Below are positions 1 through 64,000 of a stretch of 64,000 nt of DNA, in pieces. The notes beneath the pieces are model-generated. The model saw only the letters and a program-made list of their open reading frames with translations. It did not search any database and was not told where the DNA came from. This DNA comes from Myxococcus hansupus (lineage in GTDB: Bacteria; Myxococcota; Myxococcia; Myxococcales; Myxococcaceae): the NCBI RefSeq assembly GCF_000280925.3, contig NZ_CP012109.1:1054001-1118000 (forward strand), read 5' to 3'. Numbering within the stretch: the first letter of the stretch is position 1; each line of letters opens with the position of its first letter. Both the position numbers and the translations under genes were made by a program.

Positions 1-1
1 T

Positions 2-571
2 GCCTACGAGAAGAACGCTCGCGTGGCCTGGGAGTGTGTGTCTTCCAAGGTCAACCTCACGTTGCAGGCCGATGGCCGAACGGACCGCGTGGTCGCGCTC
101 CCCGGGAGCACGGCGCTGGTTGACCTGGTGGAGCGCGTCATCGCGAACGAGGTGCCGGGCATCACCGGCACGACGTCGCAGAAGCTGAACGTGCTCTTCA
201 GCGACAACGTCCACCTGACGCCGCTGGGCTCCTACTTCATGGCCGCGGTCCACCACGCATCCGTGTTCCGGGAGTCCCCGGAGGGCGCGCCAGGGCCCTC
301 GGGCGCGAACGCGGCGACCGTCCAGTCGCTCCAGCGCATCGCGTGGAACTTCGTCAGCGCGTACTACGCGCAGCCCGGCGCCGGTGAGCGGACGATGGCG
401 GACTGCCGCACGCGCATTCCTCGGGATGTCTGCCCTGGCTTCTGGGAGCTGTTGGGGCGGCCCGGCAACACCTCGGGTTGCCAGCGCTACTTCGGCAACG
501 CGACGCCGGGCTCCGGGGGAAATCCCTTCGTCTGGCCCGACCCGAACTGGCAGCCGCTGCCCCCTCCGTAG
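2..571 (+). CDS. SGNH/GDSL-type hydrolase, C-terminal part (5' end outside window)
   Basis: The reading frame is open from the left edge, so the start and the N-terminal Ser-containing block are missing. The visible 189 residues include DNVHLTPLGSYFMAA, which fits the Asp-x-x-His block (block V) that supplies the acid and base of SGNH esterases. A Cys-containing tail with several Gly/Pro turns follows (CRTRIPRDVCPGFWELL, then SGCQRYFGNATPGSGG), and this suggests a secreted protein with disulfides. SGNH enzymes hydrolyse esters on lipids or carbohydrates. The substrate cannot be told from this fragment, and the family call rests on one motif. Confidence 0.55.
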   Translation, partial: AYEKNARVAWECVSSKVNLTLQADGRTDRVVALPGSTALVDLVERVIANEVPGITGTTSQKLNVLFSDNVHLTPLGSYFMAAVHHASVFRESPEGAPGPSGANAATVQSLQRIAWNFVSAYYAQPGAGERTMADCRTRIPRDVCPGFWELLGRPGNTSGCQRYFGNATPGSGGNPFVWPDPNWQPLPPP

Positions 572-584
572 TCAGGGGACGGCG

Positions 585-941
585 TCAGTACGAGAACAGC
601 AGCGGCCTGCACGCTCGCGCCAGTTGGAGCGCATCCCGCGCGAGCGTGTAGGAGTCCCGGTCCTCGGCGTCCAGCCACGCGGCCCGGGCCACGAGGTTGG
701 CCATCTCGAAGCACAGGCTGGCCGTGCGCCGGGCCAGCCGGCTCTCCTTCTGGAGCGCGCGGGCGTTCAGCTCACACAGTTCGGCACACTGGCGGAGCAG
801 GCGTACCACCTCGCCGGACACGGGCTCCCCGCGTTCCACACGGCGGGCCATGCCGGTTTCGCAAGACACCTGACACTGGAGGCTGGCGGCGATGCACCGG
901 GACACATCCGCGTGCGCACCACCGATTCGTGCAGCCAGCAT
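585..941 (-). CDS. Small Cys-rich four-helix-bundle protein (DUF326/copper-storage-like)
   Basis: A 118-residue, mostly helical protein with Cys spaced along the helices: a C-x6-C-x3-C run near the N-terminus (CIAASLQCQVSC), then QCAELC, then single Cys in later helices. That pattern resembles the DUF326/Csp four-helix-bundle copper-binding proteins, although the strict CxxxCxxxC repeat is only partly kept. I chose the ATG at 941 because a strong Shine-Dalgarno (GGAGGAGG) lies 5 bases before it. An in-frame ATG at 956 has no such site. The gene is divergent from the O-methyltransferase at 1041, with an AT-richer promoter gap between them. A metal-buffering role is inferred from the Cys pattern alone. 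Confidence 0.55.
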   Translation of the reverse strand: MLAARIGGAHADVSRCIAASLQCQVSCETGMARRVERGEPVSGEVVRLLRQCAELCELNARALQKESRLARRTASLCFEMANLVARAAWLDAEDRDSYTLARDALQLARACRPLLFSY

Positions 942-1040
942 CGAGGCCTCCTCCATCCAGAGTAATAGCAAAGTTATGCATGAGGCGTCTGACGGCAACT
1001 CGAAGTGGGGGGCCCTCCGGTACGTGCTAATCGATGGGGC

Positions 1041-1682
1041 ATGCCCAAGCTCACCCTCGTTCCCCCTGAAATCGAGGCGTACGTGGACGCGCACACCACG
1101 GCACCCGCGCCTCTCTTCGATGAATTGCGTGATGTCACGTATTCACGGATGTCCTCGCCGCAGATGCAGGTGGGGGCCGTGGAAGGCACCTTCCTGCGGA
1201 TGCTGGTCGCGTTGACTGGCGCGCGGCGCGTGTTGGAAATCGGCACCTTCACGGGGTACTCGGCGCTGATGATGGCCGAGGCGCTCCCGGAGGGCGGCCT
1301 CCTCATCACCTGCGACGTCGACCCCGAGGCCACGGATGTGGCCCGCGGCTTCTTCGCGCGCAGCCCCCACGGGCGCAAAATCGACCTGCGCATGGGGCCC
1401 GCCCTGGACACGCTGAAGACGCTCCAGGCCCCGTTCGACCTGGCGTTCATCGACGCGGACAAGCCGAACTATGCCGCGTATTGGGACGCGGTGCTGCCGC
1501 TGCTGCGGCCCGGCGGGCTCATCGTCGCGGACAACGTGCTGTGGTCGGGCCGGGTGCTCAAGCCGGAGGCGCCCAGTGACCACGCCATCGTGGACTTCAA
1601 CGCGAAGGTGACCGCGGACCCTCGCGTGGAGCACGTGTTGTTGACGGTGCGCGACGGGATGATGCTCGCGCGCAAGCGCTGA
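1041..1682 (+). CDS. Class I SAM-dependent O-methyltransferase (family 3, SafC/CCoAOMT-like)
   Basis: 213 residues, the usual length for cation-dependent catechol/caffeoyl-CoA-type O-methyltransferases. The SAM-binding motif VLEIGTFTG is at residues 64-72. The metal-binding acids are FIDADKPNY (138-140 region) and IVADNVLWSG (DN at 164-165). These enzymes transfer a methyl group to one hydroxyl of a vicinal diol; the myxobacterial SafC of saframycin biosynthesis belongs here. No biosynthetic cluster surrounds this gene, so the substrate is unknown. ATG 1041 is used because the family starts just ahead of the LVPPEIEAYVDAHT helix. The stop lies one base from the stop of the convergent aminopeptidase. 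Confidence 0.9.
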   Translation: MPKLTLVPPEIEAYVDAHTTAPAPLFDELRDVTYSRMSSPQMQVGAVEGTFLRMLVALTGARRVLEIGTFTGYSALMMAEALPEGGLLITCDVDPEATDVARGFFARSPHGRKIDLRMGPALDTLKTLQAPFDLAFIDADKPNYAAYWDAVLPLLRPGGLIVADNVLWSGRVLKPEAPSDHAIVDFNAKVTADPRVEHVLLTVRDGMMLARKR

Positions 1683-1683
1683 C

Positions 1684-4475
<2,792 letters not shown>

Positions 4476-4598
4476 GGGCGCGAGCGGCTTGCCCCACCGC
4501 GCCTCGATGTGTCTGTCTTGAGCGACACCACACTGGCACGGCGCCAGCCACACCGAGGTGCCCGTCTCCCAAGGCGAACAGGCACATGGAGGGGACGA

Positions 4599-4790
4599 CT
4601 CGATGTGCCGCCCACGGCGCCCGGGCACGGCCTGAGCCTCGCCTCGATGCGCCGGCGCCCGGGCACGGCCTGGGCCTCACCTCGATGCGCCGGCGCACGG
4701 CCCGGGCCTCGCCTCGATGCGCTTGCGCTCGGGCACCGCCTGGGCCGCGCCTCGATGCGCCGGCGCCCGGGCAGGACCCGGGCGACCGTG
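4599..4790. repeat. Array of degenerate 32-44-bp GC-rich repeats
   Basis: The gene-free stretch 4476-4792, between the aminopeptidase start and the RNase D stop, holds five spaced copies of a unit that begins ctcgatgcgccggcgc (or a close variant) and continues with cgggcacggcctgggcc. Copies begin at about 4599, 4643, 4681, 4713 and 4751. A weaker relative (ctcgatgtg) is at 4503. The core contains self-complementary blocks (GCGCCGGCGC) able to fold. I see no promoter or gene in it. Confidence 0.8.
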
Positions 4791-4792
4791 AC

Positions 4793-5962
4793 TCAGGCGC
4801 TGAGGACGGGAAACTGCGCCAGCAGGTCCACCAGCGCGGTGCCGTACAGGCGCACCCGCTTCTCCCCGAGATAGGGCACCTGCGCCAGCGCCTCCACGTC
4901 CTGCGGAGGCTTCGCGGCCAGCGCCTCCATCAGCGGATTGGTGAGCACCACGCTGGGCGTCACCTTGCGCTCGGTGGCCTTCTCCACGCGGAACGTCTTG
5001 AGGGCCTCCTCGCGCTTGCGCTTGTTGGTGTCGCGCGGGCCCTTGGCCTCGCGCTCCGGCGCCAGCTCGCCCCGGCGGGACTTCTCCAACTGCTCCCGGA
5101 CCAACGCGAGCAGCTCGTCCCCGTGGGTGCGCACGAAGGAGCCCCGCACGCCGGCCATGCGCGCCAGCTCCTTCTGCGTGGTGGGCAGCTTCGCCGCGAT
5201 GTCCCCCAGCGCCATGTTGGAGAGCATCCGCCCCATGGGGACGTTCTCCTTCTCCGCCCACTCCAGCCGCTTGCGGTGCAGCACCTGGGCAATGGCGTGG
5301 GCCAGCGTGAGCTGCGTGGGGTTCAGCCCGCTGCGAGGCAGCTTGGGCTTGTAGTCCGCGCCCACGTCGGGACGGGCCGCCGCCTCGTCACACATGCGCA
5401 CGCAGTCCAAGAGGACCTCCTCCAGGATGTCGGCCTCGCGGCAGGCGTCGCGCACCTGGCGGCCCAGCTCGCACAGGTAGCGTACATCATTGGCGATGTA
5501 CTCCCGCATGCCCGGGGGCAGGGGGCGGATGGAGAAATCAGACTGCTGGTGCTCCTTCGGCAGCTCCACGCCCAGGCGTTCCCGGGCGAGGTCGGCCAGG
5601 CCCACCTTGGGCCAGCCGAGCAGGGTGGCGGCCCGGTGGGTGTCGAAGAGGCCCTGGACCCGGACTCCCACCTCGGCCAGGAACTGCAAATCCCCCTGGG
5701 CGGCGTGGAAGAACTTCGTGCGCGCCGGGTCGGCCATCAGCGGGGCGAGCATGTCCGGCACCACGCCCGGCTGGAGCGTGTCCAGCAGGAAGACTTCGGC
5801 GTCGGTGGCGAGCTGGAGGAAGCACAGCCGGGCGCGGAAGGCATGCATGGAGTCCGCCTCCAGGTCCACGGCGATTTCACGCGCCTGCTCCAACTGGCGG
5901 GTGGCGCGCTCTTCGCCCTCGGCATCCACTACGTCAACGGCACCTTCTGGGTAGGTCGGCAT
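4793..5962 (-). CDS. rnd: Ribonuclease D (DEDDy 3'-5' exoribonuclease with HRDC domains)
   Basis: 389 residues, normal for RNase D. The exonuclease motifs are visible: Exo I AVDLEAD (D33, E35), Exo II HAAQGDLQFL (D91) and Exo III YIANDVRYL (Y155, D159), so the DEDDy set is complete. A first HRDC domain starts near residue 225 (LTLAHAIAQVLHRKRLEWAE) and a second lies at the C-terminus. RNase D trims tRNA 3' ends and other structured RNAs in the cytoplasm. The gene is divergent from ttcA with only 65 bp between them, so two tRNA-maturation genes share one promoter region. Confidence 0.93.
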   Translation of the reverse strand: MPTYPEGAVDVVDAEGEERATRQLEQAREIAVDLEADSMHAFRARLCFLQLATDAEVFLLDTLQPGVVPDMLAPLMADPARTKFFHAAQGDLQFLAEVGVRVQGLFDTHRAATLLGWPKVGLADLARERLGVELPKEHQQSDFSIRPLPPGMREYIANDVRYLCELGRQVRDACREADILEEVLLDCVRMCDEAAARPDVGADYKPKLPRSGLNPTQLTLAHAIAQVLHRKRLEWAEKENVPMGRMLSNMALGDIAAKLPTTQKELARMAGVRGSFVRTHGDELLALVREQLEKSRRGELAPEREAKGPRDTNKRKREEALKTFRVEKATERKVTPSVVLTNPLMEALAAKPPQDVEALAQVPYLGEKRVRLYGTALVDLLAQFPVLSA

Positions 5963-6027
5963 CGCGGCGGGCAGGGTAGCGGACCGGGCCTTGGGATTGA
6001 GGTGTTTTTTCCCGGGCCGCCGCTAGG

Positions 6028-6882
6028 ATGGCCGCGCCGATGAACGACGTCCAGCGCTTGGAAAAGACCCTGCTTGGCCACATGGGCCGGGCCATCGCGG
6101 ATCACCGCCTCATCGAGGACGGGGACCGCATCATGGTGGGCGTGTCCGGAGGCAAGGACTCCTACACGATGCTGCACCTCCTGCGGGAGCTGCAGCGACG
6201 CGCGCCTGTGAAGTTCGAGTTGCTGGCGGTGAACCTGGACCAGGGCCACCCCGGCTTCCCCGCGGACAAGCTGGAGGCGTACTTCCAGCGTGAGGGCTAC
6301 GCGTACAAGCTGTTGAAAGAGGACACCTACAGCATCGTCCTGGAGAAGACGCCCCCGGGAAAGACGCAGTGCTCGGTGTGCTCGCGCATGCGGCGCGGCA
6401 TCCTCTACACGGCGGCGGTGGAGCTGGGCTGCACGAAGATCGCCCTGGGACACCACCGGGACGACCTCATCCACACGCTCCTGTTGAACCTCTTCTTCGC
6501 CGGCTCCATCAAGGCGATGCCGCCGCTCTTGCGCAGCGACGACGGGCGCAACGTGGTCATCCGCCCGCTGTGCTACGCGGCGGAGAAGGACATCGCGAAG
6601 TTCGCGGAGCTGATGCAGTTCCCCATCATCCCCTGTGACTTGTGTGGCACGCAGGAGAACCTCCAGCGCAAGCGGATGCAGCGCCTGATGGAGGAGCTGG
6701 GCAAGGAGATTCCCAACGTCCGCCAGAGCGTGCTCAACGCCATGGCGAACGTGCGGCCGACGCACCTGCTGGACAAGACGCTCAACCCCAACCCGCTGGA
6801 AGCCAGCGAGGATGGGGCCACGACGACCGAACCGAAGGACACTCAAGGGAGCGCCAGCCCATGGCTCGAGAGCAGGCAATGA
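6028..6882 (+). CDS. ttcA: tRNA 2-thiocytidine biosynthesis protein TtcA
   Basis: 284 residues. The PP-loop SGGKDS is at 40-45, and the [4Fe-4S] cysteines are CSVC (115, 118) and CDLC (203, 206). This matches TtcA, which thiolates C32 of certain tRNAs using ATP, a persulfide donor and an Fe-S cluster. The lysine-rich cluster-2 Cys pair separates it from TilS. An ATG at 6040 (MNDVQ) is an alternative start. The 3' end overlaps the next gene, which suggests co-transcription with the TerB-like protein and the PhnD-like gene. Confidence 0.93.
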
Positions 6883-7685
6883 AGGCGCGCAACGACCGCA
6901 ACGGCGCGCTGGTGGAGGCGATGTTGCTGGCCGCGATGGCGGACGGGCGCGTGTCGCAGCGGGAGATGCAGACGTTGCTCAGCCGCGTGCTGGAGCGCCC
7001 GGAGTTCGAAGGCACGCGCCCGGACGAGCTCAACGCGCTGGTGGAGTCCAGCGCCGCGCGGCTGTCGGAGGCCAAGAACCTGGAGGACGTGCTCGCGTCG
7101 CTGCGGCGCCGCCTGCCGGACCACAAGAACCGGATGCTGGCCTTCGGGCTGGCGGCGGCGGTGGCGCTGGCGGACCAGCGGGCCACGCGCGACGAGCTGG
7201 GCCTGCTCAAGACGTTCCAGGCCGCGCTGGGCATCTCCGAGGACGAGGTGGCGCAGATCATCGACGTCATCGAGAACGGCGGCAGCCTGGCGGAGGCGCT
7301 GGGCGAGCCGCTGGAGCGGCTGTTCGCGGAGGTCATGGTGCTGGTGAGCGCCGCGGACGGGAAGCTCCAGGAGGCGGAGGCCCGGGCGCTGGTGGAGAGC
7401 TTCGCGGCGGACCCCCTCTTCGAGAACGTCAGCCCGGAGCGGGCCCAGAGCTTCGTGAGTGAGTCCGTGGCGGCGCTCGCCGCCGAGGGCCTGCCGCAGC
7501 GACTCCAGGTCCTGGCTCACGGCCTGACGACGCACGCCCAGCGAACGAAGGCGTTCCGGCTGGCCACCAAGATTGCCCATGCGGGCGGCTCGCCGAGCCA
7601 TCCAGAGCAGCGAATCCTGGATATGCTTCAAGCCACCTTCGGTCTCGCCGACGATGAAGTGGCGCGCCTGGGCAGGGAGGGGTAG
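6861..7685 (+). CDS. TerB-family protein
   Basis: 274 residues, entirely helical and without a signal peptide. Two related all-helical halves can be seen, each with the TerB-like pattern of a small helical bundle carrying acidic residues ([25 protein letters not shown] near the N-terminus, [24 protein letters not shown] later). TerB domains bind metal and were named from tellurite resistance, but in most genomes their job is unknown. ATG 6861 has an AAGGGAG Shine-Dalgarno 9 bases upstream and overlaps ttcA by 22 bases. A second ATG at 6879 overlaps the ttcA stop as ATGA and is also possible. The next gene follows after 11 bases. Confidence 0.8.
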
Positions 7686-7696
7686 TTAGGGGGGCG

Positions 7697-8521
7697 ATGA
7701 CCCTGCAAGCCCCCTCGACGCCCCGGCATTCCTTCCGGTTCGGGCTGCCCCCTTCACTGGGCAGCGAGACGGCGCGAGAGCGCGCGGACAGGCTCGCCTC
7801 ATTCCTCCAGCGCGCGCTGGGCAAGCTGGTGGAGGTGAGCGTCGCGTCCAGCTACGAGACGCTCGCCAAGGACCTGTTGTCGGGCCGCGCCGATGCCGCC
7901 TGGGCCCCGCCGTTCGTCTGCGCGCGGATGGAGGCCATGGGCGTGCGGGTGGTGGTGCGCGGTGTCCGCCGCGGCATGTCGTCCTACCGGGCCGCCCTGG
8001 TGTGCCGGGCGGGCGCGGGCCTCACGGTGGAGCGGCTCAAGGGCACCTCCGCTGTCTGGGTGGACCGGGATTCGGTGGCGGGCTACCTGCTGCCCACCGC
8101 CTACCTCAAGACGCAGGGGCTGGAGCCCTCGCGGGCCTTCTTCGCGCAGCACTTCGCGGGCTCGTATCAGGGCGCGCTGGAGTCGGTGCTGGACGGCAAG
8201 GCGGATGTCACGAGCGTGTTCTGCCCTCCGGCGTCCACGGGGCTGTCCTTCGCCACGGGCGTGGAGGACGTGCTGGGCGCGGGCGCGGGGCGGCGCTTCG
8301 AGCTCATCGCCTACACCGACGAGGCGCCCAACGACGGCGTCCCGGTGGCCATGGGCCTTCCGCCGCAGTTGGTGAGCTCGCTGGAGTCGACGCTGCTGAG
8401 CCTCCAGTCGTCTCCGGATGGGCAGGCGCTCTTGAAGGACATCTTCAACGCGGAGCGCTTCGAAACGGCCCCTCGCATGGGCTACCGGGCGCTCTACCGG
8501 GTGGCGCTGGCGAGCCTGTAG
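7697..8521 (+). CDS. PhnD-like periplasmic-binding-fold protein without a signal peptide
   Basis: 274 residues with the fold pattern of phosphate/phosphonate ABC substrate-binding proteins (PhnD/TauT type II): an opening beta strand (FRFGLPPSLG), LLSGRADAAWAPPFVCARM, then the second lobe with VWVDRDSVAGYLLPTAYL and ADVTSVFCPPAS. No signal peptide or lipobox is present and no ABC permease is nearby, so it may act as a cytoplasmic ligand sensor and not as a transport receptor. It follows the TerB-like gene by 11 bases and ends 3 bases before the convergent mdtC stop. The ligand is unknown. Confidence 0.75.
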   Translation: MTLQAPSTPRHSFRFGLPPSLGSETARERADRLASFLQRALGKLVEVSVASSYETLAKDLLSGRADAAWAPPFVCARMEAMGVRVVVRGVRRGMSSYRAALVCRAGAGLTVERLKGTSAVWVDRDSVAGYLLPTAYLKTQGLEPSRAFFAQHFAGSYQGALESVLDGKADVTSVFCPPASTGLSFATGVEDVLGAGAGRRFELIAYTDEAPNDGVPVAMGLPPQLVSSLESTLLSLQSSPDGQALLKDIFNAERFETAPRMGYRALYRVALASL

Positions 8522-8524
8522 CCG

Positions 8525-11500
8525 TCACGGGCCCTTCCTCCGGGTGGCGGCGCGGCGCTTCGCCAGCCGGTCCAGCTCCAGGTACACGACGGGCGTCGTG
8601 AACAGGGTCAGGAGTTGGGAGAGCACCAGCCCCCCGACGATGGCGATGCCCAGCGGGCGGCGGAACTCCGAGCCCGCGCCCTGGCCCAACGCCAGCGGGA
8701 GGCCGCCCAGGATGGCCGCCAGCGTGGTCATCAGGATGGGGCGCAAGCGCACCCGGCAGGCGCCGCGGATGGCCTCGCGCGCGGAGAGCCCCTGGCCGCG
8801 CTCGGCCTCCAGCGCGAAGTCCACCAGCAGGATGCCGTTCTTCTTCACGATGCCGATGAGCAGGATGATGCCGATGAGCGCGATGAGCGTCAGCTCCATC
8901 CGAAACAGGAGCAGGGCCAGCAGCGCGCCGACCCCCGCCGAGGGCAGCGTGGAGAGGATGGTGAGCGGGTGGACGTAGCTCTCGTAGAGGATGCCCAGCA
9001 CGATGTAGACGGCGACCAGCGCGGCGAGCACCAGGTACGGCTCATTGCGCAGTGACTCCGTGAAGAGCTGCGCCGTTCCCTGGAAGCTGGCGGTGATGCT
9101 CGCCGGAAGGCCCAGTTCCGCCTGCGCCCGGTGGATGGCGTTCACCGCCTGGCCCAACGCCACGCCCGGCGCCAGGTTGAAGGACAGGGTCACCGCGGGG
9201 AACTGGCCCTGGTGATTCACGGACAACAGCATCGGCTCGGGCTGGAAGCGCACCAGCGTGGAGAGCGGCACCACGGCGCCCGAAGGTGCTTTCACGAACA
9301 GGTCCTGGAGCGCCTCGGGATACGCGGCCTGCGCCGGGTCCACCTCCAGCACGACGCGGTACTGCGTGGTGGGCGTGAAGAGGGTGGCGACCTGCCGCTG
9401 GCCGAAGGCGTCGTACAGCGCCTGGTCGATGGCCGCGGGGGTGATGCCCAGGCGTGACGCGGTGTCCCGGTCGATGGTCCCCATGAGCTGGAGCCCGTTC
9501 ACCTGCTGGTCGCTGGCCACGTCGCGCAGCTCGGGGAGTTTCCGGAGCGTGTCCAGCATGCGGGGCGCCCACGTCTGGAGGGTGCCCAGGTCCTGGTCCT
9601 GGAGGGAGTACTGGTACTGCGTGCGGGACAGCCGCCCGCCGATGCGCACGTCCTGGACGGACTGGAGGAAGACCTGGATGCCGGGCACCCGCGAGAGCTG
9701 GGCGCGCAGCTCGGCGATGACCTGGTCGGCGCTCTGCGTCCGCTCGCCTCGGGGCTTGAGCTCGATGAAGGCGTTGCCGGAGTTGAGGGTGGAGGTGCCG
9801 CCGATGAACGACGTGGCGTTGTGGACGGCCGGGTGCCGCCGGATGACCGCGTTGGCGGCCTCCTGCCGCGCCTTCATCGCCGGGAAGGAGATGTCCTGGG
9901 GGCCGTCCGAGATGCCGGTGAGGTTGCCCGTGTCCTGCTGGGGAAAGAGTCCCTTGGGGATGGCGACGTAGAGGTAGAGGTTGAGGACGATGGTGGCCGC
10001 CAGCACCAGCAGCGTGAGCGTGGGGTGGTCCAGGACCGCGCCGAGCGCCCGGTCATAGGTCCGTTGCACGCGCTCGAAGAGCGTGGCGCGCCGGCGGTGC
10101 TCCGGGCGGAGCAGCCGCGAGGCCATCATCGGCGTCAGCGTGAGGGACACCACGGCGGAGACCGCGATGGCCACGCTGAGGGTGACGGCGAACTCCCGGA
10201 AGATGCGCCCGACGATGCCGCCCATCAGCAGCAGGGGGATGAAGACGGCCAGCAGGGACGCGGTGATGGAGAGGATGGTGAAGCCAATCTGCCGCGAGCC
10301 CCGGAGCGCGGCCTGCAGCGGCGTGTCGCCCTCCTCGATGTAGCGGGCGACGTTCTCCGTGACGACGATGGCGTCATCAATCACGAAGCCGGTGGAGATG
10401 GTGAGCGCCATCAGCGACAGGTTGTCGAGGCTGTAGCCGCACAGGAACATGACGCCGAAGGTCCCAATCAACGCCAGCGGCACGGCGACGCTGGGGATGA
10501 GCGTGGCGCGCACGCTGTGCAGGAAGGCGAACACCACCAACACCACCAACACCACGCTGAGCACCAGGGTGCGCTTCACGTCGGCAACCGAGGCGCGGAT
10601 GGAGCTGCTCCGGTCCAGCGCCACCCGGACGTCGATGGCGGGGGAGATGGCCTGGGTGATGGAGGGGAGCAGCGCCTTCACGCGCTCGATGACCTCGATG
10701 ATGTTGGCGCCAGGCTGGCGGCGGATGATGAGGGAGATGGTGCGCTCGCCGTTGGTCCACGCGGCCACGCGCACGTTCTCCACGCTGTCGAAGGCGCGGC
10801 CCACGTCCCTCAAGCGCAGCGGGGCGCCCGCGTTCGTGGCGAGGACGATGTCCTCGTAGGCGCGGGCCTCCAGGAGTTGGTCGTTCGCGCCGAACACCAG
10901 GGACTGCTCGGGGCCGTTGAGCAGGCCCTTGGGCCGGTCGACGCTGGCCTGCTCCAGCGCGGTGCGCACGTCCTCCAGGCCCAGCCCCACGCCCGCCAGG
11001 GCCTGGGGGTTCACCTGGACGCGGATGGCGGGCTGCTGGCCACCGCCCACGAAGACCTGCCCCACGCCCTGGACCTGGGCCACCTTCTGCGCGAGCACGT
11101 TGTTGGCCGCGTCGTAGACCTGGGCCAGGGGGAGCGTCTTCGACGTCAGCGACAGGATGAGGATGGGGGCGTCCGCGGGGTTCACCTTCCGGTAGGTGGG
11201 GCGGCTGGGCAGGTTGGTGGGCAGGTCGCCTCCGGCCGCGTTGATGGCCGCTTGCACGTCCCTTCCCGCGGAGTCCACGTCGCGGCTCAGGTCGAACTGG
11301 AGCGTGATGGACGTGTTGCCCGTCGTGCTGGTGGAGGTGATTTCGTTGATGCCCGCGATGCGTCCGAAGCGCCGCTCCAGGGGCGTGGCGACCGCGGACG
11401 CCATGATTTCGGGGCTGGCGCCAGGGAGCGCGGCCGTGACGTTGATGGTGGGGAAGTCGACGTCGGGCAGGGGCGCCACGGGGAGCTGGGTGTAGGCCGT

Positions 11501-11578
11501 CGCGCCGCCCAGGAGGATGGCCACGGCGAGCAGCGACGTGGCGATGGGGCGGCGGATGAAGGGCCCGGAGAGGTTCAT
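8525..11578 (-). CDS. mdtC: RND multidrug efflux permease, MdtC-like
   Basis: 1017 residues, the length of E. coli MdtC, starting FIRRPIATSLLAVAILLGG and continuing LPVAPLPDVDFPTINV as in MdtC. Twelve membrane segments and two large periplasmic loops are expected. The proton-relay residues are present: the Asp pair in GFVIDDAIVVTENVARYIEEG (TM4) and the Lys in GIVKKNGILLVDFALEAERG (TM10). It is the last gene of the operon and its ATGA start overlaps the end of the MdtB-like gene. In E. coli, MdtB and MdtC form a mixed trimer that exports bile salts and novobiocin. Confidence 0.93.
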   Translation of the reverse strand: MNLSGPFIRRPIATSLLAVAILLGGATAYTQLPVAPLPDVDFPTINVTAALPGASPEIMASAVATPLERRFGRIAGINEITSTSTTGNTSITLQFDLSRDVDSAGRDVQAAINAAGGDLPTNLPSRPTYRKVNPADAPILILSLTSKTLPLAQVYDAANNVLAQKVAQVQGVGQVFVGGGQQPAIRVQVNPQALAGVGLGLEDVRTALEQASVDRPKGLLNGPEQSLVFGANDQLLEARAYEDIVLATNAGAPLRLRDVGRAFDSVENVRVAAWTNGERTISLIIRRQPGANIIEVIERVKALLPSITQAISPAIDVRVALDRSSSIRASVADVKRTLVLSVVLVVLVVFAFLHSVRATLIPSVAVPLALIGTFGVMFLCGYSLDNLSLMALTISTGFVIDDAIVVTENVARYIEEGDTPLQAALRGSRQIGFTILSITASLLAVFIPLLLMGGIVGRIFREFAVTLSVAIAVSAVVSLTLTPMMASRLLRPEHRRRATLFERVQRTYDRALGAVLDHPTLTLLVLAATIVLNLYLYVAIPKGLFPQQDTGNLTGISDGPQDISFPAMKARQEAANAVIRRHPAVHNATSFIGGTSTLNSGNAFIELKPRGERTQSADQVIAELRAQLSRVPGIQVFLQSVQDVRIGGRLSRTQYQYSLQDQDLGTLQTWAPRMLDTLRKLPELRDVASDQQVNGLQLMGTIDRDTASRLGITPAAIDQALYDAFGQRQVATLFTPTTQYRVVLEVDPAQAAYPEALQDLFVKAPSGAVVPLSTLVRFQPEPMLLSVNHQGQFPAVTLSFNLAPGVALGQAVNAIHRAQAELGLPASITASFQGTAQLFTESLRNEPYLVLAALVAVYIVLGILYESYVHPLTILSTLPSAGVGALLALLLFRMELTLIALIGIILLIGIVKKNGILLVDFALEAERGQGLSAREAIRGACRVRLRPILMTTLAAILGGLPLALGQGAGSEFRRPLGIAIVGGLVLSQLLTLFTTPVVYLELDRLAKRRAATRRKGP

Positions 11579-14500
11579 GCCGGCTCCGGCGGCGGGCGCG
11601 GACGCCGGCGGACCCGGCGCGCCAGGCGGCCCATGAACAGGTAGACGACTGGCGTGGTGAACAACGTCAGGACCTGGGAGACGAGCAGCCCGCCCACGAT
11701 GCTGATGCCCAGGGGCTTGCGCAGCTCGGAGCCGGTGCCCTGGCCCAGCGCGAGCGGGATGCCGCCGAGCAGCGCCGCCAGGGTCGTCATCATGATGGGC
11801 CGAAAGCGCAGCAGGGCCGCCTGCCGGATGGCGGCGTGGGGCGTCAGCCGCTGATGGCGCTCCGCCTCCAGCGCGAAGTCGATCATCATGATGGCGTTCT
11901 TCTTCACGATGCCGATGAGCAGCACGACGCCGATGAGCGCGATGATGCTGAACTCGACGCGGACGAGCATCAGCGCCAGCAGGGCGCCCACGCCCGCCGA
12001 GGGCAGCGTGGAGAGGATGGTGACGGGGTGGATGTAGCTCTCGTAGAGCACGCCCAGGACGATGTAGACGGTGATGAGCGCGGCGAGGATGAGCAGCGGC
12101 TCGCTGGCCAGCGCCTGCTGGAACGACTGCGCGGTGCCCTGGAAGTCCGCGCGGATGCTGGGCGGCAGGCCCTGCTGTTGCTCGACCTCACGGATGGCCT
12201 TCACCGCCTGACCCAGCGAGACGCCCGGCGCGGTGTCGAATGACAGCGTCACCGCGGGGAACTGGTCCTGGTGGTTGACGGTCAGCGCGGCGGGCTGGAT
12301 GTCGGACCGGACGACGGCGGACAGGGGCACCGCGCCTCCGGCTTGCGGCCGCACGTAGAGCAGCTCCAGGGTGCTCGGCTCGCGCTGGAGCTCGGGCTTC
12401 ACCTCCAGGATGACGCGGTACTGGTTGAGCTGGGTGAAGAGGGTGGAGACCTGCCGCTGGCCGAAGGCGTCATAGAGCACGTCGTCCACGGCCTGGGGCT
12501 GCACGCCGACGCTCGCGGCGGCGTCCCGGTCGATGGTGAGCCGGAGCTGGAGGCCCCCGGGTTGCTGGTCGCTGACGACGTCCGTGAGCTCGGGGCGGGC
12601 CCTCATGGCCGCCAGCATGCGAGGGGCCCAGGCGGCGAGCTCGGCCGGACTGGCATCCTCCAGCGTGTACTGGAAGGGCGCCTGCGTCTGACGGGTCTCC
12701 ACGGTCAGGTCCTGCACGGGCTGGAGCGACGCCTGGATGCCGGTGACGGCGTCCAGCTTCGGCTTGAGCCGGGCGATGATGCCGGTGGCGTTCACCTTGC
12801 GCTGGCCATGCGGCTTGAGGGTGATGGAGAGTCGGCCGTTGTGGGTGGTGGGGTTCGTCCCGTCCGCGCCGATGAAGGACGCCACCGAGGCCACGTCGGC
12901 GTCCTGGAGCACCACCTCGGTCAGCGCCTGCTGCAACTGCATCATCCGGGAGAAGGAGACGTCGGGCGCCGCCTCGGTGATGCCCTGAATCAACCCCGTG
13001 TCCTGGGTGGGGAAGAAGCCCTTGGGGATGAAGTAGGCGAGCAGCGCGGTGAGCACGACGGTGGCCACCGTCACCCCGAGCGTCAGCGCCTGGTGGCGCA
13101 AGACGGTGTCGAGCCCCCGGCGATAGAGGTCGAGCAGTCCGTCGAAGAAGCGCTCCGAGGCGCGGTAGAAGCGCCCCGGGGCCTTGGACTTCCTGGCTTC
13201 GAGCAGGTGCGCGCACATCATCGCGGTGAGGGTGAGGGAGAGCACCGCGGAGACGGTGATGGCGATGGCCAGCGTCACCGCGAACTCGCGGAACAGCCGC
13301 CCGATGAGGCCCCCCATGAAGAGCAGGGGGATGAGCACCGCGATGAGCGAGACGGTCAGCGAGATGATGGTGAAACCAATCTGCCGAGAGCCCTCGAGCG
13401 CCGCGTCGAACGGGGACGCGCCCTCCTCGATGTGACGGGAGATGTTTTCAATCATCACGATGGCGTCATCGACCACGAACCCGGTGGCGATGGTGAGCGC
13501 CATCAGGGACAGGTTGTTGAGGCTGTAGCCGGCCAGGTACATGACGCCGAAGGTGCCCACCAACGAGAGCGGCACGGCGATGCCGGGGATGAGCGTGGCG
13601 CGCACCGAGCGCAGGAAGACGATGTTCACCGCGACGACCAGGAAGATGGTGAGGCCCAGCGTGAACTGGACGTCCGCCACCGACGCGCGCACCGTCTCCG
13701 TGCGGTCACTGAGGATGTGGACGCTCAGTCCCGGCGCGAGCGTGGGCGCCAGCCGCGGGAGCAGCGCCTTCACCCGGTCCGCCACCTGGATGACGTTGGC
13801 GCCCGGCTGTCGTTGGACGTTGAGGATGATGGCGCGCTGGGTGCCCGCCCAGCCCGCGAGCTGCGCGTTCTCCACGCCGTCAATGACGTCGCCCACCTCA
13901 CTCAACCGGAGGGGCGCGCCGTCGCGGTAGGCCAGCACCAGCGGCCGGTACGCGGCGGCGTCGAGGAGCTGGTCATCGGTCTGTAGGGCGTAGTCGAGCC
14001 GGGGCCCGTCGAGGTTTCCCTTGGGTTGGTTGACGTTGGCGGCGACCAGGGCGGCGCGCACGTCCTCCAGCGTCAAGCCCACGCCCGCGAGCGCCGCCGG
14101 GTCCACCTGGACGCGGACGGCCGGCTTCTGCGCGCCGCTGATGGCGACGAGCCCCACGCCGGGGACCTGGGACAGCCGCTGCGCGAGGATGGAGTCCGCC
14201 TGGTCGCTGACCTGATCCAACGGGAGCGAGTCGGACGTCACGGCCAGCACCAGCACGGGCGTGTCGGCGGGGTTCGTCTTGCTGTACGTCGGCGGGGCGG
14301 GCAGCAGCGGAGGCAGCAGGCTGGACGTGGCGTTGATGGCGGCCTGCACGTCCTGTTCGGCCGAGTCGATGCTCCGGTCCAGCTCGAACTGGAGCGTGAT
14401 TTGGGACGTGCCCAGGCTGGACACCGACGTCATCTGTGACAGCGACGGAATCTGTCCGAACTGGCGCTCCAGCGGGGTGGTGACGGTGGACGCCATCGTC

Positions 14501-14670
14501 TCCGCGCTCGCGCCGGGCAGCAGGGTGGAGACGACGATGGTGGGGTAGTCCACCTGGGGCAGCGCCGAGACGGGGAGCTGCGCATAGCCCACGAGCCCCG
14601 CCAGCAGCAGGCCCACCGTCAGCAACGTGGTGGCGACCGGGCGCCGGATGAAGGGCTCGGAGACGCTCAT
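11575..14670 (-). CDS. mdtB: RND multidrug efflux permease, MdtB-like
   Basis: 1031 residues. The N-terminal part (FIRRPVATTLLTVGLLLAGL, then LPVSALPQVDYPTIVV, then NVNQPKGNLDG) follows E. coli MdtB closely. TM4 carries the Asp pair (GFVVDDAIVMIENISRHIEEG) and TM10 the Lys (GIVKKNAIMMIDFALEAER). It overlaps both neighbours by four bases (ATGA), so adaptor, MdtB and MdtC are translationally coupled. The two permeases are diverged paralogues, as expected for an MdtBC heterotrimer. Confidence 0.93.
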   Translation of the reverse strand: MSVSEPFIRRPVATTLLTVGLLLAGLVGYAQLPVSALPQVDYPTIVVSTLLPGASAETMASTVTTPLERQFGQIPSLSQMTSVSSLGTSQITLQFELDRSIDSAEQDVQAAINATSSLLPPLLPAPPTYSKTNPADTPVLVLAVTSDSLPLDQVSDQADSILAQRLSQVPGVGLVAISGAQKPAVRVQVDPAALAGVGLTLEDVRAALVAANVNQPKGNLDGPRLDYALQTDDQLLDAAAYRPLVLAYRDGAPLRLSEVGDVIDGVENAQLAGWAGTQRAIILNVQRQPGANVIQVADRVKALLPRLAPTLAPGLSVHILSDRTETVRASVADVQFTLGLTIFLVVAVNIVFLRSVRATLIPGIAVPLSLVGTFGVMYLAGYSLNNLSLMALTIATGFVVDDAIVMIENISRHIEEGASPFDAALEGSRQIGFTIISLTVSLIAVLIPLLFMGGLIGRLFREFAVTLAIAITVSAVLSLTLTAMMCAHLLEARKSKAPGRFYRASERFFDGLLDLYRRGLDTVLRHQALTLGVTVATVVLTALLAYFIPKGFFPTQDTGLIQGITEAAPDVSFSRMMQLQQALTEVVLQDADVASVASFIGADGTNPTTHNGRLSITLKPHGQRKVNATGIIARLKPKLDAVTGIQASLQPVQDLTVETRQTQAPFQYTLEDASPAELAAWAPRMLAAMRARPELTDVVSDQQPGGLQLRLTIDRDAAASVGVQPQAVDDVLYDAFGQRQVSTLFTQLNQYRVILEVKPELQREPSTLELLYVRPQAGGAVPLSAVVRSDIQPAALTVNHQDQFPAVTLSFDTAPGVSLGQAVKAIREVEQQQGLPPSIRADFQGTAQSFQQALASEPLLILAALITVYIVLGVLYESYIHPVTILSTLPSAGVGALLALMLVRVEFSIIALIGVVLLIGIVKKNAIMMIDFALEAERHQRLTPHAAIRQAALLRFRPIMMTTLAALLGGIPLALGQGTGSELRKPLGISIVGGLLVSQVLTLFTTPVVYLFMGRLARRVRRRPRPPPEPA

Positions 14671-15788
14671 GGCCCGTGCCCCTTCCGGGGGGCGACCTTG
14701 CTGCCGGGGTGGAGCTGGTTCTGCCCTTCCGTGATGACCTGCTCACCGGCGTTGAGCCCCTTGTCGATGAGCGCCAGGGGGCCCTGGAGCAGGCCCACCG
14801 TCACCGGCCGGGGCTGCACCGTGTGGTCCTGGCCCATGACGTAGACGAAGGTGCCGTCGGGACCGCGTTGCAACGCCTGCGCGGGCACCGTCAGCGCGCC
14901 CTGGCGCGTCTCCAGGAGGAGGCGGGCCTTGACGAAGGCGTTGGGCCAGAGGCCGTGGTCGGGGTTGGCCAGGACGGCCTTGAGCCGGAGCGTGGACGTG
15001 GCGGGGTTGATGATGTTGTCGATGACGGTGAGCGTTCCGCGCCCCAGCTCGGTGCCGCCGTCGCGGCTGAGGACGATGACCTCCAGCGGATGCTGGCGCT
15101 GCTGCCGGGCGATGTCGGCGAGCCGCTCCTGGGGGACGGAGATGAAGACGGCGATGGGGTCGAGCTGCGTCACCACGACGATGCCCGTGGTGTCGGACGT
15201 CGAGACGAGGTTGCCCGGGTCGACCATCCGGATGCCGGTCACCCCGTCGAGCGGTGAGACGATGCGCGCATACTCCAGGTTGAGCCGGGCCGCGGCGATG
15301 GCCGCCTCGTCCGCGCGGACCAGCGCCGCGCCCTGGTCCGCCAGGCCCTGCTGGTCGTCCGCCTGCTGCTGGGGGATGAGCCTGCGCTCGGCGAGGTACT
15401 GGTAGCGCTTCAGGTCCTTGGTGTTGGTGGCGAGCTGGGCCTTGTCCCGGGCCAGCGCGGCCTCGGCCTGCCGCAACTGGATGAGGAAGGGCCGGGGGTC
15501 TATCTGCGCGAGCGCCTCCCCTCGGCGCACCGGCTGGCCCTCGCGGAAGAAGACCTCCTGCATGCGTCCGTTGACCTGGGTGCGCACCGTCACCGTCTTG
15601 AAGGCCACCACGGTGCCCAGTCCGTCCAGATAGATGGGCACGTCGCGCTGCTGGGCCGGGGCCACGTCCACGGGGATGGTGCGTTCTCCCGGCGGCGGGT
15701 GCCGCGCGCCAGCGGCCTCGTGCGGCTTCGAGCACGTCGCGGTGGCGGCGAGGAGGAGCAGCGCGCAGAGGCCCGAGCGGATGCGCAT
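14667..15788 (-). CDS. mdtA: RND periplasmic adaptor lipoprotein, MdtA-like
   Basis: 373 residues. The signal peptide ends in a lipobox (LLLLAATATC, Cys19), so the protein is likely lipid-anchored, unlike E. coli MdtA, which has an uncleaved anchor. The order is biotinyl-lipoyl half-motif (TVTVRTQVNGRMQEVFFREG), a coiled-coil hairpin (about residues 90-160), the second lipoyl half (ARIVSPLDGVTGIRMVDPG) and a beta-barrel domain. This is the usual membrane-fusion-protein order linking the inner-membrane pump to the outer-membrane channel. It starts 8 bases after the outer-membrane factor stop. Confidence 0.92.
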   Translation of the reverse strand: MRIRSGLCALLLLAATATCSKPHEAAGARHPPPGERTIPVDVAPAQQRDVPIYLDGLGTVVAFKTVTVRTQVNGRMQEVFFREGQPVRRGEALAQIDPRPFLIQLRQAEAALARDKAQLATNTKDLKRYQYLAERRLIPQQQADDQQGLADQGAALVRADEAAIAAARLNLEYARIVSPLDGVTGIRMVDPGNLVSTSDTTGIVVVTQLDPIAVFISVPQERLADIARQQRQHPLEVIVLSRDGGTELGRGTLTVIDNIINPATSTLRLKAVLANPDHGLWPNAFVKARLLLETRQGALTVPAQALQRGPDGTFVYVMGQDHTVQPRPVTVGLLQGPLALIDKGLNAGEQVITEGQNQLHPGSKVAPRKGHGP

Positions 15789-15795
15789 GGTCGCC

Positions 15796-17175
15796 TCACC
15801 CGTGTCCGAGCGCGAAGAGGAGCTGGGCGCGGGCGATGAAGAGCTGCCCCTGGGCCTGGACCCATTGGGCCTCGGCGTTGCTGAGCGCCACCTGCGCATC
15901 CCCCAGCTCGATGCCGCTGCCCACGCCCATCGAATAGCGGCCCTGGGCCAGGCGCAGCCGCTCCCGGGCATTGAGGACCGCGTCCTGCTGCGCGCGCAGG
16001 GTCGCCTTGGCGGCCAGAATCGCCAGCCGCGCCTGTTCGAGCTCGAAGCGGACCTGGAGGTGCTCCTGGTCGAACTGGGCCTCGAGCTGCGAGGCCGTCG
16101 CCGAGGCACCCTGGACCTGGGCGCGCGTCAGCCCCCCTTGGAAGACCTGCCAGCTCAGTGACACGCCCGCGGCCACGTTCCAGCCCAGGTCCTTCACCGT
16201 GATGCCTCCGGTGGTGGCGCTCACGCTGCCGGCGAGCGTCGGCGCGTAGGCCCCTTGAATGGCGCGCACCGTGAGGTGCTGGGCGTCCACCTGCCGTCGC
16301 AGCGCGGCGAGCTCGGGGCGGCGGGCCAACGCCTCCGCCTCGAGTGTTTCGACGGGCGCGTCCTCACCTTCGACGGCGTCGAAGACCGGCGGCGTCACGT
16401 CGTAGTCGAGCCCGCGTTTCCAGCCGACGGCCAGACTGAGCTGCGCCTTGGCCGTGAGGTACGCGTTCTCGGCGGCGATGAGCTGGGCCTTCGCGGTGGC
16501 GACGTTGGCCCTCGCCTGGGCCAGGTCGATTTCCGGCGCGGTCCCCGCCTGGACGAAGCCCTCCGTCTGCAGGAGGTGGCGTTGGAAGTTCCGCAGCGTC
16601 TCCTGAGCCACGCCCACCAGCGACTTGTCCGTCCACGCGGCGAAGTAGGCGCTGCGGACGGACAGCGCCACCTGGCTCGCGACGGTGCGTTCGCTCTCTT
16701 TCTGGGCATCGGTCCGGACCTTCGCCGCACGCCAGCGGTCCGCCGTCTGGTCGAAGTCCCAGATGAGTTGGTTCACCGTGGCGCCTCCGTTGAAGAAGTT
16801 GAAGGTCTTCCAGCTCGCCGTGGCGGAGGGCGAGGGGCGCGTCACGCTGGGCGGCAGCATGCCAGGGCGCTGGAAGAAGTTGGCCGTCGTGCGCTCGTAG
16901 CTGGCGCTCAGCGAGGCCTGGGGAAGCAAGGGGGCTCGCGCCTCCGCGGCGGCGGCCCGCGCCACCTCGGTGGCGGACCGTGCCTGGCGGAGCTGGGGTT
17001 GCCGCTCTCTCGCGGTGCGCAGCGCCTCTTCCAGCGTGACGGACGGGGAGGTCTGCTGACCGCTCGCGAGCGGTGCCAGGAGAAGGGCCGACAACAGCAC
17101 TGGCCCCAATCCCACCCGTAGCGCCATGCGCTGGGTGGCAGGCCAGCGCGCGCGTGCTGCCCTGTGCGTTGGCAT
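15796..17175 (-). CDS. TolC-family outer-membrane efflux channel
   Basis: 459 residues with a long signal peptide (ALRVGLGPVLLSALLLAPLASG). Two repeats of the outer-membrane efflux protein domain follow: SVTLEEALRTARERQPQLRQARSA opens the first and AEALARRPELAALRRQVDAQ the second, each followed by Ala-rich helices. It is the first gene of the efflux operon, so all four parts of the tripartite pump are encoded together. ATG 17175 is chosen because an AGGGGGATG Shine-Dalgarno stands just upstream. A later ATG at 17130 would still leave a signal peptide. Confidence 0.9.
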   Translation of the reverse strand: MPTHRAARARWPATQRMALRVGLGPVLLSALLLAPLASGQQTSPSVTLEEALRTARERQPQLRQARSATEVARAAAAEARAPLLPQASLSASYERTTANFFQRPGMLPPSVTRPSPSATASWKTFNFFNGGATVNQLIWDFDQTADRWRAAKVRTDAQKESERTVASQVALSVRSAYFAAWTDKSLVGVAQETLRNFQRHLLQTEGFVQAGTAPEIDLAQARANVATAKAQLIAAENAYLTAKAQLSLAVGWKRGLDYDVTPPVFDAVEGEDAPVETLEAEALARRPELAALRRQVDAQHLTVRAIQGAYAPTLAGSVSATTGGITVKDLGWNVAAGVSLSWQVFQGGLTRAQVQGASATASQLEAQFDQEHLQVRFELEQARLAILAAKATLRAQQDAVLNARERLRLAQGRYSMGVGSGIELGDAQVALSNAEAQWVQAQGQLFIARAQLLFALGHG

Positions 17176-17305
17176 GGCATCCCCCTGCATGGCCGGAAGG
17201 GCGTTGCTAGGAAGAAACGCGGCAGCCCGCAATGTCCCGGCGTCGAGGGGCTTCGTCGCGTGCCGTTCGTTCCGGCGCCTGCCAGGCCCACGCGCCGGCA
17301 CGGGT

Positions 17306-17374
17306 GTCTCGTCCGAGACTTTCCATCACGCGAAGGGATTCAAAGGATTCATTCGGGAGCCACGCGTGCTCCCG
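17306..17374. promoter_or_regulatory. Palindromes and direct repeats in the mdt-operon/DUF6600 intergenic region
   Basis: The 210-bp gap between the efflux operon and the divergent gene at 17386 holds three small ordered elements. They are an inverted repeat GTCTCG-2-CGAGAC (17306-17319), two direct GGATTCA repeats 9 bp apart (17336-17342, 17345-17351) and a 7-bp-arm hairpin CGGGAGC/GCTCCCG (17354-17374). The hairpin sits directly before the GTGAGG ribosome-binding site. They look like operator and leader sites, but no regulator gene lies next to them. Confidence 0.4.
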
Positions 17375-17385
17375 GGTGAGGCGTC

Positions 17386-18648
17386 ATGAGAGGCCGGTTC
17401 TTCGTCGTGGTGGTGATGTCGCTGTTCGCTGCGCGGGCGGGGGCCCAGTCGTTGGCTCCGCCGGAGTACTCGCAGCCGCCGCCCGTGGAGTACTCGGTGC
17501 AGGAGCCGGTGACTTCACCCACGCTGAGCGACTTCCAGCAGGCGCTCGACCCCTATGGCGAGTGGGTGCAGACGCCTGACTATGGCCTCGTCTGGGTGCC
17601 CAGCGACACGCCGCAGGGGTGGCGGCCGTATACGGACGGGCGCTGGGCCTATACCGACCAGGGATGGACGTTTGTCTCCAACGCCAGTTGGGGATGGGCG
17701 CCGTTCCACTACGGCCGCTGGGCGGTGGTCCAGCCCTATGGCTGGACATGGATTCCAGGCTACGACTGGGCGCCCGCCTGGGTGACGTGGCGGTATGGCG
17801 GGGACTACATCGCCTGGGCGCCGCTGGGGCCCCTGTCGGTGGGCATCGACTACTACTCGGAGCCCACGATGTGGAACGCGGTGCTGGCGCCGGACTTCCT
17901 CGACCCGCTGGCGCCCTCGGTGTTCATCCCCTCCGTTCAACTGAACCTCGTGCTGAACCGGACGTACTTCGCGGGCGTGCCTCGGCGAGGCGTCTACTTC
18001 TCGCCGCCTCCTCAGCGTGTGGCGCAACTGACGGGGCGGCCCGTCACGCGAGTGCCCGTCGCGAGCGTCGTCCCCCGGAACCCCTGGTCGGGTGGACACC
18101 TGGGACAACCCGCGAGACCGCCGCCCGCCGCGACGCCTCGGCCCTACGGTGGGAGTGGCACGCCCCGTCCGGGACATCCCAACGAGGTCGTCCCCGCTCC
18201 CGCGCATCCCGCCGCGCGACCGCCTGGGTCCACGCCCGCGCGTCCCGCGGCACCGGCTCCCATGGCGCCGCGTGAAGCGCGTCCCGCGACACCAGCCCCC
18301 GTGGTGCCACGTGAATCACAGCCCGCGCGTCCCGCGGCACCGGCTCCCGTGGTGCCACGTGAAGCACCTCCAGAGCGCACGGTGATACCCCCGCCCATGG
18401 CGCCGCGCGAAGCACCGCCAGAGCGCTCCGTGGCACCGCCTCCCAGGGAGCCGCTCGAGCCCGCGCCAATGCCCGAGACGTCACGCCCGGAGCGCTCCGT
18501 GGCACCGCCTCCCAGGGAGCCGCTCGAGCCCGCGCCAATGCCCGAGACGTCACGCCCGGCCCGCCCGAGCGAGCCTCCGCCCGCGCCGCATCCTGAGCCC
18601 ATGCACCCCGAGCACATGCCGGCACCCTCACCGCATCCGCACCGGTGA
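17386..18648 (+). CDS. Secreted Trp-rich protein with Pro-rich repetitive tail (DUF6600-like)
   Basis: 420 residues. A signal peptide (MRGRFFVVVVMSLFAARAGA) precedes a Trp/Tyr-rich domain with repeated W-x-Y-G-x-W strands (YGEWVQTPDYGLVWVP, GRWAYTDQGWTF, WGWAPFHYGRWAVV, YGWTWIPGYDWAPAWVTW). This pattern is typical of the YXWGXW/DUF6600 proteins. From about residue 235 the protein becomes a low-complexity Pro/Ala/Arg/Glu tail built of PREAxPxR-type repeats. A 23-residue unit (ERSVAPPPREPLEPAPMPETSRP) is encoded by two consecutive 69-bp copies. It is probably an envelope protein with an extended periplasmic or surface tail. Function unknown. Confidence 0.85.
   Translation: MRGRFFVVVVMSLFAARAGAQSLAPPEYSQPPPVEYSVQEPVTSPTLSDFQQALDPYGEWVQTPDYGLVWVPSDTPQGWRPYTDGRWAYTDQGWTFVSNASWGWAPFHYGRWAVVQPYGWTWIPGYDWAPAWVTWRYGGDYIAWAPLGPLSVGIDYYSEPTMWNAVLAPDFLDPLAPSVFIPSVQLNLVLNRTYFAGVPRRGVYFSPPPQRVAQLTGRPVTRVPVASVVPRNPWSGGHLGQPARPPPAATPRPYGGSGTPRPGHPNEVVPAPAHPAARPPGSTPARPAAPAPMAPREARPATPAPVVPRESQPARPAAPAPVVPREAPPERTVIPPPMAPREAPPERSVAPPPREPLEPAPMPETSRPERSVAPPPREPLEPAPMPETSRPARPSEPPPAPHPEPMHPEHMPAPSPHPHR
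18421..18558 (+). repeat. Two consecutive copies of a 69-bp in-frame repeat
   Basis: Bases 18421-18489 and 18490-18558 are the same 69-bp unit in the Pro-rich tail of the DUF6600-like gene, starting gagcgctccgtggcaccgcc. The lack of silent differences points to a recent duplication or ongoing homogenisation. The length is a multiple of three, so the frame is kept. Confidence 0.9.
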
Positions 18649-18754
18649 GTCCGTGACGGCGGGTGAGTGCGTTACCGGAACGGCGCGAGTCGCGGGCGGT
18701 GCCACGCGCCCGAATTGTTCCCGTCCACGATGGGGCCCGGGGCAGGATGCGCCC

Positions 18755-19117
18755 ATGTCCGAGACCAAGCGTTACGAGGGTGGTTGCCACTGTGGTCAGG
18801 TTCGTTACGACGTGAGCCTGGACCTGTCGCAGCCCCTGGTGTCCTGTAACTGTTCCATCTGCATCAAGACGGGGATGTTGCTGGGCTTCGTGCCGGAGGC
18901 GTTGTTCAACCTCCGCTCGGGCGCGGAGCGCATCACCGACTACCAGTTCGGCAAGAAGTCGATCCACCACCTGTTCTGCGCCACGTGCGGCGTGCGCTCG
19001 TTCGGCAAGGGGACGACGCCGGACGGCAAGGAGATGCGCGCCATCAACGTCCGCTGCCTGGATGGCATCGAGCTGGACGGGCTGCCGGTGATGAAGGTGG
19101 ACGGCAAGAGCTTCTAG
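18755..19117 (+). CDS. GFA-family (CENP-V/GFA domain) zinc protein
   Basis: 120 residues, a full single GFA domain. The seven zinc-binding cysteines are in place: GGCHCGQVRY (C11, C13), CNCSIC (C31, C33, C36) and CATCGVRSFG (C75, C78). The family is named from glutathione-dependent formaldehyde-activating enzyme, but most members have no proven substrate and that activity should not be assumed. ATG 18755 is preceded by an AGGATG ribosome-binding site. The stop is 13 bases from the stop of the convergent kinase. Confidence 0.9.
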   Translation: MSETKRYEGGCHCGQVRYDVSLDLSQPLVSCNCSICIKTGMLLGFVPEALFNLRSGAERITDYQFGKKSIHHLFCATCGVRSFGKGTTPDGKEMRAINVRCLDGIELDGLPVMKVDGKSF

Positions 19118-19130
19118 TCTCGCCGTGGGC

Positions 19131-20339
19131 CTACTTGCCTCCGTCCCCCTGGCCTCCTGGGCCGCGGGGCGGAGGCCGCTTCACGGGCGCGGCTTCCTGC
19201 GACGTCGCCGTGCGCGCGGGCTTCGCGGGCGCGGGCTTCACGCCCGGCGCGGCGGCCGGTGGACGGGCCGCGGCGGGCGGACGCGCCTGCGCGGAGGGAA
19301 CGGGCGACGCCGCGGGGGAAGAGCCCCCCGGGGTGCGTGCGGGCTTCGCGGCATGGGCGCGGGCCGCCTGCCTCAGGTCGAAGTTGATGACCGTGGGCTC
19401 GGTGGCGAAGCGGTCTTCCTCCAGCTCCTCCGCGTACATGTCCCGCATGAAGGCCGCCAGGTGGGCCGGGGTCGCGGGCAGCTTCTCCGAGAGGAGGAAC
19501 TCCTCCAGCGCGAGCTGCAGCTCGCCCGCCGTGGAGAAGCGCTCGTCACGCTTGCGCGCCAGCGCCTTGAAGACGATGGCGTCCAGCGCCTTGGGAATCT
19601 CCGGCACCACCTCCGACGGCGGGACAATCTTGGTCCCCACCACCGCCTTGAGCGTGGCCAGCTCCGTCTCGCGCTTGAACAGGCGCTGCTGCGTCAGCAG
19701 CTCGTAGAACACCGTGCCCAGGCCGAACACGTCCGAGCGCGAATCCAGCGGCTCGCCCCGGGCCTGCTCCGGGGACATGTACGCGTGCTTGCCCTTGATG
19801 GTGCCGACAATCGTCTGGGAGAGCTTCCCGGACGCCTTGGCCACGCCGAAGTCGATGAGCTTCACGCCGCCGTTGAAGCCCACCAGCACGTTCTGCGGAG
19901 ACACGTCCCGGTGGATCAGCGCCAGCTTCCGGCCAGACGGGCTGCGCGCGTTGTGGGCCGCGTCCAGGCCCGCGGCGGCGTCCGCGATGATGCGGCACTT
20001 GAGCCCCAGGGGAATGGTGATGCCCCGCTGTTGGGCCCGGGCGCCCAGCGGGCCCACGGCCTCGCCATGCACGTACTCCATGGCGATGAAGTACTGCCCG
20101 TCCACGTCCCCCAGGTCGTAGATCTGCGCGATGTTGGGGTGGTTGAGGTGCGCGGCGATGCGCCCCTCGTCCAGGAACATGTCGATGAACTCGTCGTCCT
20201 CGGACAGGTGGGGCAACAGCCGCTTCACCACCAGCAGCTTCTGGAAGCCCACCGGCCCCTTCTGCCGGGCGAGATAGACGGCGCCCATGCCACCAATGGC
20301 GAGTTTCCGAAGCAGCTCGTAGCGGCCGAATGTTTCCAC
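19131..20339 (-). CDS. Eukaryotic-like serine/threonine protein kinase, soluble
   Basis: 402 residues from GTG 20339 (GTG 20375 is an in-frame alternative). The kinase domain is complete: Gly-loop LAIGGMGAVYLAR, Lys39 in LVVKRLL, HRDVSPQN (catalytic Asp about 145), DFGVAK (about 163) and SPEQARGE. The HRDVSPQN loop is typical of myxobacterial kinases. After about residue 300 there is only a Pro/Ala-rich low-complexity tail, with no membrane segment, PASTA, TPR or other sensor domain. Substrates are probably set by partners. The divergent or neighbouring genes give no clue to the target. Confidence 0.93.
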   Translation of the reverse strand: METFGRYELLRKLAIGGMGAVYLARQKGPVGFQKLLVVKRLLPHLSEDDEFIDMFLDEGRIAAHLNHPNIAQIYDLGDVDGQYFIAMEYVHGEAVGPLGARAQQRGITIPLGLKCRIIADAAAGLDAAHNARSPSGRKLALIHRDVSPQNVLVGFNGGVKLIDFGVAKASGKLSQTIVGTIKGKHAYMSPEQARGEPLDSRSDVFGLGTVFYELLTQQRLFKRETELATLKAVVGTKIVPPSEVVPEIPKALDAIVFKALARKRDERFSTAGELQLALEEFLLSEKLPATPAHLAAFMRDMYAEELEEDRFATEPTVINFDLRQAARAHAAKPARTPGGSSPAASPVPSAQARPPAAARPPAAAPGVKPAPAKPARTATSQEAAPVKRPPPRGPGGQGDGGK

Positions 20340-20456
20340 GACACCCGGCACGATACCCGCGCGAGGCGGGGGCACGGAAGTCCGGGGCGCATCATTTCCC
20401 CTGACACCTGGACTTCCATGCCTTCCCCGGGGTGGCCCGGACCTCCCGCCCGTGGG

Positions 20457-23453
20457 TTACGGGGCCGCGCAGACGCTGCGGTAACGGACCTCCACCGCCT
20501 GACCCGGCGAGGGGATGGCCCCCGGCTGGAAGACGATGGCGTTCTGCGCCGCGTCGTAGACCCACTGCGTCGCGGGCACCGGCTGGCCCTGGACGCGCAC
20601 GCCCATCTCCCCCAGGCCCGTGGGGGCCGCGGTGAGGGGGAAGTCCGCCTGGGGCTCACCGGCGCGCTGGATGACCTGCTCCAGCAGCGGCTGGTAGTTC
20701 TGGCCGCAGATGTTGGCGACCTGGCCGCCCGTGCCCTGGGCCACGGCGGTGAAGCGCGCGGAGCCGCTGCCAGCGGTGGCGCAGGCGGAGTCGGTGGGCA
20801 CCAGGCCGTAGAGCTGGCTGCGGTGCGACATGCCCGTGCCCTTCAGCGTCTGGAGGAACTGGATGTAGCTCTCCGGACCAAAGCCGGAGTTGTCGTCCTC
20901 GTCGGCCAGCACCACCACCGCCATGCGCGCCGCCGCGCGGACGAAGCCCGCGTTGCCGTCGTTGGGCTGCGGGGTGCGCAGGTCATCCATCTGCTCGGAC
21001 AGCGGCGCGGACAGCGCCTGGCGCATTGTCTCCAGGCCCTGCACCAGGTTGTGGCACATGCCCACGCCCAGGTTGGCCTGGAGGTCCGCGACGGCGGTGG
21101 GGCTGGTGCTGGACACCACGCGGGGCCGGCTGCCGTCCACTGGGAAGAGGCGCCCGGCCTCGCCGCCGTTGGCGCCGCCGCCGCACTGCGGACCCCGGGC
21201 GACCAGGCCCGTGCTGGTGACACCCACGCGCACGTCCACGCCATTCGTCTGGGCCGTCTGCAGCCACTGCGGAATCGCCGCCTGCAGGCGCTGCTGGTAC
21301 TGCTGCATGGTGGTGGTGTTGGACACCACGAAGAGGACGTCCAACTGGCTGTCGGTGCCCTGCGTGTAGCGGTCCACCTGGATGCCCTCGTGGTTCGTCT
21401 CCGCGATGAGGGGGACGAGGAAGGGCACCGGCTCATTGGGCGTGCGCAGGTACAGCGGGCTGAAGTGCTGGCCGTGGACGTTGCGCGCGTAGCCGACCTC
21501 CAGCTCGAAGCCCTCGCCCGGCGCCAGGGTGACGGGCGCCGTCATGGGCGTCACCAGGGAGAACTGGTTGCTGGTGCCGTTGCCAATGTCCGCGCCCGTC
21601 ACGGTGATGGGGCTGCTGCACCGGTTGGCCACGTACGTCTTCCGGGGCGTCGCGGCGCAGTCGTAGCGGATGGGGCCGAAGTCCACGAAGGACGGCGTCG
21701 CCACCAGGCAGCTCGCGCGGGACACGCCTCGGAGGGGCAGCCGCACCGTGGGCGCGGCCGGGTTGCTCACCGTGAGCTCCAGCTCGCCGGTGAAGTCACC
21801 CGCCGCCTGGGGCCGGAAGGCCACCATGGCGCTGAAGCCCGTGTCGTACTCCACGACGCCGCCGGTGAGCCGGCCGCCAGGCATGAAGAAGACGCCGCCC
21901 CCGTCGTTGCTGATGTGGATGTTCTTCACCGCGCACTCGGCGCTGCCCGGGTTGCGGAACTGGAAGCCCAGCACGGCGCCCCGGCCGGGCGCGACGTTGC
22001 CGAAGTCCATCATCGGCTGCGGCACCAGCTCGTAGACGCAGGGCGCGGTGGCGCGCGAGCGGCCGGTGAGGATGATTTCGCGCTCCGGGTTGAACAAGTC
22101 ATCCGAGCGCACGCGCAGCGACGCCGTCCAGTTCCCCGCCGCGGTCGGCTCGAAGTACACCTTCAACTCCACCGCGTCCGGGTTCGGGGCAATGGGCACA
22201 CCCGGCGTCACCTCCAGCACGGGCCACGTTCCGCCCGTCCAGGGAATGGCCTGGGTGCCGCGCGTGGGGATGTCCACGCTGAACTGGGGACTGTCACCGC
22301 CCGCGGCGACGCCCACGAACTGCAGGTTGCCGTTGGTGCCCGCGTTGGTGATGCGGATGACGCGCTCCACCTTGCCGCCCACCGGCACCTCGCCGAAGTC
22401 GAGCGATACCGGCGTCACGGCCATCGTGGGCCGGCCGCCGCGCGCGTCCAGAATCACCTGCGAGTTGCGCGCCTTGTCGGACGTGTAGTGCACCGTGAGG
22501 TCGCCCACGTTGGGGCCGGAGAAGCGCGCCGCGAACTCCATCGGCATCTCCACGACCTGGCCGGGCTGCACGGTGGTGCCCTCCGGGCGGGAGAGGGGCG
22601 CGAAGGCGTGGTCGCTCGTGACGAGCCGCTCCACGGTGACGGGCCGCCAGGTGATGTTGCGCGCGCGGGTGAACGACTGCGTGCGCTCGTGCACCGGAAT
22701 CAGGTCGAACGGCACGGGGGCCGGGTCGAACACGAAGGCGGAGGCCACCGAGTTGCCCTTCAGCTCCACGGTGGAGGGCGTGCAGCCCTCACACGAGAGA
22801 ATCTCCAGGCGCGCGCCCATGGCCCCCAGCGCGCGCGGCAGGTACTTGGTGCTCACCCGGACCGAGGCCATGGGCGGGATGGTGACGGTGTCCGCGGTGA
22901 AGGGCTCCGCGTGCGTGCCGCCCACCGACAGCGTCAGCGGCAGGTCCACCGGGTTGGTGACGGTGACTTCCAGGGTCCGCTCGCTCTCCACCTCCAGCGT
23001 CTCGTAGTCCAGCAGCGGCGGGTCGATGCCGACTTGCGTGGGCGTGCCCATGCCCATCACCTGCACCTGGGCCTCCGCGCCCTGGTTGGCGTCGGTGGCC
23101 ACGTGCACCGTCTCCGTGGACAGGCCCTCGGTGAGCGGGTGGAAGCGCACGAGCACCACGTGGGACTCGCCCGGCATCACCCGGTTGCCGCCTTCCCCCA
23201 GCTCCACTTCGTAGGAGGGGTTGTTGGCCAGGCCCAACGCCTCGATGGCGGAGAAGGGCACGTAGCCGACATTGCGGATGCGCACCTGCCGCTCCCGCCA
23301 CTCGCCCACCGGCACGTCGCCGAAGTCGAGGAGGTCCGTGTCCACCACCGCGGTGGCTTGCACGGCACGGGTCTCCGCCCCCTCGTGACATGCCGTCCCG
23401 AGGGCAATGAGCAACGCCAGTGTGAGTCCACGCCCTGTCAGCCCCATCCGCAT
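20457..23453 (-). CDS. Large lipoprotein with ASH/choice-of-anchor repeats and a VWA-like domain
   Basis: 998 residues. A lipoprotein signal (LTLALLIALGTAC, Cys22) is followed by about six Ig-like ASH/choice-of-anchor-D repeats, each opening with a LDFGDVPVG-type strand (LDFGDVPVGEWRERQVRI, LDFGEVPVGGKVERVIRI, MDFGNVAPGRGAVLGFQF). The last third resembles the VWA region of myxobacterial surface proteins, including VVVLADEDDNSGFG. The metal site (MIDAS) that normally reads DxSxS is VVSNTTTM at about 711-716, so the first Asp is missing. It is probably a surface-anchored adhesive or structural protein. ATG 23447 is an equally good start. Confidence 0.85.
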   Translation of the reverse strand: MRMGLTGRGLTLALLIALGTACHEGAETRAVQATAVVDTDLLDFGDVPVGEWRERQVRIRNVGYVPFSAIEALGLANNPSYEVELGEGGNRVMPGESHVVLVRFHPLTEGLSTETVHVATDANQGAEAQVQVMGMGTPTQVGIDPPLLDYETLEVESERTLEVTVTNPVDLPLTLSVGGTHAEPFTADTVTIPPMASVRVSTKYLPRALGAMGARLEILSCEGCTPSTVELKGNSVASAFVFDPAPVPFDLIPVHERTQSFTRARNITWRPVTVERLVTSDHAFAPLSRPEGTTVQPGQVVEMPMEFAARFSGPNVGDLTVHYTSDKARNSQVILDARGGRPTMAVTPVSLDFGEVPVGGKVERVIRITNAGTNGNLQFVGVAAGGDSPQFSVDIPTRGTQAIPWTGGTWPVLEVTPGVPIAPNPDAVELKVYFEPTAAGNWTASLRVRSDDLFNPEREIILTGRSRATAPCVYELVPQPMMDFGNVAPGRGAVLGFQFRNPGSAECAVKNIHISNDGGGVFFMPGGRLTGGVVEYDTGFSAMVAFRPQAAGDFTGELELTVSNPAAPTVRLPLRGVSRASCLVATPSFVDFGPIRYDCAATPRKTYVANRCSSPITVTGADIGNGTSNQFSLVTPMTAPVTLAPGEGFELEVGYARNVHGQHFSPLYLRTPNEPVPFLVPLIAETNHEGIQVDRYTQGTDSQLDVLFVVSNTTTMQQYQQRLQAAIPQWLQTAQTNGVDVRVGVTSTGLVARGPQCGGGANGGEAGRLFPVDGSRPRVVSSTSPTAVADLQANLGVGMCHNLVQGLETMRQALSAPLSEQMDDLRTPQPNDGNAGFVRAAARMAVVVLADEDDNSGFGPESYIQFLQTLKGTGMSHRSQLYGLVPTDSACATAGSGSARFTAVAQGTGGQVANICGQNYQPLLEQVIQRAGEPQADFPLTAAPTGLGEMGVRVQGQPVPATQWVYDAAQNAIVFQPGAIPSPGQAVEVRYRSVCAAP

Positions 23454-23682
23454 CTCCCGCTCCCCGCCCTTCCCCCACACCCACCGGCCTGGTCCCGATG
23501 CGTGATCCACCGGGCGCTCCCTAATCAATTCGCGTACCAACGCAGGGGGCGAGAGGGGGTGCCCCTGATTTCAAGGGGTTGGCGAAAAAGAAGTGTCCAC
23601 CGGGGGGCAGTGGGGAAGGGCGATACCCTGGAGGGTGAAAGACTTTCCTGTCCTTCGGTCGGAGATGACAGGTAGGTGGTTG

Positions 23683-24537
23683 TCAGTGGATGGCGCGAAT
23701 CAGCGCCTCTGCGACCACTGCGGGCTTCTCCATGTGAACGTGATGTCCCCCGGGGATGTGCAGCGGCGGATGGGCGAGGGTCCGGAGTCCCTGCTCGCGG
23801 CTGCGCATCAGCGCGTCGTCATGGCGCAGGCCGTGGGTGGCCAGGATGAGGTGCACGGGGCAGGTGATGTGGGCCTGGAGCGCCATCCATTGGGCTTCGT
23901 CGTAGCCCATGCCAAAGCGGCGGCGGTGGCGCGGATCGAAGGTGAAGGCCAGCCCGCCGTCGACGGGTTCGGTGCCGTGGCGGGCGAGGTACAGCGCGGC
24001 GCCCTGCGTCAGCGTGGGGCTGTTCTCGAGCAGCCGCGCCGCGGCGGCCTCCACGGAGGGGTAGCGCTTGCGGTTGGGCGGGCGGCGGGCGTCGTTCAGC
24101 GCGCTGCGCAGGCGGCCCAGGGCGCCCTCGGGGGGGCCACCGGCGGGCCCCAGGCTTTCGATGAGCGTCACGCTCTTCACCCGCTCGGGGCGGGCGGCGG
24201 CGTACGCCTGCGCGACGATGCCGCCCAGCGAGTGCCCCACCACGTGCACCGCGTCCAGGCCGAGCCCGTCGAGCGTGGCCTCCACGTCCAACGCGTAGTC
24301 GCTGAAGTGATAGGTCGCGCCCGGGCCCACGTGGGCGCTGCGCCCCATGCCCCGGAAGTCCAACAGCACCAGCCGCCAGGTCTCCGGCAGGTGCGCGACG
24401 ACGGCATCGAAGCTGTGGGAGTGGTCCAACCAGCCGTGCAGGAACAGGACGGCCGGCGCGGATGCCGCGGCGCGCTGGCGCACGTGCAGGGCCAGGCCTT
24501 CGGCATCGACGGTGAGGGATTCAAGCGCTGTGGGCAC
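23683..24537 (-). CDS. Alpha/beta-hydrolase fold protein
   Basis: 284 residues. The oxyanion-hole motif FLHGWLDHSHSFD is near residue 34. The nucleophile elbow GHSLGG has Ser at 103, and the late His is in GGHHVHMEKP near the C-terminus. The sequence resembles proteins annotated as MEST/serine hydrolase-like, but the substrate cannot be assigned. The GTG start at 24537 is chosen because a textbook AGGAGG stands 5 bases ahead of it. A longer frame upstream has low-complexity coding that overlaps the small gene at 24614. Confidence 0.9.
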   Translation of the reverse strand: MPTALESLTVDAEGLALHVRQRAAASAPAVLFLHGWLDHSHSFDAVVAHLPETWRLVLLDFRGMGRSAHVGPGATYHFSDYALDVEATLDGLGLDAVHVVGHSLGGIVAQAYAAARPERVKSVTLIESLGPAGGPPEGALGRLRSALNDARRPPNRKRYPSVEAAAARLLENSPTLTQGAALYLARHGTEPVDGGLAFTFDPRHRRRFGMGYDEAQWMALQAHITCPVHLILATHGLRHDDALMRSREQGLRTLAHPPLHIPGGHHVHMEKPAVVAEALIRAIH

Positions 24538-24613
24538 GGGCGCCTCCTGCCCGTGCCTTACCCGGTTCGCGCGTCCGGGAGAATCGTCATCCGCACCCGG
24601 GTGGGGCGCGAGG

Positions 24614-24832
24614 TCAGCGAGGATTCGAGGGTTGCCGCGGCGGGCCACCCGTGTCGGGCCGGGAGAGAATCATCGCGAGCTGCCGCGCCTGGTTCTCCGT
24701 GGCGCAGCGGTACTCCTGCTGCTTGCCGTTGTCCTTCTCGATACGGAGAACCCAGACATCGTTTCCTTCGTAACATTGGCCTGCTGGGACATGTGGCGGT
24801 TCCTCCTCACGCGCCGGAACAGCATGTTTCAT
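24614..24832 (-). CDS. Small hypothetical protein (72 aa)
   Basis: I do not recognise this gene. The frame from ATG 24832 gives 72 residues with a plausible mixed fold (NDVWVLRIEKDNGKQQEYRC followed by the helix TENQARQLAMIL) and two Cys, CYEG and YRCA. Alternating hydrophobic strand residues and normal third-position GC support coding better than the two other frames. No clear ribosome-binding site precedes 24832, so the start may be elsewhere. Upstream lies an AT-rich gap (24833-25005). Confidence 0.5.
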   Translation of the reverse strand: MKHAVPAREEEPPHVPAGQCYEGNDVWVLRIEKDNGKQQEYRCATENQARQLAMILSRPDTGGPPRQPSNPR

Positions 24833-24904
24833 GCCGCACAGGGAAGGCGCCTCAAAGGCTCGATTTTCCGGCGTTGCGCTGCTCGCGCCCCCGCATGGGG
24901 TGAC

Positions 24905-24965
24905 AAAAATTGTGCACAGTTGCGACAAATTTGGCCGGAAAGCCTCGCACTTATTGCGTAGTGCC
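24905..24965 (-). promoter_or_regulatory. AT-rich promoter-like segment with TGTGCACA palindrome
   Basis: The gap between the helicase stop and the small gene at 24832 contains the lowest-GC DNA nearby (caaaaattgtgcacagttg, then gacaaatttgg), including the 8-bp palindrome TGTGCACA at 24911-24918. It is placed to be the promoter or operator of the small minus-strand gene. No convincing -35/-10 pair could be fixed. Confidence 0.35.
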
Positions 24966-25005
24966 CCAGGGCGGGTCTGCCATCACCCTGTTACAACCCG
25001 AGGTG

Positions 25006-26925
25006 TCAGGCTTCCTGGGCGTCGGGCCACTCCCACGCGGAGCGGTAGCCGCCGTGCTCCTGCGTGCCTTCGACGAAGCGAGCGTAGAAGGCGTGTCCGC
25101 TGAGCGTGGCGGAGTCGCCCACGACGAAGAGGTGACGGCGGGCGCGGGTGAGGGCCACGTTCATGCGGCGCAAATCGTTGAGGAAGCCGAGCTGCCCCTC
25201 GCCGTTGGAGCGCGTGAGGGAGACGATGATGGCGTCCTTCTCCCGGCCCTGGAATGCGTCGACGGTGTCGACCTCCACGTCGGGGCTGAGCGCCTCGATG
25301 CGCTCGCGCAGCCGGTGGGCCTGGGCGCTGTAGGGCGTAATCACCGCCAGCTCCCGGGGCGACAGGCCCGCGGCGAGCAGCGCGCGCACGCGGGCCTCCA
25401 CCAGCCCGGCCTCGCCAGGGTTGAAGAGGCTTCGCGTGGTGGGCTCGACTTCCTCCTCGAAGCCCTTGCCCGCGGTGTCGAGGAAGAGCACGGGGGGCGC
25501 GTCCACGTCCGCGCCAGGCGTGAGGACCTCCGCCAGCGCCCGGTCCGCCACGGAGGGGTGGGCGCGCAGCTCGCCGGCGTACATCTCCCGCGAGGGGAAC
25601 GCCATGATGCGCGCGTTCATCCGGTACTGCTCGCGCAGCATGCGTTTGACGCCCTCTCCGTGGTCCTTGAGCAGGCGCTCGAAGAGGCTCACGCCCAGGC
25701 CCGCCTTCGCGGCCTCCTGTGACAGCACGGTGGGCGGGAGCTGCTGCGGGTCTCCGGCGAGGATGACGCGAGGGGCGCGCAGGAAGCCGAGCAGCGCCAG
25801 GGGTTCGGTGGCCTGGGTGGCCTCGTCGAGCAGCGCCAGGTCGAACTTCTCGCCGGAGAGCACGCCGGAGTCGAGGCTGGAGAGCGTGACGCAGATGACG
25901 TCCGCGTTGGCCAGCACGGCCTTCACGGCCTTGCGCTCCAGGGCGCGGGCCTCGTCGAGCATGCCCTTGGCCTCGCTGGTGGAGGCGCGGGCGTTGGCGA
26001 AGCGCTCGCGGCTGCGGCCCTGGTTGCGCTGGCGTCGCGCGTAGCCCAGCAGGGAGTAGGCCTCGTCGAAGAGCTCTCTCGAGACGACGCGGTCGGGGTG
26101 GGACTCCACGACGATGTCCAGGGTGTGCTCCTGGAGGCGCGCGGCCACGCGTGCGGGGTGGCCCACGCGGACGGCGCGCAGGCCCTTGTCCAGGCACAGG
26201 TCCAGCAGGTGGTCCACGGCGGCGTTGCTGGCGGCGGTGCACAGCAGGCGTTGGCCGTCCGCCACGGCCTGTGCGGCGATTTCAGCCAGCACCGTGGACT
26301 TGCCGGTGCCCGGGGGGCCGTGGACCAGGAAGAAGTCCTCTGAGGCCAGGGCGCGGGCGGTGGCGTCCTGCTGCTCGGGGTTGAGGGGGCGGGTGGGCTC
26401 GAACTCACGGGGCTTGTCGAAGCGGGGCGGCTCGTTGCCCAGGAGGACTTCGCGCTTGTGCCGCTCGGCGCCCTTGTCCAGGGCCTTGATGCGCTGGAGC
26501 CCGGCGCGCAGGCGGTCATAGGTGACGTCGTTGGGGACGACGTCCAGGCGCAGGAGGCCCTCGTGGACGTAGGGCGGCGGGGAGCGGTCGAAGGCGAGCT
26601 GGATGCGCGTGGCGGTGGCGCGGGAGATGAGCGCGCGGGCCGGCTCCTTCACCTCGGCGCGGCGGGGCAGTACCGCCACCAGGTCGCCGTTGTGCAGGCG
26701 GGTGGGGAGGGGGCGCCGGTCCACGCGGCCCAGCGTGACGAGGAAGCGGCCGCCCAGGCCGACCTCTTCTTCGATGGACTCGAGGTCCAGGACGGACAGG
26801 CCTTGTTCCTCGCGCTCGTGCAGGGTGAGGCTCTGGGCGAGCGCGGCCAGGCGGGCCTTCTCGGCCTCGCGTTCCTGGGCGAGGAGGGAGCCGAGCTGGT
26901 CGAAGAACGAGACGTCACGTGCCAT
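25006..26925 (-). CDS. Superfamily 1B DNA/RNA helicase, IGHMBP2/Upf1-like
   Basis: 639 residues. An N-terminal beta-barrel-like region is followed by all SF1 motifs: Walker A GPPGTGKS, motif Ia TAASNAAVD, motif II DEATQ, motif III GDPQQLPPT, motif IV REQYRMN, motif V VDAFQGREKD and motif VI NVALTRAR. DEATQ and the GDPQQLPP box are typical of the Upf1/IGHMBP2 branch, which unwinds 5'-3' on DNA or RNA. No nuclease domain is fused to it. It is divergent from the GyrB-like gene with 92 bp between starts, so the two may share regulation. Confidence 0.92.
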   Translation of the reverse strand: MARDVSFFDQLGSLLAQEREAEKARLAALAQSLTLHEREEQGLSVLDLESIEEEVGLGGRFLVTLGRVDRRPLPTRLHNGDLVAVLPRRAEVKEPARALISRATATRIQLAFDRSPPPYVHEGLLRLDVVPNDVTYDRLRAGLQRIKALDKGAERHKREVLLGNEPPRFDKPREFEPTRPLNPEQQDATARALASEDFFLVHGPPGTGKSTVLAEIAAQAVADGQRLLCTAASNAAVDHLLDLCLDKGLRAVRVGHPARVAARLQEHTLDIVVESHPDRVVSRELFDEAYSLLGYARRQRNQGRSRERFANARASTSEAKGMLDEARALERKAVKAVLANADVICVTLSSLDSGVLSGEKFDLALLDEATQATEPLALLGFLRAPRVILAGDPQQLPPTVLSQEAAKAGLGVSLFERLLKDHGEGVKRMLREQYRMNARIMAFPSREMYAGELRAHPSVADRALAEVLTPGADVDAPPVLFLDTAGKGFEEEVEPTTRSLFNPGEAGLVEARVRALLAAGLSPRELAVITPYSAQAHRLRERIEALSPDVEVDTVDAFQGREKDAIIVSLTRSNGEGQLGFLNDLRRMNVALTRARRHLFVVGDSATLSGHAFYARFVEGTQEHGGYRSAWEWPDAQEA

Positions 26926-27017
26926 GGGCACGTCATGCCACCGCGTCGGAGCCAGGGCCAGTGTGTCCGTGTCCCGTTGTCGTGGGGCGGAAACGGGGCC
27001 AGGGATAGAGTTCCGGG

Positions 27018-28103
27018 ATGGAAAAGCTGAAGGACCATGTCGAGTCCATGCGCAAACGTCCCGGGATGTACTGCGGAGATGTTGGCGAGTATGGGCTGCA
27101 CCACCTCGTCTACTTCCTGTTGGAGGTCGTCTACGAAGAAGGCCGACGCGGCGACTGCCGCGACGCGGTGGTGGAATTGGGCGGGGATGGTTCCGTCGCG
27201 CTTTTCTCCACCGGTAGCATCGTCCCCGCGGAGCGCCTGGTCGATGTGGCGCTGGGCGCGGACTTCTTGAACGAGCCGCCGATTGATGCCTGGAGATGGG
27301 GCAGCATGCTGCCCGTGTCCCTGGGCTTGTCTTCACGCTACCAGGTGGACGTCTGGGCGCAGGGGCGTCAGTGGCGCTTGCTGGGAGCGCATGGGCGCCC
27401 CGTGGGCGCGGTGTCGGAGGTGACGCCACTGGAGCCCATGCCGGTCTCCGCGGCCCAGGGCATCCGCGTCCACTTCGTTCCAGACGCCACCATCTTCGAG
27501 GTGCTCGCCTTCGACAGCGCCCGTCTTTCCCGGCGCTGTAACGAGCTGGCTGCGCTCGCGCCTGGGCTGCGCGTGACTTACGTGGACCTTCAGCAGGGCT
27601 CGCGCACGCCGTGGCACCTGCCGGGGGGCGTGGCGCAGTGGGCCCACGTCCTCACGGAGGCGCGTGGGCGCCTCCACCCGGAGCCGATTGCCTTCGACTT
27701 CGCGTGGGAGGGGCTGCGCATCCAGTGTGCATTGCAGTGGAGCGAGGACGCGGACCTCACGTTGCTGTCGTTCGCCAACACCGTGCGCACCGTGCGGCAT
27801 GGCGCACACGTGGATGGCCTCATCCTGGCGCTGAGAGGGGCGCTGGCGAAGCTCGCGGGGACGCTCCGGCGAGAGTTCCCCTGGTCGGGCGTGTCTCAGG
27901 GGTTGACGGCCATCATCGCGGTGAGCGGCCCCCCGGGGGAAATGAAGTTCGCGGGCCCCACGAAGGAACTGCTGGCCATCGTTGGGTTGGAGGAGTCCGT
28001 TCGCAGGCAGCTCAAGCTCCGTCTCGTCGAACAGCTTCGGGGCCACCCCGTGACGCCGAAGCTCCTGGCGCGCCGTCAGGCGGCCTCGCGGTCGCGGCCC
28101 TGA
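27018..28103 (+). CDS. Stand-alone GyrB/ParE-like ATPase-transducer protein with degenerate ATP site
   Basis: 361 residues that follow the N-terminal half of DNA gyrase B from end to end: RKRPGMYCGDVGEYGLHHLVY (11-32), IRVHFVPDATIFE (149-161), the transducer strand IQCALQW (235-241), then GLTAIIAVSGPPGEMKFAGPTK (295-316) and LRGHPVTPKLL. The TOPRIM and C-terminal parts are absent. By alignment from memory, the catalytic Glu42 becomes Phe33, Asn46 becomes Val37, Asp73 becomes Thr65 and the Gly-rich lid is gone. The lysine of the QTK loop survives (PTK, Lys316). ATP hydrolysis is therefore unlikely. It could be a gyrase regulator or a scaffold. No known named family comes to mind. Confidence 0.8.
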   Translation: MEKLKDHVESMRKRPGMYCGDVGEYGLHHLVYFLLEVVYEEGRRGDCRDAVVELGGDGSVALFSTGSIVPAERLVDVALGADFLNEPPIDAWRWGSMLPVSLGLSSRYQVDVWAQGRQWRLLGAHGRPVGAVSEVTPLEPMPVSAAQGIRVHFVPDATIFEVLAFDSARLSRRCNELAALAPGLRVTYVDLQQGSRTPWHLPGGVAQWAHVLTEARGRLHPEPIAFDFAWEGLRIQCALQWSEDADLTLLSFANTVRTVRHGAHVDGLILALRGALAKLAGTLRREFPWSGVSQGLTAIIAVSGPPGEMKFAGPTKELLAIVGLEESVRRQLKLRLVEQLRGHPVTPKLLARRQAASRSRP

Positions 28104-28109
28104 AAAGCA

Positions 28110-28146
28110 CCGGGCCGGCGTCCCCGCGAAGGGTGCACCGGCCCGG
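28110..28146. terminator. Hairpin between convergent genes
   Basis: A perfect 9-bp inverted repeat CCGGGCCGG (28110-28118) / CCGGCCCGG (28138-28146) with a 19-base loop lies between the stops of the GyrB-like gene (28103) and the protease (28171). It is placed to end transcription from both sides. There is no T-run. Confidence 0.5.
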
Positions 28147-28170
28147 CACTTCAATCCGTTCAGCGCACGG

Positions 28171-30483
28171 CTACGGGACGATGCGGCCGCCGCTCACCAC
28201 CAGGGCGTAGTTGGCGTCCGTCACGCGCGTCGTCAGCACGGTGTCCTGGACGATCTGGTCACCAATCACCTCCACCGTCCACGTGCCGGCGGCGGGGTTG
28301 GCGAGGAACACGTTCTCCACCGTGTCCACCGTGTTCGACACGCCACCCGGCGTGGAGACGTTGCTCGCCGTCAGGCCGTTGTTGCCCCAGTAGACGACGC
28401 CGGTGGGCGAGGTCACTCGCAGGGACAGGTCGTTGATGCGGGCCTGGGCCGCGCCCACCGTGCCCGCGGGGTCCGTGTACACCATGGTGACGTTCAGCTC
28501 CGTCTCACCCCGGGCCACGTTGACGGTGTACGTGTTCGTGGAGAGCGGCAGCAGGACGTCCGTCTCGTTGATGACGCTCGTCACGGCGGCGCGCTCATAG
28601 AGCCGCTTGACGTCCGCGGTGCCCCAGCCCTGCCGCGCGCGCGTCAGGTCGCCGTTGGTGCCGCCCGCCGTCCAGTTGTAGCGGTGCGCCATGTTGATCA
28701 TCAGTGCCTTCGCGGTGGCCATCTTGGGACGGCTGGCGAAGACGTCCGCGCCACCGCCGAAGCCCGCCCAGACGCCCTCGTGCCACATCTGGAACAGCAG
28801 GCCGAAGTGCCCCGCCGTCATCGGCGTGGCCGCGCTGGTGCCGCTGAAGTTGGTGTAGGCCGTGTTGGACGAGTTCGACGTGGAGCGGATGGCGTCGTAG
28901 TAATACGACAGGTCCGGCTTGAGGCGGCCATCCGCCGCGGGGCCCACGCTGGCGCCGCCGTTCCACCGGTCATCCCCGCGGTTGGCGTTGTTGTAGTGGT
29001 ACATGCCGCCCACCGACACGATGTTCTTCGCCCAGGCCTGGGGCCGTGAGTTCTGGCTGCCCGCGTTGCTCTGCGACTGGGTGCTGAGGATGGGGTGCTT
29101 GAAGAGGTAGTCGTCCACCTCGGCGGAGATGGTGGTGTACGTGGTCCCCAGCGTGCTGCCCACGCTGGAGGTCTGGAACACGGCGCGGTACGGCCCCGCC
29201 GGGTCGGTGAGCTCGCGGTTGATGTCGTAGCGCGACTTGGTGCCGCCGAACTGGGTGGACTCGTTGTAGCGGTAGAAGATGCCCTGGCCGGAGGGAATCA
29301 GGCCGCGCGAGTCCGCGTCCACGCCGCGGGCGAAGTTGATGCTGTAGCACGCGCTGCCGTGGAAGCTGCCCGTGGCGCTCGTGCTGTGGATGATGGGCGG
29401 CGTCGCCCACTCCTGGTGCGTGGTGCGCAGCTCGGTGTCGAAAATCTCGCCGCGGACGCCCTGGCCGGAGAAGCCCTCCACGGTCTCCAGGAACGTGGCG
29501 CCGCCCACCTCGCGGACGTTGTTGTTGTCGGTTTCACCCGGCCCACCCCACCGGTCGACGAACTGCACGGCATTGGAGCGCAGCACCCGCTCCAACTGGG
29601 CTTGCGTGAGCGTGGCCTCCACGCGCAGTCCACCCTGCTCGATGAGCTCCACCGTGCCCCCGAGCGCGCGGACCAGCGCCGCGACCTCGCCCTGGCGCGC
29701 CGGGCCGCGCTCGCCCACCATGATGGAGTAGCGCTGCGACTCCAGCCGGAGCGAGCGCCCCTGGAGCGCCTCGCGCAGCACGCTCTCCGTGCGGTACTCC
29801 GGATGGTAGGCGCCCACCCAGCGGACGTAGGGAAGCCCCGCGACGCGCTTGTGCGTGTCGGGCTTCATCTCCACGAGGAAGGTGTGGTCGGTGAGGAAGC
29901 GCAGCACCTTGCCGCCCGCGGCCTCGATGGCTTCACGGAACTCCGGCAGCGGCGTGGCGCGGAACTGCACCAGGTGCAGGGTGTTGTCCGCATCCGCGGC
30001 GAGCAGGCCCGCGACCAGCGGCTGCGCCCCATTGAGCGGGTCGAAGCGCGCGTGCTCCAGCCGGACCAGGTACTCGGTCGGCTGCACGCGCCCCAGCAGC
30101 GCCGAGCCACCCTGGCTGTAGGCGAAATACTCCTGGCGCCTGCCGTCGGCCGTCTCCTCCTGCCACGTGTGGAGCTGGACCGCCGCGCGCGGCACGTCGA
30201 GCGTCCGCAGGGCATGGATGGGCTGCTGCGTCCGATGGAAGATGTGTCCGGAGCCGGTGGCGAGCGCGAAGGCACCGCTCGCGGCGCGGTCGATGCCCGT
30301 GGCGAGGCGCGCCTTCTTCACCTCCACGTCGGTGAGAACCTTTGCGGGGCCGAGCGCCTCGGTTCCCCGGACGACGCCGGGCCGCGCGTCCGGTGTGTTC
30401 ACTGCGAGCGCCGTGACCGGCGTGGACAAGCCCCAACCGAGGGCGAGGAGGGACAGCGGGGACAACGAGGACGGCATACGCAT
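28171..30483 (-). CDS. Secreted subtilisin-family (S8) serine protease
   Basis: 770 residues with a signal peptide (SSLSPLSLLALGWGLSTPVTALA). A long N-terminal region, probably the prodomain, precedes the catalytic domain. The triad is recognisable: Asp in VRGEIFDTELRTTHQEW, His in GSFHGSACYSINFARG and Ser in NFSGTSAATPMTAG. The C-terminal ~130 residues form a beta-sandwich resembling the P/PPC-type domains of secreted subtilases (YTVNVARGETELNVTMVYTD, WTVEVIGD). It is most likely exported for extracellular protein digestion, consistent with a predatory lifestyle. ATG 30483 has AGGAG 8 bases ahead. Confidence 0.92.
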   Translation of the reverse strand: MRMPSSLSPLSLLALGWGLSTPVTALAVNTPDARPGVVRGTEALGPAKVLTDVEVKKARLATGIDRAASGAFALATGSGHIFHRTQQPIHALRTLDVPRAAVQLHTWQEETADGRRQEYFAYSQGGSALLGRVQPTEYLVRLEHARFDPLNGAQPLVAGLLAADADNTLHLVQFRATPLPEFREAIEAAGGKVLRFLTDHTFLVEMKPDTHKRVAGLPYVRWVGAYHPEYRTESVLREALQGRSLRLESQRYSIMVGERGPARQGEVAALVRALGGTVELIEQGGLRVEATLTQAQLERVLRSNAVQFVDRWGGPGETDNNNVREVGGATFLETVEGFSGQGVRGEIFDTELRTTHQEWATPPIIHSTSATGSFHGSACYSINFARGVDADSRGLIPSGQGIFYRYNESTQFGGTKSRYDINRELTDPAGPYRAVFQTSSVGSTLGTTYTTISAEVDDYLFKHPILSTQSQSNAGSQNSRPQAWAKNIVSVGGMYHYNNANRGDDRWNGGASVGPAADGRLKPDLSYYYDAIRSTSNSSNTAYTNFSGTSAATPMTAGHFGLLFQMWHEGVWAGFGGGADVFASRPKMATAKALMINMAHRYNWTAGGTNGDLTRARQGWGTADVKRLYERAAVTSVINETDVLLPLSTNTYTVNVARGETELNVTMVYTDPAGTVGAAQARINDLSLRVTSPTGVVYWGNNGLTASNVSTPGGVSNTVDTVENVFLANPAAGTWTVEVIGDQIVQDTVLTTRVTDANYALVVSGGRIVP

Positions 30484-30574
30484 GACGGTGTCTCCTGGAA
30501 AGGGCACTCCGTGCTGCACGACGCTTGAATCCTCGAAAAGCGAGATTGGTTTGCTAGTCTGTTTAAGCTCGATG

Positions 30575-30591
30575 TGTCAATGCGGGTGCCA
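30575..30591 (-). promoter_or_regulatory. Possible promoter of the S8 protease (sigma-54-like / TTGACA)
   Basis: On the minus strand, about 90-110 bp before the protease ATG, TGGCAC-CCGCA-TTGAC resembles the sigma-54 consensus TGGCAC-N5-TTGC with one mismatch in the -12 element. The same bases include TTGACA (30580-30575), which could be a sigma-70 -35 box with a weak CTAGCA 17 bases on. Either reading is tentative. Confidence 0.3.
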
Positions 30592-30606
30592 AGTCTGGAG
30601 ATTTGT

Positions 30607-30645
30607 TGAGATGTCAGGCGTTGATGGCGCCTGTTCAACATCTCA
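30607..30645. promoter_or_regulatory. Nested hairpin in low-GC intergenic region
   Basis: TGAGATGT and CAGGCG (30607-30620) pair with CGCCTG (30628-30633) and ACATCTCA (30638-30645) across a 7-base loop and a 4-base bulge, giving 14 perfect pairs. A further repeat CTGTCA-8-TGACAG lies at 30671-30690. The 260-bp gap 30484-30743 is clearly less GC-rich than its surroundings and holds no gene. These could be operators or leader structures for either flanking gene. Confidence 0.4.
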
Positions 30646-30743
30646 CGCGCGATGGGTGTTTTGGTTTGTGCTGTCATTTTCGAGTGACAGTGTTGCGCGC
30701 ACGTCAGGCGCGTGCGCGCGGCGGCGTCTGGGGCGGCACCGTC

Positions 30744-31104
30744 ATGGAACTGGTTCTCTTCGTGGGATTGCAGGGCTGTGGTGGACAACACCAATCCCTC
30801 ACGAGAGGTGCGCGCGCCACCCATTGCGTTGGGTCGCGAGTATCAGTCCCACATCGTGGGGTATTACTTCGCGTCGAAGCTGGAGGACTGCCTGGCTCGC
30901 AATGCCTCACGGGTAGGGCGCGCCCGGGTGCCGGAGGTGGCCCTGCGCGCCACCGTGAAGCAGCTTCAGCGGCCACGTATCGGCGAAGGATTCGACGCGC
31001 TGTTTCATGTGACGCTCTCGGTAGACGGCGGCTTTCGCGTCGAACCCTGGAGGGAGGAAGACGATGGACCCCGAGGAGCTGGCGGTACGTGCCCGGCAGG
31101 GTGA
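30744..31104 (+). pseudogene. Decayed AAA/P-loop kinase (polynucleotide-kinase-like), internal deletion and frameshift
   Basis: ATG 30744 opens MELVLFVGLQGCG, which is the N-terminus of a bacterial AAA-type kinase family that normally continues with SGKS. Instead, the frame runs directly into the later motif VVDNTNPSRE, which is read in another frame from 30778. From there to 31104 the C-terminal half of the family is intact (VGYYFASKLEDCLARN, ARVPEVALRATVKQL, EGFDALFHVTL, GGFRVEPWREE). The P-loop Lys/Ser and an estimated 45-50 residues are missing. This kinase family is commonly encoded next to Thg1-like proteins, as here. The 3' end overlaps the Thg1-like start by 41 bases. A translated GTG-initiated remnant (30778-31104) is possible. 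Confidence 0.7.
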
Positions 31105-31831
31105 GGCGTTCCACAACCAGCGCATGCTGCCGGGCGCCTGGGGCGTGCTGCGCGTGGATGGGCGAGGCTTCTCGCGCTTCACCGAGGCGCGCTACGAGAA
31201 GCCCTTCGACCCGGCGTTCCACCAGTTCATGGTGCGCACCGCCACCGCGCTGCTGGAGGAACTCCAGGGCGTCTACGCCTACACGCAGAGCGACGAAATC
31301 TCCGTGCTCTTCCGGCCGGACTGGTCCCTGTTCGACCGCTCCGTGGAGAAGGTCGTCTCGCTGGGGGCGGGGCTCGCCAGCGCCACCTTCACGCACGCGG
31401 CGGGCGTTCCCGCCGTCTTCGACGGCCGGGTGTGGCTGGGTGCCTCGGAGCGCGCGGTGCTGGACTACTTCCTCTGGCGTCAGGCGGATGGCAGCCGGTG
31501 CGCGCTGCATGGCTGGTGCTACTGGACGCTGCGCAAGGAGGGGCGGAGCGCGGCCCAGGCCACCCGCGAGCTGGATGGCAAGCCCGTGAGCGACAAGAAC
31601 GAGCTGCTCTTCCAGCGTGGCATCAACTTCAACGAGGTGCCCCTCTGGCAGCGGCGTGGCAGCGCGATGTGGTGGGAGCCGTACGTGAAGGAAGGCGTGG
31701 ACCCTCGCGACGGCCGGCCCACGCGGGCGCAGCGGTGGCGGCTCGAGGTCGACTCCGAACTGCCGATGAAGGAGGCGTACGAAAACCTGCTGCGGGGGCT
31801 GCTCACCGCGTCGGGGCCCGCCTCCACCTGA
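31064..31831 (+). CDS. Thg1-like tRNA guanylyltransferase / 3'-5' polymerase
   Basis: 255 residues. The palm-domain metal-binding motifs are present: VLRVDGRGFSRFTE (Asp32) and YTQSDEISVLF (Asp77, Glu78). The later conserved segment NELLFQRGINFNEVPLWQRRGS also fits the Thg1 family. These proteins add nucleotides in the 3'-5' direction. Bacterial Thg1-like proteins repair 5'-truncated tRNAs and need not add G-1 to tRNA-His. The catalytic residues appear intact although its usual kinase partner next door is broken. The gene converges on the transglutaminase-like gene. Confidence 0.9.
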   Translation: MDPEELAVRARQGEAFHNQRMLPGAWGVLRVDGRGFSRFTEARYEKPFDPAFHQFMVRTATALLEELQGVYAYTQSDEISVLFRPDWSLFDRSVEKVVSLGAGLASATFTHAAGVPAVFDGRVWLGASERAVLDYFLWRQADGSRCALHGWCYWTLRKEGRSAAQATRELDGKPVSDKNELLFQRGINFNEVPLWQRRGSAMWWEPYVKEGVDPRDGRPTRAQRWRLEVDSELPMKEAYENLLRGLLTASGPAST

Positions 31832-31843
31832 CGCGGCGGAGGT

Positions 31844-32704
31844 TCAGCCCGCCGTGTCCGCCGCCCCCGCGAGCGGCAGCACCTTCCACAGCCGGGGCTT
31901 GTCGTACTGGGGCGGAATCATGCCCAGTGGCCAGCCCTCGGCGGTGACCTCCGCGTACTGGTAGCTGCGCCCGCCATGGCGCAGCGCCGTGCCCTTGCCC
32001 GGCAGCCCCACGCCCACCGCCGCGTGCGCCAGCGGGTCCGAGTACAGCACCACCGCGTCGATGCCCACCTGTCGCAGCAGCATCACCGCCAGCACCGCCT
32101 TGGAGTCACAGTCACCGCGGTTCTCCGCGGGGACCAGGGCCGGGGGGACGATGCCGAACGCCTCGTCCTCTGGCAGCTCGTAGCGGATGCGCTGCACGAA
32201 GCCGATGATGAGCTGCGTGGCCTGCGCGGCGTCCAGGCGGCGCTCCTGGATGGAGGCGACGAACCGGTCGCCCAGCGCGCGCACGGGCTCGGCGTTGGTG
32301 CGCATCAGCTCTTCGTAGATGCACCGCATGTCCGCGCTGCACCCGGTGGGCGGCGTGAAGGTGAAGCGGTCCTTGCCCAGGGAGCGGTAACGCAGCCGGC
32401 GGCCGAAGTCCGCGTGCTCCTCCGTCAGCTCACGCGCCAGTCGGGTCCCCAGCCCATACGAGACGCGGTGTTCGGGGGGACGGATGCTCTCCGCGCGCCA
32501 CGCGTAGTCCAGGGCCCGCTGCGGCGGCGTGCCTTGGGGCAGGAGCACCAGGCCCAGGTCCACCGCGCGGGCGCTGCTCGCGTGGCCTGGCTCCGCGGGG
32601 GCGATGTCCATGCCCGCCAGATGCCCCAGGGTGCCCAGGCCGCAGCAGCAGAAGCAGCTCGCCAGCCCCACGAAGGCGAGCAGCAGCTTGAAGAACGTCT
32701 TCAC
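31844..32704 (-). CDS. Transglutaminase-like membrane-anchored protein
   Basis: 286 residues. The N-terminus is a hydrophobic segment with a Cys cluster (LLLAFVGLASCFCCCGLGTLG), either a lipidated signal or an uncleaved anchor. A transglutaminase-like core follows with NRGDCDSKAVLAVMLLRQVG, where the Cys fits the nucleophile, and a later His in DPLAHAAVGVGLPG. Papain-like transglutaminase folds in bacteria often act as proteases or peptidoglycan-related hydrolases. Its start overlaps the stop of the upstream DUF350 gene (ATGA), so the two form an operon. Confidence 0.8.
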   Translation of the reverse strand: MKTFFKLLLAFVGLASCFCCCGLGTLGHLAGMDIAPAEPGHASSARAVDLGLVLLPQGTPPQRALDYAWRAESIRPPEHRVSYGLGTRLARELTEEHADFGRRLRYRSLGKDRFTFTPPTGCSADMRCIYEELMRTNAEPVRALGDRFVASIQERRLDAAQATQLIIGFVQRIRYELPEDEAFGIVPPALVPAENRGDCDSKAVLAVMLLRQVGIDAVVLYSDPLAHAAVGVGLPGKGTALRHGGRSYQYAEVTAEGWPLGMIPPQYDKPRLWKVLPLAGAADTAG

Positions 32705-33243
32705 GCGGGCGCGCGCAGCATCCCTTCGGGGAGCTGAGGGAAGGGGATGAGCCCGTTGAGCGCCGCCTGCAAGCCCGGCGCGGTCAGCAGCGCCAGCACC
32801 AGCAGGATGGCGGAGAGGATGAGCGCGGCGGCGATGTTGCCCTTGCGCACCTCTTCCAGTTCATCGATGCCGGGGGTCATCCGGTCGAACAGCAGGACGC
32901 CCGTGCCGAGCACCGTGACGCCCACGCCCAGCGACAACCCCACGTGGAGGACTGCCACCGCGAGCAGCTTCCCCACCACGGCGAGGTGGATGGGCGGGTT
33001 CTGTACGGTGAGGTCCACCGCGTCCGACGTGGCCTGCACCGCGTGCTGCACCAGCAGGCCCAGGGCCACGAGGCTGGCGGCGTGGACGAGGCACGCGGCG
33101 ACGTTGCCCTGCCGCAGCTCCTCCACCGGGTTGGCGCCGAGGATGCGGCTCAGGCCCCGCAGGGCGAACCAGATGCCCAGCGCGGCGACGAGGCCGCCGA
33201 ACACCACCTTGATGAGGCCGACGAAGAGGAGGGCGAGGTCCAT
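32701..33243 (-). CDS. DUF350-family inner-membrane protein
   Basis: 180 residues in two similar halves, each with a motif of a helix end followed by GNxAA and a hydrophobic helix: NPVEELRQGNVAACLVHAASLVALGLLV and DELEEVRKGNIAAALILSAILLVLALL. This is the two-repeat pattern of DUF350 membrane proteins (four or more membrane segments). The family often lies next to glutathionylspermidine-synthase-like or transglutaminase genes. Its biochemical role is unknown. ATG 33243 is preferred over upstream starts because it begins directly at the first membrane helix. Confidence 0.85.
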   Translation of the reverse strand: MDLALLFVGLIKVVFGGLVAALGIWFALRGLSRILGANPVEELRQGNVAACLVHAASLVALGLLVQHAVQATSDAVDLTVQNPPIHLAVVGKLLAVAVLHVGLSLGVGVTVLGTGVLLFDRMTPGIDELEEVRKGNIAAALILSAILLVLALLTAPGLQAALNGLIPFPQLPEGMLRAPA

Positions 33244-33303
33244 GGCGAGCGAGGCGTGCCGGGCGCTCCGGATGAGCGCCCGGCCCCCCACTCTAGCCCG
33301 GTG

Positions 33304-33912
33304 TCACTGCCGGCCGAAGGCCTGAGTCCAGTAGTGCCGGTACGTGCTGCTCGGGGCGTTGAAGTACCCGACGCCCATGTCGAGGAGGCTCGGGTTCATG
33401 ATGTTGTTGCAGTGGCCGCCGCTGGCCATCCAGCCGTTCACCACGGCCGCCGCGGTGCCGTAGCCGGCCGCCACGTTCTCCGCGGCGTTGCGGTACGTGT
33501 AGCCCGCCCAGTTCATCCGCTGCCAGGGCGAGGAGCCGTCCGAGCCGGTGTGGCTCATGAAGTTGTTGGTGCCCATGTCCTTGGAGTGCTTGCGCGCCGC
33601 ACAGCGAAGCTGCGCGTTCATGGTGAGCGCGGGCGCGGGGGCCTTCACCACGCCATTACAGACAGCGCCGGCGGCCCGGCGTTGGTTGACGAGCACCAGG
33701 ACCTCGGCCTCGAGCGCCGTCCAGGCCGAGTTCCAGGTCGTGACGTCATCGCAGTACGCGAAGGCGGTGACGGTGGCGGACCCTTCTTGCGTCTCCGCCG
33801 AGGGGATGATGACGCCCTCACCCGAGGGCTCCGACGGAGGCGCCTCGGGCTCACCGCAGCCCGCGGACATCGCGGCACCTAGGAACACGACAGCGAAGAA
33901 ACGTGCGTTCAT
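33304..33912 (-). CDS. CAP-domain (SCP/PR-1) lipoprotein
   Basis: 202 residues. A lipobox signal (FFAVVFLGAAMSAGC) precedes a Pro/Glu linker and a CAP domain: EVLVLVNQRRAAGAVC, LRCAARKHSKDM, NNFMSHTGSDGSSPWQRM, AENVAAGYGTAAAVVNGWM and HYWTQAFG. The cavity His and Glu residues expected in CAP proteins (SHTG, AENV, GHCNN) are present. Four Cys may form disulfides. Bacterial CAP proteins are secreted and mostly of unknown function. Confidence 0.9.
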   Translation of the reverse strand: MNARFFAVVFLGAAMSAGCGEPEAPPSEPSGEGVIIPSAETQEGSATVTAFAYCDDVTTWNSAWTALEAEVLVLVNQRRAAGAVCNGVVKAPAPALTMNAQLRCAARKHSKDMGTNNFMSHTGSDGSSPWQRMNWAGYTYRNAAENVAAGYGTAAAVVNGWMASGGHCNNIMNPSLLDMGVGYFNAPSSTYRHYWTQAFGRQ

Positions 33913-34003
33913 GACAGCTCCCTTTCCACGGGGGTGGAGCCGCATCCTGCCGCTTCAGGCGTCTGCGTCGAAAGGCGCCAATGGCATACAGATGAATGGC
34001 TGT

Positions 34004-36229
34004 TTACTCGCCTGCTTGGAGGCGCTCGATTGCCTTCAAAAGCTCCGGATCTCTATCCAAGGCGAGGTCTTCCGTCGTGGGCACAATCTCTTCATCCGGC
34101 ACAATTCCCACGCCATGGAAGGTGGAGCGGTCAGGATAGAGAACTTCCATTCCGGTGAACATGAACCGGAAATTGCCTGGCAGCACCAGGTTGGTGAAGT
34201 TGCCGTTGGTGCCAGCGCTGCGCCGGCCCACGACCTGGACGCGGTTGGCTCCCACGAGGATGGTCGCGAAGTTCTCCGCCGCGGAGACGGAGCGAGGCCC
34301 CATGAGCAGCACGATGGGACCTCGGAACGAGGGCTCGGCGCCTCCCGTGAAGACGTAGTGCTCTTCCTTCGCGTCGTGCTGGTCAGGTCCCGTCCAGCGG
34401 CGGATGCGGAAGATGGGGCTGGAGAAGTCGCCCTGGATGAGGTGCGGGAGTGCATCGTAGTGGCTGAAGCCGGGATAGCCGCGCATGTCCACGACGAGCC
34501 CGCGCGCGCTCGAGGCGCTCTGAAGCTGTTGGATGAAGGCGTTCAGGTTCGTGCCTGAGTCCTGGTTCATGCTGACGTAGTAGAGGGAGGGCGCGCCCAG
34601 GTCGTCCAGCCAGCCGCCCCGGCGCCGAGAGGGGGCGAAGCCGAGCGCCTCGGTGAGGTCACTCCCATTCCAGGGGGTGGCTGCCACGGTGCGTTCGTGG
34701 CCGTCCATTCCCCGCAGCACCAGAGAGAGGGGCCCTGTCAGCTCGCGTAGCCGGCGCGTGGCCAGGTCATGCCGGTAGCCGTGCGTGGCGGCGGACGTGC
34801 GGGCGAGCTCCTCCGCATACCACTCCGCCACGCCGCGGTCGCCCACGCGCACCAGGGTGTCGCCTGGGCGGAACTCCGGGAACAGCGCGCGGCGGACCAC
34901 CACGTCTCCACCGGCGACCTCCTCCATCAGCACGGGCAGGGTGCCGATGAAGGGCGAGGGTGTGGCGTAGACGAAGACGTGTCCGTCCTGGAGGACGGCG
35001 CCGAAGCGGCGCAAGAGCTGAATCGTGCGCAGCGCGTTCACCGGGGCTTCGTCCACCGAGGCCAGCGTCTCCTCCAGCCTCGCGTCGATGCCATCGCCCA
35101 CCACCGGGAAGTAGGGGAAGAAGCGCCGCAGGGCGCCATGGACGATGACGAGCGATGCGCGCGCGATGCCCGCGGTGGGCGGCCGCTGGGTGCCGGGGCC
35201 CGAGACAAACGGGCGCGGCGTCAGCTTTTCACGGAGCACCTCGGCGCTTCGATTCATCGCGGGCGGGGTGCCCAGCGCGGGCAGCTCTCTCAGTCCATCC
35301 GCGAGGAGGGCTGGCGGTTCGCGGTCGGCGGGAATCCGGTCGGGGAGGGGGCCGGCGTCGTCCTCGAGCTGAGAAATCCGAATCGAGAGGCCCCGTTGTG
35401 CCAGGGGAACCCAGCGCGACTCCGCGACCGCCGTCGCCACGGCTTCGCCCCACAGCCAGGCGCGGCGTGTCGCGCGCAGGTCAACCACGAAGCGCGCCGC
35501 CGCCGGGGGCAAGGTGGCGTTCGTCAGCAGCACCACCGGCAAGTCCACCGCGCCCGATGCCGGGTAGGCCAAGGCGTTCAGGCGCTGCGTGGTGTTGGCG
35601 TAGACGTTGACGCTGAAGAACTCGTCCATCGGTCCGTCGTGGACGCGCACGCGCGCGGAGACTCGGGACGCGGGCGTGTTGCTGGCGGCCGCGATGGCGC
35701 GAGTCAGTGCCTCCTCCAACTCCGGCACGTCGGGCAGCCCCCGCAGGTCGATGGCCACCGCCTGCGTCCCTTCGGGCAGCATGGGCTCCCCTGTCCCAGG
35801 GCGGATGACCGCGACGGTGTCGTATTGTTCGACCTGGACTGGGGAAAGCGGCGCGGCGTCACGAGGGACGTGGACGCAGACGGATTCGAACTCATCCGCG
35901 TAGGCCTGAGCGACGCCGTTCCAGTCGACGGTGCTCCCTTCCAGGGCGGTGGCGAGCACCGAGTCAATGGCCCGGTAGCCCCTGCCTGGGCTGAAGAAGC
36001 GGAGCAGCGCGTGGGCCTCGGACAAGGCCACGGCGGCCGGGGCCGTGCCCATGGCGCCGGGCGTGACGTGCGGGCACCAGTCAATGGCTCGTGGGGCGGG
36101 CTCGGGCGGCGGAGGCGGTGGGGCATCGCCACAGGCCGTGTGGAAGGCACAGGTCGCCGCGAGCAACCACCGTGAGCCCGGGGATGCGACGCGTCCCTGC
36201 GTCTTCGTCACTCTGGCGTGGCGTGTCAT
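34004..36229 (-). CDS. S41-family peptidase lipoprotein
   Basis: 741 residues. A long N-region and a hydrophobic stretch end in a lipobox (LLAATCAFHTAC), followed by a Pro-rich linker. The first ~400 residues have no recognised domain. The C-terminal half carries a PDZ-like segment (FRPGDTLVRVGDRGVAEWY) and the S41 core: GLVVDMRGYPG, GPIVLLMGPRSVSAAENFATIL with the nucleophile Ser, and VVGRRSAGTNGN. The last motif fits the tricorn/C-terminal-processing branch that uses Ser-His-Ser-Glu and not Ser-Lys. It is probably a periplasmic or surface protease. Confidence 0.88.
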   Translation of the reverse strand: MTRHARVTKTQGRVASPGSRWLLAATCAFHTACGDAPPPPPPEPAPRAIDWCPHVTPGAMGTAPAAVALSEAHALLRFFSPGRGYRAIDSVLATALEGSTVDWNGVAQAYADEFESVCVHVPRDAAPLSPVQVEQYDTVAVIRPGTGEPMLPEGTQAVAIDLRGLPDVPELEEALTRAIAAASNTPASRVSARVRVHDGPMDEFFSVNVYANTTQRLNALAYPASGAVDLPVVLLTNATLPPAAARFVVDLRATRRAWLWGEAVATAVAESRWVPLAQRGLSIRISQLEDDAGPLPDRIPADREPPALLADGLRELPALGTPPAMNRSAEVLREKLTPRPFVSGPGTQRPPTAGIARASLVIVHGALRRFFPYFPVVGDGIDARLEETLASVDEAPVNALRTIQLLRRFGAVLQDGHVFVYATPSPFIGTLPVLMEEVAGGDVVVRRALFPEFRPGDTLVRVGDRGVAEWYAEELARTSAATHGYRHDLATRRLRELTGPLSLVLRGMDGHERTVAATPWNGSDLTEALGFAPSRRRGGWLDDLGAPSLYYVSMNQDSGTNLNAFIQQLQSASSARGLVVDMRGYPGFSHYDALPHLIQGDFSSPIFRIRRWTGPDQHDAKEEHYVFTGGAEPSFRGPIVLLMGPRSVSAAENFATILVGANRVQVVGRRSAGTNGNFTNLVLPGNFRFMFTGMEVLYPDRSTFHGVGIVPDEEIVPTTEDLALDRDPELLKAIERLQAGE

Positions 36230-36397
36230 CGAGTCCGTTCTCGTTGCTGGGGTGGGGAGGCAAGGGGGCCGCCCGCTCGGAAACGGAGAGCCGCTCTCTG
36301 TATATCGACGAGGTTGCGCCCCGGGCGGGCCGTCGCGGCCGTGGCCGGAACCTCGGAGCGCCGGTCCGACACGTCATGAGCCTTGAGCGCGGCGCGG

Positions 36398-36985
36398 CTA
36401 CTTCGGCGAGCGAGGTGCCGAACGCTGACTCAACTCGCGTACGAACTCGTCCTCGACAAGGGTGGCGCCAGCAGCCCAGAGCAGCCATTCGAGCGCCTGG
36501 TGCGAGAACTGTAACTCAGTGACGGCCACTCGAATGATGAGGTCGTCCGCGGAGACGAACTCGGCGTCCCACCACCACCACTCGCGTTGCGCCGGCTCGA
36601 ACCAGTACGTGAAGCCGTCGACGGTCCACCGCTCCACCTCGACGCCAGCGGCCTCCGCGGGGAGCGCACCTGCCGCTGGCAGGCACGCCGCGACGAACCA
36701 AGAGGGCAGCAGTCGTTGCCAGTCGTCCTGGGATGGCCACGGTTCACTCGGTGGCCTGATGACGCACGCGAGCGCCTCGGTCGTACGCTGGAGCACGCGG
36801 GCCGCGCTCGACGGTGCGTGGACGTAGATGCGAACCCGCCTGAGGTCGTCTGGGAAGGGGGCGGCAATGGGGGCTCGCGCCTGCAGATGGTCGCGCTCGA
36901 CCTCCCAACTCAATTCGCCTGGGGGCATGACTCCAGGATGTTCGCGGAGGAGCGAACTTGCAAACAACCGCGACCCACCGTGCAT
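36398..36985 (-). CDS. Hypothetical protein (195 aa), Trp-rich C-terminus
   Basis: I do not recognise a family. The product has no signal peptide or membrane segment. It contains VRIYVHAPSSAARVLQRTTEALACVI, then WQRLLPSWFVAACLP, then FTYWFEPAQREWWWWDAEFVSADDLIIRVAVTELQFSHQALEWLLWAAG. The overall size, acidity and WWWWD patch recall small single-domain immunity or SUKH-like proteins, but that is only an impression and no toxin gene lies next to it. The start is uncertain (36985, 36928 and 37060 are all possible). The preceding gap 36230-36397 shows nothing clear. Confidence 0.5.
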   Translation of the reverse strand: MHGGSRLFASSLLREHPGVMPPGELSWEVERDHLQARAPIAAPFPDDLRRVRIYVHAPSSAARVLQRTTEALACVIRPPSEPWPSQDDWQRLLPSWFVAACLPAAGALPAEAAGVEVERWTVDGFTYWFEPAQREWWWWDAEFVSADDLIIRVAVTELQFSHQALEWLLWAAGATLVEDEFVRELSQRSAPRSPK

Positions 36986-37129
36986 CGCTCCACGGCGGTG
37001 TCTGGGGTTGAGTTCAGCCGGGACCTGTCGGTCGTCCCGGCCGCCGGTGATGCGGCGCAAGGGGCTGGTCCGCTCGCGACCCTGCTCACTCCGCCCCGCG
37101 TGCCATGGCGCGCGGGACGGAGTGACGCG

Positions 37130-37624
37130 TCAGACGAGCCGCTTGCCCTTCACGAAGTCCAGGCCCACCGGGTTGCCCCGGAAGTGGATGGGGTCCAGCA
37201 TGACGCGGCGGATGCGCCAGCCCTCGGCGGTCTTGAGCACGTCGTGCGTGTAGCGGATGACGACGGTCCATTCCTGCTGCACGCCGCCCGCGTAGAAGAA
37301 GTGGGCCACGTCCGCGTAGGCCATGACCTGCGCCTCGGTGTCGCTCTTGAAGTGGGTGCGCACGGTGTTCGCGGTGGCGTGCTGGACGCGGTGGAAGGGC
37401 GCCAGGGCATCACCTCCCACCTTGGCCATCGCGTCGCGGGCCATGGTGACGGGCTCACCGTCGAAGAGCCGGCTGTAGTCCGCGATGACTTCGGGCGTGA
37501 AGACATTCACCCAGCGGCTCCAGTCGCCGGTGTCCCGGCCGAAGTCGATGGCCTGACCGTACTCCGCCACCAGTTCCTGGATGGCAATCCAGTCCAGGAT
37601 GTACTGCGTGTCTTTCTCTCTCAT
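37130..37624 (-). CDS. SnoaL-like (NTF2-fold) protein
   Basis: 164 residues with the NTF2/SnoaL fold pattern: an N-terminal helix pair (YILDWIAIQELVAEYGQAID), WSRWVNVFTPEVIADYSRLFDG, then the beta-rich half ending in YTHDVLKTAEGWRIRRVMLDPIHFRGNPVG. This resembles SnoaL_4-type dehydratase/isomerase-like proteins acting on small lipophilic molecules. The pocket residues cannot fix a substrate. It is transcribed downstream of the glycosyltransferase but 94 bases separate the two, so co-transcription is uncertain. Confidence 0.82.
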   Translation of the reverse strand: MREKDTQYILDWIAIQELVAEYGQAIDFGRDTGDWSRWVNVFTPEVIADYSRLFDGEPVTMARDAMAKVGGDALAPFHRVQHATANTVRTHFKSDTEAQVMAYADVAHFFYAGGVQQEWTVVIRYTHDVLKTAEGWRIRRVMLDPIHFRGNPVGLDFVKGKRLV

Positions 37625-37718
37625 GTCCGCTGAACCCCCGTTGAAAGGATTTGAAGGCTTGCATGGAGGCTCCGACGCGTCCAGCCCTGGCGCCTGGAGG
37701 ACTTGAGGTGTTTGCCTT

Positions 37719-39113
37719 TCAAGGTGCTTCGGGCGGCTTCAATCCGCGCAGTCTCCAGACTTGAAAGGTGTGCAGGCGCTTCCCTCGAAAGTCGCCAAAC
37801 AGCTCCACGGGGCCTTCCAGCGCGGTGAATCGAGACAGCAGTTCATCGGGTGGATGGGGGCCGCCTTCTCCCACCCAGAGCACGTCCTGGCCGGGCGCCA
37901 GGGGCGGGGCGGGCCAGAGGTCGTACTGGCTGAAGCGCGCGGGGGCGCCCGTGTTCGTGACGCCCCCTGTGTAGTAGGCCACCTGGGAGGCCAGTTGGTA
38001 GTTGCCGGCGTACACGGCGGCGACGTTGGGCGCGTCCAGGTCTGGGAAGAGCTGCTCGGGCGATGCCAGCGCACGCAGCACGCTCCAGCCATGCGTGCGG
38101 GCCAGGGCCGTGTCCCGGCGGAAGTCGAGCGCGGGGAAGAGCAGGTGCGAGCCCACGCCCAGCACCACGGCCAGTCCTGAAGCGGCCGCCGCGCGTTGCA
38201 AGCCGGGGCGCATGCCCGCCGCGCCGACGCAGGCCGCCACATAGGCCGCGCAGGGCCAGTTGGCCTCGCCCCGCGTGCGAAGCGACGCGACGCCGAAGAA
38301 CAGCAGCGGCACCAGCACCGCCATCCGGAGCAGCAGGTGCTCGCGGGGGCCTCGGAGGCCGTACCACCCCGCGAGGGGAAACAGGATGGGCCCGCCCAGG
38401 GCGAGCTGACCCGCGAGGAACTCGCCGAACGTGGCCCAGCCGCTGCGCCAGCCTCGCCCCAGGCCATGGGTGAGTTGGAAGGTGAAGCCCACCCAGTCCT
38501 TGTCCGCGTTCCAGAGCACCACGGGCGCGAAGCAGGCTCCGGCCACGGTCGCGGTGCTCCAGGCGCCCCAGGGAAGGCGCCGCGCGCGCACCGTGGTGAT
38601 GAGGAACGCCACGCCCAGCAGCACCGCGGGGTACTTCGCGAGCAGCGCGCAGCCGCCGGCCAGTCCCGCCCAGAGCCACTGCTCGCGCCACAGGGCCCAG
38701 AGCGCGAGCGTCCAGAAGAGCAGCAACAGTGAATCCGGCGTGGGCCACACGCCCGCCACCGCGCCCGCGGGAACGGTGCTCCACAGCGCCGCCGCGCGCC
38801 AGGCCGCGTGCGTGTCACCATGGACGTCGCGCGCCAGGCCCCAGACCGCGGCCACCGTGCCCAGGCCACAGAACAGGGCCGTGCCTTCGATGCCCAGCAG
38901 GGCGATGCTCCAGGCCACCAGCGGCGGGTGGTCGAAGTAGCCCCAATCGAGCTGGCGGGCCCATTGCCAGTAATAGGCGCTGTCGAAGTAGACGTCCGTG
39001 CCGAGCATCAGCGCGAGGCGCGCCCCCAGGGCGAGCGCGAGCAACACCTGACAGGACTTCAGGCACAGGCCCGGTGAGGTGGGCCGAGGGAATGCGGGAG
39101 GCAACGGAGACAC
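37719..39113 (-). CDS. GT39/PMT-like integral-membrane glycosyltransferase
   Basis: 464 residues with about ten membrane helices. The first extracytoplasmic loop holds [29 protein letters not shown], where the Asp residues and the YFDHPP motif match polyprenyl-phosphate-sugar-dependent glycosyltransferases of the GT39/ArnT type. A C-terminal soluble domain follows the last helix. Such enzymes glycosylate lipid A, proteins or arabinan from the periplasmic side. The acceptor is unknown. The divergent gene is the YyaL-like protein at 39229. Confidence 0.87.
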
Positions 39114-39228
39114 GGCGCGCAGCTACACAGTCCCCCCCTGTGTTCGCCATCGTCCCTCGAGTGCTTTCGGCTTGCCCGGCCCCGCGCGGGTTCGTATCTC
39201 GACAGCAGGTCCTTTCCCCGGAGTCCGC

Positions 39229-41319
39229 ATGGCCACGTTTCCCCCGTCTCCTGACACCTCCAACCGCCTGGCCCGGGAACCGTCACCGTACTTGCGCCAA
39301 CACGCGCACAACCCCGTGGACTGGTTCCCCTGGGGGGAAGAGGCGCTCGCGCGGGCGAAGGCGGAGAACAAGCCCATCTTGTTGTCCGTGGGGTACTCCG
39401 CCTGCCACTGGTGTCACGTCATGGCGCACGAGTCGTTCGAGTCGCCCGACACGGCCCGGTTGATGAACGAGGGTTTCATCAACATCAAGGTGGACCGCGA
39501 GGAGCGGCCGGACCTGGACCAGATTTATCAGGGCGTCGTGCAGCTCATGGGGCAGGGCGGCGGCTGGCCCCTCACGGTGTTCCTCACGCCGGACCTGAAG
39601 CCCTTCTACGGGGGGACCTACTTCCCTCCGCAGGACAAGTATGGGCGTCCGGGTTTCCCCCGGCTGCTCATGGCGCTGCGGGACGCGTGGGAGAACAAGC
39701 AGGACGAGGTGCAGCGTCAGTCGGCGCAGTTCGAGGAGGGGCTCGGGGAGCTGGCCTCGTATGGCCTGGAGGCCGCGCCCGCCGTGCTGACGGTGGCGGA
39801 CGTGGTGGCCATGGGGCAGGGCATGGCGAAGCAGGTGGATGCCGTCAACGGAGGCTTTGGCGGCGCGCCCAAGTTCCCCAACCCGATGAACTTCGCGTTG
39901 ATGTTGCGAGCCTGGCGGCGCGGTGGGGGCGCGGCGTTGAAGGACGCGGTGTTCCTCACGCTGGAGCGCATGGCCCGGGGCGGCATCTATGATCAGCTCG
40001 GGGGCGGCTTCCACCGGTACTCGGTGGACGAGCGCTGGCTGGTGCCCCACTTCGAGAAGATGCTCTATGACAACGCGCAGCTCCTGCACCTCTACGCGCA
40101 GGCGCAGCAGGTGGAGCCCCGGCCGCTGTGGCGCAAGGTGGTGGAGGAGACGGTGGAGTACGTGCGCCGCGAGATGACCGACGCGGGCGGCGGCTTCTAC
40201 GCCGCGCAGGACGCCGACAGCGAGGGCGAGGAGGGGAAGTTCTTCGTCTGGAAGCCGGAGGAGGTCCGCGCGGCGCTGCCGGAGGCCCAGGCGGAGCTGG
40301 TGCTGCGTCACTTCGGCATCAAGCCCGGCGGCAACTTCGAGCATGGCGCCACGGTGCTGGAGGTCGTCGTCCCCGTGGACGCGTTGGCGAAGGAGCGCGG
40401 GGGGGCGGAGGACGTCGTGGCGAGCGAGCTGGCCGCGGCCCGGAAGACGCTCTTCGCGGCGCGTGAGCAGCGGGTGAAGCCGGGCCGGGACGACAAGCAG
40501 CTCTCCGGTTGGAACGGGTTGATGATTCGCGGGCTCGCGCTCGCCTCGCGCGTCTTCGACCGGCCGGAGTGGGCGCGCTGGGCCGCGGACGCCGCGGATT
40601 TCGTGCTGGAGAAGGCGTGGGACGGGACGCGGCTGGCGCGCTCGTACCAGGAGGGGCAGGCGCGCATCGACGGCTTCCTGGAGGACTACGGCAACCTGGC
40701 CTCGGGGCTCACCGCGCTCTATCAAGCGACGTTCGACGTGAAGTACCTGGAGGCGGCGGACGCGCTGGTGCGCCGGGCCGTGGACCTCTTCTGGGATGCG
40801 GAGAAGGCGGCGTACCTCACCGCGCCAAGGGGACAGAAGGACCTCGTCGTCGCGACATATGGCCTCTTCGACAATGCCTTCCCGTCCGGTGCGTCCACGC
40901 TGACGGAGGCGCAGGTGGAGCTGGCGGCGCTCACGGGCGACAAGCGGCACCTGGAGCTGCCGGAGCGCTACGTGTCACGCATGCACGACGGGCTGGTGCG
41001 CAACCCCATGGGCTACGGCTACCTGGGGCTCGCGGCGGATGCGCTGCTGGAGGGCGCGGCGGCCGTCACGCTCGCGGGCTCGCGGGAGGACGTGGCGCCG
41101 CTGCGGTCCGCGCTGGACCACGCCTTCATCCCCACCGTCTCCGTGGGCTGGAAGGCGATGGGGCAGCCGGTGCCGGCGCTGCTGAAGGAACTCTTCGAGG
41201 GCCGCGAGCCCGTGAAGGGGAAGGGCGCGGCCTACCTGTGCCGGGGCTTCGTCTGCGAGCTGCCCGTCACCGAGCCGGACGTCCTGTCCCAGCGGCTGGC
41301 GGCGCTCACCGGCCCCTGA
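39229..41319 (+). CDS. YyaL/DUF255 thioredoxin-domain protein (SSP411 family)
   Basis: 696 residues. The N-terminal domain is thioredoxin-like and carries the family signature [33 protein letters not shown], with a CHWC motif in the active-site position. The rest is an (alpha/alpha)6 barrel similar to N-acylglucosamine 2-epimerase/cellobiose epimerase folds ([47 protein letters not shown]). The family is widely conserved and uncharacterised. GGAG stands just upstream of ATG 39229. Confidence 0.92.
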
Positions 41320-41341
41320 GCAGGGCCGGCGCGCCGCCGCG

Positions 41342-42841
41342 TCACTTGACGGCGGTGACCTTCAGGGCGCCGATGAGCGGCGTGATTTCGGCGTTGCCTT
41401 CCTTGCCGAAGGCGAAGTGCGTGGCGTCCGCCACCGGCTGGTTGAAGGTGGGGTCCAACTGGGTCCACTCGCCCACGAAGGCCTCCACCCACTCGTGCCA
41501 GTAGAGCGCGGGCACGCCGTCCTGGTTCATCATGTAGATGACGCCGTCCACGCGCCGGGCGGGCACGCCGGCCGCGCGCAGCAGCGCCACCGACAGCAGC
41601 GAGTGCTCCGTGCAGTCGCCCTTCTTCTGGGTCAGCACATCCGTGGCCCGGTCCGCGCTGGCGCCGTAGTCCTTCTCCAGATTGGCGTACACCCAGGCGT
41701 TCACCTTCTGGGTGATGCGGTACGCGTCCTTCTCGTTGCCCACGAGCTGCTTCGCCAGCTCCCGGATGGCGGGCGCCTCGCTCTCCACCATGAGCGTGGC
41801 CTTGAGATTCTCGCCGCCCTCCGGGTCCTTCAGCGGCAGCGGCTTGCGCGTCTTGGGAGCGGCGGCGGACAGCGTGACTTCCACGCTGCCGTCCGGCTGC
41901 GCCTTGTAGTGCTGCCGGTACGTCTGCTCCTGGAACTTCGCGGGCAGGCCCTGCACCACCAGCGTGACGCTGCCGGGCACCGTGCGCGCGGAGTCGGGCA
42001 GCGGCTTGGGGAGCACCACGCGCGTGAGGCCGAACACCTCCACCAGGTCCAGCCGCTTCGCGACGGCCTCCGTCTCCTTGCGGGCCTGCATCGTCGTGCC
42101 GTAGTCCACCAGCACCATCTCTCCGCGCTGGGTGACGTACGAGACGACGGGGACCTTCTCCTTCTCCGACACCGTGGTGGACTTGCCCAGCTTCACCTTC
42201 ACGCCGTTGATGACCCGCTGCTCCTCGGGCTCCACGGTGGTGGTGAGGCCGTACGACTCCAAATCCATGCCGTCGAGCGAGAAGCCCGACACCTTCGCCT
42301 TGCGGTGCAGCGCGACGCGCGGCGGGTCGGCGTCCTCCACGTGCTCCTTCGCGGGTGGCAGCTTGGGCAGCGTCTCGTCCGCGAGCCCCGGGCGCTTGCG
42401 CACCACCGTGACGCCGTCCGGCTGTGCCGTGCCTTCCAGCGTCTGCGTGCCGCCGTCGCCCGTCTGCTTCACCACGAAGGACAGCAGCCGCCCACCGGGC
42501 TTCGCTTCGTAGATGCGCTCCTCGTGGTGCATGCGCTCCGAGACGCGCGAGCCCACCATGGCCTTGAAGACGAGCTGGTTGGTCGTCTTCACGCGGGCGG
42601 GCGTGCCCGGGAGCACCTCCAGGTCGGTGAAGAGCCAGCCGACCTTCTTGTCCATGAGGTAGAGGCCGAAGTACTCGCCGCCCTGGGGCCGGGCGGCCTT
42701 CACCACGTCCGAGACGGGGGCCTGCGCTGGCGCGGCCTTGGCGGCCGGAGCGGGCGCCTTCGCGAGCGCGGACGGTGCGCCCACCAGCAGGGCGCACAGG
42801 GACACGAGGGCCAGGGAGGTCGGTCGGTGCGTGCGAGTCAT
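41342..42841 (-). CDS. Secreted transglutaminase-domain protein
   Basis: 499 residues. The signal peptide (SLALVSLCALLVGAPSALA) is followed by a long beta-rich N-terminal region. The C-terminal transglutaminase core has the full Cys-His-Asp set: KKGDCTEHSLLSVALLRAAGVPAR, then YWHEWVEAFVGEWTQLDPTFNQ. The conserved triad contrasts with the divergent transglutaminase-like gene at 31844. It is likely a periplasmic or secreted cysteine hydrolase or peptidase. The start has GGGGCACG directly upstream. It converges on the YyaL gene with 22 bases between stops. Confidence 0.9.
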   Translation of the reverse strand: MTRTHRPTSLALVSLCALLVGAPSALAKAPAPAAKAAPAQAPVSDVVKAARPQGGEYFGLYLMDKKVGWLFTDLEVLPGTPARVKTTNQLVFKAMVGSRVSERMHHEERIYEAKPGGRLLSFVVKQTGDGGTQTLEGTAQPDGVTVVRKRPGLADETLPKLPPAKEHVEDADPPRVALHRKAKVSGFSLDGMDLESYGLTTTVEPEEQRVINGVKVKLGKSTTVSEKEKVPVVSYVTQRGEMVLVDYGTTMQARKETEAVAKRLDLVEVFGLTRVVLPKPLPDSARTVPGSVTLVVQGLPAKFQEQTYRQHYKAQPDGSVEVTLSAAAPKTRKPLPLKDPEGGENLKATLMVESEAPAIRELAKQLVGNEKDAYRITQKVNAWVYANLEKDYGASADRATDVLTQKKGDCTEHSLLSVALLRAAGVPARRVDGVIYMMNQDGVPALYWHEWVEAFVGEWTQLDPTFNQPVADATHFAFGKEGNAEITPLIGALKVTAVK

Positions 42842-42904
42842 CGTGCCCCTTCTAACGAGGGAAGGGGCCGTTGTCTTCACCCGCCCGACGCGGGGGCCTG
42901 GGGA

Positions 42905-43372
42905 CTACAGGCGCTTGGTGAGGATGATGAGGTCGTCCCCCACCTTGTAGAAGTCCCGGATGCGGGCCTCCTCGCCGTACTTCATGGAGGCGTAGAAGCC
43001 ACGCGTGGGGCCGTAGGCCTCCGTGGCGCTCGTCTCCACGCGGATGAGGCGCCCGTTGCGGCGGCGCAAGTCACCCTCCATGGCGGACACCAACGCGGCG
43101 CCTACGCCCTGACCGCGAACTTCCGGTGCGGACGCAATCCAGTACAGGTCGAAGGTGTCCTCCGTCATCGGCGTGGGGCCGTAACAGATGTAGCCCACCA
43201 GCTCGGAGCCCCGGTCCGCCACGATGATGGCGTAGTCCGTGTTGCCCTTTTCCAGCGTGGTGTTCGCCAACTCGATGGCGACCTCAACCTCCTGCGGCGA
43301 GAAGGTTTCGATCTTTCGAATCAGCGCGGCGATTGACTCCCGGTCCTTTTCTTCGATGGGACGGATGTCCAT
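42905..43372 (-). CDS. GNAT-family N-acetyltransferase
   Basis: 155 residues, one complete GNAT domain. The acetyl-CoA pyrophosphate loop is RGQGVGAALVSAM, after DLYWIASAPEV in strand beta4. The rest (MDIRPIEEKDRESIAALIRKIE, NGRLIRVETSATEAYGPTRGFYASMKY) follows the family. It begins inside the end of the upstream ATP-grasp gene (89-base overlap), so the two are expressed together. This coupling suggests that it modifies the ligase product or substrate, but neither is known. Confidence 0.9.
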   Translation of the reverse strand: MDIRPIEEKDRESIAALIRKIETFSPQEVEVAIELANTTLEKGNTDYAIIVADRGSELVGYICYGPTPMTEDTFDLYWIASAPEVRGQGVGAALVSAMEGDLRRRNGRLIRVETSATEAYGPTRGFYASMKYGEEARIRDFYKVGDDLIILTKRL

Positions 43373-44363
43373 GTGCTCTCTCGAGAGCGACCTCCACGAG
43401 CCGGGATGCCAGGGCCGGGTAGTCCATGCCCGCGGCCAGGGCGGCCTTGGCGAACCCCGCGTCGGGGTGGAGGTCACAGTTGGGGTTGATGTCGATGACG
43501 TAGGGCACGCCCTCCGGAGACACCCGGAGGTCGACCCGTCCATAGTCCTGACAGTCCAGTGCAGCAAAGGCTTCCAATGCAACCTGCACGCAACGGGACT
43601 CCAGCGCCGCATCTGCCTGGCACAAGCCGCTGGACGTGTCCCGGTACTCCGGCGACGCCGCCTCCCACTTCGCGTTGTAGGAGACAATGTTCGGTCTGTC
43701 TTCGAAAGTACGCCCGAAGACGATTTCAGTCAGCGGAAGTGGCTGGCGCGGCTGGTTGCCGAGCAGCGGCACGTAAATTTCACGCCCAGGGATGAACTGC
43801 TCGACCAGGGCCGGCTGATGGAACTCGCGGAGCACCGCGTCACAGGCCCGCACCAGCGCGGCGCGGTCGTGCACGACGGACTCCGACGTGACGCCCATGC
43901 TGGCGTCCTCGCGCGCGGGCTTGACGATGAGGGGCCAGGGCAGGTCCACCGCCAGCGCGTCCTCCAGGCGCTCCACCACGCGGAAGGGCGGGGTGGACAC
44001 GCCGCGCGCGGAGAGGACCTCCTTCGCCTTCGGCTTGTGCAGCGCCAGGCCCAGGGACAGCGCGGAGGAGCCCGTGTAGGCCAGGCCCAGCGCGTCCAAC
44101 AGGCAGGGGACCGCCATCTCTCCGCGGCTGTCCGCGGCCAGGGACTCGCAGAGGTTGATGACCAGGTCCGGCTGGCGCCGGCGCAAGGTCTCCACGAAGT
44201 CGAGCCGGTCACCTTCGATGGCGAGCGGCTCGGCCAGCGTGGCGCCTTGGGTGAGGGCGTCCGCCAGCGAGGAGACGACGCGGACCACATCCTCCCGGGC
44301 CTCCCGCCCAGGGTCGTCCTCGAGGAGGTCGTGGTCGCGGTTGTGCAGCAGGATGATGTGCAT
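43284..44363 (-). CDS. ATP-grasp ligase, D-Ala-D-Ala ligase-like
   Basis: 359 residues with ATP-grasp features: VINLCESLAADSRGEMAVPCLLDALGLAYTGSSALSLGLALHKPKAKEVL, PWPLIVKPAREDASMGV and the metal-binding end YGRVDLRVSPEGVPYVIDINPNCDLHP. This matches D-alanine-D-alanine-ligase-like proteins, which activate a carboxylate with ATP to form a peptide-like bond. It does not sit among cell-wall genes, so a small-peptide or natural-product role is as likely as cell-wall work. The start at 44363 is inferred from the family-like MHIILLHNRDHD; 44402 and 44414 are alternatives. The last ~29 residues overlap the GNAT gene. Confidence 0.88.
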   Translation of the reverse strand: MHIILLHNRDHDLLEDDPGREAREDVVRVVSSLADALTQGATLAEPLAIEGDRLDFVETLRRRQPDLVINLCESLAADSRGEMAVPCLLDALGLAYTGSSALSLGLALHKPKAKEVLSARGVSTPPFRVVERLEDALAVDLPWPLIVKPAREDASMGVTSESVVHDRAALVRACDAVLREFHQPALVEQFIPGREIYVPLLGNQPRQPLPLTEIVFGRTFEDRPNIVSYNAKWEAASPEYRDTSSGLCQADAALESRCVQVALEAFAALDCQDYGRVDLRVSPEGVPYVIDINPNCDLHPDAGFAKAALAAGMDYPALASRLVEVALERAHGHPSHRRKGPGVNRRADSKDRNLLAAGG

Positions 44364-44508
44364 TCGGTGGTGGCGGAGGGTTACCACGTCCCCTGCCTTC
44401 ATCACAGTCCGCACGTGAGGCGGGCCACCCCCTGGCTGCCCCTCGGGGAGGTTCGCGGTACGTTTGCAGACCTACCGAAGGGGTAACCAGGAGTATGGAA
44501 AGGGAATC

Positions 44509-45804
44509 ATGCGCATCCGTGACCCCATCCACGGCACCATCCCGGTCAGCGACCCCGAGAAGGCCGTCATCGACAGCCGACACTACCAGCGCCTGCGCTA
44601 CGTCCGGCAGCTCGGCTTCGGCGACCTGGCCTTCCCCGGGGCCACGCACACGCGGCACATCCATTCGTTGGGGGCCATGCATGTGGCCTCGCGCGTCTTC
44701 GGCGCGGTGGCCGCGCGCTCGTCCCTGCCGGAGGACGTGCGCGAGCGCTTCTGCACGGCGGTCCGGCTGGCGGTGCTGTGTCATGACCTGGGGCACATGC
44801 CGCTGTCCCATGCCTCGGAGCGCATCGCCCCGAAGCGCTCGCTCCTGCGCCTGCCTTCCTGGTTGGACAGCACGGCGGAAGGTGAGCAGGCGACCCACGA
44901 GGACTACACGGCGAAGATCCTCCTCGACAGCTCGCTGACGCCCATCATCGAGAAGCACTTCCACGGCATGGGGATCACCCCCATGGCGGCGGTGGCGCTG
45001 GTGACGGGCGCGAAGCCGCCCAGGGACCCGGGCTTCACGCACCAGGGCGTGGACTGGTCGCCGCTGCTGCGCGCCATCGTGTCCGGCGAGCTGGACGCGG
45101 ACCGCATGGACTACCTGCTGCGGGACTCCTTCTATACGGGCGTGAACTATGGCCGGTACGACATGGATTGGATTGTCAGCAACCTCAATCCGGCCGTGAA
45201 GGACGGGCGGGCCTACCTCGCGCTCAGCCGCGCGGCGGCCTTCGCCTTCGAGGACTTCCTCCTCAGCCGCTACCACATGTTCGTGTCCGTCTACCTTCAC
45301 CACACCTCGGTGAACTTCGACTACATGCTGCGGCGCTATTACGAGGAATCGCCCGGCGAGTTCGAGATTCCCTCGGACCCGGAGGAGTTCCTCCTCTGTG
45401 ACGATTCGGCGCTCTGGTACACGCTGCGCCGCTCGAAGAACCCGTGGGCCCAGCGCATCAGCCGGCGGCAGGGCTACAAGCTGCTGGCGCAGTTCACCGA
45501 GCGCGACGCCGGTTACGACCTGGACGTGCTGCGCAGCGCGCTCGTGTCCCACAAGTTCGACCACTACGTCGTTGAATCTCAAAACGTGTTGAGCAAGTAC
45601 ACCTCCGGTCCGTCCTCCAGCGGGCCGAGCCTGTTCATCATCGACGCGTCCACCGGGCGGCTGACGGAGGTGGCGCGTTACACGCCGCTGTATCAACGCT
45701 ACAGCGGCGCGGTGAAGCTCGTCCGGCTGTACGTCCGGCCGGACCAGGCGGACAGGGCACATGCGTTGATGGGCAAGCTTCTCGGCCAGGCGGTGGAATC
45801 ATGA
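44509..45804 (+). CDS. HD-domain phosphohydrolase (dNTPase/SAMHD1-like)
   Basis: 431 residues. The metal site is visible: THTRHIHSLG (first His), CHDLGHMPLSHASE (HD pair) and a later Asp in DADRMDYLLRDSFYTG. The start MRIRDPIHGTIPVSDPEKAVID is the usual opening of this HD family, related to dGTP triphosphohydrolases and SAMHD1. It probably hydrolyses (d)NTPs or related phosphates, but the specificity is not readable. A GGAAAGGGA ribosome-binding site lies before ATG 44509. Its stop overlaps the Nudix-MBL start (ATGA). Confidence 0.92.
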   Translation: MRIRDPIHGTIPVSDPEKAVIDSRHYQRLRYVRQLGFGDLAFPGATHTRHIHSLGAMHVASRVFGAVAARSSLPEDVRERFCTAVRLAVLCHDLGHMPLSHASERIAPKRSLLRLPSWLDSTAEGEQATHEDYTAKILLDSSLTPIIEKHFHGMGITPMAAVALVTGAKPPRDPGFTHQGVDWSPLLRAIVSGELDADRMDYLLRDSFYTGVNYGRYDMDWIVSNLNPAVKDGRAYLALSRAAAFAFEDFLLSRYHMFVSVYLHHTSVNFDYMLRRYYEESPGEFEIPSDPEEFLLCDDSALWYTLRRSKNPWAQRISRRQGYKLLAQFTERDAGYDLDVLRSALVSHKFDHYVVESQNVLSKYTSGPSSSGPSLFIIDASTGRLTEVARYTPLYQRYSGAVKLVRLYVRPDQADRAHALMGKLLGQAVES

Positions 45805-47327
45805 GCGAGCGTCTTCCGGGCCTCGGCCTCGGGCTGGACCTGACCCACACTCCCGTGGAGGCCCGGCCCTCCTCTGTGGCGCTGCTGTACCGGCGAACGG
45901 ACTCGGGGGTGGAGGTGTACTGGGTGAAGCGCGGCAAGGCGCTTCGGTTCGCGGGGGGCTTCTATGCCTTTCCCGGCGGGAAGCTGGACGCCGCGGACTC
46001 GGACGTCGAGGTGCGGGGCGCGAGCGGGGAGGAGGCCGCCCTGCGTTCGGCGGCGGCGCGCGAGCTGTTCGAGGAGACGGGGGTGTTGGTGGCAGACGGC
46101 GCGCACGCGCTGGACGCGCCGAAGCGGGCTTCGCTGCGCAAGGCGCTGCTCGCTGGGACGCTGGGGTGGGGCGCGCTGCTGAAGGCGGAAGGGCTGGCGC
46201 TGGATGCCGAGGCGTTCCGCGCCGCGGGCCGTTGGGTGACGCCGCCGTCTTTGCCCGTGCGCTTCGATACGCGCTTCTATCTGGTGGAGATGCCGGCGTA
46301 CGCCCAGGCGGAGTGGTGGCCCGGGGAGCTGGCCGAGGGCGCCTGGATTCGTCCCGGTGATGCCCTGGCGCGCTGGGGTGACGGCACGGCGCTGCTGCAT
46401 CCGCCCGCGGTGCATGCCTTCCAGGTGCTGGCGTCCTTCACGGATGAGGCCGACGCGCTGGCCCGTCTGGTGTCGCCGCCGTTCTGCCCGGGTTACGTGT
46501 CCCAGCGCATCGAGTTCCAGCAGGGCGTCCGCGTGGTGGCGTTGGAGACGCCCACGCTGCCTCCCGCGGCGCACACCAACGCGTACGTGCTGGGCAACGG
46601 TGAGCTGCTCATCGTGGACCCGGGCGCGTCGGACGTGAAGCAGTACGCGAAGCTGCTGTCGCTGGTGTCGGGGTTGAAGGCGGAAGGGCTGCGGCCCGTG
46701 GCGGTGGTGCTCACGCATCACCATGGTGACCACGTGGGCGGGGCCCGCGCGGTGAAGGAACGGCTGGGCATTCCGCTGTGGTGCCATGCGCGCACGGCGG
46801 ACCGGCTGGACTATCCCGCGGAGCGCTTGTTGGAGGACGGTGACGTGCTGGAGCTCGCGGGCGAGGTGCCGCAGCGCTGGCGTGTGTTGCACACGCCGGG
46901 ACATGCGCAGGGGCACCTGTGTCTCGTGGACGAGCGCAGCCACGCGGCGGTGGTGGGCGACATGGTGGCTGGCGTGGGTACCATCGTCATCGACCCGCCG
47001 GAGGGGCACATGGGGGATTACCTCACGCAGCTCGCGCGGCTGCGCGACCTGCCCGTGAGCACCCTGTACCCGGCGCACGGCTCGCCGATTCCGGATGGCC
47101 CCGCGAAGCTTCAGGAGTACCTGGACCACCGGGCGGCGCGTGAGGCGCTCATCCTTCAGGCCGTGCCGCCTGATGGGGCCACGCTGGCCCAGGTGGTGTC
47201 CCTGGCGTACGCGGATACGCCACCGCTGTTGCATCCCATCGCGGAGCGCAGCGCGCTGGCCACGCTGGAGAAGTTGATGGCGGAGGGGCGCGTGCGCGAG
47301 GAGTCGTTTCAGTACTTCCGCGTCTGA
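45801..47327 (+). CDS. Nudix hydrolase fused to a metallo-beta-lactamase-fold hydrolase
   Basis: 508 residues in two parts. Residues ~20-240 form a Nudix domain with the FYAFPGGKLD opening and the REL-x-EETGVL half of the Nudix box. The C-terminal half is an MBL-fold domain with HHHGDHVGG, HTPGHAQGHLC, VGDMVAG and YPAHGSPIP. It ends in a winged-helix-like tail (LHPIAERSALATLEKLMAEGRVREE), as in LACTB2-type enzymes. This fusion is known from other bacteria and suggests coupled clean-up of CoA- or nucleotide-linked compounds. It is translationally coupled to the HD phosphohydrolase upstream, so the pair look like a nucleotide-housekeeping operon. Confidence 0.9.
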   Translation: MSERLPGLGLGLDLTHTPVEARPSSVALLYRRTDSGVEVYWVKRGKALRFAGGFYAFPGGKLDAADSDVEVRGASGEEAALRSAAARELFEETGVLVADGAHALDAPKRASLRKALLAGTLGWGALLKAEGLALDAEAFRAAGRWVTPPSLPVRFDTRFYLVEMPAYAQAEWWPGELAEGAWIRPGDALARWGDGTALLHPPAVHAFQVLASFTDEADALARLVSPPFCPGYVSQRIEFQQGVRVVALETPTLPPAAHTNAYVLGNGELLIVDPGASDVKQYAKLLSLVSGLKAEGLRPVAVVLTHHHGDHVGGARAVKERLGIPLWCHARTADRLDYPAERLLEDGDVLELAGEVPQRWRVLHTPGHAQGHLCLVDERSHAAVVGDMVAGVGTIVIDPPEGHMGDYLTQLARLRDLPVSTLYPAHGSPIPDGPAKLQEYLDHRAAREALILQAVPPDGATLAQVVSLAYADTPPLLHPIAERSALATLEKLMAEGRVREESFQYFRV

Positions 47328-47368
47328 GCGGGACGCGTTGGCGGATGCGCTCCAGTTCGTGAGGTTGA

Positions 47369-47396
47369 GCGGAGCCGTCGTTGGGGACCGCTCCGC
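47369..47396 (+). terminator. Weak hairpin after the Nudix-MBL gene
   Basis: GCGGAGC (47369-47375) pairs perfectly with GCTCCGC (47390-47396) around a 14-base loop, 42 bases after the Nudix-MBL stop. It is placed as a terminator, but it has no T-run. Confidence 0.35.
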
Positions 47397-47452
47397 CATG
47401 TTGCGCCCTCGCTTTGACGCTGCCCGTCGCCCCTGCGCTCGGTAGGCTGACG

Positions 47453-47645
47453 CGCATCAGAATGTGCCCGCGAGCCCGAGCGCGCCTCTCGCGGGCTCCG
47501 CCGAGGTGGGAACCGGGGGCAGTTCCGCGCTTGGGGGCTGAAGCGCATCAGAATGTACCCACGAGCTCAGGCGCGCCTCTCGCGGGCTCCGCTGCCGAGG
47601 TGGGAGTCAGGGGCAGTCCCGCGATTGGGGGCTGATCCGGCTGAA
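47453..47645 (-). repeat. Two orphan copies of the 3' end of the neighbouring gene
   Basis: The gene-free stretch 47328-47650 contains two ~90-100-bp copies of the last bases of the gene that ends at 47651. Their stop codons are at 47457-47459 and 47548-47550, in the same orientation as that gene. Read on the minus strand they encode ELPPVPTSAEPARGALGLAGTF and GLPLTPTSAAEPARGAPELVGTF, each followed by a stop. The native C-terminus is GLTLVPTAAVAPGGGALGLVGTF. Both copies share the bases around the stop (cgcatcagaatgt) and neither has an upstream gene body. Confidence 0.85.
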
Positions 47646-47650
47646 GCGCA

Positions 47651-48325
47651 TCAGAATGTACCCACGAGTCCGAGCGCGCCTCCTCCGGGCGCCACCGCGG
47701 CGGTGGGGACCAGGGTCAGCCCCGTGGGCGGGGACTGACGGCGCTTCCGCCGCGCCCCGTGCGACAGCTCGAACGCGAGGATGGAGGTCGCCACCGGCGC
47801 TGCGTAGGCGGCGGCCAGTGCGGGCCACGGCAAATCGCCATCCGTCAGTGCGATGACGGTGAGGGGCACGCCCGTTCCCACGAGTCCGCCCAGCAGCGTG
47901 GGCAGAAAGCCCCCATGGGCATCCATCAGCGAGCCTGCGAGGTACGTGCCCGAGGCCGCGCCGAGCCCCATGCCCAGGGATGCCCCGAGGAGGGTGGCCT
48001 TCCGGGACTTCGCGCATTCGTTGTAGGGACACGACACGCGGTCGGTGACGAGCACGCCGCCGAGGAACGCTAACGCCAGGCCCGAGGCTCCTATCAGCGC
48101 GCCGCCCACTGTTTCGCCCACGAGGCGGGCGCCCAGCGGAAACGTGTCATCGCCTGTCGCGTGCGCCTGGGTGAAGGGTGGGTGGACCTTCGACGACGGC
48201 CGTTTCCTCGCAACAGGGGAAGGCTCCTGTGCTTGTGCATGGGGCACATCCGTCGCGGGTTGGGCCGCTACCAGGGATGGGAGCAGGACGGCGAGCGCGA
48301 TGACGCGGAAGGGGCGGGCAGGCAT
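47651..48325 (-). CDS. Secreted glycine-rich membrane-associated protein, paralogue A
   Basis: 224 residues. A signal peptide (FRVIALAVLLPSLVAAQ) is followed by a Pro/Lys linker and a glycine-zipper-like hydrophobic region (VGGALIGASGLALAFLGGVLVTDR, LGASLGMGLGAASGTYLAGSLMDAHGGFLPTLLGG). There is a C-x4-C pair (CPYNEC) between the helices, and the protein ends in LGLVGTF. It is a paralogue of the gene at 48917, sharing the TYLxGxxMxxxGxFLxTLxG motif and the C-terminus. No known function; an outer- or inner-membrane location is likely. ATG 48325 has only a weak GAGTG ahead. Confidence 0.75.
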   Translation of the reverse strand: MPARPFRVIALAVLLPSLVAAQPATDVPHAQAQEPSPVARKRPSSKVHPPFTQAHATGDDTFPLGARLVGETVGGALIGASGLALAFLGGVLVTDRVSCPYNECAKSRKATLLGASLGMGLGAASGTYLAGSLMDAHGGFLPTLLGGLVGTGVPLTVIALTDGDLPWPALAAAYAAPVATSILAFELSHGARRKRRQSPPTGLTLVPTAAVAPGGGALGLVGTF

Positions 48326-48349
48326 GGGCACTCGACTATGTCTGCGGGG

Positions 48350-48745
48350 TGAAAACATGGTGGGGGCAAGGAGACCATCGCTCGCGGCGCGGCACTGTAC
48401 TGGGCTTGGCCCCACCGGAACGCGTGGGCGCATGGTTGGGACACGGAGTCCATCGCTCGCGGCGCGATACTGGGCTTGGCCTCTCCGGAACGCGTGGGCG
48501 CATGGTTGGGGCGTGGAGACCTCGCTTGAGGCGCGGCGCGATACTGGGCTTGGCCTCACTGGACCGCGTGAGCGCATGGCACGGAGACCATCGCTTGTGG
48601 CGCGGCACTGGACTGGGCTTGGCATCACCGGACCGCGTGAGCGTATGGCGCGGAGACCATCGCTTGCGGCGCGGCTCGATCCTGGGTCCTGGCCTCACAG
48701 GAACGCGTGAGAGCATGGTCGGGGCGCGGAGACCATCGCCTTCCT
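48350..48745. repeat. Array of six ~70-bp degenerate tandem repeats
   Basis: Six contiguous copies carry ggagaccatcgcttgcggcg, then cactggactgggcttgg, then ctcaccggaacgcgtgagcg and a catgg end. The gagacc (or gagtcc) marker is at 48371, 48446, 48516, 48584, 48653 and 48729, giving periods of 75, 70, 68, 69 and 76. The units touch each other without unique spacers, so this is not a CRISPR. Long open frames cross the array on both strands but have the repeat composition and no start signals. It fills most of the gap 48326-48916. Confidence 0.85.
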
Positions 48746-48838
48746 ATCGGGTTCCTCGCTGAACAATCCGCCCGCAGGGGCCTCGTTTCGCGCTCGCGTG
48801 GCGGGTCGGGGGCGGTACCTCGGGGCGCTGCTGTCGCG

Positions 48839-48903
48839 GCTCACTGTTCGGAAATGTCGGGGGTTTTCGCCGCGAAATGTCCCGACATTTCCGAACAGCG
48901 AGC
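48839..48903. repeat. 23-bp inverted repeat (strong hairpin) downstream of paralogue B
   Basis: Bases 48839-48861 and 48881-48903 are inverted copies with a single mismatch; the inner 18 bp (CTGTTCGGAAATGTCGGG / its complement) are perfect. Inside the 19-base loop, TTTCG (48865-48869) can pair with CGAAA (48873-48877). GAAATGTC also recurs as a direct repeat at 48851 and 48874. It begins 14 bases after the stop of the gene at 48917, so it may stop transcription or protect the mRNA end. There is no T-run. Confidence 0.85.
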
Positions 48904-48916
48904 TCCCGGCTGCGAC

Positions 48917-49684
48917 TCAGAAGCTGCCCATCAGTCCCAGGCGAGCTCCGTGTGACGTCATGCCCGCGACGGGCACCAACCGGACCTGGCTGGAGGCCTC
49001 GCGTTGGCTCTCCTTCAGGATGTTGCGCTGCGAAGACAGTTCGTAACCCGTGACGGCGCCGGCGATGGGGAGCATCAGCATGACCACGGCGATACCGGGG
49101 TTGATGTCCCTGTCGCCCACCACGGCGGTGCCCAGGGCGAAGGCGCCCCACCCGACGAGGCTGCCACCGAGGGTTCCGAGGAAGCTCCCCTTGCCGCCCA
49201 TCATCCTGCCGCCCAGGTATGTCCCAGCGGGGATTCCCAGGAGGACACCGCTGCTGCCGCCCACGGCCGCGACGATGGCGCACTCATCACATCCCACGGT
49301 GGCCGAGCCCAGGAGGAAACCCAACACCAGTCCCGCGGTGCCCGCGGCGAGCCCACCGGCCACACCGGAGGCGAACTCCACCGTGATGCGTGGAACGGGG
49401 TCCGCGGGTCGCGTGTAGACCTGCGCGGCGGGAGCCTGTTCGTGGGGGGCGTTGGCGCCCTCCGTGTCCTCGCGCGGCGTGGCGCTGTCCTCGGCGATGC
49501 CGTGCCGAGTCGGGGCGTCGAGTCCTCCGGGGGCCGGAACCAGCGGCGGGGGCGTCAGCTCGGTGGCGGGCGCCTGTGCCGGTTCGCTGGGGGTGGGCGT
49601 CTGTGCCCAAGCCACCCCCTGGCTCCAGAAGAGCAGGAGGGCCAACCCGGTGGAGAGCGCTCGCGAAGGCTTCACCTGCGACAC
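48917..49684 (-). CDS. Secreted glycine-rich membrane-associated protein, paralogue B
   Basis: 255 residues. The signal peptide (GLALLLFWSQGVAWAQ) precedes a ~60-residue Pro/Ala/Glu linker and the same glycine-rich double-helix core as paralogue A: VAGGLAAGTAGLVLGFLLGSA, CDEC, GVLLGIPAGTYLGGRMMGGKGSFLGTLGGSL, ending VRLVPVAGMTSHGARLGLMGSF. The conserved C-terminal strand ending in Phe is typical of an outer-membrane sorting signal, so a small outer-membrane or lipid-inserted protein is possible. Function unknown. The strong inverted repeat at 48839-48903 follows it. Confidence 0.78.
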   Translation of the reverse strand: MSQVKPSRALSTGLALLLFWSQGVAWAQTPTPSEPAQAPATELTPPPLVPAPGGLDAPTRHGIAEDSATPREDTEGANAPHEQAPAAQVYTRPADPVPRITVEFASGVAGGLAAGTAGLVLGFLLGSATVGCDECAIVAAVGGSSGVLLGIPAGTYLGGRMMGGKGSFLGTLGGSLVGWGAFALGTAVVGDRDINPGIAVVMLMLPIAGAVTGYELSSQRNILKESQREASSQVRLVPVAGMTSHGARLGLMGSF

Positions 49685-49719
49685 GTTATCGCAACACGTG
49701 TCGCACGTCGCTCAAACCC

Positions 49720-51579
49720 TCAACCGGCGGAGGCTTCGGACACCGGCTGGGCACGGCCCTTGCGGCGCAGCAGGACCCAGGCCAGCGGAATGCCACCCAG
49801 CAGGAGCTGGGGAACGAGCGAGAGGGCGTCCGGATAGATGCCCAGCATGTCCACCAGGATGAAGGGGAAGGGCAGCGGGGCCAGCGGGAGGGCGCCGACC
49901 TCCTGCAACGAGTGGAGCCCCTTGCCCAGCACCATCACCGCGGTGGCGACGAGGATGACGGTGGACGCGTTGAAGAGCGTCTTCATGGGCAGCCGGTAAC
50001 CCAGCCGGTTGACGAAGAGGACCATGGCCGTGAGGGCCAGGGCGCCCGCCAGGCAGCCCCAGGCCACGCCCTCGGGCGAGTCCAGCGCGAGGCCCTGGAG
50101 GAAGATGGCCGTCTCGAAGCTCTCGCGCAGCACCGCGGTGAAGGCGATGAGGAAGAGGCCCGCCATGCTGCCGCGGCCCAGGGCGCCCTGCATCTTCTCG
50201 CGCAGCTCACCCATGAACTGGCTGATGTTGGAGCGCGCGTTGAGCCACAGCGCCGCGTAGATGAGCATGGCCACCGCCACGAGCGCGGCGATGCCCTCCA
50301 GCCACTCCCGCTCGGCGCCGGCCAGCAGGTGCCGGCCCAGGAGGTAGGCCAGCGCGCCCACCACCAGCGCGGACATCCATCCGATGTGCACCACCCGCGC
50401 GTGCTCGGTGGCCTTCATCTTCCGCAGCGCGGCCAGCAGCGCGGCGACGATGATGGTGGCCTCGAAGCCCTCGCGCAGCAGGATGAGCAGCGTCAGCCAT
50501 GCCGTGGCCAGCAGGCTCGAGGTGTTGCCGGAGTCGCGCCGAGCCTGGTCCAGCATGGCCAGCAGCTCGCGGCCTTCGTCCTGGAGGTGCGGGCTGCCGC
50601 GCTCGGCGGCCATGCGGGCCTTGAGGAAGCCCTGCTCGATGCGCAGCGTCAGCGAGGCGTCGCGCGCGCTGAGCTTGGGCTCCACGGGCTCCACGCCGTT
50701 GAGGTAGCCGTCCAGCAGGGCCGCCTTCGCGCCCGCGATGTCACCGGCGGCGCCCAGCTTCATGGCCTGCTGCACGTTCTCCCGGGCGGCGAGCAGCGAG
50801 CGCTCCTCATCGGCTTCCAGCATCTTCCGGCGCAGGCAGGCGAGGTTCTGCTCCCCGAACTCCTTCACGAGGTCCGCGTCGGTGGCGTTGGCCAGCCGCT
50901 CCAGCGACACGCGCGGCGGGGTGCCTTCGCACTCGGGCAGGCGCATCGTGAAGGCGTAGAAGGCCAGCGCCCAGCGCTCGTCCTCGGACAGGGTGGGGTA
51001 GGCGGGCATCGCGGTGCCCGGCACGCCGAAGCTGGTGGTGTTGAAGGCCTTGTACGGCGTGAGGCCGTTCATCAGCTCCGCGTCCTGGAAGTTCGCCGGG
51101 GCCGGCTCCATGGTGGCGGCGATGGCCACGTTCGCGCTGCCGTCGGCGCCATGGCACGCGGCGCAGTTGGTGGCGAAGAGCGTCTTGCCCAGCTCCAGGT
51201 CCGGCGGGCGGCGGGGGCTGCGGGCCAGTCCACCGGCCACCACCAGGTTCTCCACCAGCTCGCCGCAGTCGCGGCTGACGCCCTCGGCGTCCTCGCTCTT
51301 GTCCACGCGGGCCTGGATGTCCTGCACGCGTGGCAGGAAGGCCGCCGCCGCGGGCCCCAGTCCTCGCGCCGCGTCCACCGCCTCCGCGGCGAAGCTCTTC
51401 TGCTCCTCCAACTCGAACTCGGACTGCGACTCGATGGCGAGCGGATAGTCCGCCTCCAGGTACTGGAGGATGCCGATGAGCCGGTGCCACGTGCGCTCGT
51501 CCGATGCACCGTCGTCCGCCCGGGACGAGAAAGGCAGGGCGAGCAGCAGGCACATGAGGAAGGAGGCAGCGCGGTTCAT
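49720..51579 (-). CDS. Cytochrome c / FTR1-family iron permease fusion
   Basis: 619 residues. After a signal peptide (ASFLMCLLLALPFSSRA) there is a periplasmic domain with a class I cytochrome c haem site (FATNCAACHG, axial Met in GTAMPAYPTLSEDERWAL). A helical linker leads to a seven-helix FTR1 permease with the two iron-translocation motifs, LLREGFEATII and VLRESFETAIF. FTR1 proteins take up iron, with ferrous iron oxidised during transport, and the attached cytochrome could accept the electron. No EfeO or EfeB gene is nearby, so the haem domain may replace them. No Fur box was found by eye. Confidence 0.9.
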   Translation of the reverse strand: MNRAASFLMCLLLALPFSSRADDGASDERTWHRLIGILQYLEADYPLAIESQSEFELEEQKSFAAEAVDAARGLGPAAAAFLPRVQDIQARVDKSEDAEGVSRDCGELVENLVVAGGLARSPRRPPDLELGKTLFATNCAACHGADGSANVAIAATMEPAPANFQDAELMNGLTPYKAFNTTSFGVPGTAMPAYPTLSEDERWALAFYAFTMRLPECEGTPPRVSLERLANATDADLVKEFGEQNLACLRRKMLEADEERSLLAARENVQQAMKLGAAGDIAGAKAALLDGYLNGVEPVEPKLSARDASLTLRIEQGFLKARMAAERGSPHLQDEGRELLAMLDQARRDSGNTSSLLATAWLTLLILLREGFEATIIVAALLAALRKMKATEHARVVHIGWMSALVVGALAYLLGRHLLAGAEREWLEGIAALVAVAMLIYAALWLNARSNISQFMGELREKMQGALGRGSMAGLFLIAFTAVLRESFETAIFLQGLALDSPEGVAWGCLAGALALTAMVLFVNRLGYRLPMKTLFNASTVILVATAVMVLGKGLHSLQEVGALPLAPLPFPFILVDMLGIYPDALSLVPQLLLGGIPLAWVLLRRKGRAQPVSEASAG

Positions 51580-51645
51580 GCCCCCCCTCTACCAGCGGGG
51601 GGAGGTCCTTTCAATCTTGAGAGTCAATATCAAAATCGGGTGCTT

Positions 51646-52002
51646 TCATGCCCCGGCGGGCAGGGCGGACTCGGGGCCAATCGTCTCCACGACCTGGAAT
51701 GTGCCCACGCGCAGGGAGTCCACCTGCCAGTCCTCGCCCCGGAGCTTGCCGATGGTCATCGCCCGGATGGCGAGCGTGCCGATGCTGAGCGCGCCGATGG
51801 CCAGGGCGCCCAGGGCGGTGGCGCCCATGGCCAGCGCGGGCAGGGCGCGAGGACGGGGCCTCAGCCGGTGTCGCAGCAGGGGAGCGAGCCGCAGGCTGGC
51901 GACGAGCGCGGCCACGTTCGAGGCGGTGAGGACGGCGGCGCTGGAGAGAGCGGCCGTCCGCCAGGGAAGGTCCACGGAACGGGAGAGCATGGAGGTCTGC
52001 AT
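51646..52002 (-). CDS. Small hypothetical protein with Ala/Gly-Ile repeat ladder
   Basis: 118 residues. Two hydrophobic segments (TAALSSAAVLTASNVAALVASL and ALPALAMGATALGALAIGAL) flank an Arg-rich stretch. The second half is a short ladder with the recurring pattern ALxIGxLxIxxLxI (LGALAIGALSIGTLAIRAMTIGKL), followed by DSLRVGTFQVVETIGP. Such ladders are seen in small myxobacterial and actinobacterial proteins with no known role. It sits 66 bases before the folA stop in the same direction. No good ribosome-binding site precedes it. Confidence 0.6.
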   Translation of the reverse strand: MQTSMLSRSVDLPWRTAALSSAAVLTASNVAALVASLRLAPLLRHRLRPRPRALPALAMGATALGALAIGALSIGTLAIRAMTIGKLRGEDWQVDSLRVGTFQVVETIGPESALPAGA

Positions 52003-52068
52003 CCCGTGGAGGTGTGCATGGCGCCAGCGCGTGCCACGCGTCAGGACGGGAGGCCCCCGGCCGGATGG

Positions 52069-52548
52069 TCAGCGCTCGTAGGTGAGGAACGCGAAGGGGA
52101 GCTCGGCGTCGAGGTGCTGTTCCTCTTCGACACACGTCCAGCCCGACAGGTCGACCTCGGGAAAGCATGTGTCGCCGGGGAAGTCCCGGTCGATGCGGGT
52201 GAGGTAGAGGCGCTGCACTCGGTCCATCGTCTGGGCGTAGAGGTCCGCGCCGCCGGCGATGAAGACCTCGGTGTCGCCGCTGGCTTGCGCCTTCGCGAGC
52301 GCGTCGTCCACGGAGTGAGCGACCTGGACGCCCGCGGGCGCGAAGTCACGTTGACGGGTGACGACGATGAAGGTGCGTCCCGGCAGCGGACGGCCAATGG
52401 ACTCGTACGTCTTGCGACCCATCACCAGGGTGTGGCCCATGGTGATGCGCTTGAAGCGCGCGAGGTCCGCGGACAGGCGCCATGGGAGCTGATTGCCCGC
52501 GCCGATGACGCGGTTGGCGGCCATGGCGACGATGGCGGAGAGCTTCAT
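52069..52548 (-). CDS. folA: Dihydrofolate reductase
   Basis: 159 residues, exactly the E. coli FolA length. The signatures are [35 protein letters not shown], with the catalytic acidic Asp in [17 protein letters not shown] and [12 protein letters not shown] for NADPH binding. It reduces dihydrofolate to tetrahydrofolate. It overlaps the thyA stop by four bases (ATGA), so the two are co-translated. This fits, since thymidylate synthase produces the dihydrofolate that FolA recycles. Confidence 0.96.
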
Positions 52549-53339
52549 ACGGCCACGGGCGCCTTGATGGCGGGGTGCGGGTCGTAGCCTTCGAGCGTGA
52601 AGTCTGCGTACTTGAACGCGAAGAGGTCCTTCACCTCGGGGTTGAGGCGCATGCGAGGCAGCGGGCGCGGCTCGCGCGCGAGCTGCGTCTTCGCCTGCTC
52701 GACGTGGTTGAGGTACAGGTGCGCGTCGCCCACGGTGTGGATGAACTCGTGCGCCTCCAGGCCCGTCACCTGCGCCACCATCATCGTCAGCAGCGCGTAC
52801 GACGCGATGTTGAACGGCAGCCCGAGGAACAGGTCCGCGCTGCGCTGATAGAGCTGGCAGGACAGGCGGCCGTTGGCCACGTAGAACTGGAAGAGCACGT
52901 GGCAGGGCGGCAGGTTCATGGAGGGCAGGTCCGCCACGTTCCACGCGCTGATGAGGTGCCGCCGCGAATCGGGGTTCTTCTTCAACCCTTCCACCAGCGC
53001 CTTCATCTGGTCGATGTGCTCGCCGTTGGGCGCGGTCCACGAGCGCCACTGGTGGCCGTACACGGGGCCCAGGCTGCCGTCGGCGTTGGCCCACTCGTCC
53101 CAGATGGTGACGCCCTGGGCCTGGAGCGTGTGCACGTTGGTGTCCCCCGCGAGCATCCACAGCAGCTCATGCAGGATGGACTTCGTGTGCAGCTTCTTCG
53201 TGGTGAGGAGCGGGAAGCCCTGCGTGAGGTCGAACCGGAGCTGGGGGCCGAAGACGCTGAGCGTCCCCGTGCCGGTACGGTCGCCCTTCTTCACTCCGTG
53301 GCGCAGGACGTGGTCGAGCAGGGACAGATAGGACTGCAT
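52545..53339 (-). CDS. thyA: Thymidylate synthase
   Basis: 264 residues from ATG 53339, the E. coli ThyA length, starting [12 protein letters not shown] as in ThyA. An upstream ATG at 53348 would add three residues. The active-site Cys is in [13 protein letters not shown], and dUMP/folate-binding motifs are visible ([41 protein letters not shown]). It makes dTMP from dUMP. It lies upstream of folA in an operon and is divergent from the cobalamin adenosyltransferase. Confidence 0.97.
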
Positions 53340-53487
53340 GGGGCTCATGTAACCGAGTCGGTGCTCGTCACAAGTAAACGTACACAGCCTGTCCCGGAGT
53401 GAAATGAGTACAGCTACGCACAGGCCTGTTGCGCGGCGTGCGGCTTCTCATGGACGCCAGTCGTCACGCACCATTAGAAGCCGGGAC

Positions 53488-54048
53488 ATGAAAATCTACA
53501 CGAAGAGCGGGGACGCGGGAGAGACCGGACTGTTCGGTGGCGGCCGCGTCGCGAAGGACGACGTGCGTGTGGACGCCTACGGGGACGTCGACGAGCTGAA
53601 CTCGACCCTCGGCCTGGTGCGGAGCTTCGATGGCCCCACGGACGTGGACGCGCTGCTGCACCGGTTGCAGGACCAGCTCTTCACGGTGGGCGCGGCGATC
53701 TCGACGCCCGAGGGCACCAAGGCCTCGGCGCACATCCCCGAATTGAAGGCCGAGTGGGCGGAGGACATGGAGCGCGCCATCGACGGGTTCGAGGCGGAGC
53801 TCGCGCCGATGACGCACTTCATCCTGCCCGGTGGCACGCGGGCCGCGAGCGCGCTGCACCTGGCGCGCACCGTCTGCCGCCGCGCGGAGCGCCGCGCGGT
53901 GACGCTGCTTCGCGAGGGGAAGATTCCGAAGGCGGTGGTCGTCTACCTCAACCGGCTCTCGGATCTGCTCTTCGTCCTCGCTCGCGTGGTCAACCACCGT
54001 GCGGGCGTGGAGGATGTGAAGTGGATTCCCGAGAAGCCTTCGAAGTAG
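53488..54048 (+). CDS. pduO: PduO-type ATP:cob(I)alamin adenosyltransferase
   Basis: 186 residues, the size of PduO/MMAB enzymes. It opens MKIYTKSGDAGETGLFGGGRV with the ATP-binding N-terminal motif and has the later family segments DVDELNSTLGLVR, FILPGGTRAASALHLARTVCRRAERRAV and YLNRLSDLLFVLARVVN. It transfers the adenosyl group from ATP to cob(I)alamin. The next gene, 13 bases on, is queG, whose product uses cobalamin. A cobalamin riboswitch was not seen upstream. Confidence 0.92.
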   Translation: MKIYTKSGDAGETGLFGGGRVAKDDVRVDAYGDVDELNSTLGLVRSFDGPTDVDALLHRLQDQLFTVGAAISTPEGTKASAHIPELKAEWAEDMERAIDGFEAELAPMTHFILPGGTRAASALHLARTVCRRAERRAVTLLREGKIPKAVVVYLNRLSDLLFVLARVVNHRAGVEDVKWIPEKPSK

Positions 54049-54061
54049 ACGGACGCGACTC

Positions 54062-55081
54062 GTGAACGTGTTGCCCACCGCCCATCTGCGTGACCTCGCC
54101 CGCTCGGTGGGCTTCGACCTGGTGGGCTTCGCGCGCGCGGAGCCCATTCCTCCGGACTTCCTGATGTCATGGGTGGCCGCCGGGTACGCGGCCGACATGG
54201 ACTGGATGGGCGAGCGTGCCGCCGAGCGGCTCGACGTCTCGCTTCTGCTCCCGGGCGCGAAGACGGTCATCTCGTTCGTGAACAACTACTGGCGGGACGA
54301 CGCGGAGTCGGTGGACTCGCCCATCGCCCGCTACGCCCGTGGCCGGGACTATCACTCCACGCTGCGCGACCGGATGAAGGCCTTCCGCAAGGCCCTCAAC
54401 GTGATGTTCCCCGGGCTGGGGACCTACGGCAGCGTGGACAGCGGCCCGCTGATGGAGAAGGTCTGGGCGGCTCGCGCGGGGCTGGGCTACGTGGGGAAGA
54501 ATGGCTGCTTCATCACCGAGCCCTATGGCTCGTGGGTGTTGCTGGCCACGCTCATCGTGGACGCGGAGGTGGATGACTACGGCAACGGGCCCGCGGCGGA
54601 CCGGTGTGGCGCATGTCGCCGCTGCCTCATGTCCTGTCCCACGGGTGCGTTGGTGGGCAATGGCCGCGTGGATGCGCGCGCGTGTCTGTCCTATCAGACC
54701 ATCGAGAACCGCGAGCAGCAGGTGCCGGAGGCGTTCCGGCTCAAGTTCGACAACCTGATTTTCGGCTGCGACATCTGCCAGCAGGTGTGCCCGTTGAACC
54801 GCCGGCCCGTGTTCGCGGAGAACCCACGCTTCGCGCCGCGCGCGGTGGCTGCGTTGGGCGTGCGTGAACTCGCGGGACTCACACTGGAACAGTATGAGCA
54901 CCTAATACCTGGCACGGCGCTGGCGCGCGCACGCTACGACGGACTGCGCCGCAACGCCGTGTATGCGTTGGGCGTGGCAAAGCAGGCGGACGCGAAAGTG
55001 TTGCTGGAAAAGCTCAGCGGCGATTCGAGCGAATTGGTACGTACCGCCGCGCAATGGGCGCTTCTTCAGCTCGACCCCTGA
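54062..55081 (+). CDS. queG: Epoxyqueuosine reductase QueG
   Basis: 339 residues starting at GTG. The two [4Fe-4S] motifs are CGACRRCLMSCPTGALVGNGRVDARACLSYQT and CDICQQVCPLNR. Before them is the cobalamin/active-site region (VYGS-like GLGTYGSVDSGPLMEKVWAARAGLGYVGKN). HEAT-like helices close the protein. QueG reduces epoxyqueuosine to queuosine in tRNA using cobalamin, the last step of queuosine synthesis. The gene overlaps the EamA start downstream and follows the adenosyltransferase. Confidence 0.95.
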   Translation: MNVLPTAHLRDLARSVGFDLVGFARAEPIPPDFLMSWVAAGYAADMDWMGERAAERLDVSLLLPGAKTVISFVNNYWRDDAESVDSPIARYARGRDYHSTLRDRMKAFRKALNVMFPGLGTYGSVDSGPLMEKVWAARAGLGYVGKNGCFITEPYGSWVLLATLIVDAEVDDYGNGPAADRCGACRRCLMSCPTGALVGNGRVDARACLSYQTIENREQQVPEAFRLKFDNLIFGCDICQQVCPLNRRPVFAENPRFAPRAVAALGVRELAGLTLEQYEHLIPGTALARARYDGLRRNAVYALGVAKQADAKVLLEKLSGDSSELVRTAAQWALLQLDP

Positions 55082-56013
55082 CGTCCACTCCCACGCAGTC
55101 CTTGGGCCCGGTCTACGCCGCGCTCATCCTCCAGGTTCTCATCAGCGCGGGAACCTATCTGGCCGGCAAGCGGGCGATGTCGGAGCTGCCACCGCTCACC
55201 GTGGTGTTGTGGCGCTTCGTGCTGAGCGGCTCGGTGTTCATGCTGCTCCTGTGCTTCCTGCCAGGGCCGAAGCTCCCACCGCGCAACGAGTGGGGACGGG
55301 TCCTGCTGCTGGGCCTGCTCGCGGGGCCGGTGAACCAGGTGTTCTTCTTCTACGGCCTGTCGCAGTCCACGGCGGCGCACGCGGCGCTGCTCTACGCGCT
55401 GACGCCGCTGGGCGTGTATTTGCTGAGTCTGGCGCGCGGCCACGAGCGCGCTTCGCTGCGCGCCATGGGCGGCATCGTCACGGCGTTCTCGGGCGTGGTG
55501 GTGCTGCTGCTGGGGCGGGGCCTGGCGGACGCGAGCGGCTCGCTGCTGGGTGACCTGCTCATCCTGGGCGCGGTGATGTCGTGGGTGGTGTACACGACAG
55601 AGGGCAAGCCGTTCGTCGCCATCCACGGGCCGTTTCGGGCCACGGCGTGGAGCATGAGCGCTTCCACGTTCATGATGCTGATGATGGCGCCGTTCTTCGC
55701 GAAGCCCCAGGCGGTGCTCGCGGCGAGCTCCATGGCCCGGTACTCCATCGTCTACCTGGGCCTGCTGACCTCGGTGGTGGCGTACCTGCTCTGGTACTAC
55801 GCGCTGTCGAAGGTGCCCGCGTCGAAGGTGGCGGTGTTCTCCAACCTCCAACCCGCGGCGACCGCGCTGGCCGCGTGGGCCATCCTGGATGAGGCGCTGC
55901 ATTGGGAGATTGCGGTGGGCGGTGCGCTCGTGCTCCTGGGCGTGCGGTTGACGCAGGCCGCGCACGTCCGGCCGCCTCCCGTGGCGCCCGTGCCCGCGGC
56001 GCGCATCGGGTAG
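55054..56013 (+). CDS. EamA/DMT-family transporter
   Basis: 319 residues with ten membrane helices in two EamA repeats. The first begins YAALILQVLISAGTYLAGKRAMSELPPLTVVLWRFVL and the second begins LLGDLLILGAVMSWVVYTTEGKPFV. It is probably an exporter of amino acids or other metabolites; substrates cannot be read from sequence. The start at ATG 55054 overlaps queG by 28 bases. An alternative is a downstream TTG near 55102. Confidence 0.88.
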   Translation: MGASSARPLTSTPTQSLGPVYAALILQVLISAGTYLAGKRAMSELPPLTVVLWRFVLSGSVFMLLLCFLPGPKLPPRNEWGRVLLLGLLAGPVNQVFFFYGLSQSTAAHAALLYALTPLGVYLLSLARGHERASLRAMGGIVTAFSGVVVLLLGRGLADASGSLLGDLLILGAVMSWVVYTTEGKPFVAIHGPFRATAWSMSASTFMMLMMAPFFAKPQAVLAASSMARYSIVYLGLLTSVVAYLLWYYALSKVPASKVAVFSNLQPAATALAAWAILDEALHWEIAVGGALVLLGVRLTQAAHVRPPPVAPVPAARIG

Positions 56014-56094
56014 CAAGACTCGGAGTGCCGTGCGGGGTTGCCCCCATTAGCTTCCTTCCGTGGCAGCAAGATTCCCTGGAAGGAGGCAGATGCC

Positions 56095-56850
56095 GTGCCC
56101 ACGATGAGGGTGACCGCGCGCGCGTCGAGCGCGAGGTCCGTGAAGGGTGTCGCGGAGCGGGTGGCGGGCGTCGATTGGACGCGTGTCACGACGGAGCTCG
56201 ATGCACGGGGCTGCGCGACGGTGGAGGGGCTGGTCACCTCCGAGGAGTGCGAGGCCCTGGCCGCGCTGTACGCGGAGGACGCGGTGTTCCGCAGCCGGGT
56301 GGTGATGGCGCGTCACGGCTTCGGAAAGGGCGAGTACAAGTACTTCGAATACCCGTTGCCGGGCGTGGTCGCCGCGCTGCGCGAGGCGCTGTATCCCCAG
56401 CTCGCGCCCATCGCGAACCGGTGGAACACGGCGATGGGCATCGACGTGCGGTATCCGGTGGAGCACGCGGCGTATCTCGAACGCTGTCACGCGGCGGGGC
56501 AGGTGAGGCCCACGCCGCTGCTGCTTCGGTACGGCGCGGACGATTACAACTGCCTGCACCAGGACCTCTACGGCGAGCACGTCTTCCCGCTCCAGGTGGC
56601 GGTGTTGTTGTCGGAGCCGGGCAGGGACTTCACGGGCGGCGAGTTCGTGCTCACCGAGCAGCGGCCCCGCATGCAGTCGCGCGCGGAGGTGGTTCCGCTG
56701 CGCCAGGGGGACGCGGTGGTGTTCGCGGTCCACCACCGTCCCGTTCAGGGGCCGCGGGGCGTGTACCGGGTGAACCTGCGTCACGGTGTCAGCCGGATTC
56801 GTTCAGGGCACCGTCACACGGTGGGCGTCATCTTCCATGATGCGGCGTGA
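56095..56850 (+). CDS. 2-oxoglutarate/Fe(II)-dependent oxygenase (COG3826-like)
   Basis: 251 residues from GTG 56095, chosen because GGAAGGAGG lies 8 bases ahead. ATG 56104 is the alternative. The iron site is NCLHQDLYGEHVFPLQVAVLL (His-x-Asp), with the distal His in SGHRHTVGVIFHDA. The 2OG-contacting Arg is in GVSRIRSGHR. The sequence fits the prolyl-hydroxylase-like proteins grouped as COG3826, with uncertain substrates. It is followed after 9 bases by alkB, so it may help in alkylation or oxidative-damage repair. Confidence 0.87.
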   Translation: MPTMRVTARASSARSVKGVAERVAGVDWTRVTTELDARGCATVEGLVTSEECEALAALYAEDAVFRSRVVMARHGFGKGEYKYFEYPLPGVVAALREALYPQLAPIANRWNTAMGIDVRYPVEHAAYLERCHAAGQVRPTPLLLRYGADDYNCLHQDLYGEHVFPLQVAVLLSEPGRDFTGGEFVLTEQRPRMQSRAEVVPLRQGDAVVFAVHHRPVQGPRGVYRVNLRHGVSRIRSGHRHTVGVIFHDAA

Positions 56851-56859
56851 GGAACGCGG

Positions 56860-57513
56860 ATGACGCTGGACCTGTTCGACAGCGTGGGTGGCACCGAGCC
56901 CCGTGAAGAGGACCTGGGGCCTGGAGCCCGGGTGCTGCGAGGCTTCGCGCTGCCGCACGACGCGGCGTTGCTGAGCGCGCTTCAGGGCATCACGGACGCG
57001 TCGCCCTTTCGCCACATGGAGACGCCGGGTGGCTTCCGCATGTCCGTCGCGATGACGAGCTGTGGGGCGTGGGGCTGGGTGACGGACCGCACGGGCTACC
57101 GCTATGCAGAGGTGGACCCGGTGCCGGAGCGGCCTTGGCCCACGATGCCCATGGCGTTCCTTCAGCTCGCGCAGTCCGCCGCCGCACGGGCTGGCTTCGC
57201 CGACTTCGTTCCCGATAGCTGTCTGGTCAATCGCTATGACACTGGCGCGAAGATGTCGCTGCACCAGGACAAGGACGAACGTGACTTCTCCGCGCCCATC
57301 GTCTCCGTCTCACTGGGACTTCCGGCGGTCTTCCTTTTCGGAGGGGAGGGCAGGGCGGACAAGCCGCTGCGGGTCCGCTTGATTCACGGCGACGTGGTCG
57401 TGTGGGGCGGCCCCGCGCGGCTTCGGTATCACGGCGTCATGCCGCTCAAGCCCGGTCATCACCCCCAACTCGGAGCGCATCGCATCAACCTGACGTTCCG
57501 GAAGGCGCGCTGA
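56860..57513 (+). CDS. alkB: DNA/RNA oxidative demethylase AlkB
   Basis: 217 residues. AlkB signatures are complete: NRYDTGAKMSLHQDKDERD with H135 and D137, RLRYHGV with H191, and HRINLTFRK with R208. These correspond to E. coli AlkB H131, D133, H187 and R204. It removes methyl groups from 1-methyladenine and 3-methylcytosine using 2-oxoglutarate, Fe(II) and oxygen. It lies in the operon-like run with the first oxygenase. Confidence 0.95.
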   Translation: MTLDLFDSVGGTEPREEDLGPGARVLRGFALPHDAALLSALQGITDASPFRHMETPGGFRMSVAMTSCGAWGWVTDRTGYRYAEVDPVPERPWPTMPMAFLQLAQSAAARAGFADFVPDSCLVNRYDTGAKMSLHQDKDERDFSAPIVSVSLGLPAVFLFGGEGRADKPLRVRLIHGDVVVWGGPARLRYHGVMPLKPGHHPQLGAHRINLTFRKAR

Positions 57514-57586
57514 AGTACGCCGCCAAGAAGGGCGCTTCACAGGAGCGCATGGTTGCGGCCAGCCTTGGGCGGCATACGCTGGGCCG

Positions 57587-58438
57587 ATGCTTCGTCCAGG
57601 TGAGGACTTGCTCCAAGTGGAAGAGCGGCTGTGGCTCCTGACCGCGCCCACGGGCAAGGGCATCTACGACTTCGCCTTCGACCGCTTCTTCGCGTGCCGC
57701 CGACCCTACGTGCTGCCCGAGTCATTGGAGGTGGTGGCGCGGGTGGGCGTCTGGACCGACTATGCCGAGCGCTTCAAGGAACTGGCCGAGTCCGGCATCC
57801 GCCTGGTCCACACCCCCGAGCAGCACCTGATGGCCACGGAGCTGCCGCACTGGTACCCGAAACTCGAGGACCTGACGCCGCGCAGCTTCTGGTTCGACAC
57901 GCGGCCGGACGCGGAGACGGTGGCGCGTCTGCTGGGGTGGCCCGTGTTCGTGAAGGGCGAGCGGCAGACGAGCCGGCACCGCAAATCCCTCTCCATCATA
58001 GAAGGGCCGGAGCAGTTCCGCCACGCGATGGAGACCTACGCGAAGGACCCCATCCTGCACTGGCAGCGGGTGGTGTGCCGTGAGCTGCGGCCCTTGCGCC
58101 GGGTGGAAGAGGGCGCGCCGGACCGCATCCCCAGCTCCTTCGAGTTCCGCACGTTCTGGTGGAAGGGCGCGCTCGTCGGCTGGGGGCCGTACTGGTGGCA
58201 AGGCACGCCGTACACGCTCACGCCGGAGGAGCAGCATGCGGCGCTCGGTCTGGGGCGAGAGGTCGCGCGGCGGCTCGACGTGCCCTTCCTGGTGGTGGAC
58301 GTGGCCCAGGAGGTGTCGGGCCGGTGGATCGTCATCGAGTGCAACGACGGCCAGGAGAGCGGCTACGCGGGCATCTCTCCCTTCGCGCTGTGGCAGGCCA
58401 TCCTGAACCTCGAGCGCGGCACGGCCGCCGCGCCGTAG
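57587..58438 (+). CDS. ATP-grasp domain protein (DUF4343-like)
   Basis: 283 residues. A first domain (ERLWLLTAPTGKGIYDFAFDRFFACRRP) leads to an ATP-grasp fold: GWPVFVKGERQTSRHRKSLSII for the ATP site and RWIVIECNDGQESGYAGISPFALW for the metal/Mg-ATP site. It has a Trp-rich middle (FRTFWWKGALVGWGPYWWQG). Relatives are annotated as ATP-grasp proteins of unknown substrate. The start at ATG 57587 is about 75 bases after the alkB stop. Convergent with the next gene, with 4 bases between stops. Confidence 0.85.
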   Translation: MLRPGEDLLQVEERLWLLTAPTGKGIYDFAFDRFFACRRPYVLPESLEVVARVGVWTDYAERFKELAESGIRLVHTPEQHLMATELPHWYPKLEDLTPRSFWFDTRPDAETVARLLGWPVFVKGERQTSRHRKSLSIIEGPEQFRHAMETYAKDPILHWQRVVCRELRPLRRVEEGAPDRIPSSFEFRTFWWKGALVGWGPYWWQGTPYTLTPEEQHAALGLGREVARRLDVPFLVVDVAQEVSGRWIVIECNDGQESGYAGISPFALWQAILNLERGTAAAP

Positions 58439-58442
58439 GGCC

Positions 58443-59270
58443 TCAGTCGCCGTTCGGGTCCCACTCCGAGATGTCGTACTTGGGCTCGGCCGGCACCGCC
58501 GGCTTGCTGCTCTTGCTGGGCTGGGGCGTCTTCGCCACCGGCGGACCCTCGGGCACGTCATCGTCGAGCAGCGGGTCCTTCTTCGCCGGGCTCGCGATGA
58601 CCGCCGGCGGCGCGGCCTTCACCGGCGCGGGCGCGGGCGGTGCGGGCTTCGGCTCCGGAGCCGCCACCGTGGTGGGCTCGTCATCCGGGCCATCCAGGTC
58701 GCCCAGTGACGTCGGGTCGGCGGGCGTGGGGACCGGGGCCCGAGGCGGCGGGTCCGATTCACTGGCCCGGTAAACCCCAGTCCTCGTGGCTTCCGCGCCA
58801 ACACTGGAGGACGGCGGCGGCGGAATGGGCTCCGGCGGCGGTGCGCGACGCGTGGGCTCGGCCGCCACCGCGGAATCCGCGGCGCGATACCCCTCCCGGC
58901 GTCCCGACGGACGCTCATCCCCGAACGGGTCCTCCTCCCGCGATTTCCGACTGCGCGTCGGCTTCGCATCGCCGTCGCCGAAGGGGTCCTCCTCGCGGGT
59001 CAGCTTCTTGCCCCGCCGAGACCTCGGTGGATCCGCCACCACGCCGGCCGGCAGACCTTTGAGCGAGCTGTGCCGGTCCGCACACAATCCCAGGTTCTCC
59101 TGACAGTCCGCCAGACAGTTCGTGAGCTGTTTGACGGCGCGTCCGCTGCCGCCGAACTCGATGGAGCAATCCTCCTTGCACGTCGCGTAGTCCTCCTTGC
59201 ATCCAGAGGGGACTTCCGCAGCGGCGGTGCTGGCGGCGAGGGTCAGGCCGAGAATCAGAAGAGCTCGCAT
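58443..59270 (-). CDS. Secreted Cys-rich and Pro-rich protein (unknown function)
   Basis: 275 residues. A signal peptide (MRALLILGLTLAASTAAA) is followed by a compact Cys-rich head with spacing C-x7-C-x3-C then C-x3-C-x6-C (CKEDYATCKEDC, CLADCQENLGLC), which would form disulfides or bind metal. The rest is a low-complexity, charged Pro/Ala/Glu tail with the motif EEDPFGD repeated twice, probably disordered. The short conserved ending KYDISEWDPNGD suggests a C-terminal binding or sorting motif. I do not recognise a family. Confidence 0.72.
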   Translation of the reverse strand: MRALLILGLTLAASTAAAEVPSGCKEDYATCKEDCSIEFGGSGRAVKQLTNCLADCQENLGLCADRHSSLKGLPAGVVADPPRSRRGKKLTREEDPFGDGDAKPTRSRKSREEDPFGDERPSGRREGYRAADSAVAAEPTRRAPPPEPIPPPPSSSVGAEATRTGVYRASESDPPPRAPVPTPADPTSLGDLDGPDDEPTTVAAPEPKPAPPAPAPVKAAPPAVIASPAKKDPLLDDDVPEGPPVAKTPQPSKSSKPAVPAEPKYDISEWDPNGD

Positions 59271-59363
59271 GGCGATTACGAAAACTACCAGTCTTCTGGG
59301 GTTCCTGGGCCAGGGGGGCGCGTTATGGTCCCCTGGCGCGGTGGTCGCGCCACGAGGAGGCAC

Positions 59364-60251
59364 ATGGCTGTCAGGGTGGGCATCATCGGGAGCCCCGGGT
59401 TGGCCCAGGCACTGGGCATCCCCGGCAAGGGCGAATCCCACATCATCGAGACGCCCTTCGGCCCTCATGCGGCGCCCATCGTCACCACCGAACTCGGCGG
59501 CATTCCCGTCGCCTTCGTCGCCCGTCATGGCGCGGGCCACGTCTACAACGCCACCCGTGCCCCCTACCGCGCCAACCTGTACGCCCTGAAGGTCCTGGGC
59601 ATCACCCACGTCCTGGCCACGGGCACCGTGGGGAGCCTGCGCGAGCACATCCAGCCCCTCCAGCTCGTCGTGCCGGATCAGGTCATCGACCGGACCTACC
59701 GCCGACCCTGCACCTTCTACGACGACGTCGCCGTCCACGTGGACCTGGGCACCCCCTTCTGTGGCACCCTGCGCGAGGTGCTCGCCCAGGCCAGGGACCC
59801 GCTGGGTCCGCCGGTCCACACGGAGTCCACCTACGTCTGCATCGAGGGCCCGTCGCTCAGCACGCGCGCGGAGAGCCTGCTGTACCGCACCTGGGGCGCG
59901 GACCTGGTGGGGATGACGGCCATGCCGGAGGCCCGGCTCGCGCGCGAGGCGGAGCTGCACTACGCGATGGTGGCGCTGCCCACGGACTATGACTCGTGGC
60001 AGCCCTGCGCGCCGGGTCACGAGCACGATGAGCTGCTGGCCCTGGTGTCCCACAACCGCAAGGCCGTCACCGCCAGCGGCGCTGCGCTCATCCGCCGCGC
60101 GTTGCCCCGCATCGCCGAAGCCCACGCCACCTGCCGCTGCGACACCGCGCTGGCCCTGGCCATTGGCACCGAGCGCAGCCGCATCCCCGACGAGGTGCGC
60201 GGCCGGCTTCGTCCACTGCTGGGCAGATACCTCCCGCCCAACGTGGCCTGA
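59364..60251 (+). CDS. mtnP: S-methyl-5'-thioadenosine phosphorylase (MTAP)
   Basis: 295 residues. The phosphate- and substrate-binding segments are GIIGSPGLAQALGI, VAFVARHGAGH, ATGTVGSLREHIQPLQLVVPDQVID, GPSLSTRAES and GMTAMPEA. They match MTAP and not inosine phosphorylase; Asp at the base-contacting position is in LPTDYDSW. It splits methylthioadenosine into adenine and methylthioribose-1-phosphate for methionine salvage. An excellent GAGGAGG ribosome-binding site is 3 bases ahead of ATG 59364. Confidence 0.92.
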   Translation: MAVRVGIIGSPGLAQALGIPGKGESHIIETPFGPHAAPIVTTELGGIPVAFVARHGAGHVYNATRAPYRANLYALKVLGITHVLATGTVGSLREHIQPLQLVVPDQVIDRTYRRPCTFYDDVAVHVDLGTPFCGTLREVLAQARDPLGPPVHTESTYVCIEGPSLSTRAESLLYRTWGADLVGMTAMPEARLAREAELHYAMVALPTDYDSWQPCAPGHEHDELLALVSHNRKAVTASGAALIRRALPRIAEAHATCRCDTALALAIGTERSRIPDEVRGRLRPLLGRYLPPNVA

Positions 60252-60373
60252 CACGCCGCGCACCGTCCGCTATCCGAAGCGCGCGCCGAGCGCCCGCTCG
60301 CCCGCCTGCTGCCAGTCCGTTCCGCCGAGGCCACTTTCCGGTCCCCGGAACGACTTCGAGCGTGGAGGCGAGC

Positions 60374-61420
60374 ATGCGGCGGCCCAGACTCAAGCACCTC
60401 ACCTGGCGCGAGTTCACCCGGCGCTTCGTGAAGGAGTTCGAGGAGGACAGCGTCACCGACATCGCGGCGCAGCTTTCGTACTACCTCCTGTTCTCGCTGT
60501 TCCCGTTCCTCTTCTTCCTCGTCACGCTGGTGGCGTACCTGCCCATCGCCCCCGGGGCGGTGGACGCGATGATGGACCGCATCCGTCCGCTCGTCCCCGG
60601 CGACGCGTTGCAGCTCATCACCGGCCACCTGCAGTCCCTGGTGAATCAGCCCCAGCCCCGGCTGCTGACCGTCGGTCTCGTCATCACGCTGTGGTCCGCG
60701 TCTCGCGGGGTGAACGCGCTGCGCACCGCGCTCAACCTGGCCTACGACGTCTCCGAATCCCGGCCCCTCTGGAAGACGCAGGGCCTGGCCATGCTGGTGA
60801 CGTTGATGGGCTCGCTGCTCATCCCGCTGTCCTTCGCCGTGTTCCTGTTGGGCGGGCGGCTGGGGCTGTGGCTCGCGGGGAAGTTGCAGCTCGTGGACGC
60901 CTACCACCTGGTGTGGTCCTGGCTGCGCTGGCCCTTCACCGCGGGGCTGGTGATGCTGGTGCTGGCGCTCTGCTACTACCTGCTGCCCGACGTGAAGCAG
61001 CGCTTCAAGTACATCACCCCCGGCTCCGTGCTGGGCACGGGCCTGTGGCTGGGGAGTACCTGGGGCTTCACGCAGTACGTGGAGCACTTCGGCAAGTACA
61101 ACGTCACCTACGGCTCCATTGGTGGCGTGGTGGTGCTGATGCTGTGGCTCTACATCTCCGGGCTCATCTTCATCGTTGGCGGCGAGGTCAACGCCATCCT
61201 CGAGCACGCCTCGGTGGAGGGGAAGTCGAAGGGGGCGCGCCGCTTCGACGAGGCCGCTCCGCGCGAGCCGCCGCTGAAGTCCGTGGGCGCGGCCAAGAGC
61301 GCGAAGGGCGCTCAGCATTCGAGGCTGGCGCGCTTCCGGTGGCGGCGCCGCGTGGCCCGGGGGTTGGAGCCCGAGCCCACCGTGGAGGAGCAGGACCCCC
61401 GCTCCTCCACGCTGCACTGA
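60374..61420 (+). CDS. YihY/virulence-factor BrkB family membrane protein
   Basis: 348 residues with six or seven membrane helices and the YihY core: FEEDSVTDIAAQLSYYLLFSLFPFLFFLVTLVAYLP, WSASRGVNALRTALNLAYD, and the C-terminal YGSIGGVVVLMLWLYISGLIFIVGGEVNAILEH. The protein was once mis-assigned as RNase BN. Its function is not settled. A charged tail of about 70 residues follows the last helix. ATG 60374 has GGAGG 5 bases ahead. Confidence 0.92.
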   Translation: MRRPRLKHLTWREFTRRFVKEFEEDSVTDIAAQLSYYLLFSLFPFLFFLVTLVAYLPIAPGAVDAMMDRIRPLVPGDALQLITGHLQSLVNQPQPRLLTVGLVITLWSASRGVNALRTALNLAYDVSESRPLWKTQGLAMLVTLMGSLLIPLSFAVFLLGGRLGLWLAGKLQLVDAYHLVWSWLRWPFTAGLVMLVLALCYYLLPDVKQRFKYITPGSVLGTGLWLGSTWGFTQYVEHFGKYNVTYGSIGGVVVLMLWLYISGLIFIVGGEVNAILEHASVEGKSKGARRFDEAAPREPPLKSVGAAKSAKGAQHSRLARFRWRRRVARGLEPEPTVEEQDPRSSTLH

Positions 61421-61429
61421 CGCGGAGGG

Positions 61430-62254
61430 CTACTTGGCGCCCAGCGCCTGCTTGATGGCGGGGAGCCCGCCCGGGCCGTTGTTGCTGCCGCGCAGGTTCT
61501 TCTGCGAGATGATCTTCTGGATGTTCGCGATGCGGTCCTTGTTGGTGGGGTGCGTGCTCAGCCACTTCATCAGCGCGGGCGTGTCGCCCTGCGCCTGCTG
61601 GAGCTTCTCGAAGAAGGTGACGAGCCCGCGCGGGTCATAGCCAGCGCCAGAGGCGTAGCGCGCGCCGTACTCGTCGGCTTCAATCTCCTCGCTGCGGCCG
61701 TGCGCCAGCAGGGTGCCGCCGCTCACGAGCTGCGCGGCGATCTGCGCCACCGTGCCCGGGTTCTGCCCCAGCGCGGCCTGGGTGATGGCCTGCAGGCCCA
61801 TCTGGTTCACCATGGCGCGGGCGGAGTGACGGCCCACCACGTGGCCCGCCTCGTGCGCCATGACGCCGGCCAGCTCCGCCTCGGTGTCCGCGGCGAGGAT
61901 GAGGCCGGTGTAGACGTACAGGTAGCCGCCGGGCGTGGCGAACGCGTTGACCATCTTCGGGTCGTCGATGACGTTGATCTTCCACTTCACCCCCGGCCGG
62001 TCCTTGGACGCCTGGTTGAGGATGCTGGAAGAGATGCCGCGCACGTAGTCGACGACGGCGGCGTTCTCGACGTACTTGATGTTCTCCTTCGTCTCCAGCT
62101 CCTGCTTGACCTGCCGGCCGAGCTGCTCCTCCTGCTCGTCGGAGATGAGGGTGCGGGCCACGGCCTTCTCCGCGGAGATGCGCTGCTTGGAGCAGCCCGT
62201 CGACAGGCCCGTTGCCAAGGTGAGTCCCAGTGCTGCCACGAGGATGCGCTGCAT
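61430..62254 (-). CDS. M48-family metallopeptidase lipoprotein
   Basis: 274 residues. The lipobox (VAALGLTLATGLSTGC) is followed by an M48 catalytic domain: MAHEAGHVVGRH for zinc, then EIEADEYGARYASGAGYDPRGLV with the third ligand Glu. LSTHPTNKDRIANIQ closes the domain, as in the BepA/YggG branch. BepA-like enzymes degrade misfolded outer-membrane proteins in the periplasm. No TPR domain is fused here, so it is closer to the LoiP/YggG type. It is divergent from mutM. Confidence 0.93.
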   Translation of the reverse strand: MQRILVAALGLTLATGLSTGCSKQRISAEKAVARTLISDEQEEQLGRQVKQELETKENIKYVENAAVVDYVRGISSSILNQASKDRPGVKWKINVIDDPKMVNAFATPGGYLYVYTGLILAADTEAELAGVMAHEAGHVVGRHSARAMVNQMGLQAITQAALGQNPGTVAQIAAQLVSGGTLLAHGRSEEIEADEYGARYASGAGYDPRGLVTFFEKLQQAQGDTPALMKWLSTHPTNKDRIANIQKIISQKNLRGSNNGPGGLPAIKQALGAK

Positions 62255-62420
62255 GACGAATGGTGCCTTTCTGTGCAGAGGTCTACGCCGCGTCGCTTCC
62301 GCGGGGATGCGGGACGCTGGCCCACATCGGCCCCTGCCTTCAAGCGCTGCGTGATGCAAGCGTCCAGACAGTCACGTAAGCGGTGCGTGGGGCCGCTCGC
62401 CGGTGTATGTGCCCCGCAGG

Positions 62421-63242
62421 ATGCCTGAGCTACCCGAGGTGGAAATCGCGCGGCGCAACCTGGTGCGCTGGTTCGCCGACAGGCGCCTGGTGCGCGCGGA
62501 GTCGGAGGACACCCGCATCTTCCGGGGCGCCGAGCGCCAGCAGTTCGACGCGCTCCGGGGCCGGCTGGAGTCCCTGGTCCGCCGGGGCAAGTACCTGCTC
62601 TTCGCCTTCGAGGGCGGCAAGGGGCTGATGGGGCACCTGGGGATGACGGGCAAGTTCGTCCGCCGCACCGAGGGGCGGGTGGAGCCCTACAGCCGCGCCC
62701 GTTTCCATCTGGACGATGGTCACGTCATCCACTTTTCAGATCCCCGCATGTTCGGGCGCCTGGAGCCGGCGCCGGCCGCGCGCCTGCGCGAGCTGGACGC
62801 GGTGAAGATTCTGGGCCGGGATCCGCTGGCGGACGGCCTCACGGCGGGACAGCTCCAGGCGGCCGTAGGCCCCTCCCGGAAGGACCTGAAGGTGGCCCTG
62901 ATGGACCAGGAGCGCATCTCCGGCCTGGGCAACATCCACGCCGCCGAGGCCCTCTTCCGGGCCGGACTTCACCCCTCGCGACAGCCCGGCTCCCTGACGC
63001 CGGACGAGTGGAAGCGGCTGGTGCAGGCCATCCGCGCCTCCATCGACTTCGGCCTCAAGGAGCAGGAAGGGGAGGAGCCGGTGTACCTGGAGGAAGGGCG
63101 CTCGGAGAACCCGTTCCTCATATATGGACGCGCGGGCAGCCCATGCTCCCAGTGTGGTACCCGGGTCGAGTCCTTCACCCAGGGCGGCCGTACCACCCAC
63201 TTCTGTCCCAAGTGCCAGCCACGGGGGCGGACGACGAAGTGA
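62421..63242 (+). CDS. mutM: Formamidopyrimidine-DNA glycosylase (Fpg/MutM)
   Basis: 273 residues. ATG 62421 is required, since the catalytic Pro2-Glu3 must follow the initiator Met (MPELPEVEIARRNL); a start six codons earlier would bury it. Other signatures are RRGKYLLFAFEG with the conserved Lys, MGHLGMTGKF, DPRMFGRLE, GLGNIHAAEALF and the C-terminal zinc finger CSQCGTRVESFTQGGRTTHFCPKC. It excises 8-oxoguanine and formamidopyrimidines and cuts the abasic site. Confidence 0.96.
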   Translation: MPELPEVEIARRNLVRWFADRRLVRAESEDTRIFRGAERQQFDALRGRLESLVRRGKYLLFAFEGGKGLMGHLGMTGKFVRRTEGRVEPYSRARFHLDDGHVIHFSDPRMFGRLEPAPAARLRELDAVKILGRDPLADGLTAGQLQAAVGPSRKDLKVALMDQERISGLGNIHAAEALFRAGLHPSRQPGSLTPDEWKRLVQAIRASIDFGLKEQEGEEPVYLEEGRSENPFLIYGRAGSPCSQCGTRVESFTQGGRTTHFCPKCQPRGRTTK

Positions 63243-63290
63243 TCCCAGGGCGCCGGCCGTTGACGGCGCGAAGCCGCACCCTGGTAAGCG

Positions 63291-63319
63291 TTGACACCCC
63301 TTGGTCCGGTGGCTTGAAT
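63291..63319 (+). promoter_or_regulatory. Sigma-70-type promoter before the TIGR04551-like gene
   Basis: TTGACA (63291-63296) is a perfect -35 box. It is followed at 17 bp by TTGAAT (63314-63319), a fair -10 box. The start codon of the next gene is 52 bp downstream, so a short 5' UTR is expected. Confidence 0.6.
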
Positions 63320-63371
63320 CGCCCGCCTTTCAGACCCGGCCGCCCCCTGGCGGCCCTGGAGATCGTTGCCC

Positions 63372-64000
63372 ATGTCTCACGCCCTGCTGGCGGCGCTGCT
63401 CGTCGCTTCTTCCACGGCCACCGCCCAGACGCCGGTGCCGGAGGGTAGCCCGCCCGCGCCAGCGGAAGCCGCACCCGCGGAGTCCGCCCCCACCGCGCCG
63501 GTGGAGAGCGCGCCCGTGCCCTCCCTTCGCGATGCCGTCAGCCGGGATGACCTGGCGGCGCTGAAGGAGGAGCTGCGCGAGGAGATTCGCGCCGAGGCCG
63601 CGAAGCAGTCCATTGGCGCGACGGACACGTGGGCCGAGGAGTTCCCGGAGGAGAAGCGCAAGCTCGAGGTCTTCACGCTCGACGGCTACTTCCGCGTCCG
63701 CCCCACGCTCTTCTACAAGTTCGACCTGGGCAAGCAGCCTGGCCGCGAGCTCTTCCCGCGCTCGCCCCGCAGCGCGCAGGAGAACACGCAGTCCTTCGCC
63801 ACCATGCGCGCGCTCCTGGAGCCCACCTTCAACATCTCCGAGCAGGTGGCGTTGAAGATGGAGGTGCTCGGCCTGGACAACTTCGTGATGGGCGCCATGC
63901 CCGACACGCTGCTGCCCGGCAACACGCGCAACATCTTCAACATCTTCTCCGAGAGCCAGGACCCGCTCGCGGACGCGCTCCAGCACTCCATCAAGCTGCG
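63372..64000 (+). CDS. TIGR04551-like outer-membrane protein, N-terminal part (3' end outside window)
   Basis: The frame is open to the right edge, giving 209 residues of an incomplete protein. A signal peptide (MSHALLAALLVASSTATA) and a Pro/Ala-rich linker are followed by an acidic helical segment (SLRDAVSRDDLAALKEELREEIRAEAAK). The start of an outer-membrane-type beta domain comes next (LEVFTLDGYFRVRPTLFYKFDLG, FATMRALLEPTFNISEQVALKMEVLGLDNFVMG). This matches what I recall of the TIGR04551 family of myxobacterial outer-membrane proteins, of unknown function. ATG 63372 has GGAG before it. Confidence 0.75.
   Translation, partial: MSHALLAALLVASSTATAQTPVPEGSPPAPAEAAPAESAPTAPVESAPVPSLRDAVSRDDLAALKEELREEIRAEAAKQSIGATDTWAEEFPEEKRKLEVFTLDGYFRVRPTLFYKFDLGKQPGRELFPRSPRSAQENTQSFATMRALLEPTFNISEQVALKMEVLGLDNFVMGAMPDTLLPGNTRNIFNIFSESQDPLADALQHSIKL

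Follow-up and report, generated by a model that had tools for sequence, protein, structure and literature searches.

A stand-alone, catalytically dead copy of the GyrB ATPase-transducer head in Myxococcus and its possible role as a protein-binding mimic

The window analysed here, a stretch of 64,000 nucleotides from the 9.49-Mb, single-contig genome of Myxococcus hansupus, carries a gene whose product we confirm to be a copy of the GyrB ATPase-transducer head that stands alone and is catalytically dead (pseudo-GyrB). Our preferred reading, held tentatively at a probability of roughly 0.35, is that the product is a non-enzymatic, protein-binding mimic of GyrB or ParE that evolves like an immunity or defence gene, a decoy role being suggested. 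The parts of the gene are as follows.

27018..28103, + strand: stand-alone pseudo-GyrB (GHKL and transducer domains), 361 residues and a stop codon; from the ORF (ATG to stop), profiles, alignment and model
27018..27626, + strand: GHKL (ATPase-fold) domain, residues 1-203; from the alignment to GyrB and the AF2 model
27087..27146, + strand: N-box helix, residues 24-43, with Glu42 replaced by Phe33 and Asn46 by Val37; from the alignment, helical in the model
27213..27302, + strand: shortened ATP-lid region, residues 66-95; from the alignment, with pLDDT 58 for residues 81-90
27627..28067, + strand: transducer domain, residues 204-350 (Pfam DNA_gyraseB)
27948..27974, + strand: relic of the QTK loop, FAGPTKELL, with Lys316; from the alignment

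Residues 7-353 align to E. coli GyrB over nearly the full length of the protein, and profiles and model agree with the preliminary description, which had placed the 361-residue ORF correctly and matched it to the N-terminal half of GyrB. TIGR01059 was matched at 7.6e-42 with 143.6 bits (cut-off 882.4) in two stretches, the better one covering residues 103-351, and Pfam DNA_gyraseB with 48.9 bits (cut-off 27) over residues 204-350. By these scores the protein belongs to the GyrB/ParE family but falls well short of a complete subunit. The reading frame ends where the transducer does, so that TOPRIM, as the preliminary description had said, and the GyrA-binding tail are both absent. At the other end, 13 residues precede RPGMY, and the open frame (364 codons) permits about 3 more. 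At other places in the genome, this domain is found in two longer frames (839 and 647 codons), which by length and motifs encode its GyrB and ParE; the window protein is 20-38% identical to its own GyrB, depending on the region. Among the 50 genes called in the window, the pseudo-GyrB gene ranks fifth from the bottom in codon fit and sixth from the bottom in GC3.

An AlphaFold2 model built from a 17-row alignment reached a mean pLDDT of 91.3 and has the GHKL-transducer fold of GyrB, as do its structural matches. The best of these was 3CWV (TM 0.91, 74% identity), with a Z score of 45.7 and an rmsd of 1.8 over 348 aligned residues of 3cwv_A (VIA); the matches ranked 2-21 are all GyrB/ParE heads (Z 34.2-36.8). 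3CWV, released in the PDB on 2008-05-06 as 'DNA gyrase, B subunit, truncated' of Myxococcus xanthus, is the crystal structure of an ortholog 73-74% identical to the window protein (rmsd to the model 1.8-1.9 Å). Its chain is matched by the G135 allele over residues 2-360, the window carrying a different allele. The two proteins share family membership, a stand-alone head of ~360 residues and the loss of the ATP residues; 3CWV was deposited as a gyrase subunit. The 43-kDa N-terminal fragment of E. coli GyrB (1EI1) has the GHKL and transducer domains in the same order and fold (1ei1_A: Z 36.4, rmsd 4.2, 350 aligned residues; VIA). In contrast to this fragment, the window protein is the product of a natural stand-alone gene, is only 24% identical, has a shorter N-terminus and has lost Glu42, Asn46, Asp73, the lid and the Gln of QTK. 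With a crystal structure deposited for the 74%-identical ortholog, an alignment error is ruled out.

The ATP site was compared in an alignment of 16 clade I and 15 clade II pseudo-GyrBs with 44 GyrB/ParE rows, some of them identical and a single one from ParE. The 31 pseudo-GyrB rows omit the near-duplicate alleles G124 and G135 and the broken copies (G137, the second G127 copy, the fourth G118 copy, G065 and G093), and residue counts are quoted only for columns whose letters sum fully. Residue numbers, including those of the N-box Glu42 and Asn46, and residue roles are those of E. coli GyrB, with papers as the source for Tyr109 and for glycine pairs 101/102 and 113/114. Asp73 is the adenine Asp of the site. 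Glu42, Asn46 and the lid residue Tyr109 were each found in 44/44 GyrB/ParE rows and in 0/31 pseudo-GyrBs. Asp73 and Gly119 (44/44 each) were each retained in 1/31 pseudo-GyrBs, and Thr165 (44/44) in 4/31. The three QTK letters, each present in 44/44 GyrB/ParE rows, were recovered to different extents (Gln 1/31, Thr 22/31, Lys 14/31), and Gly75 was retained in 22/31.

At the positions where a functional GyrB has Glu42, Asn46 and Asp73, the window protein has Phe33, Val37 and Ser64. The first two replacements had been recognised in the preliminary description, which had also reported the Asp as lost; that loss holds, but the residue it named, Thr65, belongs to the next column. The glycine lid is changed as described: it is shortened, and Lys103, Tyr109 and most of GGLHGVG are gone. 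The QTK-loop lysine is indeed kept in the window protein (Lys316), but not throughout the family, where 14 of 31 relatives have it. Between the window allele and that of G134, the lid region is 50% identical and the other three regions are 74-80% identical. Loss of the ATP residues is a family trait, and the ATP site of the window protein is dead; ATP cannot bind there in the ordinary manner.

A maximum-likelihood tree of 78 rows (73 different) unites the stand-alone proteins in a single clade (100/100). This clade splits into arm I (16 rows) and arm II (15 rows), each supported at 100/99. Up to 10 candidates were scored per genome, and absences and per-genus counts refer to the matches listed. 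On this basis, 12 of 27 genomes of the genus carry arm I, nine arm II, none both and six neither. Outside the genus, the matches listed comprise arm I copies in G062, G073, G074, G099 and G111 and an arm II copy in G094, with fragments in G065 and G093, all in the same family; none fell beyond this one myxobacterial family. A pattern scan across the genomes of 84,980 species returned six loci, all in Myxococcus, Pyxidicoccus, Citreicoccus or Archangium; it used one short peptide pattern and so misses distant members. Gene calls and start codons of relatives come from our own codon-usage script, and the 31 aligned copies have open frames of 317-392 residues. A model of a clade II protein, weaker than that of the window protein (pLDDT 76.5), shows the same fold (Z 32.3 to 1kij_A, rmsd 3.3, 339 aligned residues). 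As to origin, the best tree groups the pseudo-GyrBs with GyrB against ParE, but the alternative of pseudo-GyrBs with ParE is not rejected (p-AU 0.64). Two copies in the G122 genome carry ParE-like motifs, an N-terminal arm TYTADDIVEL in G122b (L041:8674-9852) and YIGGTDALG in G122c (L041:9986-11110), hinting at possible ParE ancestry or recombination.

The surroundings of the gene in the window comprise the following features.

25006..26925, - strand: SF1 helicase (SMUBP-2/HCS1 type), a conserved neighbour outside the system; from homologue comparison
26926..27017, no strand: 92-bp intergenic gap separating the gene from the divergent helicase, a presumed promoter region; from the sequence
26999..28093, no strand: segment missing from the empty site of congener G125; from blastn blocks
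28110..28146, no strand: GC-rich inverted repeat CCGGGCCGG/CCGGCCCGG between the convergent genes; found by eye
28171..30477, - strand: S8 peptidase, the usual convergent neighbour, outside the system; from homologue comparison

The helicase site either holds the gene, as a one-gene cassette, or lacks it. In congener G125, with a 98%-identical helicase, the empty site is clean: ~36 bp stand in place of the 1095 bp of positions 26999-28093. The inverted repeat CCGGGCCGG/CCGGCCCGG, retained at this empty site, is probably a shared terminator, as read by eye. A pseudo-GyrB lies at the helicase in 10 of 27 genomes of the genus (G000, G116, G121, G122, G124 and G134-G138; the contigs of G116, G124 and G137 carry only part of the helicase, and G138 has two extra genes between helicase and pseudo-GyrB). 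It is missing there in 16 others, of which G126 and G127 also lack the peptidase; G133 had no helicase match at the cut-off. The helicase itself was found in 25/27 genomes at E <= 1e-100, 16 of them without a pseudo-GyrB beside it. It is therefore ruled out as a functional partner and gives no clue to function, and the suggestion in the preliminary description that the divergent SF1 helicase points to DNA metabolism falls away. Clade II has a recurrent site of its own, upstream of one family of hydrophobic-protein genes, shared by G115, G117-G119, G120, G123, G128, G130 and G131.

The alleles at the helicase site can be far more diverged than their surroundings. The DNA of the window allele is 55-88% identical to that of three others over the gene and the stretch upstream, and 82-99% identical over the flanks, indicating that the alleles are older than the flanks or moved independently of them. 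No such drop was seen in the three closest pairs (G134/G135, G136/G124 and G134/G137). Between G134 and G136 the gene is a mosaic: identity is 61-80% over its first third and 84-94% over the remainder. Substitution rates were obtained by the Nei-Gojobori method in five genomes, giving pseudo-GyrB values for 6 of 10 pairs. Against four other alleles, the window allele had a dN of 0.17-0.21, a dS of 0.51-0.75 and an omega of 0.24-0.34, compared with a dS of 0.20-0.50 and an omega of 0.11-0.32 for the flanking families against the window. The excess in dS over the flanks is modest in pairs with the window allele, and one flanking gene of 120 residues, with a dS of 0.499 against the window, comes near the pseudo-GyrB minimum of 0.514. 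The clearest pair is G134 and G136, with a dS of 0.454 in the gene and 0.055-0.135 in 12 flanking families. At the protein level, pseudo-GyrBs of eight arm I genomes (28 pairs) are 44-75% identical, as against 90-98% for the GyrB head.

Omega alone is unremarkable, because the neighbouring S8 peptidase has values of 0.25-0.32 against the window. Nevertheless, the omega of 0.24-0.34 of the window allele indicates that the gene is maintained, and, with values of 0.2-0.34, pseudo-GyrB alleles are under purifying selection. Copies are also gained and lost. Tandem arrays comprise three copies in G122 (58-64% identical) and four in G118, one of them truncated and the other three 42-47% identical. 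Tandem pairs occur in G117 (46% identical) and G128 (69%), and in the tree the tandem copies of G117 and G118 persist as orthologous pairs. The G137 allele (M. xanthus AM003, L040:9634-10443) has an in-frame deletion of ~80 residues, about 61-140, that spans the lid region; the tail of the second G127 copy is altered, and G118, G065 and G093 hold fragments. This pattern is one of birth-and-death evolution combined with purifying selection, from which we infer, by analogy, a likeness to conflict, immunity and kin-recognition genes; horizontal exchange without conflict could be an alternative source of the high divergence.

The genes next to pseudo-GyrBs were compared across loci. No constant partner gene was seen in the loci compared, and no toxin or phage gene consistently adjoining pseudo-GyrB was recognised there, many neighbours having no known family. 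PADLOC profiles gave no match at 0.01 for one protein per arm. At two loci pseudo-GyrB adjoins a defence-type gene: in G138 this is a HEC-01A-like ATPase, and in G118 (L132) a SoFic-type Fic lying upstream of the array. The G138 insert, at L039:10107-11572, consists of the HEC-01A-like AAA ATPase and a 199-residue protein between helicase and pseudo-GyrB, and the helicase site of this genome may be a small defence hot spot. In G118, four clade II genes, the last truncated, directly follow the Fic gene at L132:4595-10236. As the Fic gene was found at a single locus, it was rejected as a general partner. Clade II copies of G117, G118 and G131 (loci L166, L132 and L169) have a trypsin-like protease gene upstream, G127 has a DUF4261 gene nearby and G130 a SUKH-like fragment below the Pfam cut-off; the remaining loci have unrelated neighbours or ones without a family. 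In the Citreicoccus genome G073, a T6SS-type cluster with TIGR02270, DUF2169, 3-oxoacyl-ACP-synthase-like and Tox-PAAR genes (L045:3394-10681) is enclosed by two IS5 copies in inverted orientation and resembles a transposed effector cassette. Being IS5-flanked and missing beside the gene in the sister genome G074, the T6SS/PAAR cluster was discarded as a partner.

We propose that pseudo-GyrB would act through protein binding, and not through ATP or DNA, by mimicking the GyrB/ParE head. In its likeliest form, such mimicry may serve immunity or defence: the protein would be a decoy engaging toxins or phage proteins that target the ATPase domain of GyrB or ParE; with its lid gone, the decoy itself should be immune to toxins that cut or modify the lid. 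Weapons of this kind are known. According to PMC12136450, the interbacterial protease Cpe1, whose homologs occur in Myxococcota and further phyla, cleaves the G101-G102 bond of GyrB and the G97-G98 bond of ParE. Dead Cpe1 is bound by the isolated ATPase domain of ParE with a Kd of 343 nM, and the Cpe1 immunity protein competes with the substrate for the binding site. The same lid is the target of the Fic protein VbhT, which AMPylates Tyr109 of GyrB (PMC10886550). Since pseudo-GyrBs have lost the lid, a lidless head could compete for lid-directed toxins of this kind without being spent. The immunity protein Cpi1 shares with this proposal only the idea of competing with the toxin's GyrB/ParE substrate; in PMC12136450, putative Cpi1-type proteins measure 79-239 residues and mostly follow the toxin gene, whereas pseudo-GyrB has no recognised toxin next door.

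The GyrBs of these bacteria are changed in the same region. LHAGSK replaces LHAGGK in 18/18 GyrBs from genera g1, g3, g6 and g7 and in 8/20 further GyrBs, and G111 has LHAGAK (the table of GyrB motifs has one row per genome and kind and leaves out L144, a pseudo-GyrB, and L179, a ParE without the motif). The change falls on the double glycine at which Cpe1 cuts E. coli GyrB (PMC12136450). In a tree of 33 GyrBs, the LHAGSK/LHAGAK proteins form one clade (100/100), which holds every pseudo-GyrB genus as well as g2, g6 and g9, where no pseudo-GyrB was found. Other Myxococcota GyrBs keep GG (15/15 and 10/11, the exception being LNAGLK in G108), as does the ParE of the window genome. The Gly-to-Ser change and the pseudo-GyrB clade each arose once on one lineage, so their coincidence is a lead and not a test; g2, g6 and g9 have the GyrB change with no pseudo-GyrB found. 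The fuller scenario of target-mimic immunity, in which ATP-dead heads are kept, shuffled and duplicated as traps for toxins or phage proteins, with the lid removed from the decoy and the cut site of the real GyrB changed from GG to GS, we consider unlikely.

A decoy role is supported by retention of the fold while Glu42 and Asn46 were lost in 31/31 proteins, by maintenance of the gene, by the raised dS of its alleles, and by the clean empty site, the tandem arrays, the defence-type neighbours at two loci and the loss of the lid. Against it stand the 20-38% identity to the protein's own GyrB, by which a GyrB-like docking patch is at best putative, the lack of a consistently adjoining toxin or phage gene in the loci compared, and the absence of a PADLOC match at 0.01. 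The same low identity would suit a GHKL-transducer module repurposed for a partner or ligand that has nothing to do with gyrase; kin recognition, signalling and predation are examples of such a role, which the diversity of the module would then reflect. This is possible, if short of probable. The fold is retained amid fast change, Trp113, Trp119, Arg173, Glu176, Trp230, Arg234 and Cys237 are conserved at at least 90% (17 rows, alignment A1), and protease genes recur nearby, the trypsin-like gene upstream of clade II in G117, G118 and G131 and the S8 peptidase beside clade I at most helicase loci, either of which may be chance. However, separate clade I loci have no partner gene in common, and nothing indicates a particular ligand. 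Rebuilding of the GHKL pocket into a new sensor of nucleotides or small molecules is very improbable: the pocket has changed in a clade-specific manner, Trp occupying the column of GyrB G114 in 8/16 and that of H116 in 13/16 clade I rows, but these columns differ in clade II and the lid region is the least conserved of the four regions. A sponge for aminocoumarins, in whose binding Asp73 and Arg136 of GyrB have a role, was set aside because the counterparts of both residues are gone in the window protein.

The preliminary description had offered control of supercoiling by dimerising with, or mimicking, GyrB or ParE, or else a new role; of these, mimicry is our leading reading. A regulator of gyrase or topoisomerase IV that lowers supercoiling, either as a heterodimer with GyrB or ParE or by blocking T-segment passage, has on its side the GyrB head fold, the QTK-loop lysine in 14/31 proteins and the ParE-like N-terminal arm of G122b. 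We nonetheless regard it as distinctly unlikely, and the earlier suggestion of dimers with GyrB is not supported. The N-terminus of the window protein is short (the starts of other copies being those chosen by the script), the ATP site, TOPRIM and tail are all missing, and the close congener G125 does without the gene at the helicase site. Moreover, 44-75% identity alongside a GyrB head conserved at 90-98% would be odd for an obligate GyrB partner. GyrB heterodimerisation or supercoiling control is thus less likely than a protein-binding mimic with conflict-type evolution. That the gene is a decaying relic, or a functionless selfish single-gene passenger, we likewise consider very improbable. 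The broken copies (the internal in-frame deletion of G137, the tail of the second G127 copy and the fragments in G118, G065 and G093) and the weak codon fit, fifth from the bottom of 50, would agree with decay, but omega lies well under 1 at a dS of 0.5-0.75, frames of 317-392 residues are open in the 31 aligned copies, and G117 and G118 have kept their tandem copies as orthologous pairs.

The PDB has contained the fold since 2008. In the open-licence literature, we found no paper on 3CWV or on a truncated GyrB of Myxococcus, and no account of the function or evolution of the pseudo-GyrB family. 3CWV now represents an entire family of GyrB pseudo-enzymes whose population genetics are those of conflict genes. 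If the mimic is a decoy, it would be a natural instance of target mimicry that shields an essential enzyme of relevance to drugs, and would suggest the existence of gyrase-directed weapons in myxobacteria; otherwise it would still be a GHKL-transducer scaffold released from ATP and DNA.

A phage or plasmid origin of the window protein was rejected. Matches in 123 plasmid and 51 phage records, of which 20 each were listed, were below 60% identity, and one viral locus reached 27%. The eight plasmid matches inspected comprised five annotated gyrB genes and three stand-alone heads from Streptomyces. The latter, of 387-396 residues and annotated 'ATP-binding protein' or 'DNA gyrase subunit B', likewise consist of the GyrB head alone and have lost the N-box Asn in 3/3 and the Glu in 1/3. 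They differ from the myxobacterial proteins in keeping Asp73 (3/3) and much of the lid, and lie beside actinomycete GyrB in the tree, consistent with a separate origin. Their genes are located on linear plasmids, at L113:4252-5427, L114:4941-6131 and L115:3947-5110.
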